A DNA stretch of 64,000 nt from positions 1-64,000 of the forward strand of contig NZ_AOLQ01000038.1 in the NCBI RefSeq assembly GCF_000337775.1, given 5' to 3'. Made by a program: the position numbers and the translations under genes. This document shows, piece after piece, positions 1 through 64,000 of this stretch; positions within the stretch are counted from its first letter, which is position 1; every line of letters starts with the position of its first letter. The stretch is from Haloarcula vallismortis ATCC 29715. Lineage in GTDB: Archaea > Halobacteriota > Halobacteria > Halobacteriales > Haloarculaceae. The notes under the pieces were generated by a model. The model was given only the letters and a program-made list of their open reading frames with translations. It was not told where the DNA came from and did no database searches.

Positions 1-828
1 CATCGAAGCCGCCAGCGATCAGGAGATCGCTGACGGGTTCGTCCCGAAAACAGACGACTGGCGCGGGGACCTCGACTGGGCCGATGTCGTTATCTTCGAC
101 GACATCTGGGTCGGCAGCGACATCGGCACCGGCGAAATCGCACAGGAACTCCGAGTCGAGGGTCACGCCATCGTTGGCGGGAACTGTTCACGGAGACGCT
201 CGGTAGGCTGGAGGGCTGGCTCGCCGACGAGGGGCACGTCGGCAGCATCGACATCAACTGTATCGTCAACGACAGTGGTATCTATCCACTGGAGTTCACA
301 CCGCGGTTCGGATATCCCACAATCACGTTGCAAGAGGAGTCCTTCGAATCTGGAACGGGGCAGTTCTTCCTCGACCTGGCGAACGGGCGCGACCCGGACT
401 TGGCGGTCCATCGTGGGTATCAGGTCGCGGTTCGGGTCGTCCTCCCGCCGTTCCCGTTCGACGACGAGCAAACCTACGACGAGAACTCCCGCAACGCCGC
501 GGTCGTCTTCGAGTCCGACAGCCGCGATGGCATCCACATCGAGGACGCGAAGCGCGTGCCCGTTGCGGACGCGGAACGCGCGACCGGCGAAAGCAGCGAA
601 CCGGGAGCGGCAGCCGACGGCCAGTGGCGGGTGGCTGGCGAAAGCGGGATGCCGCTGGTCGTCACAGGCAAGGGCGAAACGATGCAAGCGGCGCGAGAGC
701 AGGCCTACAAGCGCGTCGATGGCATCCTGATCCCGAACTGCTACTACCGCGACGACATCGGCGAACGGTGGATCGACGGCGACGGCGACAGATTGCAGGC
801 ATGGGGGTATCTCAGCCCGGCCGTGTAA
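1..828 (+). pseudogene. PurD-like ATP-grasp ligase, internally deleted and frameshifted
   Basis: Two parts of a phosphoribosylamine-glycine ligase (PurD) type protein lie in different frames. Bases 2 to about 181 (frame 2) encode an N-terminal piece ending GHAIVGG, the segment before the ATP-grasp domain. Bases about 181 to 828 (frame 1) encode the C-terminal part, with EFTPRFGYP (like the EFNxRFGDPE motif of PurD) and YYRDDIGERW near the end. The central ATP-binding domain is missing; by comparison with PurD I estimate 150-200 residues lost. Frame 1 has stops upstream of the join, so no single frame rescues the gene. The 5' end lies outside the window. The family call is fairly sure. Whether the lesion is natural or an assembly error cannot be seen here. 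Confidence 0.7.
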
Positions 829-889
829 TGGCAGATCGCTGTATTGTCTGGCGTATCTCTTTTGGCACGCGCCGAACGGGGACCTTTAT

Positions 890-904
890 GTATGTAACAC
901 ATAC
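890..904. promoter_or_regulatory. Inverted repeat at promoter of the Hsp20-like gene
   Basis: GTATGT-AAC-ACATAC is a perfect 6-bp inverted repeat with a 3-bp centre. It lies just downstream of a TATA-like CTTTATG (884-890) and 13 bp before the ATG at 918, so it covers the expected transcription start. That position suits a repressor. The regulator is unknown. Confidence 0.45.
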
Positions 905-917
905 TCATGGGTGACGA

Positions 918-1169
918 ATGGACGCACAAACTGAGCGGTCGCCGCTACACGTCTCGCACACCGACCACGACGACAGCTGGACGGTCGCTGTCGACCTTGG
1001 CTCGCTTCAGGTTAGCGACGACCACGTGACAGTCGACGTCATCGGAACGGAAGCCATCGTTGCCGTCGACGCCCCGCACCTCCAGACGGAGTTCGACATC
1101 GAGCTGCCGGCCGCCGGGGCAGTCCAGACACTCAGGAACGGCGTGCTCACGCTCTCGCAGCGAAGCTAG
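918..1169 (+). CDS. small Hsp20-fold (alpha-crystallin-like) protein
   Basis: An 83-residue acidic protein. The stretch FDIELPAAGAVQTLRNGVLTL resembles the end of an alpha-crystallin domain, where the LP pair and the NGVLTL strand are typical. It is shorter than standard small heat-shock proteins and lacks an IXI tail, so it probably keeps only the beta-sandwich core, as several short haloarchaeal families do. The ATG at 918 follows a TATA-like element by about 30 bp, suggesting a leaderless transcript. Chaperone activity is inferred from fold only. Confidence 0.6.
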   Translation: MDAQTERSPLHVSHTDHDDSWTVAVDLGSLQVSDDHVTVDVIGTEAIVAVDAPHLQTEFDIELPAAGAVQTLRNGVLTLSQRS

Positions 1170-1272
1170 CGCTGTCGCGGACTCCTTTTTAACCATACCC
1201 GCTGTTGTGACAACCACACAACACGATGTAACTCCACAAGGGATTTGGGCGTGATGCTGGAAGCGTTCAGTG

Positions 1273-2283
1273 ATGACCACCGATCCCGACCGGGACCCGA
1301 GCGCTCTGTCAACGATTTGGGGCTCGGTGCCGCCGCTTCGTGCGTGGATTCGAACGTTTCTCATCGGCCTCTGTATGGGCAGCGCGGACGGCGTCCCCGG
1401 TGTCTCCGGCGGAACAATCGCGCTTATCGCCGGGGTCTACGAGCGACTCATCGCCGCGATTACCGCCGTCACCCCGGGCCGTATAATTCGGTTCGTTCGC
1501 GCGCTCGTTCCCGTTGACGGCGGCGTCGATGTCCGTAGCGCGTTCTCCGAACTCCTCGAAATAGATATTTGGTTCCTGCTCGCGCTGGTCGGCGGTGTCG
1601 CAACCGCCGTCGTCATCGTGACTCGAATCGTCACTATCGCCAGCAAAGAGACGCCGGAACTCCTCTTTGGGTTCTTCTTCGGACTCATCGCCGCCTCGGC
1701 GCTGGTGTTACTGCGCAGTCTCACGGTCGACTCACCGGTCCAGATCGGGACTGGGGTCGTCGGCTTCCTGCTCGCGTTCTACGTCTCCGGTGTGTCGAAC
1801 ACCGCGGCCGACGGCGGTGGTCTCGTGTTCGTCTTCATCGCCGGCATGATCGGTGTTAGTGCAATGATTCTGCCCGGCATTTCGGGGTCACTGCTACTCA
1901 TCATCCTCGGCCAGTACGACAGGATGTCGACGGCACTCACCGAATTCGTGGACGCGCTCATCGCGCTTGCCACCGGCGGGCCAGCCGAAGACGTGACCAC
2001 GACCGCCGTGCCGGTCGTGACGTTCATCCTCGGCGGCCTTGTCGGCCTGTTCACCATCGCCCGCGTCGTCCGTCGTGCGCTTGATTACAACCGCCGGGCG
2101 ACACTGGCTTTCCTCGTCGCCCTCGTCGTCGGCGCACTACGCGCCCCTGTCGTGGAAGTTCAGGAAAATGTAGGTTTTTCGACGGACGTACTCATCGCGT
2201 TCGTCGCCGCTGGTGCCGTCGGCGCGGTTTTCTTGCTCGTCCTCGACTGGTACGCCGTCGACCTCGACCTCGATAAGGTCTAA
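1273..2283 (+). CDS. DUF368 family polyprenyl-phosphate carrier (PopT-like)
   Basis: A 337-residue multi-pass membrane protein. The N-terminal GSADGVPGVSGGTIALIAGVY and the second related segment MILPGISGSLLLIILGQYD are the duplicated hallmark of DUF368. Bacterial DUF368 proteins (PopT) recycle undecaprenyl phosphate across the membrane. In an archaeon the likely cargo is dolichyl phosphate used in protein glycosylation, which is inference. A GTG lies immediately before the ATG at 1273 and could also start it. A TTTTTAA element at 1184-1190 may be the promoter, giving a leader of about 60 bp, so this gene is not obviously leaderless. The next gene is convergent. Confidence 0.85.
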   Translation: MTTDPDRDPSALSTIWGSVPPLRAWIRTFLIGLCMGSADGVPGVSGGTIALIAGVYERLIAAITAVTPGRIIRFVRALVPVDGGVDVRSAFSELLEIDIWFLLALVGGVATAVVIVTRIVTIASKETPELLFGFFFGLIAASALVLLRSLTVDSPVQIGTGVVGFLLAFYVSGVSNTAADGGGLVFVFIAGMIGVSAMILPGISGSLLLIILGQYDRMSTALTEFVDALIALATGGPAEDVTTTAVPVVTFILGGLVGLFTIARVVRRALDYNRRATLAFLVALVVGALRAPVVEVQENVGFSTDVLIAFVAAGAVGAVFLLVLDWYAVDLDLDKV

Positions 2284-2289
2284 TCCGGT

Positions 2290-3393
2290 TCAGAACCCCC
2301 AGGCGCGACGGTACTGCGGCGGCCCTTCGATTCCGTCGGTCGCGTCGAGTTCTTTCGCAGCAGTCATCGTGAAGTACGGGTCCCGGAGGTGTTCGCGGCC
2401 GACAATAGCCATGTCGGCCCGGTCGTTGGCGATGACGGCTTCGGCCTGTTCGGGCGTCGTGATGCCGCCGACAGCGCCGACGGCGATGTCCGATTCGGTT
2501 GCCTCGCGAATCCGCTCAGCATATCGAAGCTGGTAGTTCGGGCCGGCGTACTCCGGCCGGGACTGGGGGTGGATGCCGCCGCCGCTCACGTCGATGAAGT
2601 CCGCACCGATGTCGGCGAGTCGGTCCGAGAGGCGCACGGAGTCCTCGACGGTCAATGCGTCGCGGTCGGGGAGCCAGTCTGTCGCCGAGATCCGGACGAA
2701 CACCGGCTTGTCGTCGGGCCAGAGGTCACGGACGGCGGCGGTTACCTTCCGTGTTAGCCGCGTGCGCCCCTCGAAGTCGCCGCCGTAGTCGTCTTCGCGG
2801 TGGTTCGTCACTGGCGAGAGGAACTGATGCAAGAGGTAGCCATGGGCGGCATGGACCTCCGCGACCTCGAAGCCGGCGTCGAGTGCGCGCTCGGCGGCGG
2901 CACAGAACGAATCGATAACGTCCTCGATGCCGTCCTGATCAAGCGCCGCTGTCGGCGGGGCCTCGTCGTCTTCGTACGGCCACGGGTTGTCGCTCGGTCC
3001 GACGACGTCCCAGCCGCCGTCGTCGGGCTGGAGCGGGTCGTGCCCATCCCACGGTCGTTCAATCGAGGCCTTCCGCCCGGCGTGGGCCAACTGGATGCCG
3101 GGCACGCTGCCCTGTTCGCTGATGAACTCCGTAATCGGGTCGAGCGCCGCCGCGTGCTCGTCGCTCCAGATGCCCAGATCCTCCGGAGAGATGCGTCCGC
3201 GAGCTTCGACGGCGGTCGCCTCTGTCATGACCAACCCCGCGCCGCCAACGGCACGAGAGCCCAGATGCGTGCGGTGCCAGTCGGTAGCAAGGCCGTCGCC
3301 GGCCTCGCAAGAGTACTGGCACATCGGAGAAACCATGACGCGATTCGGGACTGTCGTCTCGCGGAGTTCCAGCGGTGAGAACAGTGCAGTCAT
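2290..3393 (-). CDS. NADH:flavin oxidoreductase, old yellow enzyme (YqjM-like)
   Basis: A 367-residue FMN TIM-barrel enzyme of the thermophilic-like OYE subclass, which reduces activated C=C bonds with NAD(P)H. The start region VMVSPMCQYS carries the Cys that tunes FMN in YqjM. QLAHAGRKAS and the HAAHGYLLHQFLSP motif (substrate-binding and barrel core) are intact, as is the FMN-phosphate region GAVGGITTPEQAE. I chose the ATG at 3393 (MTALFSPLEL). An in-frame ATG 33 bp upstream would add residues that do not resemble the family. The physiological substrate is unknown. It lies 102 bp downstream of the beta-RFAP-synthase-like gene on the same strand. Confidence 0.9.
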   Translation of the reverse strand: MTALFSPLELRETTVPNRVMVSPMCQYSCEAGDGLATDWHRTHLGSRAVGGAGLVMTEATAVEARGRISPEDLGIWSDEHAAALDPITEFISEQGSVPGIQLAHAGRKASIERPWDGHDPLQPDDGGWDVVGPSDNPWPYEDDEAPPTAALDQDGIEDVIDSFCAAAERALDAGFEVAEVHAAHGYLLHQFLSPVTNHREDDYGGDFEGRTRLTRKVTAAVRDLWPDDKPVFVRISATDWLPDRDALTVEDSVRLSDRLADIGADFIDVSGGGIHPQSRPEYAGPNYQLRYAERIREATESDIAVGAVGGITTPEQAEAVIANDRADMAIVGREHLRDPYFTMTAAKELDATDGIEGPPQYRRAWGF

Positions 3394-3495
3394 CGGCGGT
3401 GGTTTGCCGTCGAGACGGATAACCACAATGGCGGCTGCAAGAGTCGTCGTTACTGCCAGCGGCTCGCATCGAGTCGCCCCGCTGTTCCGCTTCGG

Positions 3496-4461
3496 CTACT
3501 CGGTCAGCGAGGCACCGGTGTTCCGGGGTGCGACGACGCGGACCGTTCCCTCAACGCCGGCCGCATCGAGCGCCAGTACGCCTGCTTCGCGGGCCTCAGA
3601 CTCGTAGTCTGCCGTCGTCAGACCCCAGACGGTAGGACCCCACGAGCTCTGGCCGGCCCCGGAGATGACCGGTGCGCTCGATAGCGAGTCGACGAGTTCG
3701 CCAGCGGGCGGGCGGTAGACGCCACCCTGCTCGTCAGCGTACCACGCGCCGTTGAGTCGGCCCAGTCGTGCCGCGGCCTGCCCGAAGTCGCTATGGTCTC
3801 TCGTCGCAATCGCAGGGAGGACTCGGCGGGTCAGTAACGTCGAAATCTGGTCGGCGATGCCGGGGTCAGCGCGCTCGACGGCTTGCCGCATGCTCTGGTC
3901 CTCCGCGTCTCCGCTCTGACCCGGGTCGGTGTCCGGCACGACGACGACGAAGCGCCAGTGTGCGGGCACGTCGTGATGCGCCAGCACCGGCGGCACGTCC
4001 CAGTCACCCTCCGCCGGTGGTTCGGCTGTAAACCGCTCGGTTGGGTGGCCGCCGTCGACGATGAACCCGCCCGACTCGAACGCCGCCACCCCGACGCCGC
4101 TCCGGCCGCCCCGTCCCAGTTGTGGCGCGTATGTCCGTGCGTCGGCGGTCCGTTCGTAGGCCCGCACGATGGCGATGAGCGTCGCGAGCGAGAGCTGTGT
4201 GCCGCTGCCGAGCCCGACGTGTCGCGGGAAGCGCTCGTCGACAGAGACAGCAGCGCCGGGTACATCAAGCGCGTCGACCACGCGCCGGACGTACGGCTCG
4301 GTCGCCGGGTCGTCACACTGGACTCTGTCGGCCCGTGTCGCCTCGACGGTCAGCCGCGGCTCGTCAAGCGCAAGCCCGACGCCGCCGTAGAGGCGCTCGT
4401 GAGCGAGTGAGAGGTTCTGAAACCCGAAATGGAGTCGCGCAGCGGTCGTGACCGTCGGCAT
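3496..4461 (-). CDS. beta-ribofuranosylaminobenzene 5'-phosphate synthase-like GHMP protein
   Basis: A 321-residue protein of the GHMP-kinase superfamily, beta-RFAP synthase branch (COG1907). It starts ARLHFGFQNLS, and RHVGLGSGTQLSLATL is the GHMP phosphate-binding loop. GRGGRSGVGVAAFESGGFIVDGG matches the family core. In methanogens the enzyme condenses 4-hydroxybenzoate or p-aminobenzoate with PRPP in the first step of methanopterin synthesis. Haloarchaea are known to use folate rather than methanopterin, so the product here may feed folate or an unknown pterin. The gene is divergent from ilvD, with 121 bp between them. Confidence 0.8.
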   Translation of the reverse strand: MPTVTTAARLHFGFQNLSLAHERLYGGVGLALDEPRLTVEATRADRVQCDDPATEPYVRRVVDALDVPGAAVSVDERFPRHVGLGSGTQLSLATLIAIVRAYERTADARTYAPQLGRGGRSGVGVAAFESGGFIVDGGHPTERFTAEPPAEGDWDVPPVLAHHDVPAHWRFVVVVPDTDPGQSGDAEDQSMRQAVERADPGIADQISTLLTRRVLPAIATRDHSDFGQAAARLGRLNGAWYADEQGGVYRPPAGELVDSLSSAPVISGAGQSSWGPTVWGLTTADYESEAREAGVLALDAAGVEGTVRVVAPRNTGASLTE

Positions 4462-4550
4462 ACCGCAGCGGAGGTTCCCGACAGAAAAGAACCTGCTGTC
4501 ACCGGTGGGTTTCGCCGTGCTTCTGTGTGGGTCGTTAGCGCGAGTACAAG

Positions 4551-4558
4551 TTATTTAA
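4551..4558 (+). promoter_or_regulatory. TATA box of ilvD
   Basis: TTATTTAA lies 25-32 bp upstream of the ilvD ATG (4583), the usual spacing for a leaderless archaeal promoter. It is in the divergent gap with the beta-RFAP-like gene. Confidence 0.6.
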
Positions 4559-4582
4559 GGTTGCCCATGGCCTCGGTGAAAT

Positions 4583-6310
4583 ATGAGCAATCAGGAGCGG
4601 CAAGAACGTCCGGAAAAAGACCCGGACCTGCGGAGTACCGAGGTGACGGAGGGATACGAGAAAGCTCCCCACCGCGCGATGTTCCGCGCGATGGGCTATG
4701 ACGACGAGGACCTCTCCTCGCCGATGATCGGCGTCGCGAACCCCGCCGCCGACATCACGCCGTGTAACGTCCACTTAGACGACGTGGCTGACGCTGCCTA
4801 CGAGGGTATCGACGACACGGAAGGGATGCCGATAGAGTTCGGAACGATCACCATCTCCGACGCCATCTCGATGGGAACCGAAGGGATGAAAGCGTCGCTT
4901 ATCTCCCGTGAGATAATCGCCGACTCAGTCGAACTTGTCACCTTCGGCGAGCGCATGGACGGCATCGTCACTATCGGCGGCTGTGACAAGAACATGCCCG
5001 GCATGATGATGGCCGCCATCCGGACGGACCTGCCCAGCGTCTTCCTCTACGGCGGCTCCATCATGCCCGGCGAGCACGACGGCCGCGAGGTCACTATTCA
5101 GAACGTCTTCGAGGGCGTCGGCGCGGTCGCCGACGGCGAGATGACCGAGGGCGAACTCGACGAGATGGAACGCCACGCCTGCCCCGGTGCGGGCTCCTGT
5201 GGTGGGATGTTCACCGCGAACACGATGGCCTCTATCTCCGAAGCGCTCGGCTTTGCACCGCTGGGGTCGGCCTCCCCGCCAGCCGAACACGAGTCCCGCT
5301 ACGAGGAGGCCCGTCGGGCCGGCGAACTCGCCGTCGAGGTGGTTCAGGAACGCCGCCGCCCCTCCGATTTCCTCACCCGCGAATCCTTCGAGAATGCTAT
5401 CGCCCTGCAGGTCGCGGTCGGCGGATCGACCAACGCCGTCCTCCACCTGCTCGCGCTCGCGGCGGAGGCCGGCATCGACCTCGACATCGAGACGTTCAAC
5501 GAGATAAGCGCCCGGACGCCCAAGATCGCTGACCTCCAGCCCGGCGGCGAGCGGGTCATGAACGACCTCCACGAAGTCGGTGGTGTCCCAGTCGTCCTGA
5601 AGGCGCTGAACGACGCCGGCCTGCTCCACGGTGACGCGCTCACGGTCACAGGCAACACAATCGCGGAGGAGCTCGAACAGATCAATCCGCCCACGGTCGC
5701 GGAGCTCGACGTGGACTATCTCTACACAGTCGAGGACCCCATCCACGAGCGCGGCGCTATCCGCATCCTCTCCGGGAACCTCGCGCCCGACGGCGCAGTT
5801 ATCAAGATAACCGGCGAAGACCACCTCCACCACGAAGGGCCGGTCCGCGTATTCGAGCAGGAGGAAGGAGCTATGGAGTACGTGCAGGAAGGCCACGTCG
5901 AATCCGGCGACGTGATCTGTATCCGCAACGAGGGACCACAGGGCGGCCCCGGCATGCGCGAGATGCTGGGCGTGACCTCGGCCGTCGCCGGCCAGGGCCA
6001 CGCCGAGGACGTGGCGCTGTTTACCGACGGCCGGTTCTCCGGCGCGACTCGCGGCTTTTCCATCGGCCACGTCGCTCCCGAGGCGTTCGTCGGCGGCCCC
6101 ATCGCCGCCCTGGAGGACGGCGACACCATCACCATCGACATCGACAACCACGAACTGTCGGTCGATCTCAGCGAGGACGAGATGGCACAGCGCCTCGAAG
6201 ATTACGACCCCGAACCGACCTACGACAGCGGCGTGCTGGCGAAGTACCACAGCGACTTCGGCTCCGCCGCCAACGGTGCAGTGACGAACCCCGGCGCGAA
6301 GTGGGACTGA
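4583..6310 (+). CDS. ilvD: dihydroxy-acid dehydratase
   Basis: A 575-residue enzyme that dehydrates 2,3-dihydroxy-3-methylbutanoate and -pentanoate to 2-keto acids, the third common step of valine/isoleucine synthesis, also feeding leucine. The Fe-S and Mg sites are visible: [13 protein letters not shown] (about residue 132) and [16 protein letters not shown] (about 199), with [11 protein letters not shown] further on and the C-terminal [16 protein letters not shown] swivel-domain motif. The length is standard for the family. The start is fixed by the TATA box at 4551. It stands alone, apart from other branched-chain genes. Confidence 0.97.
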
Positions 6311-6364
6311 GTCGAACCAGTCACAGCCTCGGCTCGCAGGGCCAGTCCTGACGGAATCGTGGAC

Positions 6365-6607
6365 TCACGTCCGTGTGACCGTGATAAGCCCTTCTTTCAG
6401 CGCCGCTTCGAACCGCTCGTCAAGCGTCATCTGCTCCCAGCCGTCAGGCCGGTTCTCCGTAGCGATCTCAGCGAGCGACTCGACCAGCGACCTGTGGAGG
6501 AACCGTCCGTTCTCGCCACAGTCGTCGCAGGTCTTGATTATCGAGCGAACCTCGAAGTCCCGCTCGACGCCGGCCTGGCACCGTGCACACACGTACGTTT
6601 CGGACAC
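6365..6607 (-). CDS. small zinc-ribbon protein, haloarchaeal
   Basis: An 80-residue protein with two Cys pairs, CARCQ near residue 7 and CDDCGENGRF near residue 27, which form a probable zinc ribbon. The rest is charged and helical (SLVESLAEIATENRPDGWEQMTLDERFEAAL). It uses a GTG start. No enzymatic motif is seen. Related short double-CxxC proteins are common in haloarchaea and presumably bind nucleic acid or protein. It is convergent with ilvD, 54 bp from its stop. Confidence 0.65.
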   Translation of the reverse strand: MSETYVCARCQAGVERDFEVRSIIKTCDDCGENGRFLHRSLVESLAEIATENRPDGWEQMTLDERFEAALKEGLITVTRT

Positions 6608-6928
6608 ACCCGTCCATACGCCGCCCGGATACTCGGATGTTGTGAATTATTTCAACTGAGTGTCATTCGCGGCTATGGGCCGTTCCCATCGACGGCACGC
6701 TCTATCGGCTATCACCGCACAGTTCCCTGCGCGGAAGATAGGCACCGTGCTGTGTCATTGCGTTATCGCGGCCACTTGGGCCATTCAGCGGGAGGATTCA
6801 GACGACGACTGTCCGCTGCGGACAGCAATGGCTAATATGAGTCGGACGGCCTTGTCCCGCTATTAGGTCCTATTTTATTTTTATCATGACTACTAAACCT
6901 ATTTACAATCTCAGTACAAACTACGGGC
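6608..6928. other. Intergenic region before the sensor kinase
   Basis: 321 bp without a convincing gene; a short open frame at 6660-6866 has no recognisable protein features. It contains a 17-bp palindrome (6809-6825), a T-rich run at 6868-6885 and, at 6899-6906, CTATTTAC, which is the likely TATA box of the kinase gene. Confidence 0.6.
6809..6825. repeat. 17-bp perfect palindrome
   Basis: CTGTCCGC-T-GCGGACAG is an exact 8-bp inverted repeat around one central base, 104 bp or more upstream of the kinase start. With a single-base centre it suits a dimeric DNA-binding site better than an RNA hairpin. Confidence 0.4.
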
Positions 6929-8287
6929 GTGTCGATGTCCCCGCCGACCGTCCTCCTCATCGCCGCCGAGCCTGCTACCGGAAAGCGGTTACAGGCGGCA
7001 CTCGAACAGGCCGCAATCGACGCCACGGTCGACACGACAGAGCCCGAATGCGTCGATACGACACTGCTACGTACTGCGGCTGACTGCCTCGTCGTTCCGG
7101 TGACGTGTGAGGGCATGGCAGGCGGACATCTGGCGGAGGCGGCCACCGGTCTCTACCCGGACCTCCCAGTAATCATGTACGGTAGTGAGGCGGACCATGG
7201 AGAACATATTCGGACGGTCGCCGACGACGACCTCGGGTCGCCGGAGCTGGCAGCCACAATCGGTGAGACACTCGAAAACAGTGAGACGATGGCTGCGCGG
7301 CCGGCGTCCCGGCCGGAGACGATTCTCGCAACGATGTTCGAGCGGAACTCCGAACACCTGTATGTAAAAGACACTGACAGGCACTATCTGTTGCTCAACG
7401 ATGCCTCATACGCGCCCCCAGAACTACTCGGTCGGCGGGACGAAGACGGGCTCCCCGCCGGGGCGACGTATCTGGATGCGGCACGCGGTGACGACTTGCA
7501 GGTCATCAACGACGGGACCGATATCCTCGACATCCACGAGTTCTCGCCGTCGATGGGGAAACACCTTCGAACGTCGAAGGTACCCTGGTACGACGAAACC
7601 GATGAGCTGGCCGGTCTCATCGGTATTACGCAGGATGTCACCGACCAGAAAGAGCGCGAGCGGCTCCTCAGACAGCAGAACGAACGCCTCCGGAAAGTGG
7701 CGCTGCTGGCCGCACACGAACTCCGAAACGAACTTCAGGTGTCGACCGGCCACCTCTCGCAGATCGAAGCCGACGACGAGCACGTTAGCGCTGTGGAGCA
7801 GTCCATCGACCGACTCTCCAGTATTGTCGATAAGGTCGTCTCGCTGGCGTCGAGCGACTCGCCGGAGTTCGAACCCGAGAAGCAGTGGCTCTCGACGGTT
7901 GTCTGGGACGTATGGAGTTCGCTATCGCTCGAAGCCGCGTCGCTCGAAGTGACATCGGATAGGCGACTGCTGGCGGACCCGGAGTCGATGCGCCTGTTTC
8001 TCGAGATACTACTCTCGAACGCTGTCGAACACGGCGGGCCGGACGTTGCGATTCGCGTCGGGGCCACGTCCTCGGGGTTTTTCGTCGCAGATGATGGGCC
8101 CGGCGTCACCGTTTCGCCGCCGGAACGGGTGTTTGAAGCGGGCTACGCATCAGAGAAGCAAAACAGCGGGTTCGGCCTCTACATCGCCAACCGGATCGCA
8201 AAAGAGCACGGCTGGTCGCTGTCCGTCGATGACAGCGAGGACGGCGGCGCGCGGTTTACCGTGACCGACGTGGAGCGACCGGATTAA
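6929..8287 (+). CDS. sensor histidine kinase (degenerate receiver-PAS-HisKA-HATPase)
   Basis: About 450 residues. Residues 5-115 have a receiver-like pattern ([20 protein letters not shown]) but the phospho-acceptor position reads CLVVPVT, so it probably cannot be phosphorylated. A PAS segment follows (about 130-235, ending [15 protein letters not shown]). The H box is [14 protein letters not shown] (about 260), the N box [10 protein letters not shown], and the G boxes ADDGPGV and [10 protein letters not shown]. No membrane segment is seen, so it is a cytoplasmic sensor. Either GTG 6929 or ATG 6935 fits the TATA element at 6899. The stop overlaps that of the convergent neighbour by 4 bp. The cognate response regulator is not in the window. 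Confidence 0.88.
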
Positions 8288-9003
8288 AGCTCGAATGTCT
8301 CGTCGCCGTCGAGGACGTGGACCTCGGCGTCACTGCCGGTGCCCGCGACCTCGTTGACGAAGTCTTGCGTATCGATTTCGATTGGCGGGAACGTGTCGTA
8401 GTGCATCGGGAACGCGTGGTCGACGTCCAGCCAGTCGACGGCGATGGCGGCCTGCATCGGTCCCATGGTGAAGTGGTCGCCGACCGGCACCGCCGCGGCG
8501 TCCGGTTCGAGGAACGGCCCGATGACGTCGCGCATCTCCGTCATGAGACCGGTATCGCCGGCGTGGTAGAACGTCGTCGACTCCTCGTCACTGACCTGTG
8601 TCGGCTTCGTGTCCGAGATGATGAACCCGCCCGGCATCCCGCCGCTCGTCCCGTAGCTGGTATCCATGCCGTTCGTGTGGTCGGCCCGGTGCATCGTGAC
8701 AAAGGCGTCGTCGATTTCGACGGTGCCGCCGAGGTTCATCCCCATGCCGCCGACGGCGTCGAAATCGCCGAAGTTGTCCTCGCAGTACTCGACGATTTCG
8801 GGCGTGGCCACGAGCCCGCTGCCCTCGTAGCGGTCCACGTCGCCGATGTGGTCGGCGTGGCCGTGGGTCAACAACACGTAGTCCGGGTCCAGTTCCTCTG
8901 GGTCGGTGTCTGTGTGTGGGTTATCGAAAAACGGGTCGATGAGCAACTCGGTGTCGTCGACTGTCACGTGCCACGTCGAGTGGCCATGCCATGTGAGTTC
9001 CAT
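8284..9003 (-). CDS. UPF0173 metal-dependent hydrolase (metallo-beta-lactamase fold)
   Basis: A 239-residue protein. The start [13 protein letters not shown] and [10 protein letters not shown] are typical of the UPF0173/YtkL group. [12 protein letters not shown] is the HxHxDH metal motif, and later [17 protein letters not shown] and [10 protein letters not shown] supply further ligands. It has no signal peptide and is probably a cytosolic hydrolase of unknown substrate. A TATA-like TAATATTAAG (9031-9040) lies about 30 bp upstream, consistent with a leaderless start. Confidence 0.88.
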
Positions 9004-9237
9004 ACCGGATGCACGCTACTCGCGGCGTCTACTTAATATTACAGTGGACTGGCTCTGTAGTGTCCAATCGAGCGGCCGCTCCCCACCGATCATCGCTGGC
9101 AGCAATCAGCCATGACGGGTATCCGAAAAGTCTTTCAGAACATTTTCTGTCTGCTCGTTTAACTGCACAGGCTCGACCGGTAGCCGCGCTTCGATGGGAA
9201 ACGCTCTGGGGACGGGAACCAAAACCGTTTTATGATT

Positions 9238-9253
9238 TTTAGGCTAGCCTAAA
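9238..9253. promoter_or_regulatory. DtxR/SirR-type operator
   Basis: TTTAGGCT-AGCCTAAA is a perfect 16-bp palindrome between the TATA-like TTTTATGA (about 9228-9235) and the ATG at 9257. Its core TTAGGCTAGCCTAA resembles the known DtxR/IdeR iron-box pattern (TTAGGTTAGCCTAACCTAA). The position over the start site suggests metal-dependent repression of the binding-protein gene. A related site precedes the metal ATPase at 13041. Confidence 0.7.
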
Positions 9254-9256
9254 TAC

Positions 9257-10456
9257 ATGGCGAGTAACTCAAATGACCAGTCAGGGCTGACACGACGGGA
9301 ATATGTCGCCTGTGGCGGTACGGTCGTCGCTGGTGGACTGCTGTCTGGATGTACGGGAAGCAGCAGCCCAGACCCGTCGGAGTCGGGGACCGCCACGGGA
9401 ACGGACACAACAACAGCAACGGAATCCGAACCGGCCGACGCGACGGCCACGGACAGGTCCTACCGCGTCACCGTCGAACCAGTGGGGGAGGTGACGTTCG
9501 AGACAGTTCCACAGACGTGGGTCGCAGAAAACGCCAGTTGGGCCGACATGGGCGTCGCACTCGGCCTGACCAAACCCAGTGCAGTTGTTCTCACCGGAGA
9601 GTACCGTACGTGGCATTACGAGGACGTGCCGGGACTTTCGCCGTCGAAAGGCGATATGACTTCACTGTGGCAGGACGGTATTTCGAAGGAGCGGCTACTC
9701 GAAATCGACGCTGGTGTTCACTTCATCGACCCCAACTACATGGTGAATCTCATCCCGAACTGGGACCGATCAGATGTCGAGGAGATGCACGAACGCGTCG
9801 GCCCGTTCTGTGGGAACACCAGTTTCTCGACGTACTCCTGGCACGAGGACTATCCGTACTACAGCCTGTACGAAGCGACCGAGAAGGTAGCAGCGGTGTT
9901 CCAGCGACAGGACCGGTTCCGGGCCCTCTCGAATCTCCACGAAGAGTTCCTCGGTCGATTGCAGGGACGGCTTCCCCCGGAAGACCAGCGGCCGGAAATC
10001 GCGCTCCTGTCACCGGGGTCGACTGAGCCGGAGACGTTCTATCCGTACCGGCTCGGGGACCGGACGGCGTACAAGCACTGGCGCGATCTGGGTGTGAGCG
10101 ACGCACTCGCCGGGAGTGAGATCCAGAGCTTCACGTCCGACCGGGGGACGATCGACTACGAGCCGCTTCTTGAGATCGATCCGGAGGTGCTGATGCTGTA
10201 CACGGATACCCATCGTACCGATGCGGCGTTCGAGGACACGTACCTCGCGTTTCTGCAGGACCACGACACGGCAAGCCGGCTCACTGCCGTGCAGAACGGC
10301 GCTGTGTATCCGGCTGGCGGGATGTATCAGGGCCCGATTCTCAACCTCTCAAAGACAGAACGCGCCGCAAAGCAGCTGTTCCCGGACGAGTTCGACGAGG
10401 AAGAGATGCTGTATGACCGCCAGCGAATCGCGGACATTCGCGCCGGTGATATCTAA
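9257..10456 (+). CDS. Tat lipoprotein, FecB/BtuF-like metal-chelate binding protein
   Basis: A 399-residue solute-binding protein. The N-terminus has a twin-arginine signal (Arg13-Arg14) and a lipobox LLSGC with Cys32, then a Thr/Ser/Asp-rich linker, so it is an exported membrane-anchored lipoprotein. The mature part has the layout of class III binding proteins for ferric siderophores, haem or cobalamin: RDLGVSDALAGSE, LLEIDPEVLMLYTD, and near the end TAVQNGAVYPAGGMYQGPILN. No permease or ATPase gene is adjacent, so it either works with components encoded elsewhere or is an orphan. The DtxR-type palindrome at its promoter supports iron or a similar metal as the signal. Its stop overlaps that of the convergent ATPase by 4 bp. 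Confidence 0.82.
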   Translation: MASNSNDQSGLTRREYVACGGTVVAGGLLSGCTGSSSPDPSESGTATGTDTTTATESEPADATATDRSYRVTVEPVGEVTFETVPQTWVAENASWADMGVALGLTKPSAVVLTGEYRTWHYEDVPGLSPSKGDMTSLWQDGISKERLLEIDAGVHFIDPNYMVNLIPNWDRSDVEEMHERVGPFCGNTSFSTYSWHEDYPYYSLYEATEKVAAVFQRQDRFRALSNLHEEFLGRLQGRLPPEDQRPEIALLSPGSTEPETFYPYRLGDRTAYKHWRDLGVSDALAGSEIQSFTSDRGTIDYEPLLEIDPEVLMLYTDTHRTDAAFEDTYLAFLQDHDTASRLTAVQNGAVYPAGGMYQGPILNLSKTERAAKQLFPDEFDEEEMLYDRQRIADIRAGDI

Positions 10457-13032
10457 CCGTCGCCGCTCTCCGGCCGGACCCGCGAGAGCCGCATCGCGTT
10501 TCCGGTCACGGCCGTCGTCATGCCGGCATCACCCGCGAGCACGGCGACCCAGATAGGGACGAGACCGAACGGGACGGCAAGCGCGAGGCCGGCCTTGACC
10601 GCGAGGCTGGCCCAGATGTTCTGCCGGATGACGCTGTTGGCGTCGTTCGCCAGTTCGTACAGGTACGGGAGCTTCGAGAGGTCGTCGCTCATCAGCGCGA
10701 TGTCGGCCGTTTCGAGGGCCGTGTCTGTGCCGGCGGCTCCCATTGCGACGCCGACGGTGGCGCTCGCCAGTGCCGGGGCGTCGTTGATACCGTCGCCGAC
10801 CATGGCAACCCCGTCGTACTCGTCCACGAGGTCGTCGATGGCCGCCACCTTCTCGTCGGGCAGGAGTTCCGCCCGGTAGTCGTCGACACCCACTTCCCGA
10901 GCAATAGCCCCCGCAGTGCGTTCGTTGTCGCCGGTGAGCATCACTGTCCGCTCGACGCCCAAGTCACGGAGCCGGGAAACAGCGGCTTTCGCCTCCGGTC
11001 GCACCTCGTCGGCGACGGCGACGATGCCCTCGATCTCGTCTTCTGTCCCGACGATGACGACGGTCTTCCCCTCGGCCTGGAGTTCCGGCACCGTGTCCGC
11101 AAGCAGGTCCAGGCAGTTGTTACGCTCACAGATTTGCTGGGCCGTCTTGGTGACGACGCCGCCATCAGTGGTCGCATGGACGTGCGAGAGGTCGAATCCG
11201 AGGTCGTCGAACAGCCCCGGTTTGCCGGCGTAGTGGGGCGTCCCGTCGAGGTCCGCCCGAACGCCCTTACCGGTGATGCTCTCGAAGTCGTCGACTTCGG
11301 CGCTCTCGACGCCGGCAGTCCCCGCTCTGGCGACGATGGCCTCGCCGATGGGGTGTTCGCTACGCTGTTCGAGCCCGCGAGCACACCGCAGGACTTGCTC
11401 TTCGGTGTTCCCGTTCAGCGGAACCACGTCGGTGACGGTGAGTTCGCCTTTCGTCAGCGTGCCCGTCTTGTCGAAGGCCACCACGTCAACCGCGCCCATC
11501 GCTTCGAGATGGTTGCCGCCCTTGATGAGGACGCCGTTCTTCGCCGCGCTGGTGATACCCGAGACGACCGAGACGGGTGTCGAAATGACGAACGCGCAGG
11601 GGCAGGCGAGGACGAGGAGGGTCAGCCCGTACACGACGGCAGTCGACCACGCCACGCCGAACACGGCAGGACTCGTCAGCGTTACCAGAACGGCAAAGGC
11701 GACGACGACCGGCGTGTAGTACGACGAGAAACGCTCGACGAACTGCTCGCGCTCGGTCTTGTTCGACTGGGCATCCTCGACCATCTGGACGATACGCGAG
11801 AGCGTGTTGTCGCTGGCTGCCGCCGTGACCTGCACTTCCAGATACCCCTCCTCGTTGATTGTCCCGGCGTACACCTCGTCACCGTCGGTCTTGTCGACCG
11901 GAACGCTCTCGCCGGTGATCGGTGCCTGGTTGACGGCGCTGGTCCCGTCGATGACCGCACCGTCCATCGGAATCTTCTCGCCGGGCCTGATGACGACGGT
12001 GTCACCGACCTGCACCTCGTCGACGGGGACCGTCGTCTCCTCGCCGTCCCGCAGCACCGTCGCCTCGTCGGGCGAGAGGTCCATCAGCTCCGCCAGCGAG
12101 TTCCGCGCGCGGTCCATCGAGTACCGTTCCAGCAGCTCCGCGACGCTGAACAGGAACGCAAGTGTCGCGGCCTCGAAGTATAGCGCCTCGCCGAAGGCCA
12201 GGCTGGCGGTGAGCGCGCCCAGAATGGCGATAGACATCAGCAGGTCGATGTCCAGATTCTTGCTTTTCAGGGAGTAGTAGCCGCCACGCAGGATTTCCTG
12301 CCCACCGGTGGCCACAGCGATGAGGAACAGGACGTCGGCGATGTGCAGCGGCGACCCGAGAACGGTTCCAACCTGCGCGTTCGCACCGCGCACCAAGAAC
12401 TCGAAGAGGAGGCCGAAGGCCACGAAAAGGCCGCTGACCCACGTCTTCAGCGCCCGCGAACTGGTCCAGAGCGAGCCATTCTCGTCCGTCTGGCCGGTCG
12501 CCGTCTCGTCTTCACCCATCGTCTCCGTGACCTCGTACCCGGCGCTCTCGATAGCCGTCACGAGGTCCGCCGCCGTCGTCGCGTTCCGGTCATACGTGAC
12601 AACGACCGTCCCAGTAGTCGGGCGTGTTTCGGCGCTTCTGATGCCGTTGGCTCGGCCGAGCGCGGTTTCGACCTTCCCGGCACAGGAGGCACAGTCCATC
12701 TCGTGGACGCTGAGCCGCAGCGTCTCGCCGCCGTCATCTGTAACGGTGTAGCCCGCCGCTTCGACGCGGTCCCTGATTGCAGCTAACTCCGTCTCGGCTT
12801 CGTCGTACTCGACGGTGAGCCGACCCGTCGCTACCTGCGGGTCGATAGCTTCGACGCCCGCCAGTTCGCGGACGCTCGACTCCACTTTTCCCGCACAGGA
12901 GGGACAGTCCATCTCCGGAACGGACAGCTGTGCGACCTGCCTCGTCCGCTCTCCGGCCGACGCTGTCGGAGAACCGTCGTTACTCGCACCGGCACACGCA
13001 CCACCGTCCGAACAGCTGTCGGACTCCGTCAT
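10453..13032 (-). CDS. P1B-2 heavy-metal-exporting ATPase (ZntA-like)
   Basis: An 859-residue metal pump. It has two N-terminal HMA domains (about 36-97 with MDCPSCAGK, 106-170 with MDCASCAGK) after a short Cys-containing tail. The membrane CPC motif (LACPCAFVIS, about residue 475), the phosphorylation site DKTGTLT (about 520) and the hinge GDGINDAPAL are intact. The last helices read AVKAGLALAV and LAGDAGMTTAVTGNAMRL; the Lys and Asp there mark the Zn/Cd/Pb subgroup rather than the copper subgroup, which carries Asn/Tyr and Met/Ser. An unusual CERNNC segment lies in the nucleotide domain. A TATA box (about 13057-13064) and a DtxR-like site sit directly upstream, which fits a leaderless start. 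Confidence 0.93.
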   Translation of the reverse strand: MTESDSCSDGGACAGASNDGSPTASAGERTRQVAQLSVPEMDCPSCAGKVESSVRELAGVEAIDPQVATGRLTVEYDEAETELAAIRDRVEAAGYTVTDDGGETLRLSVHEMDCASCAGKVETALGRANGIRSAETRPTTGTVVVTYDRNATTAADLVTAIESAGYEVTETMGEDETATGQTDENGSLWTSSRALKTWVSGLFVAFGLLFEFLVRGANAQVGTVLGSPLHIADVLFLIAVATGGQEILRGGYYSLKSKNLDIDLLMSIAILGALTASLAFGEALYFEAATLAFLFSVAELLERYSMDRARNSLAELMDLSPDEATVLRDGEETTVPVDEVQVGDTVVIRPGEKIPMDGAVIDGTSAVNQAPITGESVPVDKTDGDEVYAGTINEEGYLEVQVTAAASDNTLSRIVQMVEDAQSNKTEREQFVERFSSYYTPVVVAFAVLVTLTSPAVFGVAWSTAVVYGLTLLVLACPCAFVISTPVSVVSGITSAAKNGVLIKGGNHLEAMGAVDVVAFDKTGTLTKGELTVTDVVPLNGNTEEQVLRCARGLEQRSEHPIGEAIVARAGTAGVESAEVDDFESITGKGVRADLDGTPHYAGKPGLFDDLGFDLSHVHATTDGGVVTKTAQQICERNNCLDLLADTVPELQAEGKTVVIVGTEDEIEGIVAVADEVRPEAKAAVSRLRDLGVERTVMLTGDNERTAGAIAREVGVDDYRAELLPDEKVAAIDDLVDEYDGVAMVGDGINDAPALASATVGVAMGAAGTDTALETADIALMSDDLSKLPYLYELANDANSVIRQNIWASLAVKAGLALAVPFGLVPIWVAVLAGDAGMTTAVTGNAMRLSRVRPESGDG

Positions 13033-13040
13033 TACCGGTG

Positions 13041-13054
13041 CTAGGCTACCCTAT
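13041..13054. promoter_or_regulatory. DtxR/SirR-like operator of the metal ATPase
   Basis: On the minus strand this reads ATAGGGTAGCCTAG, matching 11 of 14 bases of the core TTAGGCTAGCCTAA found at 9239-9252. It lies between the TATA element (TTAATAAG on the minus strand, about 13057-13064) and the start codon at 13032, the same layout as at the binding-protein gene. Confidence 0.6.
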
Positions 13055-13171
13055 CTTATTAATTCAGCTGCTAAAGTTCCCCCTCAGAGTGGGATTTGCT
13101 AATAAATAGTACCGTGTCAATTATTAACCCAGCCAATATCGCCGTGTCGCCGGCATTGCTAGCCGCCACCC

Positions 13172-13435
13172 TCAATCGAACGGTGTCGTCCGCGTCGGTT
13201 TCCCCTGTGCGTACCGGATCCAGCGCCGTATATGTCGACCGACTGCCCAGAACAGTACGACAGTCATCGCCAGTAGCGCCGACAGGAAGACGATTCCCAG
13301 CCGTATCGGTTCCTCAGTCGGGAGGCCGATGAGCAACACGATTGTCCCGACGAGTGCCATCTCGACACCACAGCGCAGTCCGGGCAAGACGAACCCCGGT
13401 GTCGGCGTGTTCGTTCCCGATGAATCCTCTGCCAT
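13172..13435 (-). CDS. small two-TM membrane protein, unknown
   Basis: 87 residues from the ATG at 13435. A short acidic N-terminus precedes two hydrophobic helices (about 21-40 GVEMALVGTIVLLIGLP and 48-66 LGIVFLSALLAMTVVLFWAV), and the tail is basic (GRHIRRWIRYAQGKPTR). By the positive-inside rule the C-terminus is cytoplasmic. No family recognised. It is divergent from the HtrA protease gene. Confidence 0.5.
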   Translation of the reverse strand: MAEDSSGTNTPTPGFVLPGLRCGVEMALVGTIVLLIGLPTEEPIRLGIVFLSALLAMTVVLFWAVGRHIRRWIRYAQGKPTRTTPFD

Positions 13436-13581
13436 GCGCCCCCGTATGCTATCGGGACGATTGTAGTTTGTGCCCGCTCTCCGGGTCGAACTGAAAGCCA
13501 CAGCGCACAGCAGTCACGCGGTTCGGTCGTGATAACGGGCTCTGACCGTGCCTTTTTCGGAGCACAGACCTACGCACCAGT

Positions 13582-14667
13582 ATGAAACAGTCTCTCACTC
13601 GCCGGGCGATGTTAGGGGCCCTCGGGACAGCCGTCGCGGCCACAGCCGGCTGTCAGAGTCCTGGGACAGACAGCAACTCCGGCAGTGACAGTGGAAACCA
13701 GTCAGGGTCAGCCGACGCAGTCGCACAGTCAGACAGTGTCTACACCGACGTGTACCAAGAGGTCGCCGATGCTGTCGTCTCGATCAGAGTGTACGCCGAG
13801 GACTCCCGTGGTGGGCAGGGGAGCGGTTTCCTCGTCGACGACGAACACATCGTCACGAACGAACACGTCGTCGAGGGCGGGGACGAGTACTATGTCCGCT
13901 TCGCGGACACCGGCTGGCGCTCCGCCTCCGTCGTCGGTGCAGACGTGTACAGCGACCTAGCGGTCCTTCGTGTCGGCGCGACGCCGGACGTGACACCGCT
14001 CTCGTTTGTCGAGACTGAACCCACTGTCGGAACCGAAGTCGTCGCTATCGGGAACCCCTTCGGCCTGTCCGGGTCAGTGTCTGCGGGCATCGTCAGCGGT
14101 GTCGACCGCACGCTCCAGAGCGCCAACAACTTCTCTATCGCAGACGCGGTCCAGACCGACGCACCAGTCAACCCGGGCAACAGCGGCGGACCGCTGGTCA
14201 CGCTTGACGGCGACGTAGTCGGTGTGATCAATTCGGGCGGCGGCGACAACGTCGCATTCGCTATCTCGGCCCCGCTGACCCAGCGTGTCGTCCCGTCGCT
14301 CATCCAGAGCGGCAACTACGACCACTCGTATATGGGTGTTGGACTCCGGAGCGTGTCGCCACGACTCGCAGAGGCCAACGACTTAGACCCCGCGTCAGGC
14401 GTGTACATCGACAGCATCCTCGACGGCGGTCCGGCAGCGGGCGTTCTGCAGGGAAGTGACGGGGAGACGATGATTTCGGGGACGGCGATTCCCACTGGCG
14501 GTGACGTAGTCAGGCAGATGGGCGACACGCCGACGCCGACGCGTCAAGCGCTCGGAAGCTTCCTCGCGCTGGAAACCAGTCCCGGTGAGACAGTCGACGT
14601 ACTGGTCGAGCGCGACGGGATGCAGGAGACGGTCGAACTCACGCTCGGTTCGCGTCCGGAGCCATGA
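13582..14667 (+). CDS. HtrA/DegP-type serine protease with PDZ domain, Tat lipoprotein
   Basis: A 361-residue exported protease. A twin-arginine pair (residues 7-8) and ATAGC (Cys24) indicate Tat export with lipid anchoring. A Ser/Gly/Asp-rich linker follows. The trypsin-like domain has His95 in TNEHVVEG, Asp125 in YSDLAVLRV and Ser201 in GNSGGPL. The C-terminal third is one PDZ domain (about 250-355), with GVYIDSILDGGPAAGVLQGSD as the carboxylate-binding part. It probably carries out quality control of surface proteins under stress. Only one PDZ is present, as in DegS-like and many archaeal members. Confidence 0.92.
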   Translation: MKQSLTRRAMLGALGTAVAATAGCQSPGTDSNSGSDSGNQSGSADAVAQSDSVYTDVYQEVADAVVSIRVYAEDSRGGQGSGFLVDDEHIVTNEHVVEGGDEYYVRFADTGWRSASVVGADVYSDLAVLRVGATPDVTPLSFVETEPTVGTEVVAIGNPFGLSGSVSAGIVSGVDRTLQSANNFSIADAVQTDAPVNPGNSGGPLVTLDGDVVGVINSGGGDNVAFAISAPLTQRVVPSLIQSGNYDHSYMGVGLRSVSPRLAEANDLDPASGVYIDSILDGGPAAGVLQGSDGETMISGTAIPTGGDVVRQMGDTPTPTRQALGSFLALETSPGETVDVLVERDGMQETVELTLGSRPEP

Positions 14668-14703
14668 CGAACGTAGCCGGCCGAATCTGATAGCCGCGTT
14701 TGA

Positions 14704-15135
14704 TTACTGTGTCTGGAACCCGTCCTGTTCACCACGGCTGCTACCTGCTAGCCCGTAACCGATTGCGGCAGCAAGCGGTAGCGTCACCGGGAGCCCAGCG
14801 ACAAGCAGGCTGATGCCGAGACTCCCGTCGCCGTACACGTAGAGCGCAACGCCAGCCGCGGTGACCACAACGAAGTCCGCAATGGTCGCCAGCGCGGCAA
14901 GTCGAAGGCGGACTGCGCGCTCGGGAACCGCGCCCGCCGCTGCTCGGTCGCGATACCACAGCAAGACGTACCCGGCAAACAATCCGGTCAGGCCGGCCGA
15001 CAGGCCCACCGGAAGGCCGATGAGCAGTGAGAACTCTATCTGCGGTTCGAAGCCGGCGGTCACTGCGACGGTTGTGACAGCGAACACGAGTGCGCCAAGG
15101 AGCAGGGTGACAACGATGCGGACGTGCGTGTTCAT
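14704..15135 (-). CDS. four-TM membrane protein, unknown
   Basis: 143 residues, with four hydrophobic segments: about 7-27 (VVTLLLGALVFAVTTVAV), 36-60, 85-105 (ATIADFVVVTAAGVALYV) and 112-132. A basic loop (YRDRAAAGAVPERAVRLRL) separates helices 2 and 3. The ATG at 15135 (MNTHVRI) is chosen over one 15 bp upstream because CTATTTGTA near 15163 then gives leaderless spacing. No function can be assigned. Confidence 0.6.
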   Translation of the reverse strand: MNTHVRIVVTLLLGALVFAVTTVAVTAGFEPQIEFSLLIGLPVGLSAGLTGLFAGYVLLWYRDRAAAGAVPERAVRLRLAALATIADFVVVTAAGVALYVYGDGSLGISLLVAGLPVTLPLAAAIGYGLAGSSRGEQDGFQTQ

Positions 15136-15230
15136 ACGTCTCAACTGCACGACGGTCTACAAATAGTCCATCGCTGCCGCAGAATGGCGTGTCGAGCGGT
15201 GCACAGCGGCCCGTGTTCCCGTCGGTCGGC

Positions 15231-16178
15231 CTATTCTAGCGGCTCAGCGGCGTCCTGTTCGACCAGCGGGTCGGCGTTGTCGGCCGGCAGCGTCACCACG
15301 TCGTCCGTCGAGAGGTCGTACTCGCGCTGGTCGACGCCGAATATCTCGCCGACGTCGTCCGTGATACGGACCGTCCGCCGGTCCACGTCGGCGGCTCCAG
15401 CCGTGTTAGAACTGGCCGATGACTGCTGGTCGCCGTCAGCCTGCGGCGGGTCCGGCGCTTGGCTGGCGGGAGACTCGGCGCTCTGGTCGGCTGGTGGTAC
15501 GGGAACATCGTCACCACCGCTTGACACGTCCACCGGATCGGACTGGCCGCCGACTGTGGGATTGCTGCCAGTGTCCAGCTCGGGCGGTGGCGTTGGTGCA
15601 TCGGAGTCCGCCGCTGGCGGCGACTGGTCCCCGCCGCTGCCCATCATGTCTGCCGCGTCGACACCCGAGTCCGGCATCGATGTCGGCTCGGGCCCACCGG
15701 CTGTCGCGTCGGTTGCTGCTTGATGTTGGTCCGGGTCAGGGGCCTGTCGCTCGCCCGATTTCGGCTCGTCACCGACCGCACCGGTCGGAGCCTCTCCGGC
15801 AATTACGTCAAGGACGTGACCCCGGTTGGACTCGATGGCCTCGACCATCGTCTCGAACAGGTCTCGCTCCTCCTGTGTGAGGCCGTCGTCCTCGGTCGGC
15901 ATGTCCGCCGCGGCCAGCGATGCCATCTTGACGATTTTTCCGACACGCCGTTCGTAGACCGCTTCGACGGTCTGTTCGGCGGTCTTGATGTCGTCGGTCA
16001 GACGGTTGACCTCGGGCGAATCGAACGGGTCCTCAGCGCGCTCGGCCGCGCGGTCGCGCTCCGACCGGAGCTGTTGAATGAACTGGCCGGCGTCCTCGTA
16101 GAACGTCTCGCGCAGCTGCTGGAGCTGATCTGTCTGGCGTTCTCGCGATTGGACGGACTGGAGCTCGTCTACGTTCAT
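15231..16178 (-). CDS. GINS complex subunit Gins51
   Basis: A 315-residue replication factor. The N-terminal helical A domain (about 1-130) contains LRETFYEDAGQFIQQLRSER and LTDDIKTAEQTVEAVYERRVGKIVKMA. A long acidic Pro/Ser/Asp-rich linker (about 130-255) follows, then a small beta-rich B domain at the end (RTVRITDDVGEIFGVDQREY). That A-then-B order is the Gins51 arrangement. GINS links the MCM helicase to GAN/Cdc45 and primase at forks. It overlaps priS by 4 bp, an old archaeal pairing. The linker is longer than in non-halophiles, as is usual for haloarchaea. Confidence 0.85.
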   Translation of the reverse strand: MNVDELQSVQSRERQTDQLQQLRETFYEDAGQFIQQLRSERDRAAERAEDPFDSPEVNRLTDDIKTAEQTVEAVYERRVGKIVKMASLAAADMPTEDDGLTQEERDLFETMVEAIESNRGHVLDVIAGEAPTGAVGDEPKSGERQAPDPDQHQAATDATAGGPEPTSMPDSGVDAADMMGSGGDQSPPAADSDAPTPPPELDTGSNPTVGGQSDPVDVSSGGDDVPVPPADQSAESPASQAPDPPQADGDQQSSASSNTAGAADVDRRTVRITDDVGEIFGVDQREYDLSTDDVVTLPADNADPLVEQDAAEPLE

Positions 16179-17353
16179 TCCTTCCCCTTCTCGGCACGCC
16201 CGCGGGCCATGAGAAACACGCCTACGTGCTCTGGTACAGTCTGATTACCCGCCTCCAGTGTAAAGCTATCGCCATCCAGTTCCACGAGGCCCCCGTCGGT
16301 CACCTCGACAGTGATATCGTGGCCCCGGAACGTCTCCGGCACAGGGTCGACAAGCGGGTCGAACGCGTCGATGTCCTCGCGGTCGATGCGCTGGACTTCC
16401 AGCCCGCTGCCGCCGTGTAGCGACCCGGGCAGGCGGATGAGCCGGTTCGTGTCCGTCGTTACCGGTTCGTCTATCGGTGCGTTGTCCGCCGCGACAACTT
16501 CGTGGAGCAGAATCTTCGCCAGCTGGTAGAACGCCGGATGCACGTCGATGTTCCCGGCTTCCAGTTGCTCGTAGTTCGACCGGGCGGCGTTCAGCGCCGC
16601 CGTCGCCTTCCCCTCGCCAATTCTATCGTACTCCTGCAGTCGGTCCAGCGCATCCGATTCCTCCATCGCGAGTAGTTCGTCAACCAAATCGAGCATGTGA
16701 CGGTGTGCGCGGGCGCTCCAGCCCCCCTCCGTCGAGAGCGTCCGCTTCTGTGCCGGGCTGGACCGGCCGGCCGTCCCGGCGACGGACTCCTCGTCGACGA
16801 GTTCGTCGAACTCCAGCCCGATGCCGCGGACGTAGTCGACGACCTCTCGCCGCGCGTCCCGCTCCAGGTGACGGATGCGCTCGTCGCGGACGTGGACGTG
16901 GTAGCCGCGACCGCCGGAGAAGACGATAGTAAGATCATCGAAGCCGAAGTCGCCCTCCAGAAAGTCGAGCAGTCGGAGCAGCGCATCCTTACACTTTTCG
17001 AGCATCTCGGCGTAGCTGTCCTCCCCTAATACTACCGAGGGGAGGTGGTCGGCGTCGAGGTCGAACACGAGGTCCGAGGAACGCCAGCCCTTGTCCGACA
17101 TCGTGGAGGCGCTCGGTTCGTCGTAGCGGCCCGCGGAGAAGTAGACGTGGCGAGGCTTCCGACGGCCGAGGAAGTCCTCAATCTCACCGAGGTCCAGCAG
17201 CGAGCGGTGGCGAACCATCGTCTCGCCCGGGCCGTCGGTCCACGGAATGAACCCCCATTCGCGCTCGTTCGCGGCCGGTGGCGGCGTTACGGATGCCTGT
17301 CGGTAGTGGTCGCCGAATCGGCCACGAAGGTACGCGCGGGTCCGCTCTTCCAT
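16175..17353 (-). CDS. priS: DNA primase small (catalytic) subunit
   Basis: A 392-residue archaeo-eukaryotic primase. The metal-binding acids are in DLVFDLDADHLP (Asp98, Asp100), and FSGGRGYHVHVRDE (about 145-158) is the conserved catalytic motif. TDTNRLIRLPGSLHGGSGL near residue 300 is the nucleotide-binding region of the family. It makes RNA or DNA primers with PriL, which is not in the window. It starts 39 bp after the GNAT gene and its end overlaps Gins51, so the three are probably one transcript. Confidence 0.95.
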   Translation of the reverse strand: MEERTRAYLRGRFGDHYRQASVTPPPAANEREWGFIPWTDGPGETMVRHRSLLDLGEIEDFLGRRKPRHVYFSAGRYDEPSASTMSDKGWRSSDLVFDLDADHLPSVVLGEDSYAEMLEKCKDALLRLLDFLEGDFGFDDLTIVFSGGRGYHVHVRDERIRHLERDARREVVDYVRGIGLEFDELVDEESVAGTAGRSSPAQKRTLSTEGGWSARAHRHMLDLVDELLAMEESDALDRLQEYDRIGEGKATAALNAARSNYEQLEAGNIDVHPAFYQLAKILLHEVVAADNAPIDEPVTTDTNRLIRLPGSLHGGSGLEVQRIDREDIDAFDPLVDPVPETFRGHDITVEVTDGGLVELDGDSFTLEAGNQTVPEHVGVFLMARGRAEKGKE

Positions 17354-17392
17354 CGGCTACCTGCTTGGGGAGGTCCCTTGAAAAGCGTTCGC

Positions 17393-17872
17393 TTAGCCGC
17401 GCAGGAACTTCGACAGTTTGTCCGTAATCGAGTCCTCGCCGAGTTTGAGGTAGTAGGCGTCGCCGCCGTCCTCGTAGTAGTTGTCGATGCGCCGTGTGAT
17501 CTCGAAGCCGATGTGTTTGTAGAAGCCGAGTGCCTCCCGGTTCGTCGCCCGGGCGTGGCAGGTCACGCTGCCGTAGTCCTCGGCGACGCGGGCGACGAGT
17601 CGCTTGCCGAAGCCGTGGCCCCTGTACTCGTCGTCGACTGCGAGAAAGAGAATGTAGCCGTCGCGTCGAACCGCGGCGAAGCCGATGAGGCGGTCTCTGG
17701 AGCGGTCGATGTAAAGATAGGTTGTCGACCGTCGGTAGGCGTCGCGAAAGAACCCCCGTCGCTGTCGGAGGACGCCGTCAGCCTCGCGGATGTCCTCCTT
17801 GAGCCGCCACGCCGCGTCGACGTGTTCGTCGTCCCCGCGTTCGACGATCTGTGTCTCGATATTGACGCTCAC
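17393..17872 (-). CDS. GNAT-family N-acetyltransferase
   Basis: 159 residues from a GTG start. The acetyl-CoA loop is in FLAVDDEYRGHGFGKRLVARV, preceded by GFAAVRRDGYILFL and followed by CHARATNREALGFYKHIGFE, as in RimI-like enzymes. I chose GTG 17872 because a TATA-like AATTATAT lies about 30 bp upstream; a longer frame reaches 17980 but would run upstream of that promoter. Its substrate is unknown. Co-transcription with priS and gins51 is likely from the 39-bp spacing and might mean it acts on a replication or ribosomal protein (inference). Confidence 0.8.
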   Translation of the reverse strand: MSVNIETQIVERGDDEHVDAAWRLKEDIREADGVLRQRRGFFRDAYRRSTTYLYIDRSRDRLIGFAAVRRDGYILFLAVDDEYRGHGFGKRLVARVAEDYGSVTCHARATNREALGFYKHIGFEITRRIDNYYEDGGDAYYLKLGEDSITDKLSKFLRG

Positions 17873-17893
17873 TGCCGTATAAGTAGTAGAGGC

Positions 17894-17909
17894 GTGGATA
17901 TAATTCCAC
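17894..17909. promoter_or_regulatory. Palindrome enclosing the TATA box of the GNAT-priS-gins51 operon
   Basis: GTGGA-TATAAT-TCCAC is a 5-bp inverted repeat whose spacer is the TATA element itself. With one bulged base the arms extend to GGC. It lies 22-37 bp upstream of the GTG at 17872. A protein bound here would compete with TBP. Confidence 0.45.
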
Positions 17910-17992
17910 CGCCTACAGAGAGGGGTATCTGAACGTCCAGCTTCATCGACCGGACGAACAGGGTTAGGTAGATAGCGCACGAATTCTCAGGT

Positions 17993-19087
17993 ATGGTCAC
18001 ACGGATACCGAGTGTTGTCGGCACCGCCGTGCTCGCGCTCACTCTCCTATCGCGGCCCGCGGCGGCACACGTTGACTACGTGACGGATGGGCCAGGCGAG
18101 GCCCTTGATGCGGTGGCGTTTGCGATATCTGTGCTGTCTGATCCGGTGAACGCGGCGGTTTTTGGCGTCTCGGGAGTGGCCGTGACTGTCGGCCTCGCAG
18201 CGTATCTCTGGGTCCGTCCGACGATTGCGGACATCGTCATTCTCCGGGACGTACTCGTCGGCTACGCGGACCTCGTCCCGTGGATGCTCCGACTCAGCGT
18301 GGGACTGCCACTCGTCGGTGCCGGCTTTCAGGGGTATCTGTTTGCCCCGACAGTGACGTTTGACCCCGCCACGAGCCCGGTTGTCCGAGTCCTGTTCATC
18401 GGACTGGGTTTCACGCTCCTGTTCGGACTCGCGACCCGTATCGTCACGACGGTTGGGCTGGTGACCTACGGGTTGGCACTGACCATCGACCCCGGTGTCG
18501 TGCTCGCTATGGAGTACGTGCCGGCGTTTCTGGCACTGCTGATTCTGGGCGGCGGTCGCCCGAGCGCTGACCACATGCTCCAGCAGGTCGCTAGCACCGA
18601 CGGGACCTATTACGGCCGCGTCGACCCGGTTCACCATCTCAAGGGGTTTCTTGACTCGGTAGCGGACCCGTATCGCGAGTACGTCCCGGTCATCGTCCGC
18701 GTCGGCATGGGTGTGACGTTCATCTATCTCGGACTGTTCCAGAAGCTCGCCGATCCCGGCCGGGCGCTGCTGGTCGTCGAAAAATACAACCTCACCGCCG
18801 TCGTCCCGGTCGACGCCGGGCTGTGGGTACTCGGTGCCGGCCTGACCGAGATGCTGGTCGGTCTGGTGTTGATCGTCGGCTTCATGACTCGCGGGGCCGC
18901 GGCCGTCTCCTTTGTCCTGTTTACCACGACGCTGTTCGGGCTACCGGACGACCCGGTACTCGCGCACATCACCCTGTTCGGGATGGCTTCGGCGGTGTTC
19001 ACGATGGGTGCCGGGCCGCTCTCGTTCGATGACTGGTTCGGTCGGCCGGCACAGAGCGACCGGGAGAGCGTCGTTTCGGCGGACTGA
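17993..19087 (+). CDS. DoxX-family membrane protein
   Basis: A 364-residue integral membrane protein with a signal-like N-terminus (SVVGTAVLALTLLSRPAAA) and about eight further hydrophobic segments. The C-terminal part (PVIVRVGMGVTFIYLGLFQKLADPGRALLVVEKY, then TEMLVGLVLIVGFMTRGAAA) matches DoxX, and an earlier segment (WMLRLSVGLPLVGAGFQGYLF) looks like a related half, suggesting an internal duplication. DoxX proteins are linked to quinone or thiol redox chemistry; the function here is open. It is divergent from the GNAT gene. Confidence 0.75.
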   Translation: MVTRIPSVVGTAVLALTLLSRPAAAHVDYVTDGPGEALDAVAFAISVLSDPVNAAVFGVSGVAVTVGLAAYLWVRPTIADIVILRDVLVGYADLVPWMLRLSVGLPLVGAGFQGYLFAPTVTFDPATSPVVRVLFIGLGFTLLFGLATRIVTTVGLVTYGLALTIDPGVVLAMEYVPAFLALLILGGGRPSADHMLQQVASTDGTYYGRVDPVHHLKGFLDSVADPYREYVPVIVRVGMGVTFIYLGLFQKLADPGRALLVVEKYNLTAVVPVDAGLWVLGAGLTEMLVGLVLIVGFMTRGAAAVSFVLFTTTLFGLPDDPVLAHITLFGMASAVFTMGAGPLSFDDWFGRPAQSDRESVVSAD

Positions 19088-19109
19088 GCAGGCACAGCAG
19101 TCCCGCAGG

Positions 19110-19541
19110 TCAGTTCGCGCCGTCCCACTGGTCCAGCTGGGTCCGGTTCCCGCTTGCGTTGTGGTATATCGTGATCGTGTCACGAGCCCCGACGCGTCGC
19201 TCGTAGGCGTTGCCGCTGCTCAACTGCGCGATATCGCCCGGGCCGATCATCGCGTCGGGCTCGCGGTTCGCCACCTGCGCCCAGGTGACCGTCTTGCTCG
19301 GCCCTTCGAATTCGACGTTCCCGGCTTCGAACTCGTCGCCGCGTTCGTGTGTGACGATGAGCAGTTCATTGTCCTCGACGTAGTCGTAGCTGAAATTCGC
19401 CTGTGGGCCACCACCGTCGTCATCCTCGATGACAAGGACGTTCAGCCCGACGATAGCCGTCACAAGTAGCGTCAGTCCGACGAGTACGGCGACACCAATA
19501 CCCTCGGTCATCCCGACTGTCTCAGTCTTGAACCGTCCCAT
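19110..19541 (-). CDS. type IV pilin-like protein
   Basis: A 143-residue protein with a short basic leader (MGRFKTETVG) followed directly by MTEGIGVAVLVGLTLLVTAIVG, an archaeal class III signal and pilin assembly helix as in DUF1628 pilins. Cleavage after Gly10 by PibD is expected. The residue pattern after it (MTEGIG rather than VSPVIG) is atypical. The rest is acidic and beta-rich, and would be exposed on the surface. No pilus biogenesis genes are nearby. A TATA-like CATTTAAC lies about 30 bp upstream. Confidence 0.7.
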   Translation of the reverse strand: MGRFKTETVGMTEGIGVAVLVGLTLLVTAIVGLNVLVIEDDDGGGPQANFSYDYVEDNELLIVTHERGDEFEAGNVEFEGPSKTVTWAQVANREPDAMIGPGDIAQLSSGNAYERRVGARDTITIYHNASGNRTQLDQWDGAN

Positions 19542-19631
19542 AGCCGTCTGTCTCCCCTAATGTGAGACGGCGTTAAATGCTGTTCGGCGGCGAGGGGAAG
19601 ACACATATCGGTTCAACTCACAGCCACGCGT

Positions 19632-20483
19632 ATGATAGACGAGACTGTCGAAGAGATCTCGGAGATGCAGACCCACAGTTCCTCCGTGGTCGCAGTCAAA
19701 GCCGCCCAGGCGCTCCGGGACTTGATCGATAGAGAGTACCCGACGGTCGAGGATTACCTCCGTTCACTCGACCGGAACAGCAGCGCCCTCCGACGAGCGA
19801 ACCCCTCACACGCCTCCCTCCATACGACCCAGCACCGGATCGTGACAACCGTCTCAAACGCGGAGCCCGACGACGTGGCGGCCGCCAAGGAACTGACTGA
19901 CGAGGCCATCGACGACGTTGTTGACTCGGTGGAGTCGTCGAAAGACCGCGCCGCTGCACGCGCCGTGTCGGAGTTCGCTGATGATGACGTGCTGTTGACG
20001 CATGACTTCTCCTCGACGGTCCTTGCGGCCATCGACGACGCTATCGAAGCCGGACACAGCTTCGACGTGTACGTTACGGAGTCCCGACCGCGCTTCCTCG
20101 GCCGAAAGATGACGCGCCACCTCTCCGACCGAGAGAGTGTCGACGTGACGCTCATCGTCGACAGCGCCGCCGGCCACTTCATGTCGGAGGTCGACCGCGT
20201 GCTGGTCGGCATGGACTGCATCGTTGACGACACGCTGTACAACCGCATCGGCACCTATCCGATTGTGACGGCGGCAGCAGACAACGACGTTCCGGTAACG
20301 GTGGTCGGGGCCGCCGCGAAATACGTCGACGGGGCCTTCGCGTTCGAAAACGAGATTCGGTCGCCGTCGGAAGTACTCCGAGAGCCTGCAGACGGATTCG
20401 AGGTCGCAAACCCGGCCTACGACGCCACGCCGACGCACCTGCTGGATACGGTCGTCACCGACGACGGAATCCACGAGTACTGA
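19632..20483 (+). CDS. eIF2B-alpha-like protein (IF-2B/MtnA/R15P isomerase superfamily)
   Basis: 283 residues covering the helical N-terminal domain (about 1-110) and the Rossmann-like domain. VLLTHDFSSTVLAAID (120-135) matches the loop that reads THCNS in methylthioribose-1-phosphate and ribose-1,5-bisphosphate isomerases, but the catalytic Cys is absent. The downstream Asp in VGMDCI (about 195) is kept, followed by YNRIGTYPIVTAAADNDVPVTVVG. It is therefore more likely a binding or regulatory member than an isomerase. It stands alone after the divergent pilin gene. Confidence 0.75.
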   Translation: MIDETVEEISEMQTHSSSVVAVKAAQALRDLIDREYPTVEDYLRSLDRNSSALRRANPSHASLHTTQHRIVTTVSNAEPDDVAAAKELTDEAIDDVVDSVESSKDRAAARAVSEFADDDVLLTHDFSSTVLAAIDDAIEAGHSFDVYVTESRPRFLGRKMTRHLSDRESVDVTLIVDSAAGHFMSEVDRVLVGMDCIVDDTLYNRIGTYPIVTAAADNDVPVTVVGAAAKYVDGAFAFENEIRSPSEVLREPADGFEVANPAYDATPTHLLDTVVTDDGIHEY

Positions 20484-20576
20484 GGCGGACCGCTGTGCTT
20501 CCGGTATCTGGCAAGACAGGTCCGGCAACGGAACGCAGGCTCGAAGGTTCTTATTGCTGGCAATGAACAAACACGT

Positions 20577-20798
20577 ATGGACGACACTGCCCTCCTCTGT
20601 CGGACAATCCGTCGGTGTACCGCCATACTCGTTGCCACCCTTGCCGCCGTTGGAGTAAGTCTACAGAGTCCCGGAGAAGCGAGCTACTTGCTCATATTGG
20701 CCATCATCGCGGTAGTGTATCTCGTTGCTGAGTTCATCAGAGTGACTCCGACCGCTGAGAACACCGATCGTTCCCCGTCTACAGAGGACGAGAGGTAA
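20577..20798 (+). CDS. small two-TM membrane protein, unknown
   Basis: 73 residues with two hydrophobic stretches (about 14-28 AILVATLAAVGVSLQ and 37-53 LLILAIIAVVYLVAEF) and a polar acidic tail. A GTTCTTATT element about 27 bp before the ATG suits a leaderless promoter. No family recognised. Confidence 0.45.
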   Translation: MDDTALLCRTIRRCTAILVATLAAVGVSLQSPGEASYLLILAIIAVVYLVAEFIRVTPTAENTDRSPSTEDER

Positions 20799-20806
20799 TC
20801 CGTAGT

Positions 20807-21004
20807 CTACCGCTGTTGGACGACGGCGTCACACTCCGGACATCGGAGCTCCAGACTATTCTCGGTTGCTTCGGCTGTCCAGTCGCCCGTCACTGCGCTC
20901 TCGTGGCCGCAGTCGGGGCAGAACAGTGATGTCTTGGACCGCGTCTGTGGTGGCGGGTCTGAATCGACCGCGCTGGTCGTGTAGATTTCGGTGGAGGTCA
21001 TCAA
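20807..21004 (-). CDS. small zinc-ribbon protein
   Basis: 65 residues: a polar N-terminus, then CPDCGHESAVTGDW and CPECDAVVQQR at the end, making a four-Cys zinc ribbon. Such short haloarchaeal proteins are usually of unknown function. A start at the second Met (21001) is equally possible. Convergent with the gene at 20577, 8 bp away. Confidence 0.55.
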   Translation of the reverse strand: MMTSTEIYTTSAVDSDPPPQTRSKTSLFCPDCGHESAVTGDWTAEATENSLELRCPECDAVVQQR

Positions 21005-21061
21005 AGAAAAGAACGGGCTGTACGCTGAAAAATGTGTCGGCAGAATGTTTGATTGTTAACG

Positions 21062-21078
21062 CATAATGTGGAATTATG
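21062..21078. repeat. Inverted repeat upstream of the zinc-ribbon gene
   Basis: CATAAT-GTGGA-ATTATG, a perfect 6-bp inverted repeat, lies 58 bp upstream of the start at 21004 and 49 bp past the PAC2 stop, in AT-rich DNA. It could be a regulator site or part of the PAC2 3' end. Confidence 0.3.
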
Positions 21079-21126
21079 AGATTTTTAATTGCTGAAAATG
21101 TGCACGTCTGTCCCGTATTTTAGCTC

Positions 21127-21861
21127 TTACATGTACATTCGGTCATCAGTAAACTGGTCGGAATCGGCGGCCTCCATCCGTTCTGCGAGTGCCTCGTAGT
21201 GGGCCTCGATGTTCGCGGCGAAGGCCTCCAGCGGACCGGTGTCAATCTGGATCGCATGGGTCTCTTTCAGCGCGGTAAGCAGTCTGATTGCGGCCGCTGC
21301 GTCGGGCGCCTGCGGGTGGGTTGGTGTCGTGAACACGCCGGTCGGAAGCGACTCATCGATGCCTCGCACGACGAGCTCTGCACTCAGTCCGTCGAGGAAT
21401 CCGTTCCCCATCGGCCTGATGTCGGTCTCGTCGAGATACGACTCCTGATACGCCGGCGTTGCGATGTAGAACGGGACGTGGTCGTCCGGACCGTGCGCGA
21501 CGGGGGCGCCGGTGAGCATCGTAATGTTCGAAGCGTCCAGTTTTCTCCCAGCGGTCGCGATTGCCTTGGCGAGCGATTCGGCCTGCGCCGGCGGCACGAA
21601 CCGCTCTCCCACTAGGACGGCAAACGACGCTGCCTCGTCGACGTATAGCCGCGTGTGATGTCTCGGAGTCCCGTTCTCGAAGGGCGTAATGAACGGCGGT
21701 TCCTTCGTCCGCAGATGACCGACCTCGTGCATCGAGTCCTGATCGGCGAGATAGTCGACGGCCGTGAGGCCTGCCAGACCATACTCCGAGACGCCGACTG
21801 CCAGCGTATCGACCGGTGGCCGGTCGCCTGAGATGACCACCGAAATGTCGTCTGAAGACAT
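21127..21861 (-). CDS. PAC2-family (proteasome assembly chaperone) protein
   Basis: A 244-residue soluble protein. GVSEYGLAGLTAVDYLADQ near the start, the central ITMLTGAPVAHGPDDHVPFYIATP, and LDGLSAELVVRG are typical of archaeal PAC2 (PbaA/COG2047-like). Eukaryotic PAC2 helps to assemble the 20S proteasome alpha ring; archaeal members are less well defined. The C-terminus (EALAERMEAADSDQFTDDRMYM) is helical and acidic. Divergent from the MscS channel gene. Confidence 0.8.
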   Translation of the reverse strand: MSSDDISVVISGDRPPVDTLAVGVSEYGLAGLTAVDYLADQDSMHEVGHLRTKEPPFITPFENGTPRHHTRLYVDEAASFAVLVGERFVPPAQAESLAKAIATAGRKLDASNITMLTGAPVAHGPDDHVPFYIATPAYQESYLDETDIRPMGNGFLDGLSAELVVRGIDESLPTGVFTTPTHPQAPDAAAAIRLLTALKETHAIQIDTGPLEAFAANIEAHYEALAERMEAADSDQFTDDRMYM

Positions 21862-21938
21862 ATTTTTTCGGACGGGACGCGAGGGCTAAGTAGTTCGGGA
21901 GGGGAACCCTTTTCTCGCGGCGGTGTCGATTCCATGTC

Positions 21939-22988
21939 ATGCGTTTTGGCCCTGTCTGGCCGTTGCAGACACCCACTCCGACACCGACCGAAACTGCGAC
22001 CGAAGTAGCCACCGACATCGGTGGGTTGCTCCCCTTCGAAATTCCGATGTGGGTAGTGAACCTCGGGGAATCGCTAATCGTCATCGCGCTGGCAATCATC
22101 GTTTCCAGGGTCCTCGTTCGCCTCCTTGGCCGGCGCGTCGCCCAGCAGTTCCGGCGGCCGAGTCTCACTCGAACAGCCCTGCGCGGCATCCGTGTCGGTG
22201 TGTACATTTTCGCATTGCTGACCATTCTGAATATCTACGGCCTGCAACTGGGCGACATCGCCCTCTCCGTCACCGTATTCACGGCCGTGGTGGGTGTCGT
22301 CCTGGCACCGATTCTGGGGAGCCTCATCTCCGGAATCTTCCTGTTGGCCGACCAGCCCTACGAGATCGGCGACATGATCGAACTCGTCGACAGCGGCCAG
22401 CAGGGGTTCGTCGAGGATATCACGCTCAGACACACGAAGATATTCACGCTCGACAACACGTTTCTCGTCATCCCCAACGGCGAGATGCGACAGCGTGACG
22501 TCGTCAACTACTCGGCGGAAGACGCACGGACGCGCCTCTCCCTCGATGTGTTGGTCACCTACGAGAGTGATATCGCTGTCGCGCGGACCCTCATCGAAGC
22601 GGCGGCCCGAGAAGTGGACAACGTCATCTCCGGCGGGCCGAACATCCGCGTCGGCGCGGCCCGGTATCCCGCCTCGCCGACAGTGTACATCAACGATTTC
22701 GCCGACCACGGCGTATTGCTGACACTCCGGTACTGGGTGACCGAACCGTACAAGCTGCTCGCTGCACGCTCGAAGGTCCAGACGAACGTCTGGCGGCGGC
22801 TCGAGGACGCAAACGTCGAAATCGCCTATCCGCATTCGCACCTGTACTTCGACGAGACCAGCGGGGAGATGAACGTCTCACTCAACAACGGGCTTGGTGG
22901 CCTAGACGGTATTGACCGGACCCACACGGCCACTGGTGACTCGCCCGTTCCACCTCATCAGGACCCTGATGAACTCGCCGACGAGTGA
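21939..22988 (+). CDS. MscS-type mechanosensitive channel
   Basis: A 349-residue channel. The N-terminus carries three hydrophobic helices (about 35-55, 80-105, 110-140). The pore-helix region runs into the beta-domain signature LADQPYEIGDMIEL (about 137-150) and ITLRHTKIFTLDNTFLVIPNGEM. An alpha/beta C-terminal vestibule follows, then a polar tail. It acts as an osmotic safety valve in the cytoplasmic membrane. The last 31 bp overlap the convergent UspA gene. A second, truncated MscS-like gene is at 25649. Confidence 0.9.
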   Translation: MRFGPVWPLQTPTPTPTETATEVATDIGGLLPFEIPMWVVNLGESLIVIALAIIVSRVLVRLLGRRVAQQFRRPSLTRTALRGIRVGVYIFALLTILNIYGLQLGDIALSVTVFTAVVGVVLAPILGSLISGIFLLADQPYEIGDMIELVDSGQQGFVEDITLRHTKIFTLDNTFLVIPNGEMRQRDVVNYSAEDARTRLSLDVLVTYESDIAVARTLIEAAAREVDNVISGGPNIRVGAARYPASPTVYINDFADHGVLLTLRYWVTEPYKLLAARSKVQTNVWRRLEDANVEIAYPHSHLYFDETSGEMNVSLNNGLGGLDGIDRTHTATGDSPVPPHQDPDELADE

Positions 22989-23404
22989 CGGCTAGACTGT
23001 GAGTTTGGCTCGACGGTAACGATTTCGCAGTCGAGTTCCTCGCGGAGGAACTGTTCGACGTCGGGGTCGTCGACCAACCGCCGGATCATCTGTCGCCAGC
23101 GACTCGCCTGTTTGCTCCCGATGACGACGATGTCTGCGTTCTGTGCGGCGACCTCGTCGAGAATCGTTTCTTCGACGAGCATCCCCGACCGGACGACGTA
23201 TCGCGTTCGCGGGACGTGGCCAAAGGACTGCTCGACGGCACGTTTGAGTTCTGTCCGGTCGACACGGTGGCTGTTCTGGTATAGGTTCACGTGCAGGACG
23301 GTGAGGTCCGCGTCTTCCTCGTCGGCGATCTGAATGGCTTCCGCGAGCGTGGCTCGGGAGTTCTCAGAGAGCGGGTATCTGACCGGGACGACGACCTGTG
23401 GCAT
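22958..23404 (-). CDS. UspA-family protein
   Basis: A 148-residue universal stress protein fold: MPQVVVPVRYPLSENSRATL, then ADLTVLHVNLY and NADIVVIGSKQ. The usual ATP-binding GxxG-x9-G(S/T) stretch is not evident after IGSKQASRWRQMIRRL, so it may not bind ATP. It ends in a Ser-rich tail. The 3' end overlaps the MscS gene antisense by 31 bp, which makes a link to osmotic stress plausible, though this is inference. Confidence 0.8.
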   Translation of the reverse strand: MPQVVVPVRYPLSENSRATLAEAIQIADEEDADLTVLHVNLYQNSHRVDRTELKRAVEQSFGHVPRTRYVVRSGMLVEETILDEVAAQNADIVVIGSKQASRWRQMIRRLVDDPDVEQFLREELDCEIVTVEPNSQSSRHSSASSSGS

Positions 23405-23436
23405 CGGCAGAACGTACCGTGCCGAGGTTTAAATCG

Positions 23437-24795
23437 CTAGCGACGAGTGAGTCGCCCGTCGACCGCCGGGGCGATGTCCGTCTCACGGGCGTAGTCGGCC
23501 AGCGCTTCGTACTGTACGTCGGCGACGCTGACCCGGTGGGACTCGGTGAGGACCGGAAACTCCAGCTCGGTGTAGTAGAGGTAGTTGCTCGTCGCGAGCG
23601 TGTACGTCTCGGTGTCGCTGACCGGTCGCCCATCGACCTGCAGTCGCTCGATGGTCTGTGTGTCATCGTTCCAGACCAGTTCGACGCCGCTGAGGTGGGC
23701 GTGCCACCAGTCCGGGTCGCCGAACGCGACCTGTTGCCCGTTCCCCTGTCGACACAGCGTCCGGAGTTCCGCACCCGTCAGTTCGGCGACGGTCAGCGGC
23801 TCCTCGAACGGAACGACAGAAATCATATCGGCGACCGTCAGCGCTCCATCGAGCGGAACCGTGTCGTTCCGGAGACCACCGCTGTTCTGGAGGGCCACAT
23901 CTGCGCCCGTCGCCCATCGGTACGCGTCGGCGACGAGGTTGCCGAGCCGACACTCGCCGCCGTAAGTCGTCGCCTGCCGTCGGTCGATAGGGTCGTCGAC
24001 ATGCCCGACAACTTCGTCCAGTCCAGCCGCCGAAAGTCTGTCCTCGATGGCCGCCGCGAGCCGGTCGTCGACAGGGCCGTCGGCCGTCTCACGGAACTGC
24101 GCAGTCGGTTCCGGCCCGGCGAGGTCGACATCGACGACGGCCCGGCCGTTAGCCCCGGGTCTGGTGAGCAACGTCCCGGCGACGCGGTCGATACGGCGCT
24201 CGTGGACGTGCCCGCCGAGGATGATATCTACATCGCAGGCGCGGGCCAGTTTCGCATCAGTCCGCCCCAGATGTGAGAGCACGACCACGACGTCTGCCCC
24301 GTCGGTCCGAAGCGCTGTGGCCGCTTCGCTGACGGCCTCGACAGGGTCAGTGAACGTCAGCGTCGTCGCCTGTGGATTGGCCGAGGCCGTGTCCGGGCTG
24401 GTGACGCCAACGAAGCCGACCTGCACTCCGTCGACAGTCCGGCTCGCCCACGGCTGGGTCAATCGTCGGGCGAACCGCTCGCCGTCCTGTTCGACGTTTG
24501 CTGTCAGCCAGGTCTGTGGCGACCGTGCGATAATCTCTTGCGCCGCATCGAGTCCGTGGTCGAAATCGTGGTTGCCCAGCGTCTCGAACGCGGGCGTCAG
24601 CGCAGTGAAGAGGTCCAGCGACTGCTCGCCGTCGGTGACTAACGACAGCACCCCCGGACCAGTGTTGTCCCCGGTTCCGACCACCAGCGTATCCGAGCCA
24701 TCAGCAGCGGCCACTGTCCCCGCGAATCGACCGATTCGCTCGGGTGTATCGTACGCTTTCTCCACGTCTGAGTAGTGAATTAGCCGGGGACTCAC
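23437..24795 (-). CDS. 5'-nucleotidase / UshA-like metallophosphatase
   Basis: 452 residues. The calcineurin-like domain holds metal ligands in HYSDVEKAYD, GTGDNTGPGV, TLGNHDFDHGLD, VVLSHLGRTD and ILGGHVHE. The C-terminal nucleotide-binding domain has VALQNSGGLRND and VPFEEPLTVAELTGAELRTL. It hydrolyses nucleotides or similar phosphoesters. Unlike bacterial UshA it has no signal peptide, so the enzyme appears cytoplasmic. It has a GTG start, with ATTAG about 27 bp upstream as the possible TATA element. Confidence 0.88.
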   Translation of the reverse strand: MSPRLIHYSDVEKAYDTPERIGRFAGTVAAADGSDTLVVGTGDNTGPGVLSLVTDGEQSLDLFTALTPAFETLGNHDFDHGLDAAQEIIARSPQTWLTANVEQDGERFARRLTQPWASRTVDGVQVGFVGVTSPDTASANPQATTLTFTDPVEAVSEAATALRTDGADVVVVLSHLGRTDAKLARACDVDIILGGHVHERRIDRVAGTLLTRPGANGRAVVDVDLAGPEPTAQFRETADGPVDDRLAAAIEDRLSAAGLDEVVGHVDDPIDRRQATTYGGECRLGNLVADAYRWATGADVALQNSGGLRNDTVPLDGALTVADMISVVPFEEPLTVAELTGAELRTLCRQGNGQQVAFGDPDWWHAHLSGVELVWNDDTQTIERLQVDGRPVSDTETYTLATSNYLYYTELEFPVLTESHRVSVADVQYEALADYARETDIAPAVDGRLTRR

Positions 24796-24867
24796 ACCAC
24801 GAGTGCAGGCGAACCAGCAACTAATGGTTTCCGCAGTGATTTAGCCACTGGCCCGTCATGACTACCT

Positions 24868-25107
24868 ATGGACGCACTCGACGGTCCCGACGGGGAAACG
24901 CTGTACGTCGACCGCAGCGACGGCGACATCGGCACGAAAGGCGCGTTTTACGTCGTCTACCGCGACGCCGATCGCGAGCGTCGCTGGGGGTACTTCTGTA
25001 GCAACTGCGAGACGTTCAACAACGCGATGGACTCGATGGGGCGCATCCGCTGTAACGACTGTTCGAACCTCCGCAAAGCCGAGGAGTGGGACGCCGCCCA
25101 CGAGTGA
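24868..25107 (+). CDS. DUF5816-type zinc-binding protein
   Basis: A 79-residue haloarchaeal protein. It starts with ETLYVDRSDGDIGTKGAFYVVY, then has YFCSNCETFNNAMDSMGRIRCNDCSNLRK, a four-Cys ribbon. The match to DUF5816 is from memory of the pattern. A TATA-like GATTTAGC is 27 bp upstream. Function unknown. Confidence 0.65.
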   Translation: MDALDGPDGETLYVDRSDGDIGTKGAFYVVYRDADRERRWGYFCSNCETFNNAMDSMGRIRCNDCSNLRKAEEWDAAHE

Positions 25108-25291
25108 CGGCGGGTCCAGGCGACCGGACTGTGTTGCTACCTAACCGCCTCAGTGTGTCGGATGGAACGCTGGGAGGGGCCTCCCCCAACACTGGCCGCT
25201 CGCTCAGTTCAGCCGCCGTATTGCCCGACTAACTGTCAGCTACATGGATAGTGGGAACGTTTATGAGATAGCCAGTGGTACTGGTTCTCAG

Positions 25292-25624
25292 ATGGGGGCC
25301 GTTACCACATCACTCGACGAGCAGGCCCGGTCGATATTCGACGAACTCGGATACACCGTGTCGCGCACTGGCACAGAACTGCAAGCGGAGCGCGGCTGGC
25401 GCGTCGTCACTGTCTCAGCGCTCGGCTCGCAGGACCCGATACCAGAGAGCGGCGATCTGCGATGTTTCGTCACACGCACTGGCGAGGCAACACACCTCAG
25501 TCGCCGTCTCAATCGGCTCGACGTATCATATGACTGGGCTGTCATCGAGATTACCGAAGACGGCGACTACGAGGTAATCCGTCACCCCGGCGACACAGCC
25601 ACCTCGACCGACGCCAACACTTAG
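25292..25624 (+). CDS. conserved haloarchaeal protein, unknown
   Basis: 110 residues. TTTATGA at 25260-25266 gives leaderless spacing to the ATG at 25292, so the in-frame ATG 48 bp upstream is rejected. The protein begins with a helix (LDEQARSIFDELGYTVS) and continues with beta-strands (ELQAERGWRVVTVSAL, DLRCFVTRTG, YDWAVIEITEDGDYEVI), a compact alpha/beta fold somewhat like restriction-endonuclease or VRR folds. No catalytic motif is certain. A haloarchaeal DUF family (possibly DUF7116) is my best guess. Confidence 0.6.
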   Translation: MGAVTTSLDEQARSIFDELGYTVSRTGTELQAERGWRVVTVSALGSQDPIPESGDLRCFVTRTGEATHLSRRLNRLDVSYDWAVIEITEDGDYEVIRHPGDTATSTDANT

Positions 25625-25648
25625 GAGCCTCTCCGTTCACCATCCGGC

Positions 25649-26182
25649 GTGCAAGTCGGTGTCATCAATCGAGCGCTCGAACAGCTAGTCACGAACGTCG
25701 TTGACGCGCTCCCGCGCCTGATAACGGGGTTCATCTTTCTCGCAGTCGCTGCAGTAGGCATCAAGGCGATCATGTTTGTCGTCAGGACCGTGCTGGAGCG
25801 GTCGCTACCCGGCGAATCACCCGTCTATCGGCAGTTTCTTGCGGTCATCGTGCTCGTGTTCTTGTGGTTCGGCGTGGCGCTTTCGTTCCTCTCTATTGTC
25901 GGGCTGACCGCCATCGCCGCGTCGCTGGGGACCGCAACAGGGTTTCTCGCGCTGGGCGTCTCCTACGCCCTCTCGGAGATGATCAAGGACGCTGTTGCCG
26001 GCGTCTACCTCCTCCGGGACCCCGACTTCAATCCCGGTGACACCGTCAAGGCCGGCGACACCACCGGCGAAGTGGTCGCCATCGAACTCCGGAAGACGCG
26101 GTTCCGGGTAGACGGCGACACCGTCGTCAGGGCCAACGCGGCCATCGAGGAACGCTGGACCAAAGTCGGGTCCGACCCCTGA
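25649..26182 (+). CDS. short MscS-like membrane protein
   Basis: 177 residues, GTG start. There are three hydrophobic segments (about 18-38, 58-80, 86-112), then VYLLRDPDFNPGDTVKAGDTTGEVVAIELRKTRF, the MscS beta-domain. The protein ends there, without the C-terminal alpha/beta vestibule. This truncated layout is common in archaea; gating is untested. It follows the previous gene by 24 bp and may share its transcript. Confidence 0.75.
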   Translation: MQVGVINRALEQLVTNVVDALPRLITGFIFLAVAAVGIKAIMFVVRTVLERSLPGESPVYRQFLAVIVLVFLWFGVALSFLSIVGLTAIAASLGTATGFLALGVSYALSEMIKDAVAGVYLLRDPDFNPGDTVKAGDTTGEVVAIELRKTRFRVDGDTVVRANAAIEERWTKVGSDP

Positions 26183-26249
26183 GCGTGCCGGAAACCCGCG
26201 CTACCAGTTCACACGAGGTGTTTAAGACTCTCGCCGCCCAACTGAACGT

Positions 26250-27164
26250 ATGTTTGTCGGACACGCGCTGTTCGCGTTCGCCCTCGGAGCCCTCGCCGCC
26301 CGGTGGCTGGGGCTCTCCCGCGAGCGGGCGGTCCAGCTCGGCGTCGTCGCCGGCCTGTTCGCCGCTGTGCCCGACGTGGACATCGTCTACGCGCCGTTCG
26401 GCCTGCTTGTCGGGGCCGCCGAGAACCTGACGGCCGACAGTTTCTGGGAGACTGCCAACGTCGTCCACCGCGGCCCGACGCACTCGCTCGTGCTGGGGGC
26501 CATACTCGCTGCCGCGGCCGGCCTCTGGGCGACCGACTCGCGGCCCGCCCGAACCGGCGCGCTGTCTATCGGCGTCGCGCTGACGGCGCTCACGGGCGCA
26601 CTCAGCGGACCCGTCGCGGCACTCGTGATGCTCGTCTTCGGCTTAGCTGTGCTCGGCGTCGCCACAGTGGCACAGTCCCGTGATATCAGCCCCCGGACGG
26701 TGACCGGGCTGGCGCTACTGGGCCTGCTTACCCACCCGTTTGGCGACCTCTTCACCGGCGGCCCGCCCCCGTTCTTTTACCCCTTCGACGTGACCCTCGT
26801 CGCCGAGCGGGTACTACTCCACCCAGACCCGACAACGCACCTCTTGGCGGCGTTCACTATCGAGCTTGCGACGGTCTGGCTCGCCGTGTGGACGTACGTC
26901 CACCTCCGCGGAGATTCGCTGACCGAACTCGTCCGTCCCCGGGCAGCGCTGGGAATCGGGTACGCGGCGGCCGTCCTGTTCCTGCCCGCGCCGACGCTCG
27001 AACGGTCGGCGCACTTCGTGTTCAGCGTCCTCGCACTGGGCGTCGTCGGCGCGCCGACTCGGCCCTTCAGTGACGGTGTCGACTGGCTGGAGACGGTTGT
27101 GACGGGGCTGGCAGCAGTGACTATCGCTGCGCTCGCGTATGCCATGGCGTATGGGGCTATCTGA
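26250..27164 (+). CDS. DUF457/YdjM-type membrane-bound metal-dependent hydrolase
   Basis: 304 residues with about eight hydrophobic helices. The family signature is at the start (MFVGHALFAFALGALAAR), with VPDVDIVYA and then HRGPTHSLVLGAI, whose His and Asp residues are thought to bind metal. LLTHPFGDLFTGGPPPFFYPF repeats the H-D pattern. The substrate is unknown; the family is related to phospholipase C-like YbcI/YdjM. It heads a run of three membrane-protein genes on the same strand. Confidence 0.8.
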   Translation: MFVGHALFAFALGALAARWLGLSRERAVQLGVVAGLFAAVPDVDIVYAPFGLLVGAAENLTADSFWETANVVHRGPTHSLVLGAILAAAAGLWATDSRPARTGALSIGVALTALTGALSGPVAALVMLVFGLAVLGVATVAQSRDISPRTVTGLALLGLLTHPFGDLFTGGPPPFFYPFDVTLVAERVLLHPDPTTHLLAAFTIELATVWLAVWTYVHLRGDSLTELVRPRAALGIGYAAAVLFLPAPTLERSAHFVFSVLALGVVGAPTRPFSDGVDWLETVVTGLAAVTIAALAYAMAYGAI

Positions 27165-27224
27165 ACAGCCCACGCCACCGGTATCGGTCGATAGGGTTTT
27201 TCCAGTCGCGACTCACCAGACAGT

Positions 27225-27845
27225 ATGAGCCGAGACGTAGCGCGGTTGCTCCGGGACAAGCGCGTCAACGCGCTCGCCGCGTGGTGTATCGTCGCTATGC
27301 TCGCAGCCGTTTCCGTGACAAGTGCCGTTCAGGCCGACCTGCTGTGGGCCGGATTCGCCGCCGCCGTCGCGGCGCTGGCGCTATTGCCGCCGATTCTACT
27401 GCGTAACCGGGATGCTATGCTTCCCTGGGAAATCCTCTTGTTGGCGGCGCTGCCCGTCGTCGGTCGGCTGTTTGCGACGCTCTCGATGACGGGCAATCTC
27501 GCGACCTACCTCTCGGTTGCCGCCATTGCGCTCATCCTCGCTGTCGAACTCCAGCTCTTTACCCCCGTCCGGATGACGCCCCGCTTCGCCGTCGTCTTCG
27601 TCGCCATCACCACGATGGCGGCCGCCGGCGTCTGGGCGGTGGCCCGCTGGACGGCCGACCAACTGCTCGGGACGACTTTCATCCTCGATCCGACGGTGTC
27701 CGAACACGTCATCGAGGAAGCGCTGATGTGGGAATTCGTCGCGTCGACTATCGCCGGCATCGGTGCCGGCGTGGTGTTCGCGTACTACGTCCGCCGGCAG
27801 GCCGGGACCAATCGCGTCCCCGAGGAGGTGCAGCCGGACGTATGA
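27225..27845 (+). CDS. haloarchaeal polytopic membrane protein, unknown
   Basis: 206 residues with about six hydrophobic segments, beginning after a basic N-terminus (MSRDVARLLRDKRVN). A periplasmic or external loop (ADQLLGTTFILDPTVSEHVIEEALMWEF) precedes the last helix. The start is 60 bp past the DUF457 gene, with a possible TATA-like GGGTTTTT. It overlaps the next gene by 4 bp (ATGA), so the two are probably translationally coupled. Confidence 0.65.
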   Translation: MSRDVARLLRDKRVNALAAWCIVAMLAAVSVTSAVQADLLWAGFAAAVAALALLPPILLRNRDAMLPWEILLLAALPVVGRLFATLSMTGNLATYLSVAAIALILAVELQLFTPVRMTPRFAVVFVAITTMAAAGVWAVARWTADQLLGTTFILDPTVSEHVIEEALMWEFVASTIAGIGAGVVFAYYVRRQAGTNRVPEEVQPDV

Positions 27846-28501
27846 AGGTCCGCGACCGCCTCCGTATCAGTACGGCGACCCAGCAGCTACTCTCGCGGAC
27901 CCTCTCGGTCGCGCTCATCGCCCTTCTCGGGGTCGGCATCGAGCGGGGCAACGTCGGCATCATCGTCAATTCGGCTGTCGCCATTCTCGTCACGCAACTC
28001 CCGGCGCTGCTGGAACGGGACTACGACATCGTCCTTGACCCCGCGCTGACGCTGTGGATTACGTCAGCGGCATTCTTTCACGCACTCGGGACTGTTGGGT
28101 TGCCCGGAGCCGATGCAAACTTCTACGTCACCATCTGGTGGTGGGACCATTTCACCCACGCCCTCTCGTCGTCGGTCGTCGCCGCCGTCGGGTACACGAC
28201 GGTTCGCGCGCTCGACGAACACACCGACGAGATCTCGATCCCCTCGCGGTTCATGTTCGTGTTCCTCCTCCTGTTCGTGATGGCCTTCGGCGTGTTCTGG
28301 GAGGTCATCGAGTTCTCTATTACCCTAGCCGCGTCGGCAACCGGGAACGACACGATTCTGACACAGTTCGGACTCAGCGACACGATGCTCGACCTCGTGT
28401 TCGACGCTATCGGTGCCATCGTCGTGGCTATCTGGGGGACCGCACACCTCACTGACGTGGTCGGGCACGTCGAGGCACTGTTGAACCGGCAGTCTCGGTG
28501 A
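27842..28501 (+). CDS. DUF2238/YjdF-like membrane protein
   Basis: 219 residues from the ATG at 27842, which overlaps the upstream stop. It has six hydrophobic segments. WWWDHFTHALSSSVVAAVGY and VMAFGVFWEVIEF carry the conserved Asp-His and Glu residues of the DUF2238/YjdF group. Function unknown. Coupling to the preceding membrane protein suggests a joint complex. Confidence 0.7.
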   Translation: MKVRDRLRISTATQQLLSRTLSVALIALLGVGIERGNVGIIVNSAVAILVTQLPALLERDYDIVLDPALTLWITSAAFFHALGTVGLPGADANFYVTIWWWDHFTHALSSSVVAAVGYTTVRALDEHTDEISIPSRFMFVFLLLFVMAFGVFWEVIEFSITLAASATGNDTILTQFGLSDTMLDLVFDAIGAIVVAIWGTAHLTDVVGHVEALLNRQSR

Positions 28502-28526
28502 CCTGTCCGTACTTTTATGACATATC

Positions 28527-28547
28527 TGTGTGAACAAATATCACGCA
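28527..28547. promoter_or_regulatory. Inverted repeat at the dodecin promoter
   Basis: TGTGTGA-N7-TCACGCA, with arms matching at six of seven positions, lies between the TATA box (CTTTTATGA, 28512-28520) and the ATG at 28549, so it spans the expected transcription start. It is a candidate operator. Confidence 0.4.
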
Positions 28548-28548
28548 G

Positions 28549-28749
28549 ATGGTTTTCAAAAAGATCACACTCATCGGGACCAGTTCGGAAAGCTTCGACA
28601 AAGCCGCTGACGACGCCATCGAACGCGCGGAGGCGACACTGGACAACCTCAAATGGGTCGAAGTGGAGGAACTCGGCGTCGAAATTGCCAGCGTCGAAGG
28701 CCGCGAGTACCAGGCCGAGGTCGTCGTGGCGTTCGAACTCGAAGAGTAG
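28549..28749 (+). CDS. dodecin (flavin-binding)
   Basis: A 66-residue single-domain protein matching dodecin over its whole length: [59 protein letters not shown]. The Trp in LKWVEVEE is the residue that stacks on flavin. Dodecins form 12-mers that store riboflavin or lumichrome in haloarchaea. TATA-like CTTTTATGA lies about 30 bp upstream. The convergent IscA gene begins at the next base after its stop. Confidence 0.93.
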
Positions 28750-29124
28750 CTACGTCCGGAAAGACTCGCCACAGCCGCACTCGCTGACCACGTTCGGGTT
28801 CTGGACGTGGAACCCGGCCCCCTGCAGGCCGCCCTCGTAGTCCAGTACCGACCCCTCGATGTAGTCGATGCTCGCGTCGTCGACGAATACGCGGAGCCCG
28901 TTGCGCTCGAACACTTCGTCGTCTTCTTCGGGTGCATGTTCGAATCGCATCCCATATGAGAGTCCGGCACAACCGCCCTGCTGAACGTACAGGCGAAGCC
29001 CGGATTCTTCCACGTCCATGCCCTCACTTTCGAGGAGGTCCAGTGCCTCACCCGCTGCCTGCTCGGTGACGGCTACGTCCTCGCCCCCGAGGTTCGGGTC
29101 GCCATCGTCCGCTGTGCTGCTCAT
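28750..29124 (-). CDS. HesB/IscA-family iron-sulfur carrier
   Basis: 124 residues from the ATG at 29124. The A-type carrier core includes LRLYVQQGGCAGLSYGM, DYEGGLQGAGFHVQNPN and the C-terminal CGCGESF, giving the three ligand Cys residues of the family. The N-terminal 20 residues are acidic. It delivers Fe-S clusters to apo-proteins. The same frame is open far upstream, but family similarity begins only after 29124. Confidence 0.93.
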   Translation of the reverse strand: MSSTADDGDPNLGGEDVAVTEQAAGEALDLLESEGMDVEESGLRLYVQQGGCAGLSYGMRFEHAPEEDDEVFERNGLRVFVDDASIDYIEGSVLDYEGGLQGAGFHVQNPNVVSECGCGESFRT

Positions 29125-29182
29125 GCACATATGTGGACGCCCGAACGTGTTAACAGTGACGCCGGCGGCGAGGGCAAGCCGG

Positions 29183-31408
29183 TCAGTTAACCTCGCTGTA
29201 CAGCGTGACGATGTCGTCGTATTCGAGCTTCCCGTTCTCGTTGAAGTCGTAGGCTGCCTTGTTGAGCGCGACGCTGTCGTCAGCGAAGCTGTCGAACAGC
29301 GCTTGGATGTCGTCGTAGTCGACGCGCCCGTTGCCATTAACATCCTCGAACAGCCCGTCACCGTCGGGGTCAGTTGGTTCGTCACTCCCAGTGACTGGCG
29401 GCGGACCGACGATGACGACACCTATCTCGGTGTTCGGTTCGAGTGCATCGCCGCTCTCGTCGTCTAGCTTTTCGACTGACAGCTCGATATCGGTCGTCCC
29501 GGCGCTCTTGCCGCGGATATCGAGCGTGGCGAGCGGCGTATCAGTGCCACCGACAACCGACTGGACGTTCTTTTCGACATCGGCAAAGCGGACCGTGGCG
29601 GACGCCCCATCGCTGGCGATATCCGTCTCGGAGATACTGAGGGGCTCGGTGACAGTCACACCGGTGATTGTCGCGACCTCAGGGTTAGAGATAGAAGCAG
29701 TTATTGTCCCGCCCGAGAGGCCTGTCTCCAGCCAGCGGCCAGTCAGTTCGGCTGTCCCGTTTTTACCGTTCCCGACGGCGACAGAGTCAGCGAGGACCAG
29801 CGGCTTCTCGTCGGGAATTCCGGGCTGGCCCGCCCTGAGTTCGACCGTCGCGTCCGTGCGCATCGGTGCGCCGGGTTCGTCGACGTAGTCTAACACTCGG
29901 AACTCTGTCGTCCAACTGTCGGGCGTGACCGTACAGCGGACGTAGCCGCGCTGGTTGTTGTAGTACTCGACGTTGTCGTTCTCTGTGACGACGTAGCGAC
30001 CGAAGTCATCTATGTCAGTGCCGTTCCCGCCCGACGTGATAGAGGTCCCAACGAACTCCGCGCCGACCGGTTTGCTAGAGCCGTCTTTCGCACTAATAAG
30101 ATTATTCGCCCAGTGAGAGTGGAAGTCACCGGTGATAACGACGGGGTTGTTGGCGTCCTCCTCGAACGCGGTTTTGACCAAGTTCTGTTCGGGCACGTAA
30201 CCGTCCCACTGCTCCGTTCGGAACCCTTCCTCCGAGCCCTGCTTGAAGTCCATTTTCGCGAAGGGGAGCTGATTTGCCAGTACGTTCCACGTCGTCTCGG
30301 TGGTCGAAAGGTTGTCCAGTAGCCACTCTTCTTGGGCGTCCCCGAGGATGGTCCGGTCTTCTTCGAAGCGTTCCGCGCAGTCAACCTTGTTGAACACGTC
30401 GTCGCAGGCTTGATCGGACCGATAGAGCCGCGTATCGAGAACGTTGAAATCGAGCAGGTCGCCGAACTCGTAGTATCTGTAGAGCTTCTGGCTGGCGTCC
30501 TCGGGCTTTTGTGCCATCCGGAACGGCATGTGCTCGTAATACGCTTTCAGCGCCGCCGCGCGGCGTTCGATAAACGCCTCGGCGGACTGTTTGTCAGGGT
30601 CCTGTGGAACGTCGCCTGCCCAGTTGTTGTCGACTTCATGATCGTCACGAGTAACGAGCCACGGGGCGCTAGCGTGAGCGGCCTGCAGATCCGGGTCCGA
30701 TTTGTAGAGGCCATAGCGGAGGCGATAGGTGTCGAGGTCTGTCGTCTCCTTCTTATACGCCTGCGGGAGCGACTTTTTCCGGGGCGAATCCGAGACGTCG
30801 ATACCGTATTCGTAGATGTAGTCGCCGAGATGAACGATGAGATCGAGTTCATCCCTGGCCATCTGCCTGAACGCCGTGTAGTAGCCGTCGACCCAGCGGT
30901 TACAGGAGGCGAAGCCAAACCGGAACTCCTCGACAGACGCGCCGGCGGGCGGCGCGGTCTTTGTCCGGCCGACCGGACTTGTCTCGCCGCGGCACTCGAA
31001 CTGGTAGTAGTACTCGGTGTCGGGGTCAAGCCCATCAGCGTCGACGTGGACGGTGTGCGCGTGGTCCGGGCCAGCAGTCGCGGTCCCGCTGTTGACCACG
31101 TCGCTCATCCCTTCATCGGTGGCAACCGTCCACTGGATGTCGAACGGCTCGGCTGGCATCGCACCGTCCGCTTTGAGCGGGTTCGGGGCGAGCCGTGTCC
31201 AGATGATGACGGAGTCGGGAAGCGGGTCGCCCGATGCGACCCCCAGTGTATAGGGGTCCGACTCGAAGTTCCCGTCGTCGTTCACCATCGCACTGGCGCT
31301 TGCAGACATACCAAGCACCGCCGCCAGCGATACGCCACCAGTCCGTTGCATGAACGTTCGCCGGTTCTGTGCTGTTGTATCTATTTCCGGGAGGTCCGTG
31401 GGCCTCAT
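29183..31408 (-). CDS. phoD: PhoD-type alkaline phosphatase with cohesin-like and dockerin domains
   Basis: A 741-residue exported enzyme. The N-terminus has a Tat signal (Arg16-Arg17, TGGVSLAAVLGMSASASA). The PhoD N-domain (GVASGDPLPDSVIIWTRL) and catalytic domain (HLGDYIYEYG, TRDDHEVDNNWAGD, GDFHSHWANN) are complete, so it is a Ca/Fe-type phosphomono- or diesterase. After about residue 540 comes a beta-rich cohesin-like region (PLVLADSVAVGNGKNGTAELTG to EIGVVIV). The end (about 680-741) has two dockerin calcium loops, DVNGNGRVDYDD and DFNENGKLEYDD. TATA-like AATATAAAC (minus strand) lies about 35 bp upstream. The extra domains suggest surface attachment or self-assembly. Confidence 0.9.
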   Translation of the reverse strand: MRPTDLPEIDTTAQNRRTFMQRTGGVSLAAVLGMSASASAMVNDDGNFESDPYTLGVASGDPLPDSVIIWTRLAPNPLKADGAMPAEPFDIQWTVATDEGMSDVVNSGTATAGPDHAHTVHVDADGLDPDTEYYYQFECRGETSPVGRTKTAPPAGASVEEFRFGFASCNRWVDGYYTAFRQMARDELDLIVHLGDYIYEYGIDVSDSPRKKSLPQAYKKETTDLDTYRLRYGLYKSDPDLQAAHASAPWLVTRDDHEVDNNWAGDVPQDPDKQSAEAFIERRAAALKAYYEHMPFRMAQKPEDASQKLYRYYEFGDLLDFNVLDTRLYRSDQACDDVFNKVDCAERFEEDRTILGDAQEEWLLDNLSTTETTWNVLANQLPFAKMDFKQGSEEGFRTEQWDGYVPEQNLVKTAFEEDANNPVVITGDFHSHWANNLISAKDGSSKPVGAEFVGTSITSGGNGTDIDDFGRYVVTENDNVEYYNNQRGYVRCTVTPDSWTTEFRVLDYVDEPGAPMRTDATVELRAGQPGIPDEKPLVLADSVAVGNGKNGTAELTGRWLETGLSGGTITASISNPEVATITGVTVTEPLSISETDIASDGASATVRFADVEKNVQSVVGGTDTPLATLDIRGKSAGTTDIELSVEKLDDESGDALEPNTEIGVVIVGPPPVTGSDEPTDPDGDGLFEDVNGNGRVDYDDIQALFDSFADDSVALNKAAYDFNENGKLEYDDIVTLYSEVN

Positions 31409-31697
31409 GTGTGTCCACTACCCCAGACGCTGATTAACAGTTTATATTATTGATATGTCTAGATTATGTCTATTACGACCACGTACGGTATCGGAACTTT
31501 GCGAACAGTCAGCACACTGTCAGCAGTACTCCTCTATACCTGTTGAATCAGGCACTGGGGACAGCTATCAGCTGGGTAACTAGACACCCCGGACGTGACG
31601 GCAGTCCTCCGCACACGTCCGCTACCGTCCAAAGTCCACAGCGGACCCACACCGGATTCGTTGGCTGCAACCGACGGTCGCCGTACCGGTCTGTGTG

Positions 31698-32966
31698 TTA
31701 CTCGAACCGTTTGCGGACGCTCTCGGCGTGTGCTTCCAGCCCTTCGGCTTCGGCGAGGGTCGTAATCGTGTCAGAAAGATCGTCCAGCGACTCCGCTGAG
31801 AGCCGCTGGACAGTTGTCGACCGGACGAACGTGTCCACGGAGAGGCCGCCGGTGACTCGCGCGCTGCCGCCGGTCGGCAGGACGTGGTTCGTGCCGGTCG
31901 CGTAATCGCCAGCGGCGACCGGGCTGTACGGGCCGAGGAACACGGACCCGGCGGACGGAATCCGTTCAAGCAGCGATTCGTCGTCGTCGGCCTGTATTGA
32001 GAGGTGTTCGGCGGCGTACTCCTCTGCGAAGAGGACAGCCTCGCTCATCGAGCGAGCAAGGAGGACGCCGGAGGCGTCGTTGTCCAGTGCGGCGCGGATG
32101 ACCGCCTCGCGCTCTCGGCCGTCGACCTGCTCGTCAACAGCGGCCGCGACCTGTTCTGCGAGTTCTTCATCGTCGGTGACGGCCACGACCGAAGCGTTCT
32201 CGTCATGTTCGGCCTGTGCGACGAGGTCGGCCGCGACCAGTTCAGGGTCCGCATCGCCGTCAGCGACAACCATGATTTCGGAGGGGCCAGCGAGGAAGTC
32301 AATGGCAACGTCGCCGCGAACCTCGGCCTTTGCTGCCGTGACCCAGCGGTTGCCGGGACCGACGACGATGTCGGTCGCGCTCACGGTTTCAGTTCCGTAG
32401 GCCAGCGCCGCGATGGCCTGTGCGCCGCCGACCTGATAGACGGCGTCGGCCCCGGCGACGTGGATGGCAGCCAATGTGACGGGATTGACCTCCTCGGCTG
32501 GTGGGGTGGCGACGGCAACGTGTTCGACGCCGGCGACCTTCGCTGGGATGACGCCCATCAGCGCGCTGGAGGGGTAGGCCGCCGTGCCACCGGGCGCGTA
32601 CACACCAGCACTATCGAGCGGCTGATAGCGACGACCGAGTTCCCGCCCCTCGAAGTCGTCGTGCCAGTCTTCCGGGACCTGCCGCTCGTGGAACGCGCGG
32701 ATATTCGCCGCGGCGTCCTCGATGGCCTCCCGCACCTCGTCGTCGATTTCCTCGTATGCTCGCTCGGCGGCGTCCGTGATGTCGATGTTACCCACCGACA
32801 CGCCGTCGAACTCCTCGGCAAAGCGTCGCAGCGCCACGTCACCCTCCTCGTGGACCTGCGAGACAATATCGCGCACGTCGTCTCTGACGGCGTCGACACC
32901 GGCATCGCGGTCGAAGAAAGCGGCCCGTTCGTCGGGACCCAGGTCGGCTATCGTCCGTACGTTCAT
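31698..32966 (-). CDS. hisD: histidinol dehydrogenase
   Basis: 422 residues catalysing the last two steps of histidine synthesis (histidinol to histidine, NAD- and Zn-dependent). Family motifs are present: YAPGGTAAYPSSALMGVIPA, GPGNRWVTAAKAEV, AGPSEIMVVAD, AAEHLSI with its catalytic Glu-His, and GTNHVLPTGGSARV. The length matches bacterial HisD. No other his genes lie nearby. Its promoter is probably CGTTTTTTG about 25 bp upstream. Confidence 0.96.
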   Translation of the reverse strand: MNVRTIADLGPDERAAFFDRDAGVDAVRDDVRDIVSQVHEEGDVALRRFAEEFDGVSVGNIDITDAAERAYEEIDDEVREAIEDAAANIRAFHERQVPEDWHDDFEGRELGRRYQPLDSAGVYAPGGTAAYPSSALMGVIPAKVAGVEHVAVATPPAEEVNPVTLAAIHVAGADAVYQVGGAQAIAALAYGTETVSATDIVVGPGNRWVTAAKAEVRGDVAIDFLAGPSEIMVVADGDADPELVAADLVAQAEHDENASVVAVTDDEELAEQVAAAVDEQVDGREREAVIRAALDNDASGVLLARSMSEAVLFAEEYAAEHLSIQADDDESLLERIPSAGSVFLGPYSPVAAGDYATGTNHVLPTGGSARVTGGLSVDTFVRSTTVQRLSAESLDDLSDTITTLAEAEGLEAHAESVRKRFE

Positions 32967-33177
32967 ACCCTTGGTTCGGGACGGGGCAAAAAACGGGTTT
33001 CCCTTCGTCGGTCAGAAACGACACTGAAGCCGAGCACGGGAGAGACGCACCGGTTCATCGGTCGAGAGCGACTGCAGAATCGAAGGCTGTCGGAACACAG
33101 ACGGCAGACGCAGATGTTCACCCCACTGCTACTCGTTCCCTCGTCACCGTTTTCCGGCGCTCGGGCATACGCCCAGT

Positions 33178-34104
33178 ATGGATTCAGTCGACGACCATCG
33201 TCGCCGCGCGACCGACCTGCCCCCAGCGACGGCCGAGTATTTCGCGCCCGAACTTGCGACGATTGAGAGCTATCTGGACACCGTCCCGCCAACTATCGAC
33301 ACAGCGACCGGCGACGCCGCGGTCGGCCCGATACACACCCTCCCGTGGTTCTACGTGGCCGACCTGACCGGCTGGCGCGGTAGTACGCTCGCCCGACTGC
33401 TGGCCGCAGAGCAGGACGCCGCCTGCTACGAACTCTCCGCCGGCGCTGCGGACGCAATCCCGGCTCTGTGGTCACTCATCGACGAGAGCGGCAACGGTCC
33501 CGTCGTGCTCCATCTAGATCTTCAGGGCGAAGGCGGGCGGATTCCACGAACGCTGCAGGAGGCGCTCCGACGCGGCTACGTGCACACCCCTGAGGGCTGG
33601 GACGAACCGGTGCGTGGCGACCCAGCGAACCTCCACGTTGTCTTCACCGATACGAACCCCTCGAAGCGGCTGGCTGTGCCACTGCCCGCCGCGACCACGC
33701 CGCACACGGGCGCTGTCCTCTCGTATGCACCCCGCCGGAGCATGCTCCCGGAACGGCCCGATGGGACGACCGTGCTCTCCGATCCGCCAGCGCTCCACGA
33801 CCGCGAAGCCGAACTGGAGGGGTTTCTGCTAGCCGCGATAGCTGAGTACGGCGACGACGACGCCAGAGAGCAGTACGTCGACCATGCCGTGGAAATCCTG
33901 TCGATTACCCACTCGCTCATCGGGAAGCGCGACCTGCTGTTCGACGTGTCGCCGCGGCCGGCGCTGAAATACGGGACGCTGCTGGACAGGCTTTCGGTCG
34001 GTGCAGCGACGGAGCGACTCGGCCGGGACGTGCTCGGGCAGGTGCCACAGAGCCCCGGGAGCGAGGATATCCGGGCGACGTTGCGGGACTTACTGCCGGA
34101 GTGA
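33178..34104 (+). CDS. degenerate AAA-like protein, unknown
   Basis: 308 residues. No family recognised by name, but the order of elements resembles an AAA+ module. GWRGSTLARLLAAE (65-78) aligns with a Walker A helix from which the GxGKT loop is lost. PVVLHLDLQGEG (108-119) resembles Walker B with altered acids. LHVVFTDTNPSKRL (152-165) resembles sensor 1, and a helical C-terminal part (190-308) contains SPRPALKYGTLLDRL. ATP hydrolysis is therefore unlikely. It has no signal peptide or membrane segment. Flanked by hisD and the YchF gene, with no shared operon. Confidence 0.55.
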   Translation: MDSVDDHRRRATDLPPATAEYFAPELATIESYLDTVPPTIDTATGDAAVGPIHTLPWFYVADLTGWRGSTLARLLAAEQDAACYELSAGAADAIPALWSLIDESGNGPVVLHLDLQGEGGRIPRTLQEALRRGYVHTPEGWDEPVRGDPANLHVVFTDTNPSKRLAVPLPAATTPHTGAVLSYAPRRSMLPERPDGTTVLSDPPALHDREAELEGFLLAAIAEYGDDDAREQYVDHAVEILSITHSLIGKRDLLFDVSPRPALKYGTLLDRLSVGAATERLGRDVLGQVPQSPGSEDIRATLRDLLPE

Positions 34105-34134
34105 CAGTGAAAGAATGGTCGCGGGCCAGGCGCG

Positions 34135-35316
34135 TCAGTTCGCGTCGCTGACGATTTTGATGACCGATCCTTCTTCGAGTTCCGTTTCGTCGCTGATACG
34201 CCGGTTCTCGCGGGCGTCGACAGCGTGGATGTAGCCGTCGCCGATATCCGAGTGGACAGCGTAGGCGAGGTCTTTGGGCGTCGCGCCCTGGCGCAGCAGG
34301 AACGCGTCGGGGAGGACGTTCTCCTGCCCATCAGTCCAGTGCGTTTCGTTCTGGACAGGGTAGGCCGTCAGGTGGTCCAGCAGGTCGTAGACGGCGGTGT
34401 CGAGTGCGCCCTGAACGCCAGTGCCGCCGTACTCCTCCATCACGCCGCGGATGCGGTTCAGTCCCTCCCGTTGCTGGTCGCTCACGTCGCCGACGATGTC
34501 GAAGTCCGGGTCGCCCGGGTCGTAGTCGATGACCCCGGCCTGCGCGGCGTTGCGTAGCGCGAGTTCGCCGTCGGCCGTCGCGGGGACGACCACGTCGGCG
34601 GCCTCCTGCAGGGCCTCGATGTTTCCATCCGGGGCGATATCGGCCTTGTTCGCGACGACGACGAGCGGTTTCGTCCGCTGGCGGATCTCCGTCGCCAGCG
34701 CCTCGCGGTGCTCGTCGGTCCAGGCGATGGGGTCCTCGGGGTACTCCAGGTCCCGCAGCGTCCGCGCCACATCGAGTTCGGAGGCCCCGACCCCGGCCAG
34801 CATGTCCGCGAGCGACTCGTCGAGCTTGAAATCCGGCGAGCGGGACTGGCGCTCGATGGACTCCCAGTTGCGCTCGACGATGCTGGCGAGCCACAGGTCC
34901 ATCTCCTCCTCGACGAAGTGCACGTCCTCGACGGGGTCGTGCTCGCCGACCTCGACGGGTTCGCCCTCGGCGTCAGTTCCGCCGGAGGCGTCGACGACGT
35001 TGAGGATTACGTCGGCGGTCGACAGCTCGTCGAGGAACTGGTTCCCGAGGCCGCGACCCTCGTGTGCGCCGGGGACGAGGCCGGCCACGTCGATGAGCTC
35101 CACCGGAACGTAGCGTTTGCCGTCCCGGCAGTTGTCGTCGCCACAGCGTTCCTCGCGGTCGAGACAGGGGCACTCCGTTCGGACGTGGCTGACCCCGCGG
35201 TTGGCGTCGATGGTCGTGAACGGGTAGTTCCCCACGTCCACGTCGGCCATCGTCGCCGCCTTGTAGAAAGTAGACTTGCCGGCGTTCGGTTTGCCGGCCA
35301 GCGCGATAGAGAGCAT
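34135..35316 (-). CDS. YchF/OLA1-type P-loop ATPase
   Basis: A 393-residue OBG-family protein. The P-loop is GKPNAGKSTFYKA (residues 7-19), switch motifs TTIDANRGVSHV and DVAGLVPGAHEGRGLGNQFL follow, then VANKAD in place of NKxD. The C-terminus is a TGS domain (DAFLLRQGATPKDLAYAVHSDIG). A Cys-rich insertion (CPCLDREERCGDDNCRDGKRY) after the switch region is typical of archaeal members and may bind metal. It probably associates with ribosomes. Confidence 0.93.
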   Translation of the reverse strand: MLSIALAGKPNAGKSTFYKAATMADVDVGNYPFTTIDANRGVSHVRTECPCLDREERCGDDNCRDGKRYVPVELIDVAGLVPGAHEGRGLGNQFLDELSTADVILNVVDASGGTDAEGEPVEVGEHDPVEDVHFVEEEMDLWLASIVERNWESIERQSRSPDFKLDESLADMLAGVGASELDVARTLRDLEYPEDPIAWTDEHREALATEIRQRTKPLVVVANKADIAPDGNIEALQEAADVVVPATADGELALRNAAQAGVIDYDPGDPDFDIVGDVSDQQREGLNRIRGVMEEYGGTGVQGALDTAVYDLLDHLTAYPVQNETHWTDGQENVLPDAFLLRQGATPKDLAYAVHSDIGDGYIHAVDARENRRISDETELEEGSVIKIVSDAN

Positions 35317-35361
35317 GCCAGGATTTACCAGTGGCCCCCGAAAGGGGGTTTCGGTTCGGCC

Positions 35362-36471
35362 CTACAGGCTGACCCGCTCGCCGCGCTCGTCGCTTCGCTC
35401 GATGGCGTCGAGGACACGCTGTGCGGCGAGTCCGTCGGCGAAGGACGGTTCCTGTTCGCCGCCGTCGGCCACGGCCGAGAGGAACTCGTAGTTCTCGTGG
35501 ACGAACGTGTGCTCCCAGCCGATGACGTGGCCGGGGGGCCACCAGTGGTCGACGTAGGGGTCCTCGGCGTCGGTGACAAGCACCTGCTGGAACCCGCGGT
35601 CACCCTCGGTGAGCACCTGCAGTTCGTTCAGCCGTTCGAGGTCGAACTTCACCGCGCCCTTCGACCCCTCGATTTCGATGGTGTGGGCGTTCTTGTGCCC
35701 GGTGGCGACGCGGGAGGCCTCCAGTGTTCCCATCGCGCCGCTGTCGAACTCGATCTGCGCGCTGTAGGCGTCGTCGACGGTCACCGGGCGCGTCTCGTCG
35801 CTTCCCTCAACTGGCCGTTCCTCCGTGAACGTCCGAAGGTGGCCGCTCACGTCGGTTATCTCGCCGGCGGCGTCGCCAAGCAGGAACCGGGCCAGGTCGA
35901 CCGTGTGCGAGCCGAGGTCGCCCAACGCCCCGCTGCCGGCCATCTCCGCGTCGTTGCGCCAGGACCACGGCGCGTCGGGGTCGACCAGCCAATCCTGGAG
36001 GTACTGCCCGCGGAAGTGGTGAATCTCGCCCAGTTCTCCGTCGTCGATGAGCCCCTTGGCGTACTGGATTGCCGGGACGAAGCGATAGTTGAACGCCGCG
36101 CCCGCGGGCACGTCGGCGTCGGCGGCGGCCTCGGCCATGTCCTCTGCCGTATCGAGCGTGGGTGCGAGCGGTTTCTCACAGAACGTCGGTGTGCCGGCCG
36201 CAAGCGCTGCGATGGACGGTTCGGCGTGGACGTGGTTCGGGCCGAGATTGTAGAACACGTCCACCTCATCGATGATGTCCTGCCAGTCCGTCGCGATGCG
36301 GTCGAAGCCGAACTGGTCGGCCGCCTCGGCCAGCGCGTCCTCGTCGCGACCGACGAGTACGTCCTTGTTGACGGCCGGCGCTTCGGGGAAGAACATGGGG
36401 AGGCGGTCCAACGCGTTTGCGTGGGCCTTGCCCATGAATCGATAGCCGAGCATGCCGATGTCGAGGGTCAT
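35362..36471 (-). CDS. Gfo/Idh/MocA-family NAD(P)-dependent oxidoreductase
   Basis: 369 residues from the ATG at 36471 (MTLDIGMLGYRFMGKAHANAL). An in-frame ATG 36 bp upstream gives unrelated residues. The Rossmann loop is GYRFMGKAHA. FCEKPLAPTLDTAEDM contains the EKP catalytic lysine motif, and the C-terminal alpha/beta domain ends with HENYEFLSAVADGGEQEPSFADG. It oxidises a sugar or inositol-type alcohol of unknown identity. The sugar-isomerase gene at 37794 is nearby on the same strand and may belong to the same pathway. Confidence 0.9.
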   Translation of the reverse strand: MTLDIGMLGYRFMGKAHANALDRLPMFFPEAPAVNKDVLVGRDEDALAEAADQFGFDRIATDWQDIIDEVDVFYNLGPNHVHAEPSIAALAAGTPTFCEKPLAPTLDTAEDMAEAAADADVPAGAAFNYRFVPAIQYAKGLIDDGELGEIHHFRGQYLQDWLVDPDAPWSWRNDAEMAGSGALGDLGSHTVDLARFLLGDAAGEITDVSGHLRTFTEERPVEGSDETRPVTVDDAYSAQIEFDSGAMGTLEASRVATGHKNAHTIEIEGSKGAVKFDLERLNELQVLTEGDRGFQQVLVTDAEDPYVDHWWPPGHVIGWEHTFVHENYEFLSAVADGGEQEPSFADGLAAQRVLDAIERSDERGERVSL

Positions 36472-36573
36472 ACCCGACTGTTCACTCGGGGCCGAAATAA
36501 CGCTCATGGTGACGGCAGGGCGGCGGGCCGCTTCGAGGGAAAAGACGAAACGGGATGCGCGCGTTGCTCCTGC

Positions 36574-36954
36574 ATGGCCACTGAAACGACCGTTCGTATC
36601 GAGGACATCATGTCGACGCCGCTAGAGACGATTTCTGCCGACGAAACCGTCAAAGCGGCCGCGACGCAGATGCAGGCCCAGAACATCAACGGAATCTTTG
36701 TCCCGGGGGCACAGGCAGGTATCATCACGACGACCGACATCGTCGACGCCGTTGCAGCCGGCAAGGACCTCTCGACGGCGACTGTGGGCGACGTGATGAC
36801 CTCGCCGGTCGAGCGGGTGACGACCTCGCTCGAACTGGGCGAGGCCGCCGCGATGATGACGACCTACGACATCAAGCACCTCCCGGTCATCGACGAGCAT
36901 CAGGACTACGTCGGCATGGTGTCCTCGACGGATATCACGCAGGCGCTCTCCTGA
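36574..36954 (+). CDS. two-CBS-domain protein
   Basis: 126 residues forming one Bateman module: CBS1 (about 8-58, VRIEDIMSTPLETISADETV) and CBS2 (about 70-125, TVGDVMTSPVERVTTS to MVSSTDITQALS). Such stand-alone pairs bind adenine nucleotides such as AMP, ATP or SAM and regulate partners. The ATG at 36574 begins the conserved domain; the same frame is open for 1.8 kb upstream only because of high GC. The partner is unknown. Confidence 0.9.
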   Translation: MATETTVRIEDIMSTPLETISADETVKAAATQMQAQNINGIFVPGAQAGIITTTDIVDAVAAGKDLSTATVGDVMTSPVERVTTSLELGEAAAMMTTYDIKHLPVIDEHQDYVGMVSSTDITQALS

Positions 36955-36985
36955 AAGCGGTTTTTCGCCGGCGGACGCTCTTCGG

Positions 36986-37699
36986 CTAGATGAAGTCGTC
37001 TAGGCCAGTCGCGTCACCGTCGTTGTCACCCGTTCCGGGTAGCGCATCGGCGATAGCCGAAGTGAACGAGTCGAGCCCGCGCGTCTGATACCAGACCGTT
37101 CCGGGGCCGGTGAAATCCATCACCAGTCCTTCGCCGCTGAGTAGCGTCGACTTCAGCCCGCCGACACGGTGGGCGTCAAAATTGACCGATTCCTCCCAGG
37201 CGACGACGTGGTCGTTGTCGATGGTGTAGGACTCGCCGGCGTCGAGTTCAACGGTCTCCAGCCCGCCGAAAGCCTCGATGAGGACGTTCCCGGTCCCTTT
37301 CAGCGCCAGCGGCGTGATACTCGCGCCAGCCAGCAGCGACTTGATGCCGCCGAACTCCGAGTCGATATCGATGTCAGGGTCGGCCGCGAGAAACGCCCCG
37401 TCGACGGCGTACAGCGTCTCGCCGGTGAGTTCGTGGTGGTGAACGTCGCCGGGCGTCGGCGGCGCGAGGGTCAGCGTGCCAGAGCCGCCCCGTGCCGTGA
37501 ATTCGTTTGCGAGCAGCGATTCGCCGCCGAGCATCGATTTCGCGGAGCTGAGGAGGCCGTCCCGGCTCGTCGTCGTCTCGATTTCGATGGTCGGCGAGTG
37601 GCTGACCATCGCGCCGGGTTCCGCGAGTATTGATTCACCGCTGTCGAGGTCGGCGCGGACGTGCGTGTACGAGGGCTTGTGTGTGAGTTCGATGTTCAT
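36986..37699 (-). CDS. AIM24 / TIGR00266-family protein
   Basis: 237 residues forming the AIM24 (DUF124) beta-barrel fold: ESILAEPGAMVSHSPTIEIET, GGSGTLTLAPPTPGDVHHHEL, YAVDGAFLAADPDIDIDSEF, and GPGTVWYQTRG near the end. The tail is acidic. TRAP-like assemblies are reported for the family, but function is unclear. TATA-like TTATATTATG (about 37745-37754) suggests a leader of about 20 bases containing TGGAT-N6-ATCCA (37709-37724). Confidence 0.88.
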   Translation of the reverse strand: MNIELTHKPSYTHVRADLDSGESILAEPGAMVSHSPTIEIETTTSRDGLLSSAKSMLGGESLLANEFTARGGSGTLTLAPPTPGDVHHHELTGETLYAVDGAFLAADPDIDIDSEFGGIKSLLAGASITPLALKGTGNVLIEAFGGLETVELDAGESYTIDNDHVVAWEESVNFDAHRVGGLKSTLLSGEGLVMDFTGPGTVWYQTRGLDSFTSAIADALPGTGDNDGDATGLDDFI

Positions 37700-37793
37700 C
37701 GGGTGTCACTGGATACGGGAATCCAATCGGAGTATCACACAGACATAATATAAGCGTACGTGCCCGAAAGCGCCGCACTATCGCCCGTATCGG

Positions 37794-38762
37794 TCACTCA
37801 GCCCAGTAGGCGTCGCCGGGCTGCGTTTCAAATACGGCGCGGTCAAGCACGTCCACGGCCTTCTCTAATCCCTCGCGAGCACTGGTCAGCGAATCCTCGT
37901 GTTCGATGGAGAGCGCGCCGTCGTAGCCGACCATCCGCAGGGTCGACACCACGTCCTTCCAGTGGGACTCCCCGTGGCCGTAGCCGATAGAGCGGAACAG
38001 CCACGACCGGTCCGACTCGTCCGTGTACGGCGCGGTGTCCAGCACGCCCTTCTCCCGGGCGTTTGACTCGTACACCTTCGTGTCCTTGGCGTGGAAGTGG
38101 TGGATGGCGTCGTGTTCGCCGAGCAGGCGGATGGCCTCGGTCACGTCGATGCCCTGCCAGTACAGATGCGACGGGTCGAAGTTCGCGCCGATGCGGTCGT
38201 TCGTCCGCCGGCGCAGTTCCAGCAGGCCGCGGGGCTCGTACACCAGCATGTTGGGATGCATCTCGATGGCGACATCCACGTCGTGTGCGCCCGCGTGAGC
38301 CGCGAGGTCCGACCAGTACTCGTCGGCGACACGCCACTGGTACTCGTGGGCGTCGGCGTGTTCGGTCGGCCACGGCGCGGTGATCCAGTTCGGAACTTCG
38401 TCGTCGGGACCGCCGGCGGGCAGGCCGGAAAAGCCCGTGACGGTGTTCACGTCGAGTTGGTCGGCCAGCCGGATCGCTTCCCGGAGTTCCGTATCCGCTG
38501 CTGCGGCGCGGTCGTCGTCCGGATGGAGCGGATTGTTGTGGGTCGCCAGCGCACTCACCCGGAGGTCGTGCTCGTCGAGGAGTGCTTCGAGTTCGGCCTG
38601 CTTCTCCTCGTTGTCGAGATACGCCTGCCGGTCGAGGTGGTCGTCGCCGGGGAAGCCGCCACACCCCAGTTCGACCGCATCGACGCCCAGATCGCTGAGA
38701 TACGCCAGTGCCTCATCGAGCGACTGCCCGCCGAGGGGAACGGTTAGTACACCGATGTCCAT
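37794..38762 (-). CDS. sugar phosphate isomerase/epimerase (xylose-isomerase-like TIM barrel)
   Basis: 322 residues from the ATG at 38762. Metal-binding and barrel motifs are present: VAIEMHPNMLVYEP, ANFDPSHLYWQGID, HHFHAKDTKV and LSIEHEDSL, giving Glu, Asp, His and Glu ligands. The start MDIGVLTVPLGGQSLDEAL is typical. Members act as epimerases, isomerases or endonuclease IV relatives; the Gfo/Idh/MocA gene nearby favours a sugar or inositol role. The frame is open far upstream but that part shows no relation to the family. Confidence 0.9.
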   Translation of the reverse strand: MDIGVLTVPLGGQSLDEALAYLSDLGVDAVELGCGGFPGDDHLDRQAYLDNEEKQAELEALLDEHDLRVSALATHNNPLHPDDDRAAAADTELREAIRLADQLDVNTVTGFSGLPAGGPDDEVPNWITAPWPTEHADAHEYQWRVADEYWSDLAAHAGAHDVDVAIEMHPNMLVYEPRGLLELRRRTNDRIGANFDPSHLYWQGIDVTEAIRLLGEHDAIHHFHAKDTKVYESNAREKGVLDTAPYTDESDRSWLFRSIGYGHGESHWKDVVSTLRMVGYDGALSIEHEDSLTSAREGLEKAVDVLDRAVFETQPGDAYWAE

Positions 38763-38906
38763 AGCCGGCGATACAGCCGGTGACAAAAAAAGCGTACTGC
38801 CGCCGCTCTCGTCTCGCTGTCCGCCCGACAAGCGGTACGGCCCAGAGATGAGGCCGGAACAGGTCGCGGCGTAAAGGATTAACGCCGGGAGTTCGGTGGT
38901 ATTGTC

Positions 38907-39779
38907 ATGATTGTGGCCGTACTCGGAACCGGAAAGCGGGGGCGGGATATCGCACAGCGATGTGTCCGTGCGGGCCACGAAGTACGTCTTCGGGGAGCGG
39001 ATGCGACGGCTGTGATGGACCGAGTCGACGAGATCCGGCGGGCACTCAACGGAGATGTCTCGGCCAGTATCGACGGAACTACCGGGCTCGAAAGTGCTGT
39101 CAGCGGCAGCGATATTGTCGTCGACGCAATCGACGGCGGGACGGACAGCCACCGGGAAGTGGTCGCCGAAACAGAGACAATGGTCGAGGCGGAGACGCTC
39201 ATGGCCGTCAGCGACACGTCGCTGTCGGTGACCGCAGTGGCGACCGGCCTCCGGAGCCCGGACCGGGCAGTTGGTCTCAACCTCGTCGACCCGCCCGACG
39301 GCGCAGTCGTCGAGGTCGTCATCGCTGCGCAGACGACGGCGGCGACCCGCGACCGGGTGACTGACTTCGTCGAGAGCCTGGATGCGTCGCCGGTCGTCGT
39401 CCGCGACACGCCGGGGTTTGCCGCGCTTCGGCTCGAACTCGCGACCATCGCCGAAGCGATCCGGATGGTCGAGGACGGTGTCGCCGGAATTCGTGATATC
39501 GACCGGACGTTCGAACGCGGCGACTCGGACCGTGACGGGCCACTGGTCCGCGCCGACCGCCACGGGCTGGAAACGGTGTTAACCGCGCTCGAAGACCTCT
39601 CTACGCGGCTGGACGAGCGGTTCGAGCCGCCAGCGTTGCTCCGACAGAAGGTCGAGGACGGACAGCGGGGTGCTGTCGCCGGCAAGGGATTCTACGTCTG
39701 GGAAAACGGCGTTCCCACGACCGGTGCCGAACCGGACCCGGACGTACCAACACGGGATAGTGAGCCCGATCTCAGATGA
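38907..39779 (+). CDS. 3-hydroxyacyl-CoA dehydrogenase-like protein, catalytic residues altered
   Basis: 290 residues with the Rossmann start IVAVLGTGKRGRDIAQRCV, and a C-terminal 3HCDH helical domain (DTPGFAALRLELATIAEAIRMVEDGVAGIRDID) ending KGFYVWENG. The usual SNTS reads SDTS (102-105), and the catalytic block normally GxHFFNP reads GLNLVDPP (123-130), losing the active-site His and Asn. The acidic residue of the EAVxE segment is also replaced (DAIDGGTD). Dehydrogenase activity on hydroxyacyl-CoA is doubtful. A 4-bp overlap couples it to the next membrane-protein gene. Confidence 0.85.
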   Translation: MIVAVLGTGKRGRDIAQRCVRAGHEVRLRGADATAVMDRVDEIRRALNGDVSASIDGTTGLESAVSGSDIVVDAIDGGTDSHREVVAETETMVEAETLMAVSDTSLSVTAVATGLRSPDRAVGLNLVDPPDGAVVEVVIAAQTTAATRDRVTDFVESLDASPVVVRDTPGFAALRLELATIAEAIRMVEDGVAGIRDIDRTFERGDSDRDGPLVRADRHGLETVLTALEDLSTRLDERFEPPALLRQKVEDGQRGAVAGKGFYVWENGVPTTGAEPDPDVPTRDSEPDLR

Positions 39780-40375
39780 GCAGGCAAGAGGACCAGCCGG
39801 CCGAGCTGGATGCAGATGACGACGAATTCGCGGCCCTGTTCGACGAACTTCAGGAACTGGAACAGCTCGTCGACTCCGAAGACGAGCGACAGCAGGTCCG
39901 GGACGCGATGCGCGCGGCCGCTGAGTCACAGGATCACGAAGCGGCGACCTTCGGCCGGGTCGTCTGGGGCTTCGGCCGGTCCGACCTCGCGGAGGCACTG
40001 CTAGGGTCACTACTGTTCGGGATTCCGATGGCTGTCGAAGGCGGAACGGTCGACGCCGGGTTGCACATCGCCCAGCACCCGCTGTACCTCGCCGCGACGC
40101 TCGTCATCGCTATCGGACTGGTCATTTCGATTCTGTACGTCGCCGACTTTCAGGACGTGCGCGTCGCCAACCCCATCTTCGGACTCGTCCCTCGCCGACT
40201 CGTCGGCGTCACCGGGACGGCACTCGTCGTCTCTGTCGCGCTCCTTACCGGCTGGGGGCTCGTTGAGTGGTCGACCGACCCGGTGGTCGTCTACCGGTCG
40301 GCCTGTATCTGTGCCGTGGCGTTCGTCCCGATGGCAATCGGTGCTGCGCTCGGGGACATCCTGCCCGGGAACTAG
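39776..40375 (+). CDS. DUF2391-family integral membrane protein
   Basis: 199 residues: an acidic, probably coiled-coil N-terminus (DDEFAALFDELQELEQLVDSEDERQQVRDAM), then four to five hydrophobic helices (FGRSDLAEALLGSLLFGIPMA onwards). Assigned to DUF2391 from the general pattern. Function unknown. Its start overlaps the preceding stop by 4 bp, so it is co-translated with the 3HCDH-like protein. Confidence 0.7.
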   Translation: MSRQEDQPAELDADDDEFAALFDELQELEQLVDSEDERQQVRDAMRAAAESQDHEAATFGRVVWGFGRSDLAEALLGSLLFGIPMAVEGGTVDAGLHIAQHPLYLAATLVIAIGLVISILYVADFQDVRVANPIFGLVPRRLVGVTGTALVVSVALLTGWGLVEWSTDPVVVYRSACICAVAFVPMAIGAALGDILPGN

Positions 40376-40447
40376 AGCCATGGCAGTCTCTCGCGGTGGC
40401 GGTCGCGTTTGGCAATCGTTAAAAGCCGCGGTCGGATACGGAGTGGT

Positions 40448-40627
40448 ATGAGCGAGAGCCAACAGAAACAGGCGCGCAAGTGCGTCTCGTGTGGCATCAA
40501 CATCGCCGGCACGAACGCCGCCGCGTTCAAGTGCCCGGACTGTGGCCAGCAGATCTACCGCTGTGCCACCTGCCGGAAGCAGAGCAACCTCTACAAATGC
40601 CCGGATTGTGGCTTCATGGGACCATAA
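40448..40627 (+). CDS. HVO_2753-type small zinc-finger protein
   Basis: 59 residues with four Cys pairs: CVSCG, CPDCGQQ, CATCRKQ and CPDCGFMGP. This matches the archaeal family that precedes aEF1B and includes Haloferax HVO_2753, which forms two zinc-binding sites. It probably binds RNA or a translation component. Its stop is 2 bp before the aEF1B start, so they form one transcript. Confidence 0.88.
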
Positions 40628-40629
40628 CA

Positions 40630-40896
40630 ATGGGGAAAGTAGCAGCCAAGATCAAGGTCATGCCGGAGAGCCCCGAAGTCGACCTCGACGACCTGCAGGA
40701 GCGTCTCGAGGGCGTGCTTCCGGAAGGAACGAAGATCAACGGGTTCGAGCGCGAGGACGTCGCCTTCGGCCTCGTCGCGCTGACGCCGACGGTCATCGTC
40801 CCTGACGACTCTGGCGGCACGGAAGCCGTCGAAGAGGCCTTTGCGAACGTCGATGACGTCGAGTCGGTCTCCATCGAGAGTACCGGTCGCCTGTAA
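40630..40896 (+). CDS. translation elongation factor aEF1B (EF-1 beta)
   Basis: 88 residues, the full length of archaeal EF-1 beta: [64 protein letters not shown]. It exchanges GDP for GTP on aEF1A. It lies directly after the zinc-finger gene and upstream of the ribosomal L21e operon. Confidence 0.95.
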
Positions 40897-40973
40897 TCGA
40901 CTCGCCGCTGTCGTTTTCCACTCGGTACTGTAGCGACTGCAAGAGCGTGACCAGCGACGGCCGCGGAACGCAC

Positions 40974-40982
40974 GTTTTATTA
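40974..40982 (+). promoter_or_regulatory. TATA box of the L21e operon
   Basis: GTTTTATTA, 28-36 bp upstream of the L21e ATG at 41010. A purine-rich AGGAGCAAG just before the ATG could act as a Shine-Dalgarno sequence. Confidence 0.55.
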
Positions 40983-41009
40983 GGGCGACCGGATTAGCGA
41001 GGAGCAAGA

Positions 41010-41300
41010 ATGCCTAGTTCAAACGGACCCCTCGAAGGAACACGAGACAAGCTCAAGAACAAGCCCCGCGACCGCGGCACCTCGCCGCCACAGCGCGCCG
41101 TTGAAGAGTTCGACGACGGCGAGAAAGTCCACCTCAAGATTGACCCATCCGTGCCCAACGGCCGCTTCCACCCGCGATTCGACGGCCGGACCGGTACTGT
41201 CGAAGGGACGCAGGGTGACGCGTACAAGGTCGACATCGTTGACGGTGGCAAGGAAAAGACTATCATCGTCACCGCTGCGCACCTGCGCCGGCAAGAATGA
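41010..41300 (+). CDS. rpl21e: ribosomal protein L21e
   Basis: 96 residues: the N-terminal [27 protein letters not shown] and the SH3-like core [26 protein letters not shown] are characteristic, ending [13 protein letters not shown]. It is a component of the large ribosomal subunit. It heads the operon L21e-rpoF and overlaps rpoF by 4 bp. Confidence 0.97.
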
Positions 41301-41653
41301 CAATATTCAAAGAGAAAGTCAGTGAGGAGTTCCTGACGGTCGCGGAGACCAAAGAGATACTCGAGGACCTCGAAATGGAGCGAGCGGCCGAGGAGGACCG
41401 CGAGATGCGCTACGAGCTCAAGCGGGCGATCGAGCACGTCAACCGCTTTGCGGTCCTCGACCCAGAAGAGTCGCTGCAGCTGGTCGAAGACCTCGAAGAA
41501 CTCGAAAAGGTTGACACCCCGACGGCCTACAAAATCGCGAACCTGCGGCCGCTGGACCGCGACGAACTCCGCGCCGTGTTCGCAAAGGAGCGGTACACCC
41601 TTGACGGCGACGAACTCGACGATATTCTCAATATCGTCAAGCAGTACGCATAG
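41297..41653 (+). CDS. rpoF: RNA polymerase subunit Rpo4 (Rpb4/RpoF)
   Basis: 118 residues, helical and acidic, matching archaeal Rpb4: [40 protein letters not shown], then the HRDC-like C-terminal half [29 protein letters not shown]. It forms the polymerase stalk with Rpo7. The overlap with L21e is the conserved archaeal arrangement. Confidence 0.95.
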
Positions 41654-41830
41654 CAAGAGCCTCGTCAGTTCGGCTCGTCGCCGCTCACTCTGATTTCGTA
41701 GGCGATTAGCAACGCGAACTGTATTCGCGTTCTACTGTCGGTGGGCCAAACACAGAGACAGCGACGGCGCTCGGTGAAGCGGTTCGAGGCATCCACCGGC
41801 ATTAAGTGTGCTGTGCTCGTACTGCCTGAC

Positions 41831-42403
41831 ATGACTGAATCGGAGAGCGGCGGCGACTCTATGATGGCGGCTGTCCTCGATGTCCTCCCACACGGGCGGC
41901 CCGGAGACGACCGGCCACAACACCAGAAGGAGCCGCTCGCGTACGCGCTCGATATCGACGAGTTCTACATCTACGAGTTGCAGCTCGACGACAAGGACGT
42001 TGACATCGCGTTCGGTGACCGTGTTGACCTGACAGAGTTCGGCCGCGTGACCGAAGTCGAGTTCGAGGATATCCCGAGCGGTGCCCGTTCGGAACTCGAT
42101 TACGCCGTCGAGGAAATCGTCGAAGCAAACGAGCAGCGGTTCGTCGACTTCTACAACGACGCCCAGCCGATTACGCTGCGACTCCACCAGCTGAACCTCC
42201 TGCCGGGCATCGGGAAGAAGCTCCGGAACACGATTCTCGACGAGCGAAAGCGAAAGCCCTTCCAGAGCTTCGAAGACCTCGAAGAGCGCGTCAGCGGTCT
42301 CCACAGCCCCAAAGAGACGCTTGTCGAACGGATACTCGAAGAGCTACAGGACGACGACCTCAAATACCGGCTGTTCGTCCGGCGCGAGGAGCAGTCCTCC
42401 TGA
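41831..42403 (+). CDS. DUF655 RNA/DNA-binding protein
   Basis: 190 residues from the ATG at 41831. The N-terminal part is an OB-like or S1-like beta domain (EFYIYELQLDDKDVDIAFGDRVDL). The C-terminal half contains helix-hairpin-helix motifs (LNLLPGIGKKLRNTILDERKRKPFQSFEDLEERVSGL). DUF655 genes sit between rpoF and ksgA in most archaea, pointing to ribosome maturation or RNA polymerase. An in-frame ATG 90 bp upstream adds basic residues unlike the family. Confidence 0.88.
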   Translation: MTESESGGDSMMAAVLDVLPHGRPGDDRPQHQKEPLAYALDIDEFYIYELQLDDKDVDIAFGDRVDLTEFGRVTEVEFEDIPSGARSELDYAVEEIVEANEQRFVDFYNDAQPITLRLHQLNLLPGIGKKLRNTILDERKRKPFQSFEDLEERVSGLHSPKETLVERILEELQDDDLKYRLFVRREEQSS

Positions 42404-42484
42404 GACTGTCGGCTGCAACCAGCTGACCTTACAGCCACCAGTGTAAGGCGACCCTTTTCTACCGCGACCCGCTACGGCTCGCTA

Positions 42485-43342
42485 ATGACTACGACCGAGA
42501 CTGGGAGTCGGGACCCTGACGCACTTGTCCGACGGGCCGGCAAGCGGGCCGACACCCGGCAGGACCAGCACTTTCTCGTCGACGACCGAGTACTCGACCG
42601 GATTCCGGGGTACGCAACGGATGCGGGCGTCGACCTCTCGCACGTACTGGAGATCGGCGCAGGCCCGGGTGCACTGACCGACCGCTTACTCGCGGCAGCG
42701 GACAGAGTGACTGCAGTCGAACGCGATCCCGACTTCGCAGCCCATCTCCGCGAGGAGTTCGCTGATGAAGTCGCGGCTGGCCGCCTCACTGTCGTCGAGG
42801 GCGACGCGCTCGAAGTCGACCTGCCGGAGTTCACCGCCAGCATCTCGAACCTGCCATACGGTGCGTCCTCGGAGATCGCGTTTCGGGTGCTCCCGGAGCA
42901 GCGCCCGCTCCTATTGATGTTCCAACAGGAGTTCGCCGAGCGGATGGCTGCCGAACCGGCAACGGACGACTACGGCCGGCTGTCGGTCACAGCGGGCCAC
43001 TACGCCGACGTAGAGATCGTCGAGACGGTTCCGCCCGAAGCGTTCGATCCGCAGCCCCGCGTCACGAGCGCGCTCGTCCGGACGACGCCGCGACAACCCG
43101 ACTACACCGTTCCCAGCGACGACTTCTTCATGGACTTCCTGAAGGCGGTGTTCACTCAGCGCCGGAAGACGATGCGCAACGCCGTCCGGAACACGGCCCA
43201 CATCTCCGGGCTGGGCGACCCCGACGCGGTGGTCGACGCCGCCGACGAAGAGCTGATGAGCGCCCGTGCCGGGAAGCTGACGCCGGCCGACTTCGCCACG
43301 CTGGCGACACTCGCCTACGAGGTCGGCCAACCGGAGGCCTGA
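42485..43342 (+). CDS. ksgA: 16S rRNA dimethyladenosine transferase KsgA/Dim1
   Basis: 285 residues. SAM-binding motif I is VLEIGAGPGALTDRLL, the acidic post-I loop is VERDPDFA, and the catalytic motif IV is SNLPYGASSE (NLPY). It dimethylates the two adenines in helix 45 of 16S rRNA during small-subunit maturation. The usual C-terminal helical domain is present (FTQRRKTMRNAVRNT). One base separates it from the next methylase gene. Confidence 0.96.
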   Translation: MTTTETGSRDPDALVRRAGKRADTRQDQHFLVDDRVLDRIPGYATDAGVDLSHVLEIGAGPGALTDRLLAAADRVTAVERDPDFAAHLREEFADEVAAGRLTVVEGDALEVDLPEFTASISNLPYGASSEIAFRVLPEQRPLLLMFQQEFAERMAAEPATDDYGRLSVTAGHYADVEIVETVPPEAFDPQPRVTSALVRTTPRQPDYTVPSDDFFMDFLKAVFTQRRKTMRNAVRNTAHISGLGDPDAVVDAADEELMSARAGKLTPADFATLATLAYEVGQPEA

Positions 43343-43343
43343 G

Positions 43344-43964
43344 ATGGACGAGGAAACGGGCGACCCGAATGGGGACGGCGACTCTGGCGACCGTCCCTCG
43401 CTGGCCGACCAGCGCGGCGTCGAATCGGTGTATCAGCCCGCTGAGGACTCGGACCTGCTGGCCCGAACAGCCAGCGAGCGAGTCGACGGAGGCGATACCG
43501 TGCTCGACGTGGGGACGGGCTCTGGCTACGTCGCCGCGACGCTCGCTGAGGCCGGCGCGCGGGCGGTCGGAGTCGACGTGAGCCCGCTCGCGTGTCGAGA
43601 GGCCGCCGACAACGGCGTCCCGGTCGTTCGCGGCGATCTTGTCGAGCCGTTCCGGGCAGATGCCTTCGACCTCGTTGCGTTCAATCCGCCGTATTTGCCG
43701 ACCCCGCCCGAACAGGAGTGGGACGACTGGATGGAACACGCGCTGTCGGGGGGCGAAGACGGCCGCCGGCTCGTCGACCCGTTTCTCGAAACCGTCGAGC
43801 GCGTGTTGGCCCCGGGCGGCGAGGCACTCATGCTCGTCAGCAGTCTCACGGACCCGGAGGCAGTGCGAGCGTATGCGAGCGAACACGGACTGGCGAGCGA
43901 GCAGCTTGCGAGTGAAAACCACCCGTACGAAGTGCTCGTCGTCCTGCGGTTCTATCGAGAGTGA
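43344..43964 (+). CDS. HemK2/MTQ2-type protein-glutamine methyltransferase
   Basis: 206 residues. Motif I is VLDVGTGSGYVAATLAEAG and the substrate motif is FNPPYLPTPP (NPPY). The VYQPAEDSDLL segment at the start is typical of archaeal and eukaryotic HemK2. It probably methylates the Gln of the GGQ loop in release factor aRF1. It ends the rpl21e-rpoF-DUF655-ksgA block, so the neighbourhood supports a translation role. The N-terminus has an extra acidic haloarchaeal extension. Confidence 0.9.
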   Translation: MDEETGDPNGDGDSGDRPSLADQRGVESVYQPAEDSDLLARTASERVDGGDTVLDVGTGSGYVAATLAEAGARAVGVDVSPLACREAADNGVPVVRGDLVEPFRADAFDLVAFNPPYLPTPPEQEWDDWMEHALSGGEDGRRLVDPFLETVERVLAPGGEALMLVSSLTDPEAVRAYASEHGLASEQLASENHPYEVLVVLRFYRE

Positions 43965-43987
43965 TTACTGCAGAGCATTTTATTGAA

Positions 43988-44016
43988 TAGGAAATATTAA
44001 AGCCCGTCATTTCCTA
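43988..44016. promoter_or_regulatory. 8-bp inverted repeat framing the metE TATA box
   Basis: TAGGAAAT (43988-43995) and ATTTCCTA (44009-44016) are exact inverted copies separated by 13 bp that hold the end of the TATA element (AAATATTAA, 43992-44000). Arm centres are 21 bp apart, two helix turns, so a dimer could bind one face. The ATG follows at 44027. It is a strong candidate operator for the methionine synthase genes. Confidence 0.6.
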
Positions 44017-44026
44017 CCCAACAGCA

Positions 44027-45025
44027 ATGACACAGGTAATCGCCACGACCCCTGGGCTCTTTCCGCTTCCGGACTGGGCCAAGGACGAACTGGCAGATCT
44101 GAAGGGCCATCAGAAGACTGACCTCATCTCGGGCGACGAGTCCGGCGAGGTCGTCGCGGCCTACGACAAAGCCCGCGAAGAAGTCATCTCCGTCCAGCAA
44201 GACGCCGGGCTCGACCGCATTGTCGAGGGCCAGCTCCGCTGGGACGACATGCTCGCGCATCCACTTGCGGTCCACGACAGCGTGGAGACGAAAGGTATCG
44301 TCCGCTACTACGACAACAACAACTTCTATCGAGAGCCGGTCGTGCAAGGTGACCTCAGTGCTGACGGCGGCGACGTGGCCGCTGACCTCGGTGCTGCTGC
44401 CGACCACGTCGATTCCGGCCTGCAGGCAGTCCTCCCCGGGCCGTACTCGCTTGCGGACCTCGCTACGGACGAGCACTACGGCGACGACGCCGCGTTCCTC
44501 GATGCTATCGCCGACTTCCTCGTTGAGGAAGTGAACGCCTTCCCCGACGTGGAGACGCTGTTCCTGCTTGAGCCATCGCTGGTCGAGAACGCGCCGGCCG
44601 ACGGCGAGGACGAACGCGCCGCCGCGGCAATCGATGCCGTCGCCTCGGCCGCCGACGCCGAAGTCGTCGCCCACACCTACTGGGGGGCCATCGAGGAGAA
44701 GGCCTACGCACACCTGATGGACGCTGACGTGGATGCTATCGGCTTCGATCTCGTCGCGAACCACGACCAAACCGTTTACAACGTTCAAGAATACGGCACC
44801 AAGGACAACGTGGCGCTGGGCGTCGTCAACGGGCAGAACACGCTCGTCGAGTCGCCCGAAACGATTCGAGACCGTATCGACTGGTTCGAACAGCAGACAA
44901 ACACCGCGTACGACACGGTGTACGCGACGGCAAACACGGAAACGTTCTATCTTCCGGTGAATAAGTTCGAAGACAAACTCAAAGCGCTCGCAAACGCCGC
45001 TGATCTGGAGGCGGCGGAGGCATAA
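44027..45025 (+). CDS. MetE-type methionine synthase, N-terminal-half homologue (no zinc ligands)
   Basis: 332 residues forming one TIM barrel of the cobalamin-independent methionine synthase family (start VIATTPGLFPLPDWAK, then VVQGDL, VLPGPYSLADLA, FLLEPSLV). It aligns with the following gene. Where the catalytic barrel has HVCYGDY and SPDCGVKL, this one has HTYWGAI and TANTETFYL, so the zinc-binding Cys residues are gone. It is thus the structural partner, comparable to the N-terminal barrel of bacterial MetE, as a separate gene 2 bp upstream of the catalytic half. Confidence 0.88.
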   Translation: MTQVIATTPGLFPLPDWAKDELADLKGHQKTDLISGDESGEVVAAYDKAREEVISVQQDAGLDRIVEGQLRWDDMLAHPLAVHDSVETKGIVRYYDNNNFYREPVVQGDLSADGGDVAADLGAAADHVDSGLQAVLPGPYSLADLATDEHYGDDAAFLDAIADFLVEEVNAFPDVETLFLLEPSLVENAPADGEDERAAAAIDAVASAADAEVVAHTYWGAIEEKAYAHLMDADVDAIGFDLVANHDQTVYNVQEYGTKDNVALGVVNGQNTLVESPETIRDRIDWFEQQTNTAYDTVYATANTETFYLPVNKFEDKLKALANAADLEAAEA

Positions 45026-45027
45026 CG

Positions 45028-46101
45028 ATGACAGGACCACGAGACCAGTTCAAGCCGGCGGACCACCCGAACGACCACTTCCTGCTGACGACTGTCGTCG
45101 GCTCCTACCCCAAGCCAAAGTGGCACGACCGTGCCCGAGAGCTGTTTGAGGACGAGGACGCAGACTTCGGCGCCGAGGAGTGGGAAGAATCGAAAGACGA
45201 CGCCTCGCGGCTCATCACCCACGAGCACGAGCGCGCGGGCCTCGATGTCATCTGTGACGGCGAGATGCGCCGCAACGAGATGGTGGAATACTTCGCCCAC
45301 CGCATCGACGGCTACGAGTTCAACGGCCGCGTGAAGGTGTGGGGCCACAACTACTTCGACAAGCCAAGCGTCGCTGACGAGGTCGAGTACGGCGAGCAGT
45401 GGCTCGTCGAGGAGTTCGAGTTCACCGACGAGGTCGCCGAACGTCCGGTCAAGGTCCCCATCACGGGGCCGTACACGCTGGCGAACTGGTCGTTCAACGA
45501 AGTGTACGACAGCGAGGAGCAGCTAGCCTACGAGCTTGCAGACCTCGTCAACGAGGAGATCGAGGCGCTGGTCGAGGCCGGCGCTCGCTACATCCAGATC
45601 GACGAGCCCGCCCTCGCCACGACGCCGGACGACCACGCTATCGTCGGCGAGTGTCTGGAGCGCATCGTCGACGAGATTCCCGACGACGTGCGCCTCGGCC
45701 TGCACGTGTGTTACGGCGACTACTCGCGCATCTACCCTGAGATTCTGGACTACCCGGTCCACGAGTACGACCTGGAGCTCGCCAACGGCGACTACGACCA
45801 GCTCGACGTGTTCAAAGAGCACGAGTTCACGAAGGACTTCGCCATGGGCGTTCTGGACGCCCACACCGCGGAGGTCGAGTCAGTCGAGGAAATCAAGGAG
45901 AACATCAAGAAGGGACTGGAAGTCGTACCCCCAGAGCGACTCACCGTTTCGCCGGACTGTGGCGTGAAGCTCCTGCCCCGCGAGGTCGCCCGCGGCAAGA
46001 TGGAGAACATGGTGCAGGCCGCCCGCGAAATCGAGGAAGAACTGGACGCCGGCGAAATTGACGTTGTCGCGAGTGGTGCGGAAGCGCACGCCGACGATTA
46101 G
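45028..46101 (+). CDS. methionine synthase, catalytic (zinc) subunit
   Basis: 357 residues. It carries the core MetE barrel: TTVVGSYPKPKWH, VITGPYTLANWSF-like VPITGPYTLANWSF, IQIDEPALATTP, and the zinc ligands in HVCYGDY (His and Cys) and SPDCGVKLLPREVA (Cys). It transfers a methyl group to homocysteine; the donor in archaea may be a methylated pterin or corrinoid protein rather than free methyl-THF-polyglutamate. Two bases separate it from the N-terminal-half gene, so both are co-transcribed. A hairpin follows the stop. Confidence 0.93.
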   Translation: MTGPRDQFKPADHPNDHFLLTTVVGSYPKPKWHDRARELFEDEDADFGAEEWEESKDDASRLITHEHERAGLDVICDGEMRRNEMVEYFAHRIDGYEFNGRVKVWGHNYFDKPSVADEVEYGEQWLVEEFEFTDEVAERPVKVPITGPYTLANWSFNEVYDSEEQLAYELADLVNEEIEALVEAGARYIQIDEPALATTPDDHAIVGECLERIVDEIPDDVRLGLHVCYGDYSRIYPEILDYPVHEYDLELANGDYDQLDVFKEHEFTKDFAMGVLDAHTAEVESVEEIKENIKKGLEVVPPERLTVSPDCGVKLLPREVARGKMENMVQAAREIEEELDAGEIDVVASGAEAHADD

Positions 46102-46128
46102 CGAGATTTGAGCGGAGCGAAAATCTCG
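46102..46128 (+). terminator. Hairpin after the metE genes
   Basis: CGAGATTT-N11-AAATCTCG forms an 8-bp stem starting one base after the metE stop. No T-run follows directly, so it may be a processing or stability element rather than a terminator. Confidence 0.4.
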
Positions 46129-46861
46129 GACTCGTCGAACGGGGAACAGAGTGACCCGTGAGACGACTGAATCGACGAGGAGGGCGGCCGCGAGTTGGTA
46201 ACCGTTTTTGTCGCGGACGAATAGCGAGGACCCGAACACAGCGGAGCTCTCGGAGAATCGGACAGGGGATGTGAGGTCCCCGGCTCGAACCTGAACGTTG
46301 AATCTGTGAACGGGGGTTCACAAGCAGTGTCGCTGGAGGAGCGGCAGGCGTCCACACACAGTGTCGCAGGACTGACCGTATTTTCGACGAAAGTTGGCTA
46401 CGATTTCGGCAGCTATCGAATATCCTCGGGCGCACCGCACCCGGATCCGGCAAATGTCGCAGGCAGGTACAGCGATGGTATCGGGTGCGGTAGCAGGCAA
46501 GACCTGTGCACTCGCTGGCCACCACTCTCTCGAACAGGCCATCACAGGGTAACCTGCGCACAAAACCGCCCGACAAGCAACCATTATATTTCTTATATAT
46601 ACTCGGATTCGTCAGCTAAACTGGAAGCCATTCATCGGTAGTTTGTTCGATAATTGTCGAAGCTAACATCGACCTGAGAGGAAGATAACTGTTGCCGTAC
46701 TAATAATATAAGGGGCTTCCACATTCAGGCAAATACGCCATATTATACATATAGAGCCCCACATACACCTGATTTTCAGTCTCCTGCTTTGTGTGGTGTG
46801 TTGGCACGAAATCTGGGAAAGAGTTTTGAGGGTCTCTGGAGAAGCTAGCGATGAGAACGCT
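46129..46861. other. Gene-poor gap with AT-rich segment
   Basis: 733 bp with no convincing gene; open frames here lack haloarchaeal codon bias and recognisable motifs. The part from about 46560 to 46800 is clearly AT-richer than its surroundings, with several TATA-like runs (TTATATATAC, TTATACATATAG). It also holds a small hairpin at 46305-46322. It may be a decayed insertion. The promoter of the next gene should lie near its end. Confidence 0.6.
46305..46322. repeat. 7-bp stem hairpin
   Basis: TGTGAAC-GGGG-GTTCACA is a perfect stem with a four-base loop in the intergenic gap. No T-run follows. Purpose unknown. Confidence 0.4.
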
Positions 46862-47374
46862 ATGACAGGGGACACACATCTTCGGGCTGAACTGTATCTT
46901 CGCGGAGATACCTACGGCACATTCGACGCGCAACAGCAAGTGCTCAATCGAGTGAAGCGACTGGAGGCCAACGGCGTGTTCAGCGAGTCGATGGTCGCCG
47001 GTGAGTGGCAGCGAATCAGGACGATGGCAGAGGACAAGCGGTCGGAAGCCATCCAGACATACGAGGAGTTCACAGACTGGGCGGCCCGGAACCATCACTC
47101 GCTCGAACCGGCGTTCGAGCGACGGAACCGGAGCTATGTCGGGATGGAGCAGGTCGACGACGTCGTCGTTTTCCCGGTCGTTTCGCTGGCGATCTATGAC
47201 AGCGACGACCTAGAGGGCGTGTTCCCGTGCTCGGACGAGGAACGCACCTACACTGTCGGCGACGCGCTTGAGGCCTTCGAGCGCGGCGACGAGGACTGGC
47301 TTGCACAGTTCGACGCCCTGTCGGTCGACCGGACCGACCCACTGCTGGAACCGGGCGTCGACGCGACGATTTAA
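46862..47374 (+). CDS. conserved haloarchaeal protein, possible HTH regulator
   Basis: 170 residues from the ATG at 46862. The N-terminal part (AELYLRGDTYGTFDAQQQVLNRVKRLEANGVFSE) has helical spacing that could form a winged HTH. The middle has ERRNRSYVGMEQVDDVVVFPVVSLAIYD, a beta-rich segment, and the end is acidic (ALEAFERGDEDWLAQF). Haloarchaeal specificity is my impression. An in-frame ATG 69 bp upstream is less likely because the added residues are not acidic. The stop overlaps the convergent ABC permease gene by 4 bp. Confidence 0.6.
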   Translation: MTGDTHLRAELYLRGDTYGTFDAQQQVLNRVKRLEANGVFSESMVAGEWQRIRTMAEDKRSEAIQTYEEFTDWAARNHHSLEPAFERRNRSYVGMEQVDDVVVFPVVSLAIYDSDDLEGVFPCSDEERTYTVGDALEAFERGDEDWLAQFDALSVDRTDPLLEPGVDATI

Positions 47375-48504
47375 CCGCGCAGCGCGTCGACCGGTTCTTC
47401 GCTCGCTGCTTTCCAGGCCGGGTACAGCCCGCTGACGATACTCGTCAGCACCCCAAACGTGAACGCCGCGCCGACGTACCAGGCGTTTGGCAGCCTGAAG
47501 ACGGCCATCGCATTGCCGACGGCGTAGTGATTTATCGCCAGTCCGGCACCGAGACTCAGAATGACACCAGCGATGCCACCGAGGAATCCGAGCAGCGTCG
47601 CTTCCATCAACATCACTTTGAGGACATCCCGCTTCTGATAGCCGACCGCCCTGAGGACGCCGATCTCCTCCCGTCGTTCGACGGTGGACATCAGCATGAC
47701 GTTGAGAATGGAGATGCCAGCCACGAGCAGCGAAATCGATGCGATACCGGCGAGGACGGTGTTGATGATCTGGAACTGCTCTTCGATGGTGTCGACGAGC
47801 GAGCCCAGTTCCTGAACGACGACCCGCTGCTCGCGGTCGTTAAGCGCGCCGCGGATCCCCATCGCGGTCTCGTTGGCCTGTGTCCCGGTCGACTCGATAA
47901 CGTACACTTCCGAGTAGCCGCGCTGGCTGAACGACGTAGCCGGCATGATGATTCGGTTATCGGGGTTCGTCGAGGAGAACGGGTCGCCCTCTTCGAGGAC
48001 GGCCCGGACGCGGACACTGGTCCCGTTGACAGTAATCTGGCTCCCCGGATGCAGTTCGTGCTCCTCTGCGACATCTGAGCCGACGAGTGCACCGGATCGG
48101 AACGGCGATACCCGTCCCTCCTTGGCCTCGTACAACGCGGCGGGGTCCTCAACGCCGTATATTGTTTCCCTGATTGCGTCCTCGCGGTTGTACGACACCG
48201 GCTCTACACGTGTCTTTACCGGCGACACAGTCGCTGTTGGACTTGTCTCTCTGCGAATCGTACGGATATCGCGTTCGGTGAGCTCAGTGATGTTTTCCCC
48301 GGAGTTCGGGTACACCGTGAGTTGATTCCCGACGTTGCCGAGGTTCTGGGTAAACGAGTACTGGAGCGCAACGCCGAACATCCCCAGCGAAGCGATGGCG
48401 ACGACGCCGATGACGATACCCAGCGACGCCAGCAACGACCGCATCTTCGTCCGCGTGAGGTTGCGCCGCGCCATCAGCGCGGCCGGGAAGAACCTACCCG
48501 CCAT
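47371..48504 (-). CDS. ABC transporter permease, MacB/FtsX type
   Basis: 377 residues: one N-terminal TM helix (MRSLLASLGIVIGVVAIASLGMFG), a large external MacB periplasmic-core domain (about 50-240), then three TM helices (NTVLAGIASISLLVAGISILNVML onwards) with the loop ERREEIGVLRAVGYQKRDVL, the coupling helix of this class. It ends AWKAASEEPVDALRG, the usual C-terminus. It works with the ATPase whose gene overlaps by 11 bp. The class drives mechanotransmission or export of lipoproteins, peptides or antibiotics. Confidence 0.9.
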   Translation of the reverse strand: MAGRFFPAALMARRNLTRTKMRSLLASLGIVIGVVAIASLGMFGVALQYSFTQNLGNVGNQLTVYPNSGENITELTERDIRTIRRETSPTATVSPVKTRVEPVSYNREDAIRETIYGVEDPAALYEAKEGRVSPFRSGALVGSDVAEEHELHPGSQITVNGTSVRVRAVLEEGDPFSSTNPDNRIIMPATSFSQRGYSEVYVIESTGTQANETAMGIRGALNDREQRVVVQELGSLVDTIEEQFQIINTVLAGIASISLLVAGISILNVMLMSTVERREEIGVLRAVGYQKRDVLKVMLMEATLLGFLGGIAGVILSLGAGLAINHYAVGNAMAVFRLPNAWYVGAAFTFGVLTSIVSGLYPAWKAASEEPVDALRG

Positions 48505-49177
48505 TCTTCCGCTCCCTCCCGATAGTGCCGTCGACTAAGTGGACAGTGCGGTCAACGTACTCGTTGACGAGGTCATCGTGCGTGACTGCGACGATGGCCA
48601 CGTCGTCCTCGTCGGCGATGCGGCGGAACTCGTCGAGTATCTGTCGTCCGGTTTCGCTGTCGAGGTTGCCTGTCGGTTCGTCGGCGAGAACAACCTTCGG
48701 GCTGTTGATGAGCGAGCGCGCGATTGCGACGCGTTGCTTCTGGCCGCCGGAGAGTTCGTCGGGCTTGTGATCCAGTCGGTCGCCGAGCCCAAGCCGCTCT
48801 AGAAGCGCTCTGGCCCGTTTTTTGACTTTCGGATCACTGTCCAACAGCAGTGGTACCTCGACGTTCTCGACGGCAGTCAGCGTCGGCAGGAGATAGAAGT
48901 GCTGGAACACGAACCCAATCGTTTGCTTCCGGAGTCGCGTCCGCTTGCTGTCGCCGAGTCCGGTCACGTCCTGCCCCTCAAGCAGGACGGTCCCTTCCGT
49001 CGGCGTGTCCAGCAGCCCGAGGATGTTCAGCAGGGTCGTCTTGCCACTACCGCTTGGCCCCATAATCGAGACGAACTCGCCGGATTCGAGCGCGAAGTCG
49101 ATCCCCGCCAGTGCGTACAGGGTCTGGCCCCCGGTACGGTACCGCTTGACCAGCCCCTGTGCGTCGATAACCGTCAT
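48494..49177 (-). CDS. ABC transporter ATP-binding protein, LolD/MacB type
   Basis: A 227-residue ATPase: Walker A GPSGSGKTTLLN, Q-loop FVFQHFYLLPTLTAVENV, signature LSGGQKQRVAIARSL, Walker B VVLADEPTGNLD and the H-loop VAVTHDD. It has the length and sequence style of LolD/MacB partners. It overlaps both neighbours (4 bp with the surface protein, 11 bp with the permease), so the three genes form one operon. Confidence 0.95.
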   Translation of the reverse strand: MTVIDAQGLVKRYRTGGQTLYALAGIDFALESGEFVSIMGPSGSGKTTLLNILGLLDTPTEGTVLLEGQDVTGLGDSKRTRLRKQTIGFVFQHFYLLPTLTAVENVEVPLLLDSDPKVKKRARALLERLGLGDRLDHKPDELSGGQKQRVAIARSLINSPKVVLADEPTGNLDSETGRQILDEFRRIADEDDVAIVAVTHDDLVNEYVDRTVHLVDGTIGRERKNGG

Positions 49178-50670
49178 ACCTCGATATCGTCGTCACTGCT
49201 TCGGTAGCGGCGCACGAGGACACCGACGACGACCAGCAGTGCCAGTCCGCCGGCGATGAACACCGGCAGCATGCTGTTTTGGTCCTCATCCTCGCTGTTG
49301 CCGTCCTGACCCGCCGGCTGCTGTGCCGAACCGCCCATTCGGTCGATATCTACGTCGAACGTCTGTCGCTTCCGCGTGTCGTCGACGAGATACGTCACCT
49401 CCAGTGGCACTGACGTGGCGTTCCCCTCCGTCCGTGCGTACACGTCGAAGGAGACGAAGTCGCTGGCTGGGACCGTCCCGACGAAGTAATCGCGGTTCGG
49501 AGTTGCCGGCGTGACGTTTTCGGTATCGACGACGCTGACGAGGACGCTGTCCGCATCTGTCGAGCCAACGTTGCTCGCACTCCCTGAAATCTGGAGGCGC
49601 CCGCCCTGTCGGACCACGTCCAGACCAGTGATGTCAATCGTTCCCGGGACGGAGCGAAGCGTCGTTTCGGTGGTGGCCTGCTCCGTTTCGGACCCCAGGT
49701 CGTAGTTGGCCGTGACGGTGACGTCTGCCTGTGGCTCGTCCATCGTGGCGTTCAGTCGCACCTGCCGGGTCGTGCTAGCTGAGATGTTCTCAAGCAGGAC
49801 GCGCTGGAACGACGCGTTCTCCGACGTTGCGCTGACCATGACATCCGAGAGCGGCGCGTTGGCTCCGTTAGAGACGGCGACCCGCAACGCGCGGTCGGTG
49901 CCGCTACCGACTGCGGTCGTGTCGAGCTCTACGCTGTTGCGGAGCGGGTCCGCGTCGATGACCGTCGTGCGGGTCGTGGTGCGTGTGGTGTCGCCGTCGA
50001 CCGTGTAGCTGACCGTCGCGGTCAGTTCGTGCTCGCCGGCAGATTCAGGCCGGAACCGGAACGGGGCAGTCATCGACCCGTTCTGTTCGACGCGTGAGCT
50101 GACTGTGCGGCTCTCCGTCATCTCGACGCCGTCGCCTTCGACGACGACTTCGACGTTCGTTATCTGGGAATCGAGTCCGTTTGCAACGGTGACTTCACCC
50201 GCCGATTCAACGCCAGCGACGGAGTCGTTAGTCGTGATATCCACCTGCGGGTGACGCTCTTCGATGTTTAGCTTCACCGGATATCTGAGTTCGACGTTCT
50301 CGCCAGTTCCGCGGTCACGGCCGTACGCGATGACGCGGAGGTCCTTGCTGCCGGACGAATCGAAGGACGCGGTCAGGGGTACCTCAAGCGTGCTGCCCGG
50401 CGAAATCGAGCCCAGATCCGAGACGCGTTCGTACTCGGTGACACCTCGTCCGCCAGACTTCCGGATTGCAATGGCGTTGATTTCGAGCGGGGCGTCGCTG
50501 CTCTGGAGATTTCGGACCGTCGTGTCAAACGTGACGGTCTCACCCGGCGCTGGTGACGACGGCGAGACGTCGACGTTCGAGACGGACGCGTTGACGCTTG
50601 CGCCGGCGACCGAGAGCGGAAGCGAGCCGACGACTACTAAGCAGGCCAGTACAGCCGCACCGTGGCGCAT
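49174..50670 (-). CDS. COG1361-type secreted surface protein, membrane-anchored
   Basis: 498 residues with a Sec signal (VLACLVVVGSLPLSVAGA), several immunoglobulin-like beta repeats of the CARDB or NEW3 kind (NVDVSPSSPAPGETVTFDTTVRN and similar), and one C-terminal TM helix (VFIAGGLALLVVVGVLVRRY) preceded by an acidic Gln/Asn/Asp-rich stretch. COG1361 proteins are often encoded with MacB-like exporters and may present or receive the cargo. It is the first gene of the operon. Confidence 0.82.
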   Translation of the reverse strand: MRHGAAVLACLVVVGSLPLSVAGASVNASVSNVDVSPSSPAPGETVTFDTTVRNLQSSDAPLEINAIAIRKSGGRGVTEYERVSDLGSISPGSTLEVPLTASFDSSGSKDLRVIAYGRDRGTGENVELRYPVKLNIEERHPQVDITTNDSVAGVESAGEVTVANGLDSQITNVEVVVEGDGVEMTESRTVSSRVEQNGSMTAPFRFRPESAGEHELTATVSYTVDGDTTRTTTRTTVIDADPLRNSVELDTTAVGSGTDRALRVAVSNGANAPLSDVMVSATSENASFQRVLLENISASTTRQVRLNATMDEPQADVTVTANYDLGSETEQATTETTLRSVPGTIDITGLDVVRQGGRLQISGSASNVGSTDADSVLVSVVDTENVTPATPNRDYFVGTVPASDFVSFDVYARTEGNATSVPLEVTYLVDDTRKRQTFDVDIDRMGGSAQQPAGQDGNSEDEDQNSMLPVFIAGGLALLVVVGVLVRRYRSSDDDIEV

Positions 50671-50838
50671 CAGGCAGTCACCTCTGAGTGCAGTAATCGT
50701 CTGCTGGTCCGACGACTCATCGGGAGGACGCTATCGGGGACCGTTACCATGTGCGCCGGTCCGTTCCGGTCAGTGTTAAACATGCTGCATATCTTCGAGT
50801 GGGAAACTGATATCATAGCGCCCCTCCCAGCGGTGGAT

Positions 50839-51717
50839 ATGCGCGTCATCTGTGCCGGGCACGTCAACTGGGACGTGACGCTCCGCGTCGACCACCTCCC
50901 GGAGCCCGACGGCGAGGGGCGTATCGCCGACCGGTCACAGTCTAGCGGGGGAAGCGCATCGAACGCGGCCGTTGCACTGGCTGGGCTCGATGCGGACCCG
51001 CTAGTCCTCGGTAGCGTCGGCCGGGACGACCACGGAACCATGGTCCGGCGCGAACTGGCTGCCACCGGCGTCGAGACGGTGTTGATCGAATCTGACGACC
51101 CGACGGCCGTGAAGTACCTCATCGTGGACGAGAGCAGCGACGTTGCAGTGCTTGGAAACGACGGGGCCAACGAGGCGTTCGGCGCGGCAGACCTCCCGGC
51201 CGAAACCTTGGCCGAGGCGGACCACCTCCACCTGACCGGCCAAGACCCGACGACGGCTGCAGCGCTCGCACGCGACGCCACGGCCGCGGATGTTCCGGTA
51301 AGCTTCGACCCCGGCCGCCGGCTCCCGTACCGCGATTACTCGTCGGTGCTCTCACATGCGGATATCCTGTTTTGCAACGACCGGGAGGCCGACCATGCCA
51401 GAGACAGCGGGCTCTTCGAGGCAGTGCCGACAGTTGTGGTCAAACACGGGGACTGCGGTGCGACAGCCCATATCGGTGACCAGACGGTCACGAACGCCGG
51501 GTATCCGATAGAATCTGTGGACACTGCGGGCGCGGGCGACGCGTTCGCCGCCGGGTATCTGCTCGCCAGCGCACGGGAGATCGGGCCAGAGCGCGCGCTC
51601 GCGGTCGCCAACGCCTGTGGCGCACTCGCAGCGCAGTCACCCGGCGCACAGACGACGCTCGACTGGGAGTCTGTGTGGGAGCTTGTCGACAGCGAGCGCT
51701 CATCGGAACCGGTTTAG
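50839..51717 (+). CDS. PfkB-family sugar/nucleoside kinase
   Basis: 292 residues from the ATG at 50839 (MRVICAGHVNWDVTLRVD). It has the PfkB N-terminal glycine pair in GGSASNAAVALAGL and the C-terminal signature DTAGAGDAFAAGYLLA with its catalytic Asp. Phosphorylates a ribokinase-type substrate such as ribose, fructose-1-phosphate, keto-deoxygluconate or a nucleoside; identity unclear. Upstream in-frame codons to 50662 show no family similarity. The stop overlaps that of the convergent gene by 4 bp. Confidence 0.88.
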   Translation: MRVICAGHVNWDVTLRVDHLPEPDGEGRIADRSQSSGGSASNAAVALAGLDADPLVLGSVGRDDHGTMVRRELAATGVETVLIESDDPTAVKYLIVDESSDVAVLGNDGANEAFGAADLPAETLAEADHLHLTGQDPTTAAALARDATAADVPVSFDPGRRLPYRDYSSVLSHADILFCNDREADHARDSGLFEAVPTVVVKHGDCGATAHIGDQTVTNAGYPIESVDTAGAGDAFAAGYLLASAREIGPERALAVANACGALAAQSPGAQTTLDWESVWELVDSERSSEPV

Positions 51718-52736
51718 TTTGCCTGTATCTCCTCGACGAGCCGCTCGAACTGCTGGCGGTACTGGGCTTCGGCGCGAGCGGTGGCGAGGCCGGACTCGTC
51801 AGCGAAGGCGGCGTTGAAGCCGGCCATTCGCCACAGGAGCGTCGAGAGCTGATAGAGGGGGCGTCGCTGTTCGTACCCTTCGTCGAACTCCATCGGGCGC
51901 ATCTCCTGATACCCCTCGTGAAATACCGTCCGGAGCGAGGCACGCAGTTCCGGGTCCTGAAACGACGAGTCGATAAAGAGGAACTCTGTCTGTGCGAGGT
52001 TGTACTCCGGCAGTGCCGCGAGTACGTCCTGCCAGTCGAGGACGGCCGTGATCGGCGCGTCCGCCGTCTGCTCGAACATCAGGTTCGCCGGCCTGAAATC
52101 GTCGTGAACCAGTCGCGGAACGCCGTCCTTTGGCACCATACTCAGTGCCGGTTCGATACAGTCCCACGCCCGGTCTGTCATGTCCTCGAAAGGCGTCCCA
52201 TCAAGATGAGAAAGGTGTGATCTGGTGAGACGCTCGAAGTACTCCCGCCAGTCCCCCATCCAGTCGCTCACGATGATCCGGTCGTCGTGGAGCGTGAGTC
52301 GACCGAACGCCTCGAACCCGATCTCGGAGTGCATATCTCCGAGGATACGACCGGACTGGGCCAGCACCCGTTGTCGGTCGTCGGTCGAAAGCCCGGCGAA
52401 CTCCTCGGCCAAGTTCTCGCCGTGAATGCGTTCGGTGACGAAATACGGCGGGACATCGGCGTCGGGGTTGTCCTCGTAGACGAGGATGCGTGGAACAGGG
52501 ACATTTGTCCGACCGGCGACGAAGTCGTGGAGACAGGGTTCGACGGCGAACGGGACATCGCCCTGTGGCTTGAATTTCACGACCACCTCGTACGCCTCGC
52601 CGTCGTGGCGCAGCGTTACCATGTAGACATCGCTCTGGTGGCCCCCACCCGGAGTCTCAAACTGGAACCCCTCGTAGTCCGGGCCTGATTCTTTCAGCAC
52701 AGCTTCGATGTCCTGTTCCGGGGTCTGCACTGACAT
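51714..52736 (-). CDS. APH-type phosphotransferase family protein
   Basis: 340 residues from the ATG at 52736 (MSVQTPEQDIEAV). It has a kinase-like fold: VYMVTLRHDGEAYEVVVKFKP with the ATP-binding Lys, hinge YFVTERIHGENL, catalytic loop VHDDFRPANLMFEQ and metal site AVLDWQDVL. Such haloarchaeal members phosphorylate small hydroxy compounds, not necessarily antibiotics. Next to the PfkB gene but convergent. Confidence 0.87.
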   Translation of the reverse strand: MSVQTPEQDIEAVLKESGPDYEGFQFETPGGGHQSDVYMVTLRHDGEAYEVVVKFKPQGDVPFAVEPCLHDFVAGRTNVPVPRILVYEDNPDADVPPYFVTERIHGENLAEEFAGLSTDDRQRVLAQSGRILGDMHSEIGFEAFGRLTLHDDRIIVSDWMGDWREYFERLTRSHLSHLDGTPFEDMTDRAWDCIEPALSMVPKDGVPRLVHDDFRPANLMFEQTADAPITAVLDWQDVLAALPEYNLAQTEFLFIDSSFQDPELRASLRTVFHEGYQEMRPMEFDEGYEQRRPLYQLSTLLWRMAGFNAAFADESGLATARAEAQYRQQFERLVEEIQAN

Positions 52737-52826
52737 ACCTTCTAGTGGGCGAGCAAATAAATCTGTCAATCCCGCCACGGACAGCACTGGCACCCGGTCC
52801 AGGCGCTGTCGGTGGCCATCTCCACG

Positions 52827-54014
52827 CTACCAGGAGTGAAACGGTGAGACTGGTTTCGTCCCGTCTGTCACTTCGAATCGCGCGCCGCCGGCTCTACTCT
52901 TCGTCACTGAGATATCCCAGCCGTGGGCGTCGGTGATCTGGGCAACGATAGACAGGCCGAGGCCGGTGTCACCGCCGGAGAACCCGTCGACTGAGAGGAA
53001 ATCGTTCACTTTATTCGATGGGATGCCCGGTCCGTCGTCGGCGACGTAGAAGCCGGTTACTCGGCTCCCATTCCGCTCATCCGCACGGTCTATCCCGGCT
53101 GCCCCGCCGTCGACAAGTGGCCCGACCCAGACGGTCGCCTCGTCGCCTGCGTGGTCCGCAGCGTTCCGAAAGAGATTCTCGAACACCTGTTTGAGGCGGT
53201 TCTGATCACCGAACACTGGAGCGGACCCTTCGATATTCAGCGTTGCGTCAGCCGTTCTGGCCATCTCCCAGGTCTGTTCGACAATGGTATCGAGTGAGAT
53301 AGCGGTTCGGTCTTCGACTGCATACCCTTTGTTTGCGAGGGTCAACAGGTCGTCGATGAGCGCTTCCATGCGGGCCACACCCTCTTCCGCGTCTTCGAGG
53401 TGGGACAGGTCACCGGTCTCTCGAACGAGTTCAAGCCGTCCTTCGACGACGTGAAGCGGGTTTCTGAGGTCGTGTGAGACGACGCCGATGAACTGTTCCA
53501 TCCGGTCGCGCTGGACGCGGAGGTCGTGTTCGCGCTCGGCCTTCTGCAGTGCCGCCTGAACGTGTGTCGCGTACATCCGGGCGAGTCGAACCGCTTCATC
53601 GTCGAACGTAACGGGGGTTAGCGACCCGATGTTGATAACGCCGTACTCGGCAAGCGGGAGGATAATCTCGCTACTGACAGGGGAGTTCTTGTTGTACTGG
53701 CTTCGCTCGCTGTCGAGTTCGGAGTACGTCCGCACTTCGTCCTGCTCGAACGCCTCCCACGAGAGGCTGTTGCCGGGCCGGTAGGTCACCGGCCAATCAA
53801 ACACCTCGTCAGCCCGCTCCGTCGACGCGGCCAACTGCAGCTCCGTAGCGTCGCTGTCATACAGCCACAGCCCTCCGAGTGGCACGTCGAACACGGACGC
53901 AATCCCCGACATTGCGATCTCGCAGATCTCTCTCTCGGACTCCGCAGTCATCAGCTGCTGTGTTACAGCCTCGAACGAATCGAGGTCGAATGTAACAGTT
54001 AACTCCCCACCCAT
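52827..54014 (-). CDS. GAF-domain sensor histidine kinase
   Basis: 395 residues from the ATG at 54014. A GAF domain (about 15-160) is followed by HisKA with GVVSHDLRNPLHVVEGRLELV, then the N box NLFRNAADHAG and G boxes ADDGPGIPS and GDTGLGLSIV. Two short in-frame extensions upstream are rejected because TATATAAAA (54038-54046) fits the ATG at 54014. No membrane segment or receiver domain; it resembles the bacterio-opsin-activator-type GAF kinases of haloarchaea. No response regulator is adjacent. Confidence 0.92.
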   Translation of the reverse strand: MGGELTVTFDLDSFEAVTQQLMTAESEREICEIAMSGIASVFDVPLGGLWLYDSDATELQLAASTERADEVFDWPVTYRPGNSLSWEAFEQDEVRTYSELDSERSQYNKNSPVSSEIILPLAEYGVINIGSLTPVTFDDEAVRLARMYATHVQAALQKAEREHDLRVQRDRMEQFIGVVSHDLRNPLHVVEGRLELVRETGDLSHLEDAEEGVARMEALIDDLLTLANKGYAVEDRTAISLDTIVEQTWEMARTADATLNIEGSAPVFGDQNRLKQVFENLFRNAADHAGDEATVWVGPLVDGGAAGIDRADERNGSRVTGFYVADDGPGIPSNKVNDFLSVDGFSGGDTGLGLSIVAQITDAHGWDISVTKSRAGGARFEVTDGTKPVSPFHSW

Positions 54015-54037
54015 CCCGTACAAATCATGCAACTTCC

Positions 54038-54046
54038 TATATAAAA
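54038..54046 (-). promoter_or_regulatory. TATA box of the GAF histidine kinase
   Basis: TTTTATATA on the minus strand, 24-32 bp before the ATG at 54014, decides the start among three in-frame candidates. Confidence 0.65.
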
Positions 54047-54137
54047 CTCGGTGTTTCTGTGTCAGTGATACGTTGCATGGCGTCACCGGTTCGCCGATGT
54101 CGCGGGACCTATGTATCCACAGCCCTCAGAGAGCGGT

Positions 54138-55295
54138 ATGCGAACGGTCGAAATCGACGGCCTCCCGGTGGGCGATGGCCATCCGACACGCGTCATGAGC
54201 GTGCTGAACATGAGTTCGAACTCCGGGTACAAGCCGAGCGTGTATCTGGACCCCGCGGAAGCCGCCGACGCAATCGAGGAGAACCTCGTCCCCGCCGGCG
54301 CGGACATCATCGATGTCGGCCTTCAGTCGGCGAACCCCAAATACGAGTCCAAACCGGTCGAGATGGAGAAAGACCGGCTCGAAGAGGTCGCGCCGCTGGT
54401 CGACGAACTCGACGCCGATGTGCCGCTGTCGCTCGAGACGCGCTATGCTGAGGTGGCCGAGGCGGCCATCGGCCACGGTTTCGACCTCATCAACGACGTA
54501 TGTGGCTTTGCCGACCCGGACATGAAAGGCGTCGTCGAAGACCACGATATGCCGGTCGTCAAGATGGCTAGCCCGCCGGACCTTGCCAGACCCGGCGCGC
54601 TGAAGACAATCGACGACATCTTCGAGGCACTCCAGCGGGACGGGTTCACGGACAAGACCATCATCGACCCGGCCTTCGGCGGCTGGTACGACGGCAAAGA
54701 GTTCGAAGACAACTGGGAGATGTTCCGTCGGCTCCGGGAATTCCGTGCCTTCGACCGGCCGATGCTCACCGCGACCAACCGCGAGGACTTCCTCGGCGAC
54801 CTGGCCGACCAGCCCGAGACGGAGAACCAGCTCGCGGTGTCGCTGGCCGCGGCGACGATGGAGGTCGAACGCGGTGCACACATCATCCGAACGCACGACA
54901 CGCAAGAGACACATGATGTGGTTAAAGTGGCCGACGCACTCGGTGACGAGCGGACGACGCGGCCGGAGACCGACGCTGGCCCCACCGTGTCGGAACTGAC
55001 GGACGTGACGCTGCGGGAGGTGGCCCGCCATCAGGCCCTCGGCGAGACGGTCGCTGGCGGCACCGACGACGGCGCGACGCTCACGTTCCTGCTCGGCGAC
55101 CTGACCGACGACGCCCGCGCGAGCATCCGGGCTGTCGCCGAGGTGACTGACGTGGTGGTCGTCGAGAAAGACAGCGGCAGTCTCTACGTCGGCGGTTCCG
55201 CGGCTGCACTGAAAGTCGTCACCGACAGCCTCGCCGAGGATGGCCATCGGGACCTCGCCGGTGAACTGCGAGCGTCCCTGTCCCGTCGCGTGTAG
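54138..55295 (+). CDS. dihydropteroate synthase-like TIM-barrel protein with C-terminal extension
   Basis: 385 residues from the ATG at 54138, about 26 bp after a TATA-like CTATGTAT. The N-terminal 280 residues form a pterin-binding barrel: RVMSVLNMSSNSGYKP, AGADIIDVGLQSANPKYESKPV and GFDLINDVCGFADPD. Classic DHPS signatures are altered (NMSSNS where FolP has NxTPDSF, SLET for SIDT), as in the archaeal DHPS-like group. A C-terminal domain of about 100 residues (TLTFLLGDLTDDARASIR, VVVVEKDSGSLYVGG) is extra. Pterin-related condensation is likely; whether it makes dihydropteroate is unproven. Confidence 0.8.
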   Translation: MRTVEIDGLPVGDGHPTRVMSVLNMSSNSGYKPSVYLDPAEAADAIEENLVPAGADIIDVGLQSANPKYESKPVEMEKDRLEEVAPLVDELDADVPLSLETRYAEVAEAAIGHGFDLINDVCGFADPDMKGVVEDHDMPVVKMASPPDLARPGALKTIDDIFEALQRDGFTDKTIIDPAFGGWYDGKEFEDNWEMFRRLREFRAFDRPMLTATNREDFLGDLADQPETENQLAVSLAAATMEVERGAHIIRTHDTQETHDVVKVADALGDERTTRPETDAGPTVSELTDVTLREVARHQALGETVAGGTDDGATLTFLLGDLTDDARASIRAVAEVTDVVVVEKDSGSLYVGGSAAALKVVTDSLAEDGHRDLAGELRASLSRRV

Positions 55296-55419
55296 TGGCG
55301 CAACTGGGCCGTACCACAGCGACGATTTTTCACGGGTATCTGTGTAGCAGTCTGAACAGACAGTGGCTATCCGTGGGGGCGAGCGAACTACGCGGAGCGG
55401 TCTGCGAGGGAAGCGGTCA

Positions 55420-56073
55420 CTAGCCGCGCATCAAATTCAGGACCTCATCGACGACATCCGGTTCGACGGCGATAACGTAGCGGCTCCCTGGTGTCAACGT
55501 CGTGTCGGCACGGGCGATTCGCTCACCGTTATCGTCGGAGACAACGAGGGTGCCCTCGGGGAAGCGTACGTCTGTAAGTGCTTTTCCGGCGGCCGGAGCG
55601 CCGTCAGCGACGCGGACGAGCATGATATCGAGGGTGCCTGTCACGTCGGCAAGCGTCTGGACATCGCTCCCGAGGATTTCGTTCGCCGCCACCCTCGCAC
55701 CAGCCTGTTCGGGAAAGACCACCGCATCGACAAATCGAGTGTACGCTTCACCGGCTGTGCGGTCGATACGTGCGACCGTCCGGATATCTGGTGTCAACTC
55801 CGAGGCAGCTAAACAGACCGCGAGGTTCAGTCCGGTTTCACCGGTGAGCGCGGCAACCGCGTCCGCTCTGTCGATGCCTGCCTGTTCGATGATCTCCGGA
55901 TTCGTCGCGTCGCCACGGATAACCGTCGCTACCCACTGGTCGGCAATCTCCGAGACCATCCGCTCGTCGCGTTCGATTATCGTCACGTCGTGACCGCGGT
56001 CGGCGAGTATCTCGGCTGTCTGGAAGCCGACGCGGCCACCGCCTGCGATGATAATGTCGAGTGTTCTGGTCAT
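55420..56073 (-). CDS. TrkA/RCK nucleotide-binding protein
   Basis: 217 residues: an N-terminal RCK Rossmann domain (IIIAGGGRVGFQTAEILADRG, IIERD at strand 2, VIRGDATN, AALTGETGLNL) and a TrkA-C domain (about 135-217, LDIMLVRVADGAPAAGKAL to LNLMRG). It senses NAD(H), ATP or cyclic dinucleotide and gates a partner. It lies 3 bp after the APC permease gene, so they share a transcript. Its paralogue at 57744 has the same length and identical last 11 residues, VVDEVLNLMRG. Confidence 0.92.
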   Translation of the reverse strand: MTRTLDIIIAGGGRVGFQTAEILADRGHDVTIIERDERMVSEIADQWVATVIRGDATNPEIIEQAGIDRADAVAALTGETGLNLAVCLAASELTPDIRTVARIDRTAGEAYTRFVDAVVFPEQAGARVAANEILGSDVQTLADVTGTLDIMLVRVADGAPAAGKALTDVRFPEGTLVVSDDNGERIARADTTLTPGSRYVIAVEPDVVDEVLNLMRG

Positions 56074-56076
56074 GAG

Positions 56077-57531
56077 TTAGTCTTCAGCCTCGGGTGTTAT
56101 TTCGCTGGCGGCGGTCTCCTGCTCGCGGTCCGATTGCCGTTTCACCCGTTTGAGAGCGAAATACACGACCGCTCCGAGCAGAATCCATGCCACACTGAGC
56201 GCCAGTGCTAATGGATCCGTCCGGAGCAGGAACGCTACCAACACCCCAGTCAAGATAAGGTTGAGTACAATGCCGATTATCGGTGGCGCGGGGTAGAGCG
56301 GCATCTCGTACGGCCGGTTCATGTTCGGTCGTTCCCGGCGGAGCCTGATGACCGCGACGTTGACGATAATGAACGAGAGCAGGAAAAACAGGCTCGACAT
56401 ATTGCCGGCGCTCTGTGTCGGCAGCGCAACAGAGCCAAGCATCACGATGGCGCTGGTGAGGATGGCAACGAACGGCGTCCCGTAGCGGTGGTGTATCTGG
56501 CCAATCGACGGGAGTAACTGCCCTTCGCGTCCCATCGAGAACGCGACGCGTGACGACGCGATGACGACGGCATTGAGGGCGGTGAGCGTCGAGAACACAG
56601 CCCCGAAGACGATGAGTGCCCCACCGTTCTGTATAATCGGTAACCCGGTTGGCATGAACGACGTCGCTGCCGTAGCGATGCCGGCTTCACCAGCGTCAGC
56701 GAGTCCCTCGGCTCCGAGCGTCCCGATAGCGACTGTCACAACTGCCAGATAGACGACGACAGTCACAGCGAGGCTAATAAAGATCGCTTTCGGGATGTTT
56801 TCCCGCGGGTTCTGTACCTCCTCCGTGACAGTGGTGATGAGGTCGTACCCCTCGAAGGCGATGAAAGTGAGCCCCATTGCCGGCAAGATGGCAGCCGCCC
56901 CGCTCCCTTCCGGAAACAGCGGCTGGAATTCGGCCCCCGAAAACATCGGTGACGCGAGCCCGAACGCGACGAACACGACCAGAATGGACACTTTGATGAT
57001 TGTGAAAATCGTCTCGACACTGCCGCTGGCGGCCGTCGAAACGGCGTTGAGCGCCACGAGACCAAGGACTGCAATAAACGCCAGCAAAAAGGCCGGCGGG
57101 AGCGCTATCTCAATGACCGGAACTGCAACGGCGCTGACTTGGTCCGGTGACGGGACCAAGCCGTAGACGTGCAGCAGTTCGAGAAAGTTCGGCGCAAACC
57201 CCAGTGCGTACAGCGCCCCCGCAATCATGTAGGCGAACCAGAGCATCCAGCCCATGATGAACGAGGCGAAATCGTCGAATATCTCCCGCACGAAGGCGTA
57301 TCCCCCGCCGCTTTTGGGAATTGAGGCGGCGAGTTCCGCATACGAGAGTCCAGTAAACGCCGTAACCACGCCGTTTAGTGTGAAGACGAGAATCGCGGCT
57401 GGGCCGGCGATTTCGGCGGCCAACCCCGTCAGCACGAAGATACCGGCTCCAATCATCGCTCCCATCCCAATCATCGTCGCGTCAAGCAATCCGAGTTCGG
57501 CCTCGGGTGACCGGGTCTGGCTCTTGCTCAT
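56077..57531 (-). CDS. APC-family amino-acid/cation permease
   Basis: 484 residues with 12 predicted TM helices. The N-terminal GMGAMIGAGIFVLTGLAAEIAGPA is the APC helix 1 motif, and KSGGGYAFVREIF and AFEGYDLITTVTEEVQNPREN (helix 6-7 loop) are typical. The C-terminus is short and charged with no Usp domain. Substrate unknown: amino acids or, given the RCK partner, potassium-like cations. First gene of a two-gene operon with TrkA. Confidence 0.9.
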   Translation of the reverse strand: MSKSQTRSPEAELGLLDATMIGMGAMIGAGIFVLTGLAAEIAGPAAILVFTLNGVVTAFTGLSYAELAASIPKSGGGYAFVREIFDDFASFIMGWMLWFAYMIAGALYALGFAPNFLELLHVYGLVPSPDQVSAVAVPVIEIALPPAFLLAFIAVLGLVALNAVSTAASGSVETIFTIIKVSILVVFVAFGLASPMFSGAEFQPLFPEGSGAAAILPAMGLTFIAFEGYDLITTVTEEVQNPRENIPKAIFISLAVTVVVYLAVVTVAIGTLGAEGLADAGEAGIATAATSFMPTGLPIIQNGGALIVFGAVFSTLTALNAVVIASSRVAFSMGREGQLLPSIGQIHHRYGTPFVAILTSAIVMLGSVALPTQSAGNMSSLFFLLSFIIVNVAVIRLRRERPNMNRPYEMPLYPAPPIIGIVLNLILTGVLVAFLLRTDPLALALSVAWILLGAVVYFALKRVKRQSDREQETAASEITPEAED

Positions 57532-57609
57532 TTCATCCTGTTCGTAACTGGCACGCTGTCCATCGTACGCTGTATGTGGGCCGCTCGGTTCATATGAGTA
57601 TCAGGGACC

Positions 57610-57628
57610 GTTCTCTTATTATAAGAAC
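57610..57628. repeat. Imperfect inverted repeat between the two permease operons
   Basis: GTTCTCTTATTATAAGAAC reads as GTTCTcTTA and TAAGAAC arms with one extra base, in the AT-rich centre of the divergent region. It could be a shared regulator site for both operons. Confidence 0.3.
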
Positions 57629-57743
57629 TGTGATGGGATTTCATTAAGCCTTCTGCCGACTGGCCTCTGATTCAGCTTGTTGTGTTCTCGCTCGGTTGGA
57701 ACTGGCGGGGCATTGAAGATAATACGTCTGTAACACTACGACA

Positions 57744-58397
57744 ATGGCCCGGACAAAGCAATTCGTCATCGCCGGCGGCGGCCGCGTCGGGAAACAAACG
57801 GCCGAGAACCTCGCTGATCAGGGGCACGATGTACTGCTGATCGAGTCCGATGCGGAACGCGTCGAGGCGCTCTCGGATGCGTATATCGGTCCCGTTATCC
57901 ACGGAGACGCCACGCGCCCGACAATTTTGGAACAGGCAGACCTGTCGGAGGCAGACGCCATCGCCGCACTCACCGACGAGCCGGGCACGAACCTCGCCAT
58001 CTGTATGGAGGCCCAGCAGTACGCACCCTCGATTCGGACCATCGCGAGAGCAGAGACGGAGACGGACCAGGAGTACGGCGAAGTCGTCGATGCGACGCTG
58101 TTACCCGAATATCTCGGCGGGGACTACGCGGCTGATATACTGACCGGCGAGGATGTCCGGACGCTCGTCTATCCGACCGCTGACCTCGATATCATCGAGG
58201 TGAGTGTCGCCCCGTCAGCCCCTGTTGCGGGGCGTCGGCTCGACGAGATCGCGCTTCCGTCCGGCAGCCTGCTCATCTCGACGGCGGACCGAACGGAACT
58301 CGCAGGCGCAGATATGGTTCTGGAACCTGACAAGCGCTATATCCTCGCCGTCGAAACCGATGTCGTCGACGAAGTCCTGAATCTCATGCGCGGGTAA
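57744..58397 (+). CDS. TrkA/RCK nucleotide-binding protein (paralogue)
   Basis: 217 residues, same architecture as the protein at 55420: FVIAGGGRVGKQTAENLADQG, LLIESDAERVEAL, VIHGDATRP, then TrkA-C (about 135-217). GATAATAC (57717-57724) 20-27 bp upstream supports the start. It opens a three-gene run with Usp and APC-Usp genes, implying that it regulates the fused permease. Confidence 0.92.
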   Translation: MARTKQFVIAGGGRVGKQTAENLADQGHDVLLIESDAERVEALSDAYIGPVIHGDATRPTILEQADLSEADAIAALTDEPGTNLAICMEAQQYAPSIRTIARAETETDQEYGEVVDATLLPEYLGGDYAADILTGEDVRTLVYPTADLDIIEVSVAPSAPVAGRRLDEIALPSGSLLISTADRTELAGADMVLEPDKRYILAVETDVVDEVLNLMRG

Positions 58398-58498
58398 CAG
58401 GCTGAATTGTCAGTCTGATATCCACCATCTGTTATTATTTATTCGCATGCGAGAAAGCGGATACACACGCTTAACAGCAAGTAGCTTCACCCACCGGT

Positions 58499-58930
58499 AT
58501 GAGCAGTGAGCCCACGGACGAGGGTCTCCTCGGCCACGTACTTCTTCCCGTCGCTACCGAAGACGATGCGCTGGCGACGGCAAAGGCGCTCGAACCGTAT
58601 GAACCGAGCAGCGTGACCGCCTTGCATGTCGTCGAAAAAGGCGGTGGCGTTCCGGATAAGACGCCGGTCGAACAGTCCGAGGAACTGGCCGAAGAGGCGT
58701 ACGCTGCCGTCCGGACAGTGTTTCCCGACGCCGACGAACACACCGCGTACGGCCGAGACGTCGCGGCGAAGATATTCGAGGCAGCCGAGGAAGTGGACGC
58801 CAGCGCGATTGCTTATCGGTCCCGTGGCGGGAACCGTCTCATGCAGTTTCTCTCCGGAGATATCTCTCTGAAACTGGTGACCGAGACGGACCGTCCCGTC
58901 ATCGCTCTCCCCCGGGGAGACGAGACATGA
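58499..58930 (+). CDS. UspA-domain protein
   Basis: 143 residues: LLGHVLLPVATEDDALATAKAL, VTALHVVEKGG, and YRSRGGNRLMQFLSGDISLKLV, which retains the phosphate-binding RGG-x9-GD pattern and so may bind ATP. It overlaps the APC-Usp gene by 4 bp (ATGA), so translation is coupled. It probably assembles with the Usp domains of that permease. Confidence 0.88.
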   Translation: MSSEPTDEGLLGHVLLPVATEDDALATAKALEPYEPSSVTALHVVEKGGGVPDKTPVEQSEELAEEAYAAVRTVFPDADEHTAYGRDVAAKIFEAAEEVDASAIAYRSRGGNRLMQFLSGDISLKLVTETDRPVIALPRGDET

Positions 58931-61164
58931 GCGAGGAAGACCTCGCAAAGGACCTCGGGCCACTGGCGGCCCTGACTATCGGTGTCGGGACGATGATCGG
59001 CGCGGGCATCTTCGTCCTCCCGGGCGAGGCCATCCTCAAAGCCGGGTCACTGGCGTCCGTGGCGTTCGTTCTGGGCGGCGTCATCGCCATGTTCACAGCG
59101 TTGTCTGCTAGCGAACTCGGCACAGCGATGCCTCGCTCGGGCGGGGCCTACTACTACGTCAATCACGCGCTCGGGCCGATGTTCGGGTCCGTCGCCGGGT
59201 GGGCCAACTGGCTCGGGCTGGCCTTCGCCAGCGCCTTCTACATGGTCGGGTTCGGCCGGTACATCGCCCGCATCTTCGGCCTCTCCGGCAGTGTCGGCGT
59301 GGGTCCGATATCGATCACCGTCGTGAAACTGATTGCACTCGTCGGCGGGGCCTTCTTCGTCCTCATCAACTACGTGGGCGCGAAGGAAACCGGACGGCTG
59401 CAGAACATCATCGTCGTCCTGCTTATCGGCATTCTCACCGTTTTCACACTCCTCGGAACGCTCCGGGCCGAGCCGTCGAACCTGCCGGCTGCGACGGACG
59501 TGGTTACGACGCTGGAGACGACGGGACTCATCTTCGTCTCCTATCTCGGGTTCGTCCAGATTACGAGCGTCGCCGAGGAAATCAAAAACCCCGGCAAGAA
59601 CCTCCCGCGGGCGGTCATCGGCAGCGTCGTCATCGTGACCGTCATCTACGCGCTCGTCCTCGTGATTATGAGCGCGGCCGTCCCGCAGGGGTTCATCGCA
59701 GACATCATTAGTTCAGACGCCGAGAACCCCATCGCCGTCGTCGAGGTCGGAGACTACATTCAGGGGGCCGCGATGGGCGGTGCGCTCCTGTTCGGCGGAT
59801 TGCTCGCCACAGCCTCCAGCGCAAACGCCTCTATCCTCGCGTCCTCGCGAATCAACTTCGCGATGGGGCGGGACCGCATCGTCACGCCAGCCCTCAACGA
59901 GATACACCCCCGCTACGGGACGCCGTACAGGGCAATCGGCATCACCGGCGGCCTGATTCTCCTGTTTATCATTATCGGGGATCTGACGCTACTCTCGGGC
60001 GCTGCGTCGGGCCTGCATCTCATCATCTACGGATTGCTCAACGTCGCGCTCATCGTCATGCGGTACGTGAATCCGGAGGAGTACACGCCGGATTTCGTGG
60101 TCCCGCTGTATCCGCTGTTGCCGATTCTCGGCGTCGTGCTCTCCTTCGCGCTACTTGTGTTCGTCGCCGCCGACGCGCTGTTGCTCTCGTTCGGTATCGC
60201 CGCCGCGGCGGTACTGTGGTACGGGTTCTACGCTCGCTCGCGAACCGAGAAACAGGGCATCCTGTCGAAACACATCATCTCGCGGTCCAGCGAGATGCCG
60301 GACGCGGCCGTCAGCGCGGCTACTAGCGTCCAGCCTGATGGCGGGGAGTACCGCGTGATGGTCCCACTGGCGAACCCCGCACACGAACAGGAGCTCATCA
60401 CGCTCGCCAGCGCCATCGCCAAACAGCGCGGCGGAACTGTCATCGCGACCCATGTCGTCACTGTCCCCGACCAGACGGCGCTTTCGGCTGCCGCTGATCG
60501 ATCCGATGAGATCGACAAGAGCTCACAGCAACTGCTCGATAGCGCTCGCGAGGACGCCGAGACGTTCGGCGTCGATGTCGAGACACACACCATCCTCTCG
60601 CACAAGTCCTACGAGGCTATCTTCGACGCCGCTCGCACACAGGCGGCGGACCTCGTCGTGATGGGGTGGGGTCCAGACGCGCACGGCTCGCCCGGACGGG
60701 CGGAGTCGGCCATAGACGAACTCACAGAGACGGTCCCCTGTGACTTCCTCGTCCTCCGCGACCGCGGGTTCGACCCCTCGCGCATCCTGCTCCCGACAGC
60801 CGGTGGGCCGGACTCTGAGCTGTCGGCCGCCGTGGCGAAACTGTTACAGTCCGAATACGACTCCGACGTGACATTGCTCAACGTCAACGACGACCGCGAG
60901 GCCGGCAAGCAATTCCTTCGAGAGTGGGCAGCCGAGCAGGGGCTTGAAGACGCGGAGCACCTCGTCAAGTCCGGTGATGTCGAGACCGCGATCCGGAATG
61001 CTGCCACCGATTCGACGCTGCTCCTCATCGGCGCGACCGAGGAGGGCCTGCTTCGCCGACTCGTCTCCAAATCGCTCGTGCTGGACGTCGTCGACGACGT
61101 GGAGTGTTCGGTCCTGCTGGCGGAGAAACGCCGCGACCGTGGCCTGCTCGAGCGACTGTTCTGA
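58927..61164 (+). CDS. APC permease fused to two Usp domains
   Basis: 745 residues. The membrane part (about 1-440) starts TIGVGTMIGAGIFVLPGEAI, with SGGAYYYVNHALGPMFGSVAGW and SVAEEIKNPGKNLPRAVIGS, the APC loop. Two soluble Usp-like domains follow: about 476-615 (YRVMVPLANPAHEQELITLAS to PCDFLVLRD) and 616-735 (RILLPTAGGPDSELSAAVAK to ECSVLLAEK). Total length and layout resemble KimA-like or CAT-Usp transporters. Substrate unknown. The Usp domains and RCK neighbour suggest gating by nucleotide or energy state. Confidence 0.92.
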   Translation: MSEEDLAKDLGPLAALTIGVGTMIGAGIFVLPGEAILKAGSLASVAFVLGGVIAMFTALSASELGTAMPRSGGAYYYVNHALGPMFGSVAGWANWLGLAFASAFYMVGFGRYIARIFGLSGSVGVGPISITVVKLIALVGGAFFVLINYVGAKETGRLQNIIVVLLIGILTVFTLLGTLRAEPSNLPAATDVVTTLETTGLIFVSYLGFVQITSVAEEIKNPGKNLPRAVIGSVVIVTVIYALVLVIMSAAVPQGFIADIISSDAENPIAVVEVGDYIQGAAMGGALLFGGLLATASSANASILASSRINFAMGRDRIVTPALNEIHPRYGTPYRAIGITGGLILLFIIIGDLTLLSGAASGLHLIIYGLLNVALIVMRYVNPEEYTPDFVVPLYPLLPILGVVLSFALLVFVAADALLLSFGIAAAAVLWYGFYARSRTEKQGILSKHIISRSSEMPDAAVSAATSVQPDGGEYRVMVPLANPAHEQELITLASAIAKQRGGTVIATHVVTVPDQTALSAAADRSDEIDKSSQQLLDSAREDAETFGVDVETHTILSHKSYEAIFDAARTQAADLVVMGWGPDAHGSPGRAESAIDELTETVPCDFLVLRDRGFDPSRILLPTAGGPDSELSAAVAKLLQSEYDSDVTLLNVNDDREAGKQFLREWAAEQGLEDAEHLVKSGDVETAIRNAATDSTLLLIGATEEGLLRRLVSKSLVLDVVDDVECSVLLAEKRRDRGLLERLF

Positions 61165-61259
61165 GTAACCGGTATTTTCTCTGAGACGTCTACGACGCCA
61201 TCTCCTGACACGCCTGACCTATCCACGGGACCAGAACCGCGACATGCCTTTTCGACGCT

Positions 61260-61940
61260 TCACATCAGTTCATCGTGAAGGTCATGGAACGACCCGATGG
61301 TGAAATCCGGCTCGCCGGCGAACGAGTCCCACGGGCCGTCATCGCGGTTGACCCAGACGCCCTGCATCCCGGCGTGCATCGCCCCGTACACGTCAAAATA
61401 GCCTGCAGTGACGTGGGCGATTTCCTCGATATCGGTCCCCGTTCGGTCCGCCGCGTGACGGTACAGCTCCGCAGCCGGCTTGAACGTCTGAATCTCGTCG
61501 GCACTGACGGTGTCTTCGAGCAGCCCGCCGATGCCGGCGAAGTCAACCATGGAGTCGAGCATTTCGGGGTTGCCGTTCGAGACGACATAGAGGTCGTAGC
61601 CGGCGTCATAGAGCCGGTTCATGCCGTCACGAACGTCGTCGAACACGTCGAGTTCGTGGTAGACCGCGAGAATTTCGTCGCGTTCCTCCGTCGTGATATC
61701 GACCCCGTGGACGTCCAGCGCGTACTGGAGCGCGTCGCGGTTCATCTCGTAGAACGGCTTGTAGGCGTCGATCTGGTTGGCGAGGAACGTGTACGCCAGC
61801 GAGCGGGAGCGCCAGAGCCGGGACACCGGCCGGGGGTCGTCCACCCGGTCGGCGAGGGCGTTCTGGGCCGCTTCGACATCAACGATAGTGCTGTACGAGT
61901 CAAATGTAATCGTCGTCACGCGGTCCGGGTCGAACGGCAT
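61260..61940 (-). CDS. HAD-superfamily hydrolase (haloacid dehalogenase type II-like)
   Basis: 226 residues from the ATG at 61940. The nucleophile is in ITFDSYSTIVD, with the second motif YVVSNGNPEML and the Lys motif TFKPAAELYRHA. The fourth motif reads HVTAGYFDVYGAMHAGMQGVWVNR. The closest fit is haloacid dehalogenase type II. The real substrate could be a phosphate ester. The upstream extension of 9 codons is not conserved-looking. Confidence 0.88.
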   Translation of the reverse strand: MPFDPDRVTTITFDSYSTIVDVEAAQNALADRVDDPRPVSRLWRSRSLAYTFLANQIDAYKPFYEMNRDALQYALDVHGVDITTEERDEILAVYHELDVFDDVRDGMNRLYDAGYDLYVVSNGNPEMLDSMVDFAGIGGLLEDTVSADEIQTFKPAAELYRHAADRTGTDIEEIAHVTAGYFDVYGAMHAGMQGVWVNRDDGPWDSFAGEPDFTIGSFHDLHDELM

Positions 61941-62048
61941 GGGCACCCGTAGAACCGGCGGCCACATATAGCCGGTCGCCGAGGCGGGGGTCGACCGGCG
62001 TAACTCCCGGCGCGCTCACCTCACCGAGTGCGACGCGACTGGCCCCGC

Positions 62049-62381
62049 TCAGTGCGCGGACATCTCGGACAGGACGTTGACACAGTACACGCCGACGATG
62101 ATAAGCAGGATGCCGACGGCACCGGGGAGGTCGATTGGCTCGTCGAACACGGCAATCCCGATGGCGGCCACGCCGACGATTCCCAGCGCGGCCCAAGTGC
62201 CGTAGACGACGCCGATGGGGAGGTCTTCGAGCGTCAGCGACACCAGGTAGAAGGCCAGGCCGTAGCCGACGACGACGCCGAGGCTGGGGACAGGGCGTGA
62301 GAACCCTTCTGAGAGTTTCAGCGACGTTGTCCCGAGCAGTTCGGACACGATAGCGGCTCCGAGGAGGGCGTACGGGTTCAC
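62049..62381 (-). CDS. SMR-family multidrug/guanidinium exporter
   Basis: 110 residues, four TM helices. AAIVSELLGTTSLKLSEGF carries the essential membrane Glu, followed by PIGVVYGTWAALGIVGVA with the GxxxY(A/T)xW signature. The GTG start is about 30 bp after GTATATTATC (minus strand, 62408-62417), so leaderless. It is a dimeric H+-coupled exporter of cations or guanidinium. No paired SMR gene is present. Confidence 0.9.
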   Translation of the reverse strand: MNPYALLGAAIVSELLGTTSLKLSEGFSRPVPSLGVVVGYGLAFYLVSLTLEDLPIGVVYGTWAALGIVGVAAIGIAVFDEPIDLPGAVGILLIIVGVYCVNVLSEMSAH

Positions 62382-62525
62382 GGTTCACTCGCCGAGAATT
62401 GTGGACAGATAATATACATTTCGGCTGTCGTCGCGGTGCCGAGTAGCCCTTCCGAGTCGGTGACGACCCGGTCACCGTCCTGTGAATAAACCGCGGACAA
62501 CGGGCGACACTCCCCCTCTCATGTG

Positions 62526-62535
62526 GCTTTATCTC
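62526..62535 (+). promoter_or_regulatory. TATA box before the small ORF and F420-type oxidoreductase
   Basis: GCTTTATCTC lies 23-32 bp before the ATG at 62558. A start there would make the small ORF leaderless and give the oxidoreductase gene a leader of about 75 bases. Confidence 0.5.
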
Positions 62536-62557
62536 CCGTGCGGCCGCACTGCGAGCC

Positions 62558-62635
62558 ATGTCTCAGGCACAGACGTTCCAGTCGCTAACAGGCGTCCAGC
62601 TAGTCATCGCTCGACGCGTGGAGGGCGACAGATGA
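62558..62635 (+). CDS. candidate 25-codon leaderless upstream ORF
   Basis: Starts MSQAQ, 28 bp after the TATA centre, and ends RVEGDR. Its stop TGA at 62633 overlaps the ATG of the next gene (ATGA), the arrangement for translational coupling. It is too short to assign a function. Compatible with either a small protein or a regulatory leader peptide; no similarity is claimed. Confidence 0.4.
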   Translation: MSQAQTFQSLTGVQLVIARRVEGDR

Positions 62636-63630
62636 CAGCGCGAGACGTGTATCTCCCGGTCGCGGCACAGCCGTCGGTCGACACGCTGGTCGAGATGAGC
62701 CAGCAGGCCGAGGACAGTGGCTACGACCGGGTCTGGCTCCCGGAGACGTGGGGCCGGGACGCGGTGACGACACTGACCAGCATCGCCGAACACACGTCGA
62801 CGGTCGGCCTCGGGTCATCGATTCTGAACGTGTATTCGCGGTCGCCGGCATTGCTTGGCCAGACCGCAGCGACACTGCAGGAAGTCTCGGATGGCCGCTT
62901 CCGCGCTGGCGTCGGCCCGTCCGGGCCTATCGTCATCGAGGGCTGGCACGGCCGTGAGTTCGAAAGCCCGCTGAAGTACACGCGGGAGACTGTCGATATC
63001 ATGAAACTGGTGCTCGCCGGGGACACGGTCGAGTACGACGGGGACATCTTTTCGTTGTCCGGGTTCCGACTGCGCTGTGAACCGCCCGAACCCGCCCCAC
63101 CCGTGGACGCCGGTGGCCTCGGTCCGAAGTCCGTCGAACTCGCCGGTCGCTTCGCCGACGGCTGGCACGCGCTCATGCTGACCGCTGACGGACTGCGGGA
63201 CCGGCTCGAAGACTTCGAGCACGGCGCAGACCTCGGCGACCGCGACCGCGCCGACCAGCGAGTGACACTGTCGCTGACGTGCTGTGCGATGGACGACCGG
63301 GAGCAGGCCCGCGAACTGGCCCGGCAGCACGTCGCGTTCTATATCGGCGGGATGGGGACGTTCTACCGCGACGCGCTGGCCCGGCAGGGATACGAAGACA
63401 CCGCCTATGAGATTGCCGAGCAGTGGGGGTCAGGCAACAAAGCGGCTGCCGTCGACGCGATCAGTGACGAGCTACTGGACAGCATTGCCGTCGCCGGCAC
63501 GCCCGAGGAATGCCGCGACCGCATCGCGAAGTTCGAGGACATCGATGGCGTAGACGCAATCAACATCTCGTTCCCCCGGGCTGCTGAGCGGGACACTATC
63601 GACACGACCATCGACGTGTTAGCGCCCTGA
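62632..63630 (+). CDS. F420-type LLM-class oxidoreductase
   Basis: 332 residues from the ATG at 62632. It is a luciferase-like TIM barrel: GYDRVWLPETWGRDAVTTL, VGLGSSILNVYSRSPALLGQTAATL and RFRAGVGPSGP, then PPVDAGGLGPKSVELAGRFADGWHAL. This resembles F420-dependent rather than FMN-dependent members, a common haloarchaeal TIGR-type family. The substrate is unknown. The longer frame from 62482 starts before the promoter and is rejected. Confidence 0.88.
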   Translation: MTARDVYLPVAAQPSVDTLVEMSQQAEDSGYDRVWLPETWGRDAVTTLTSIAEHTSTVGLGSSILNVYSRSPALLGQTAATLQEVSDGRFRAGVGPSGPIVIEGWHGREFESPLKYTRETVDIMKLVLAGDTVEYDGDIFSLSGFRLRCEPPEPAPPVDAGGLGPKSVELAGRFADGWHALMLTADGLRDRLEDFEHGADLGDRDRADQRVTLSLTCCAMDDREQARELARQHVAFYIGGMGTFYRDALARQGYEDTAYEIAEQWGSGNKAAAVDAISDELLDSIAVAGTPEECRDRIAKFEDIDGVDAINISFPRAAERDTIDTTIDVLAP

Positions 63631-63645
63631 GTCGGGGAGTCGTTT

Positions 63646-64000
63646 TCAGTTGGCCGCTACTGGCTCGATGGCGTCACGACGGCCGTCGAGCACGCCGAAA
63701 CGCTCGTCGCGGCGCTGCTCCAGCCAGAACAACAGGCGTTCGGCCCAGCGGAGTTTCTGTCGCTTTTCGTCGGTCACTGACGGGTCGTCGAAGTCCCAGC
63801 CCGGAAAGACCAGCGAGCCAGCGCCGAAGTGATCCGCGAGGAACGCGGCGCGGTCGCCGTCGGTGAAGCCGCCGTAGTTGCGGACCGGCGGTGCAGGTGT
63901 CGCCTGCGTCGTCGGCACGACGAACTCGCTTTCGTAGGTCGGAATATGTGCCTCCAGTGCCGGGATGTTGTCGCCGTGGGCGTGGGCGACGACCGGCGTC
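63646..64000 (-). CDS. mptE: 6-hydroxymethyl-7,8-dihydropterin pyrophosphokinase MptE, C-terminal part
   Basis: The 5' end is outside the window; 118 codons are seen. VVAHAHGDN, TTQATPAPPVRNYGGFTDGDRAAFL and GWDFDDP match the DUF115/MptE family, which adds pyrophosphate to the pterin alcohol in archaeal folate or methanopterin synthesis, replacing FolK. The C-terminal tail LRWAERLLFWLEQRR is typical. It is convergent with the oxidoreductase gene, 15 bp from its stop. Confidence 0.85.
   Translation of the reverse strand, partial: TPVVAHAHGDNIPALEAHIPTYESEFVVPTTQATPAPPVRNYGGFTDGDRAAFLADHFGAGSLVFPGWDFDDPSVTDEKRQKLRWAERLLFWLEQRRDERFGVLDGRRDAIEPVAAN

Follow-up and report, generated by a model that had tools for sequence, protein, structure and literature searches.

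The window analyzed here, a stretch of 64,000 nucleotides from Haloarcula vallismortis ATCC 29715, carries on its forward strand an operon whose two genes together specify a split cobalamin-independent methionine synthase, the only methionine synthase of this organism. Its first gene encodes the N-terminal, folate-binding subunit MetE-N (44027..45025; Pfam Meth_synt_1, 53.6 bits) and its second gene the C-terminal, catalytic subunit MetE-C (45028..46101; Pfam Meth_synt_2, 201 bits). Upstream, on the same strand, lies a HemK-like methyltransferase gene (43344..43964), identified by Pfam methyltransferase matches and delimited by the end of its ORF. Split MetE has been described for Halobacteria and is the sole methionine synthase in most of those surveyed (PMC7857596). 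Some genomes of the Haloarcula group contain a second MetE-N, approximately 55% identical and followed by a C-terminal partner of its own (G016:C3:347362-348315 and G022:C7:90145-91104). In the open-access literature searched, we found nothing on the control of split MetE and no description of this promoter or of an archaeal methionine regulator.

A preliminary description of the window had drawn attention to a perfect inverted repeat, TAGGAAAT-N13-ATTTCCTA, in front of the operon and had read its 8-bp arms as the site of a dimeric repressor of methionine synthesis. The repeat was confirmed base by base at 43988..44016 (TAGGAAATATTAAAGCCCGTCATTTCCTA, no strand assigned) and ends 10 bases 5' of the MetE-N ATG at 44027. 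With up to three mismatches allowed, it matches once in the window (0.02 matches expected in shuffles) and once in the 3.92-Mb genome. When the 62-bp intergenic region was shuffled 20,000 times with its dinucleotides preserved, perfect 8-bp inverted repeats with a spacer of 3-25 bp arose in 168 shuffles (about 0.8%), and the whole window holds 68 of them, GC-rich for the most part. The repeat is thus uncommon, although taken alone it is not compelling. Among known RNA elements, Rfam returned just a chance miRNA match inside a coding region, and a SAM or SAH riboswitch was rejected for want of any match of that kind. Neither a bacterial promoter nor a bacterial terminator was found.

Conservation of the metE promoter

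Phylogenetic footprinting was based on 110 metE loci, collected as MetE-N relatives from named genomes (80 loci) and from the genus, which yielded 99 distinct promoters; because the aligned genomes are related, these sequence counts do not represent independent events. The alignment was anchored on the TATA core and is gapless from -50 to +25. The conserved unit is a module of approximately 55 bp, in which two boxes, I and II, flank and overlap the BRE and TATA elements.

Box I (ATTACTGCAGAGCAT; 43964..43978, forward strand), the upstream copy of a 15-bp site, is supported by the 99 distinct metE promoters and recurs as the same box in 73 promoters of a small transcription factor gene, here called TF-A and treated below. 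It lies at a fixed distance upstream of the TATA core, with the consensus ATWACYnnnRnGYAT (ATWACY-N5-GYAT) in a block that extends to ATWACYnnnRnGYATT. It forms a weak dyad centered on 43971, and its first base is the last base of the stop codon of the upstream methyltransferase gene. A BRE-like stretch (GAATAGGAAA; 43985..43994, forward strand) follows 5' of the TATA element and makes up most of the left arm of the inverted repeat; its region is conserved in relatives as G.AT.G.AAA, and haloarchaeal BREs have been described as A-rich, with CGAAA (PMC4983044). The TATA element ATATTAAA (43994..44001, forward strand) was identified by the footprint inside a conserved AAATATTAA core. AAATATTA, which includes the alignment anchor, is present in 99 of 99 promoters, 26-30 bp 5' of the ATG, and the next A is nearly invariant; other genera have the TATA variants AAGTATTAT and AATTATTAT.

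Box II (ATTAAAGCCCGTCAT; 43996..44010, forward strand), the downstream copy, emerged from the footprint, from a pattern search, from the TF-A promoters and from the ranking of direct repeats. Its consensus is ATTAA-N6-KYAT and its center, 44003, is 32 bp from that of box I. The left half overlaps the TATA element; the right half, KYAT, falls in the interval from TATA to the start. Among the downstream columns, +16/+17 is AT without exception, and C12, G13, C20, T22 and A23 are nearly invariant; across the 99 distinct promoters, the same near-invariance extends to AAATATTAA, to the AT within KYAT and to the greater part of box I. A conserved TA (44015..44016, forward strand), which ends the right arm of the inverted repeat, occupies the expected -10 position in the metE promoters, and its A is strongly conserved in the TF-A promoters; the haloarchaeal -10 element has been described as WW (PMC4983044). 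The TATA core at 26-30 bp before the ATG, the A-rich BRE and the TA near -10 thus amount to a predicted haloarchaeal basal promoter, its elements spaced as usual ahead of a putative leaderless start.

With at most one mismatch allowed, the box II pattern AAATATTAANNNNCGNYATNNCNTA matched in 266 of 391 Halobacteria genomes and, with few exceptions, a single time in each; the reversed control pattern gave a handful of matches overall. Of 40 genomes that had no match or came from poorly matching genera, 38 have metE, and nearly all promoters read among them showed diverged versions of both boxes. In Natrinema mahii, there is one metE operon on each of two contigs (L028, L053), and the two-box promoter is complete in both.

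The preliminary description had named lack of conservation in related species as an outcome that would refute its reading, and the footprint separated the element from its symmetry. Relatives keep the element over the metE TATA but not its palindromic form. All eight arm pairs match in 8 of the 99 distinct metE promoters, the fractions of matching pairs from the outside inward being 0.91, 0.51, 0.54, 0.36, 0.44, 0.48, 1.0 and 1.0, so that, for five of the eight, a match is seen in no more than about half of the promoters. The Natrialbaceae version of the element, TGGAAAATATTAAGCGTCGGTATAGCCTA, is strongly conserved and asymmetric, and the arms are not kept as a palindrome in the TF-A promoters. 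Judged from these alignments, the mirror symmetry is mostly luck. The reported repeat would be a composite of the BRE on the left and of an operator half-site plus the -10 TA on the right, symmetric here and in few other species; its arm centers are 21 bp apart, and its axis, 44002, lies by chance within 1 bp of the box II axis.

A different regularity appeared when column profiles of all non-overlapping 15-base windows were compared. As a direct repeat, the window pair -29/+3 (offset 32) ranked 1 of 1275 in the metE set and, independently, again 1 of 1275 in the TF-A set. Boxes I and II are thus the same 15-bp site, repeated directly at an offset of exactly 32 bp, or three turns. In TF-A promoters, box I takes the form of a dyad, ATWnCY-nnn-RGnWAT, which is perfect in some of them, for example ATAACCTGAGGTTAT in L289. 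Box II is weakly symmetric, as would be expected if its left half must double as TATA. On this comparative evidence, the predicted operator is the direct repeat that is seen through comparison, not the visible palindrome.

Genome searches

A sequence profile of the 58-column metE promoter module (R1) was searched in 11 whole genomes. The metE promoter was the top match in all 11, and in 8 of them there was a second match, spanning box I through TATA, which proved to be the TF-A promoter in each case in which the gene that follows was read. The reciprocal profile (R2), built from 59 TF-A promoters, returned in seven genomes TF-A first, metE second and nothing else at E<=10, the E-values of both profiles being rough. 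Where a protein search found no TF-A orthologue, R2 had metE as its top or near-top match; it gave no match in G032 and G038, which have neither MetE-N nor a TF-A orthologue. The two profiles and the direct-repeat ranking thus place the same predicted operator at a target and at the regulator's own promoter, as would be expected of an autoregulated factor.

The module defines a two-promoter regulon. No further copies of it were found at other methionine or SAM genes of the genome, and it therefore lacks the breadth of an ordinary methionine regulon. A genome search for the arms of the inverted repeat, which the preliminary description had proposed as a check at such genes, revealed no further copies there either; with no second copy in the genome, the arms were rejected as a regulon motif.

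Several other candidates were set aside. The long box II consensus, used as a regulon motif, matched metE plus one poor match, and a box I-TATA pattern with a wrong spacer missed metE and chanced upon TF-A promoters. A replacement regulator in genomes without TF-A was not recovered, as R2 there gave metE alone apart from weak unrelated matches. Threonine synthase was rejected as a general third target, since the boxes are present in G051 and G236 and absent from the best-matching genes of 24 other genomes. Both belong to divergent lineages with small genomes and no TF-A; their best R2 match precedes a gene for a threonine-synthase-like PLP enzyme (L335, G051:C2, around 69644-69690; L337, G236:C1, around 67840-67886) and carries both boxes (ATAACCTAAGATTAT ... 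ATTATAACTGTGCAT).

TF-A and its paralogues

The TF-A gene (in H. vallismortis at contig C69:301865-302137, minus strand) encodes a protein of about 90 amino acids, outlined as MSASDTQ...LPPSAKLVAKVLEY...LTQSQLAEETLLPPRTVRYALSRLE...SRFSFADARKRIYTL. Orthologue-level matches, taken at a threshold of E about 1e-26, are present in all but about two dozen of the 391 genomes. The 79 TF-A promoters read have the anatomy of the metE promoter, with both boxes at the same spacing, and the TF-A genes read carry the boxes almost without exception. Box I reads ATTYCYnnnRGTAAT or ATTnCYnnnGnGCAT and is followed by AARTATTAT and then by ATTATYAnnCTGTAT; the ATG mostly lies 27-30 bases after the TATA core.

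TF-A scores 32.5 bits against Pfam HTH_24 (PF13412; cut-off 21.9), which places it among winged-helix factors. It falls short of the Pfam cut-offs for MarR_2 (25.9 versus 27), MarR (18.4 versus 24.6) and TrmB (14.2 versus 25.6), and no conserved Cys was found among 43 proteins. An AlphaFold model, based on 43 locus-derived sequences, predicts a helix-helix-helix-strand-strand winged helix with pLDDT >90 over the domain. Residues 2-17 of the 91 are disordered in the model and the chain ends after the wing. The model is closest to the DNA-binding part of MarR-type proteins (Foldseek E about 2e-4); the helical dimerization and ligand-pocket region of MarR is absent from it, and it has no ligand-binding domain. 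Because the sole other genomic copy of the module lies before its gene, TF-A is likely the regulator of metE, and we rank it first among the candidates for a factor that controls both methionine synthase and its own gene, these two promoters forming its predicted regulon.

Two families of TF-A paralogues are widespread in Halobacteria, B (LSQGQLAEESLLPDRTVRYALNRLEE..SRYSF) and C (LTQKGIVEESMLSARTVRYALERLE), as at L263 and G000:C4:43208-43417. Each family has its own, different promoter type; the boxes are absent from the B and C promoters read, and neither family was found by R1 or R2. The recognition regions of TF-A, B and C are very similar, with near-identical recognition helices (RTVRYAL). 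For HVO_0772, a 90-aa protein of the NP_1176A family in H. volcanii, deletion slows growth in synthetic medium and no binding motif was found (PMC12852389). It resembles TF-A in size and fold and very probably belongs to the same set of paralogues, but differs in its conserved residues (five Ser and one Thr) and its length, on which grounds it is probably paralogue B rather than TF-A.

TF-A and metE mostly occur together, with exceptions both ways, and we therefore discarded co-occurrence as a proof of their relation. The TF-A-less genomes read in detail (genera g34, g36 and g79; G119; G247) have paralogues only, and their metE promoters keep both boxes, very well so in g36 and g79 (42-50 bits). 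TF-A is thus not the sole reason why the boxes persist; in these lineages, a paralogue with a near-identical recognition helix may have taken over, or another factor may bind. Conversely, metE of G218 (L151) is without both boxes and the TATA element, and TF-A and its boxes remain. Both genomes of genus g80 (L347 = G363, L348 = G327) have no MetE-N and keep TF-A with two boxes, so that TF-A may serve a different role or act on a different target in this genus.

Discussion

The module of the metE promoter is conserved throughout the class Halobacteria, and the metE and TF-A promoters share one architecture. We think it probable that the module is a two-site operator, most likely bound by TF-A and likely serving repression, which is the best explanation of its structure and distribution. 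With sites 32 bp apart, that is, three helical turns, two TF-A dimers would bind one side of the helix and surround the basal promoter, one on box I just upstream of the BRE and the other on box II, over the 3' part of TATA toward the start site. The dimers on box II would block TBP/TFB or the polymerase at metE and at the TF-A gene itself, box I would add cooperative binding, and repression would be relieved when methionine is short. The dimeric regulator of metE proposed in the preliminary description thus gains from the structure of the motif and from the sole partner gene, although the bases assigned to its operator are replaced by boxes I and II.

Two dimers bracketing BRE and TATA would be consistent with cooperative binding that represses by occlusion; on its own, box I could also permit activation. 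A TF-A dimer on box I, or the boxes themselves, could thus recruit TFB and raise the expression of metE and TF-A, with box II tuning or limiting it. Box I abuts the BRE and is well conserved. In haloarchaea, OxsR acts as an activator where its site lies 5' of BRE/TATA and as a repressor where it lies 3' (PMC9426492), and an activating role has been ascribed to CsmR sites that precede the BRE (PMC13286277). We nevertheless regard activation as rather unlikely, because box II covers TATA and the spacer between TATA and start, the classical position of a repressor, and its right half is strongly conserved. Moreover, positive autoregulation at one shared pair of sites is less usual.

Another reading that we likewise regard as rather unlikely is that a paralogue of family B or C, or a different protein, binds the boxes and that TF-A is a co-target instead of the regulator. 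The persistence of the boxes in lineages without TF-A and the similar recognition regions of the three families would agree with this. However, no boxes were found at the B and C promoters read, which both profiles missed, whereas the TF-A genes read nearly always have them, and self-targeting is typical of a cognate regulator.

Many haloarchaea have several TFBs, and the module might be an extended basal promoter alone (BRE, TATA and -10, possibly for a special TFB/TBP pair), with no dedicated regulator. The left arm of the inverted repeat indeed corresponds to BRE/TATA and its terminal TA to a -10 element (PMC4983044). No known haloarchaeal basal element covers box I or the KYAT half-site, however, and the top rank of the 32-bp direct repeat in two independent promoter sets, together with the sharing of the module by two promoters per genome, makes a purely basal role quite improbable. 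It is extremely unlikely that the arms themselves are the half-sites of a dimeric repressor: they are perfect here and in a few relatives, lie 21 bp apart from center to center and have their axis near that of box II, but their middle pairs match in fractions of just 0.36-0.54, and they are neither palindromic in TF-A promoters nor found a second time in the genome.

We are evenly divided on the wider reading that Halobacteria possess a dedicated, hitherto undescribed winged-helix regulator, minimal and lacking a ligand domain, for no more than two promoters, those of their sole methionine synthase operon and of its own gene; an ancestral link to the homoserine branch would be suggested by the two divergent lineages in which a threonine-synthase-like gene has these boxes. 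If this is true, methionine synthesis in archaea would have its first known regulator in TF-A. The analysis yields a named candidate protein together with its exact predicted sites and a regulon of two promoters; as the organisms are amenable to genetics, the control of split MetE becomes directly testable. It also illustrates that a visually perfect palindrome can mislead, the direct-repeat operator being revealed by comparison alone.

Among known systems, the regulons of MetJ, MetR and SahR comprise many met genes, and these regulators have ligand-binding domains; their sites, and the fold of MetJ, are unlike those of TF-A. The hallmark of the MetJ regulon is tandem AGACGTCT boxes together with a ribbon-helix-helix repressor; no such boxes occur in 43964-44026, and the candidate here is a predicted winged helix. 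What they would share with TF-A is the transcriptional control of methionine synthase genes, exerted there in Proteobacteria and at different sites (PMC4239095). The winged-helix domain of the MarR repressors HsmR, MepR and FabT aligns with TF-A, but these proteins have extra helices for the dimer and the ligand pocket, which are missing from TF-A. OxsR (HVO_2970) of Haloferax volcanii is a single winged-helix regulator of the TrmB type that senses oxidants via Cys24 (PMC9426492). With its TrmB score and without a redox cysteine, TF-A does not belong to this type: OxsR has Cys24, a CG-rich motif and many targets, whereas TF-A has no conserved Cys and, as predicted, an AT-rich, paired site and two target promoters. 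Both are small stand-alone winged-helix proteins of haloarchaea, and the sites of OxsR, like those predicted for TF-A, are placed relative to BRE and TATA.
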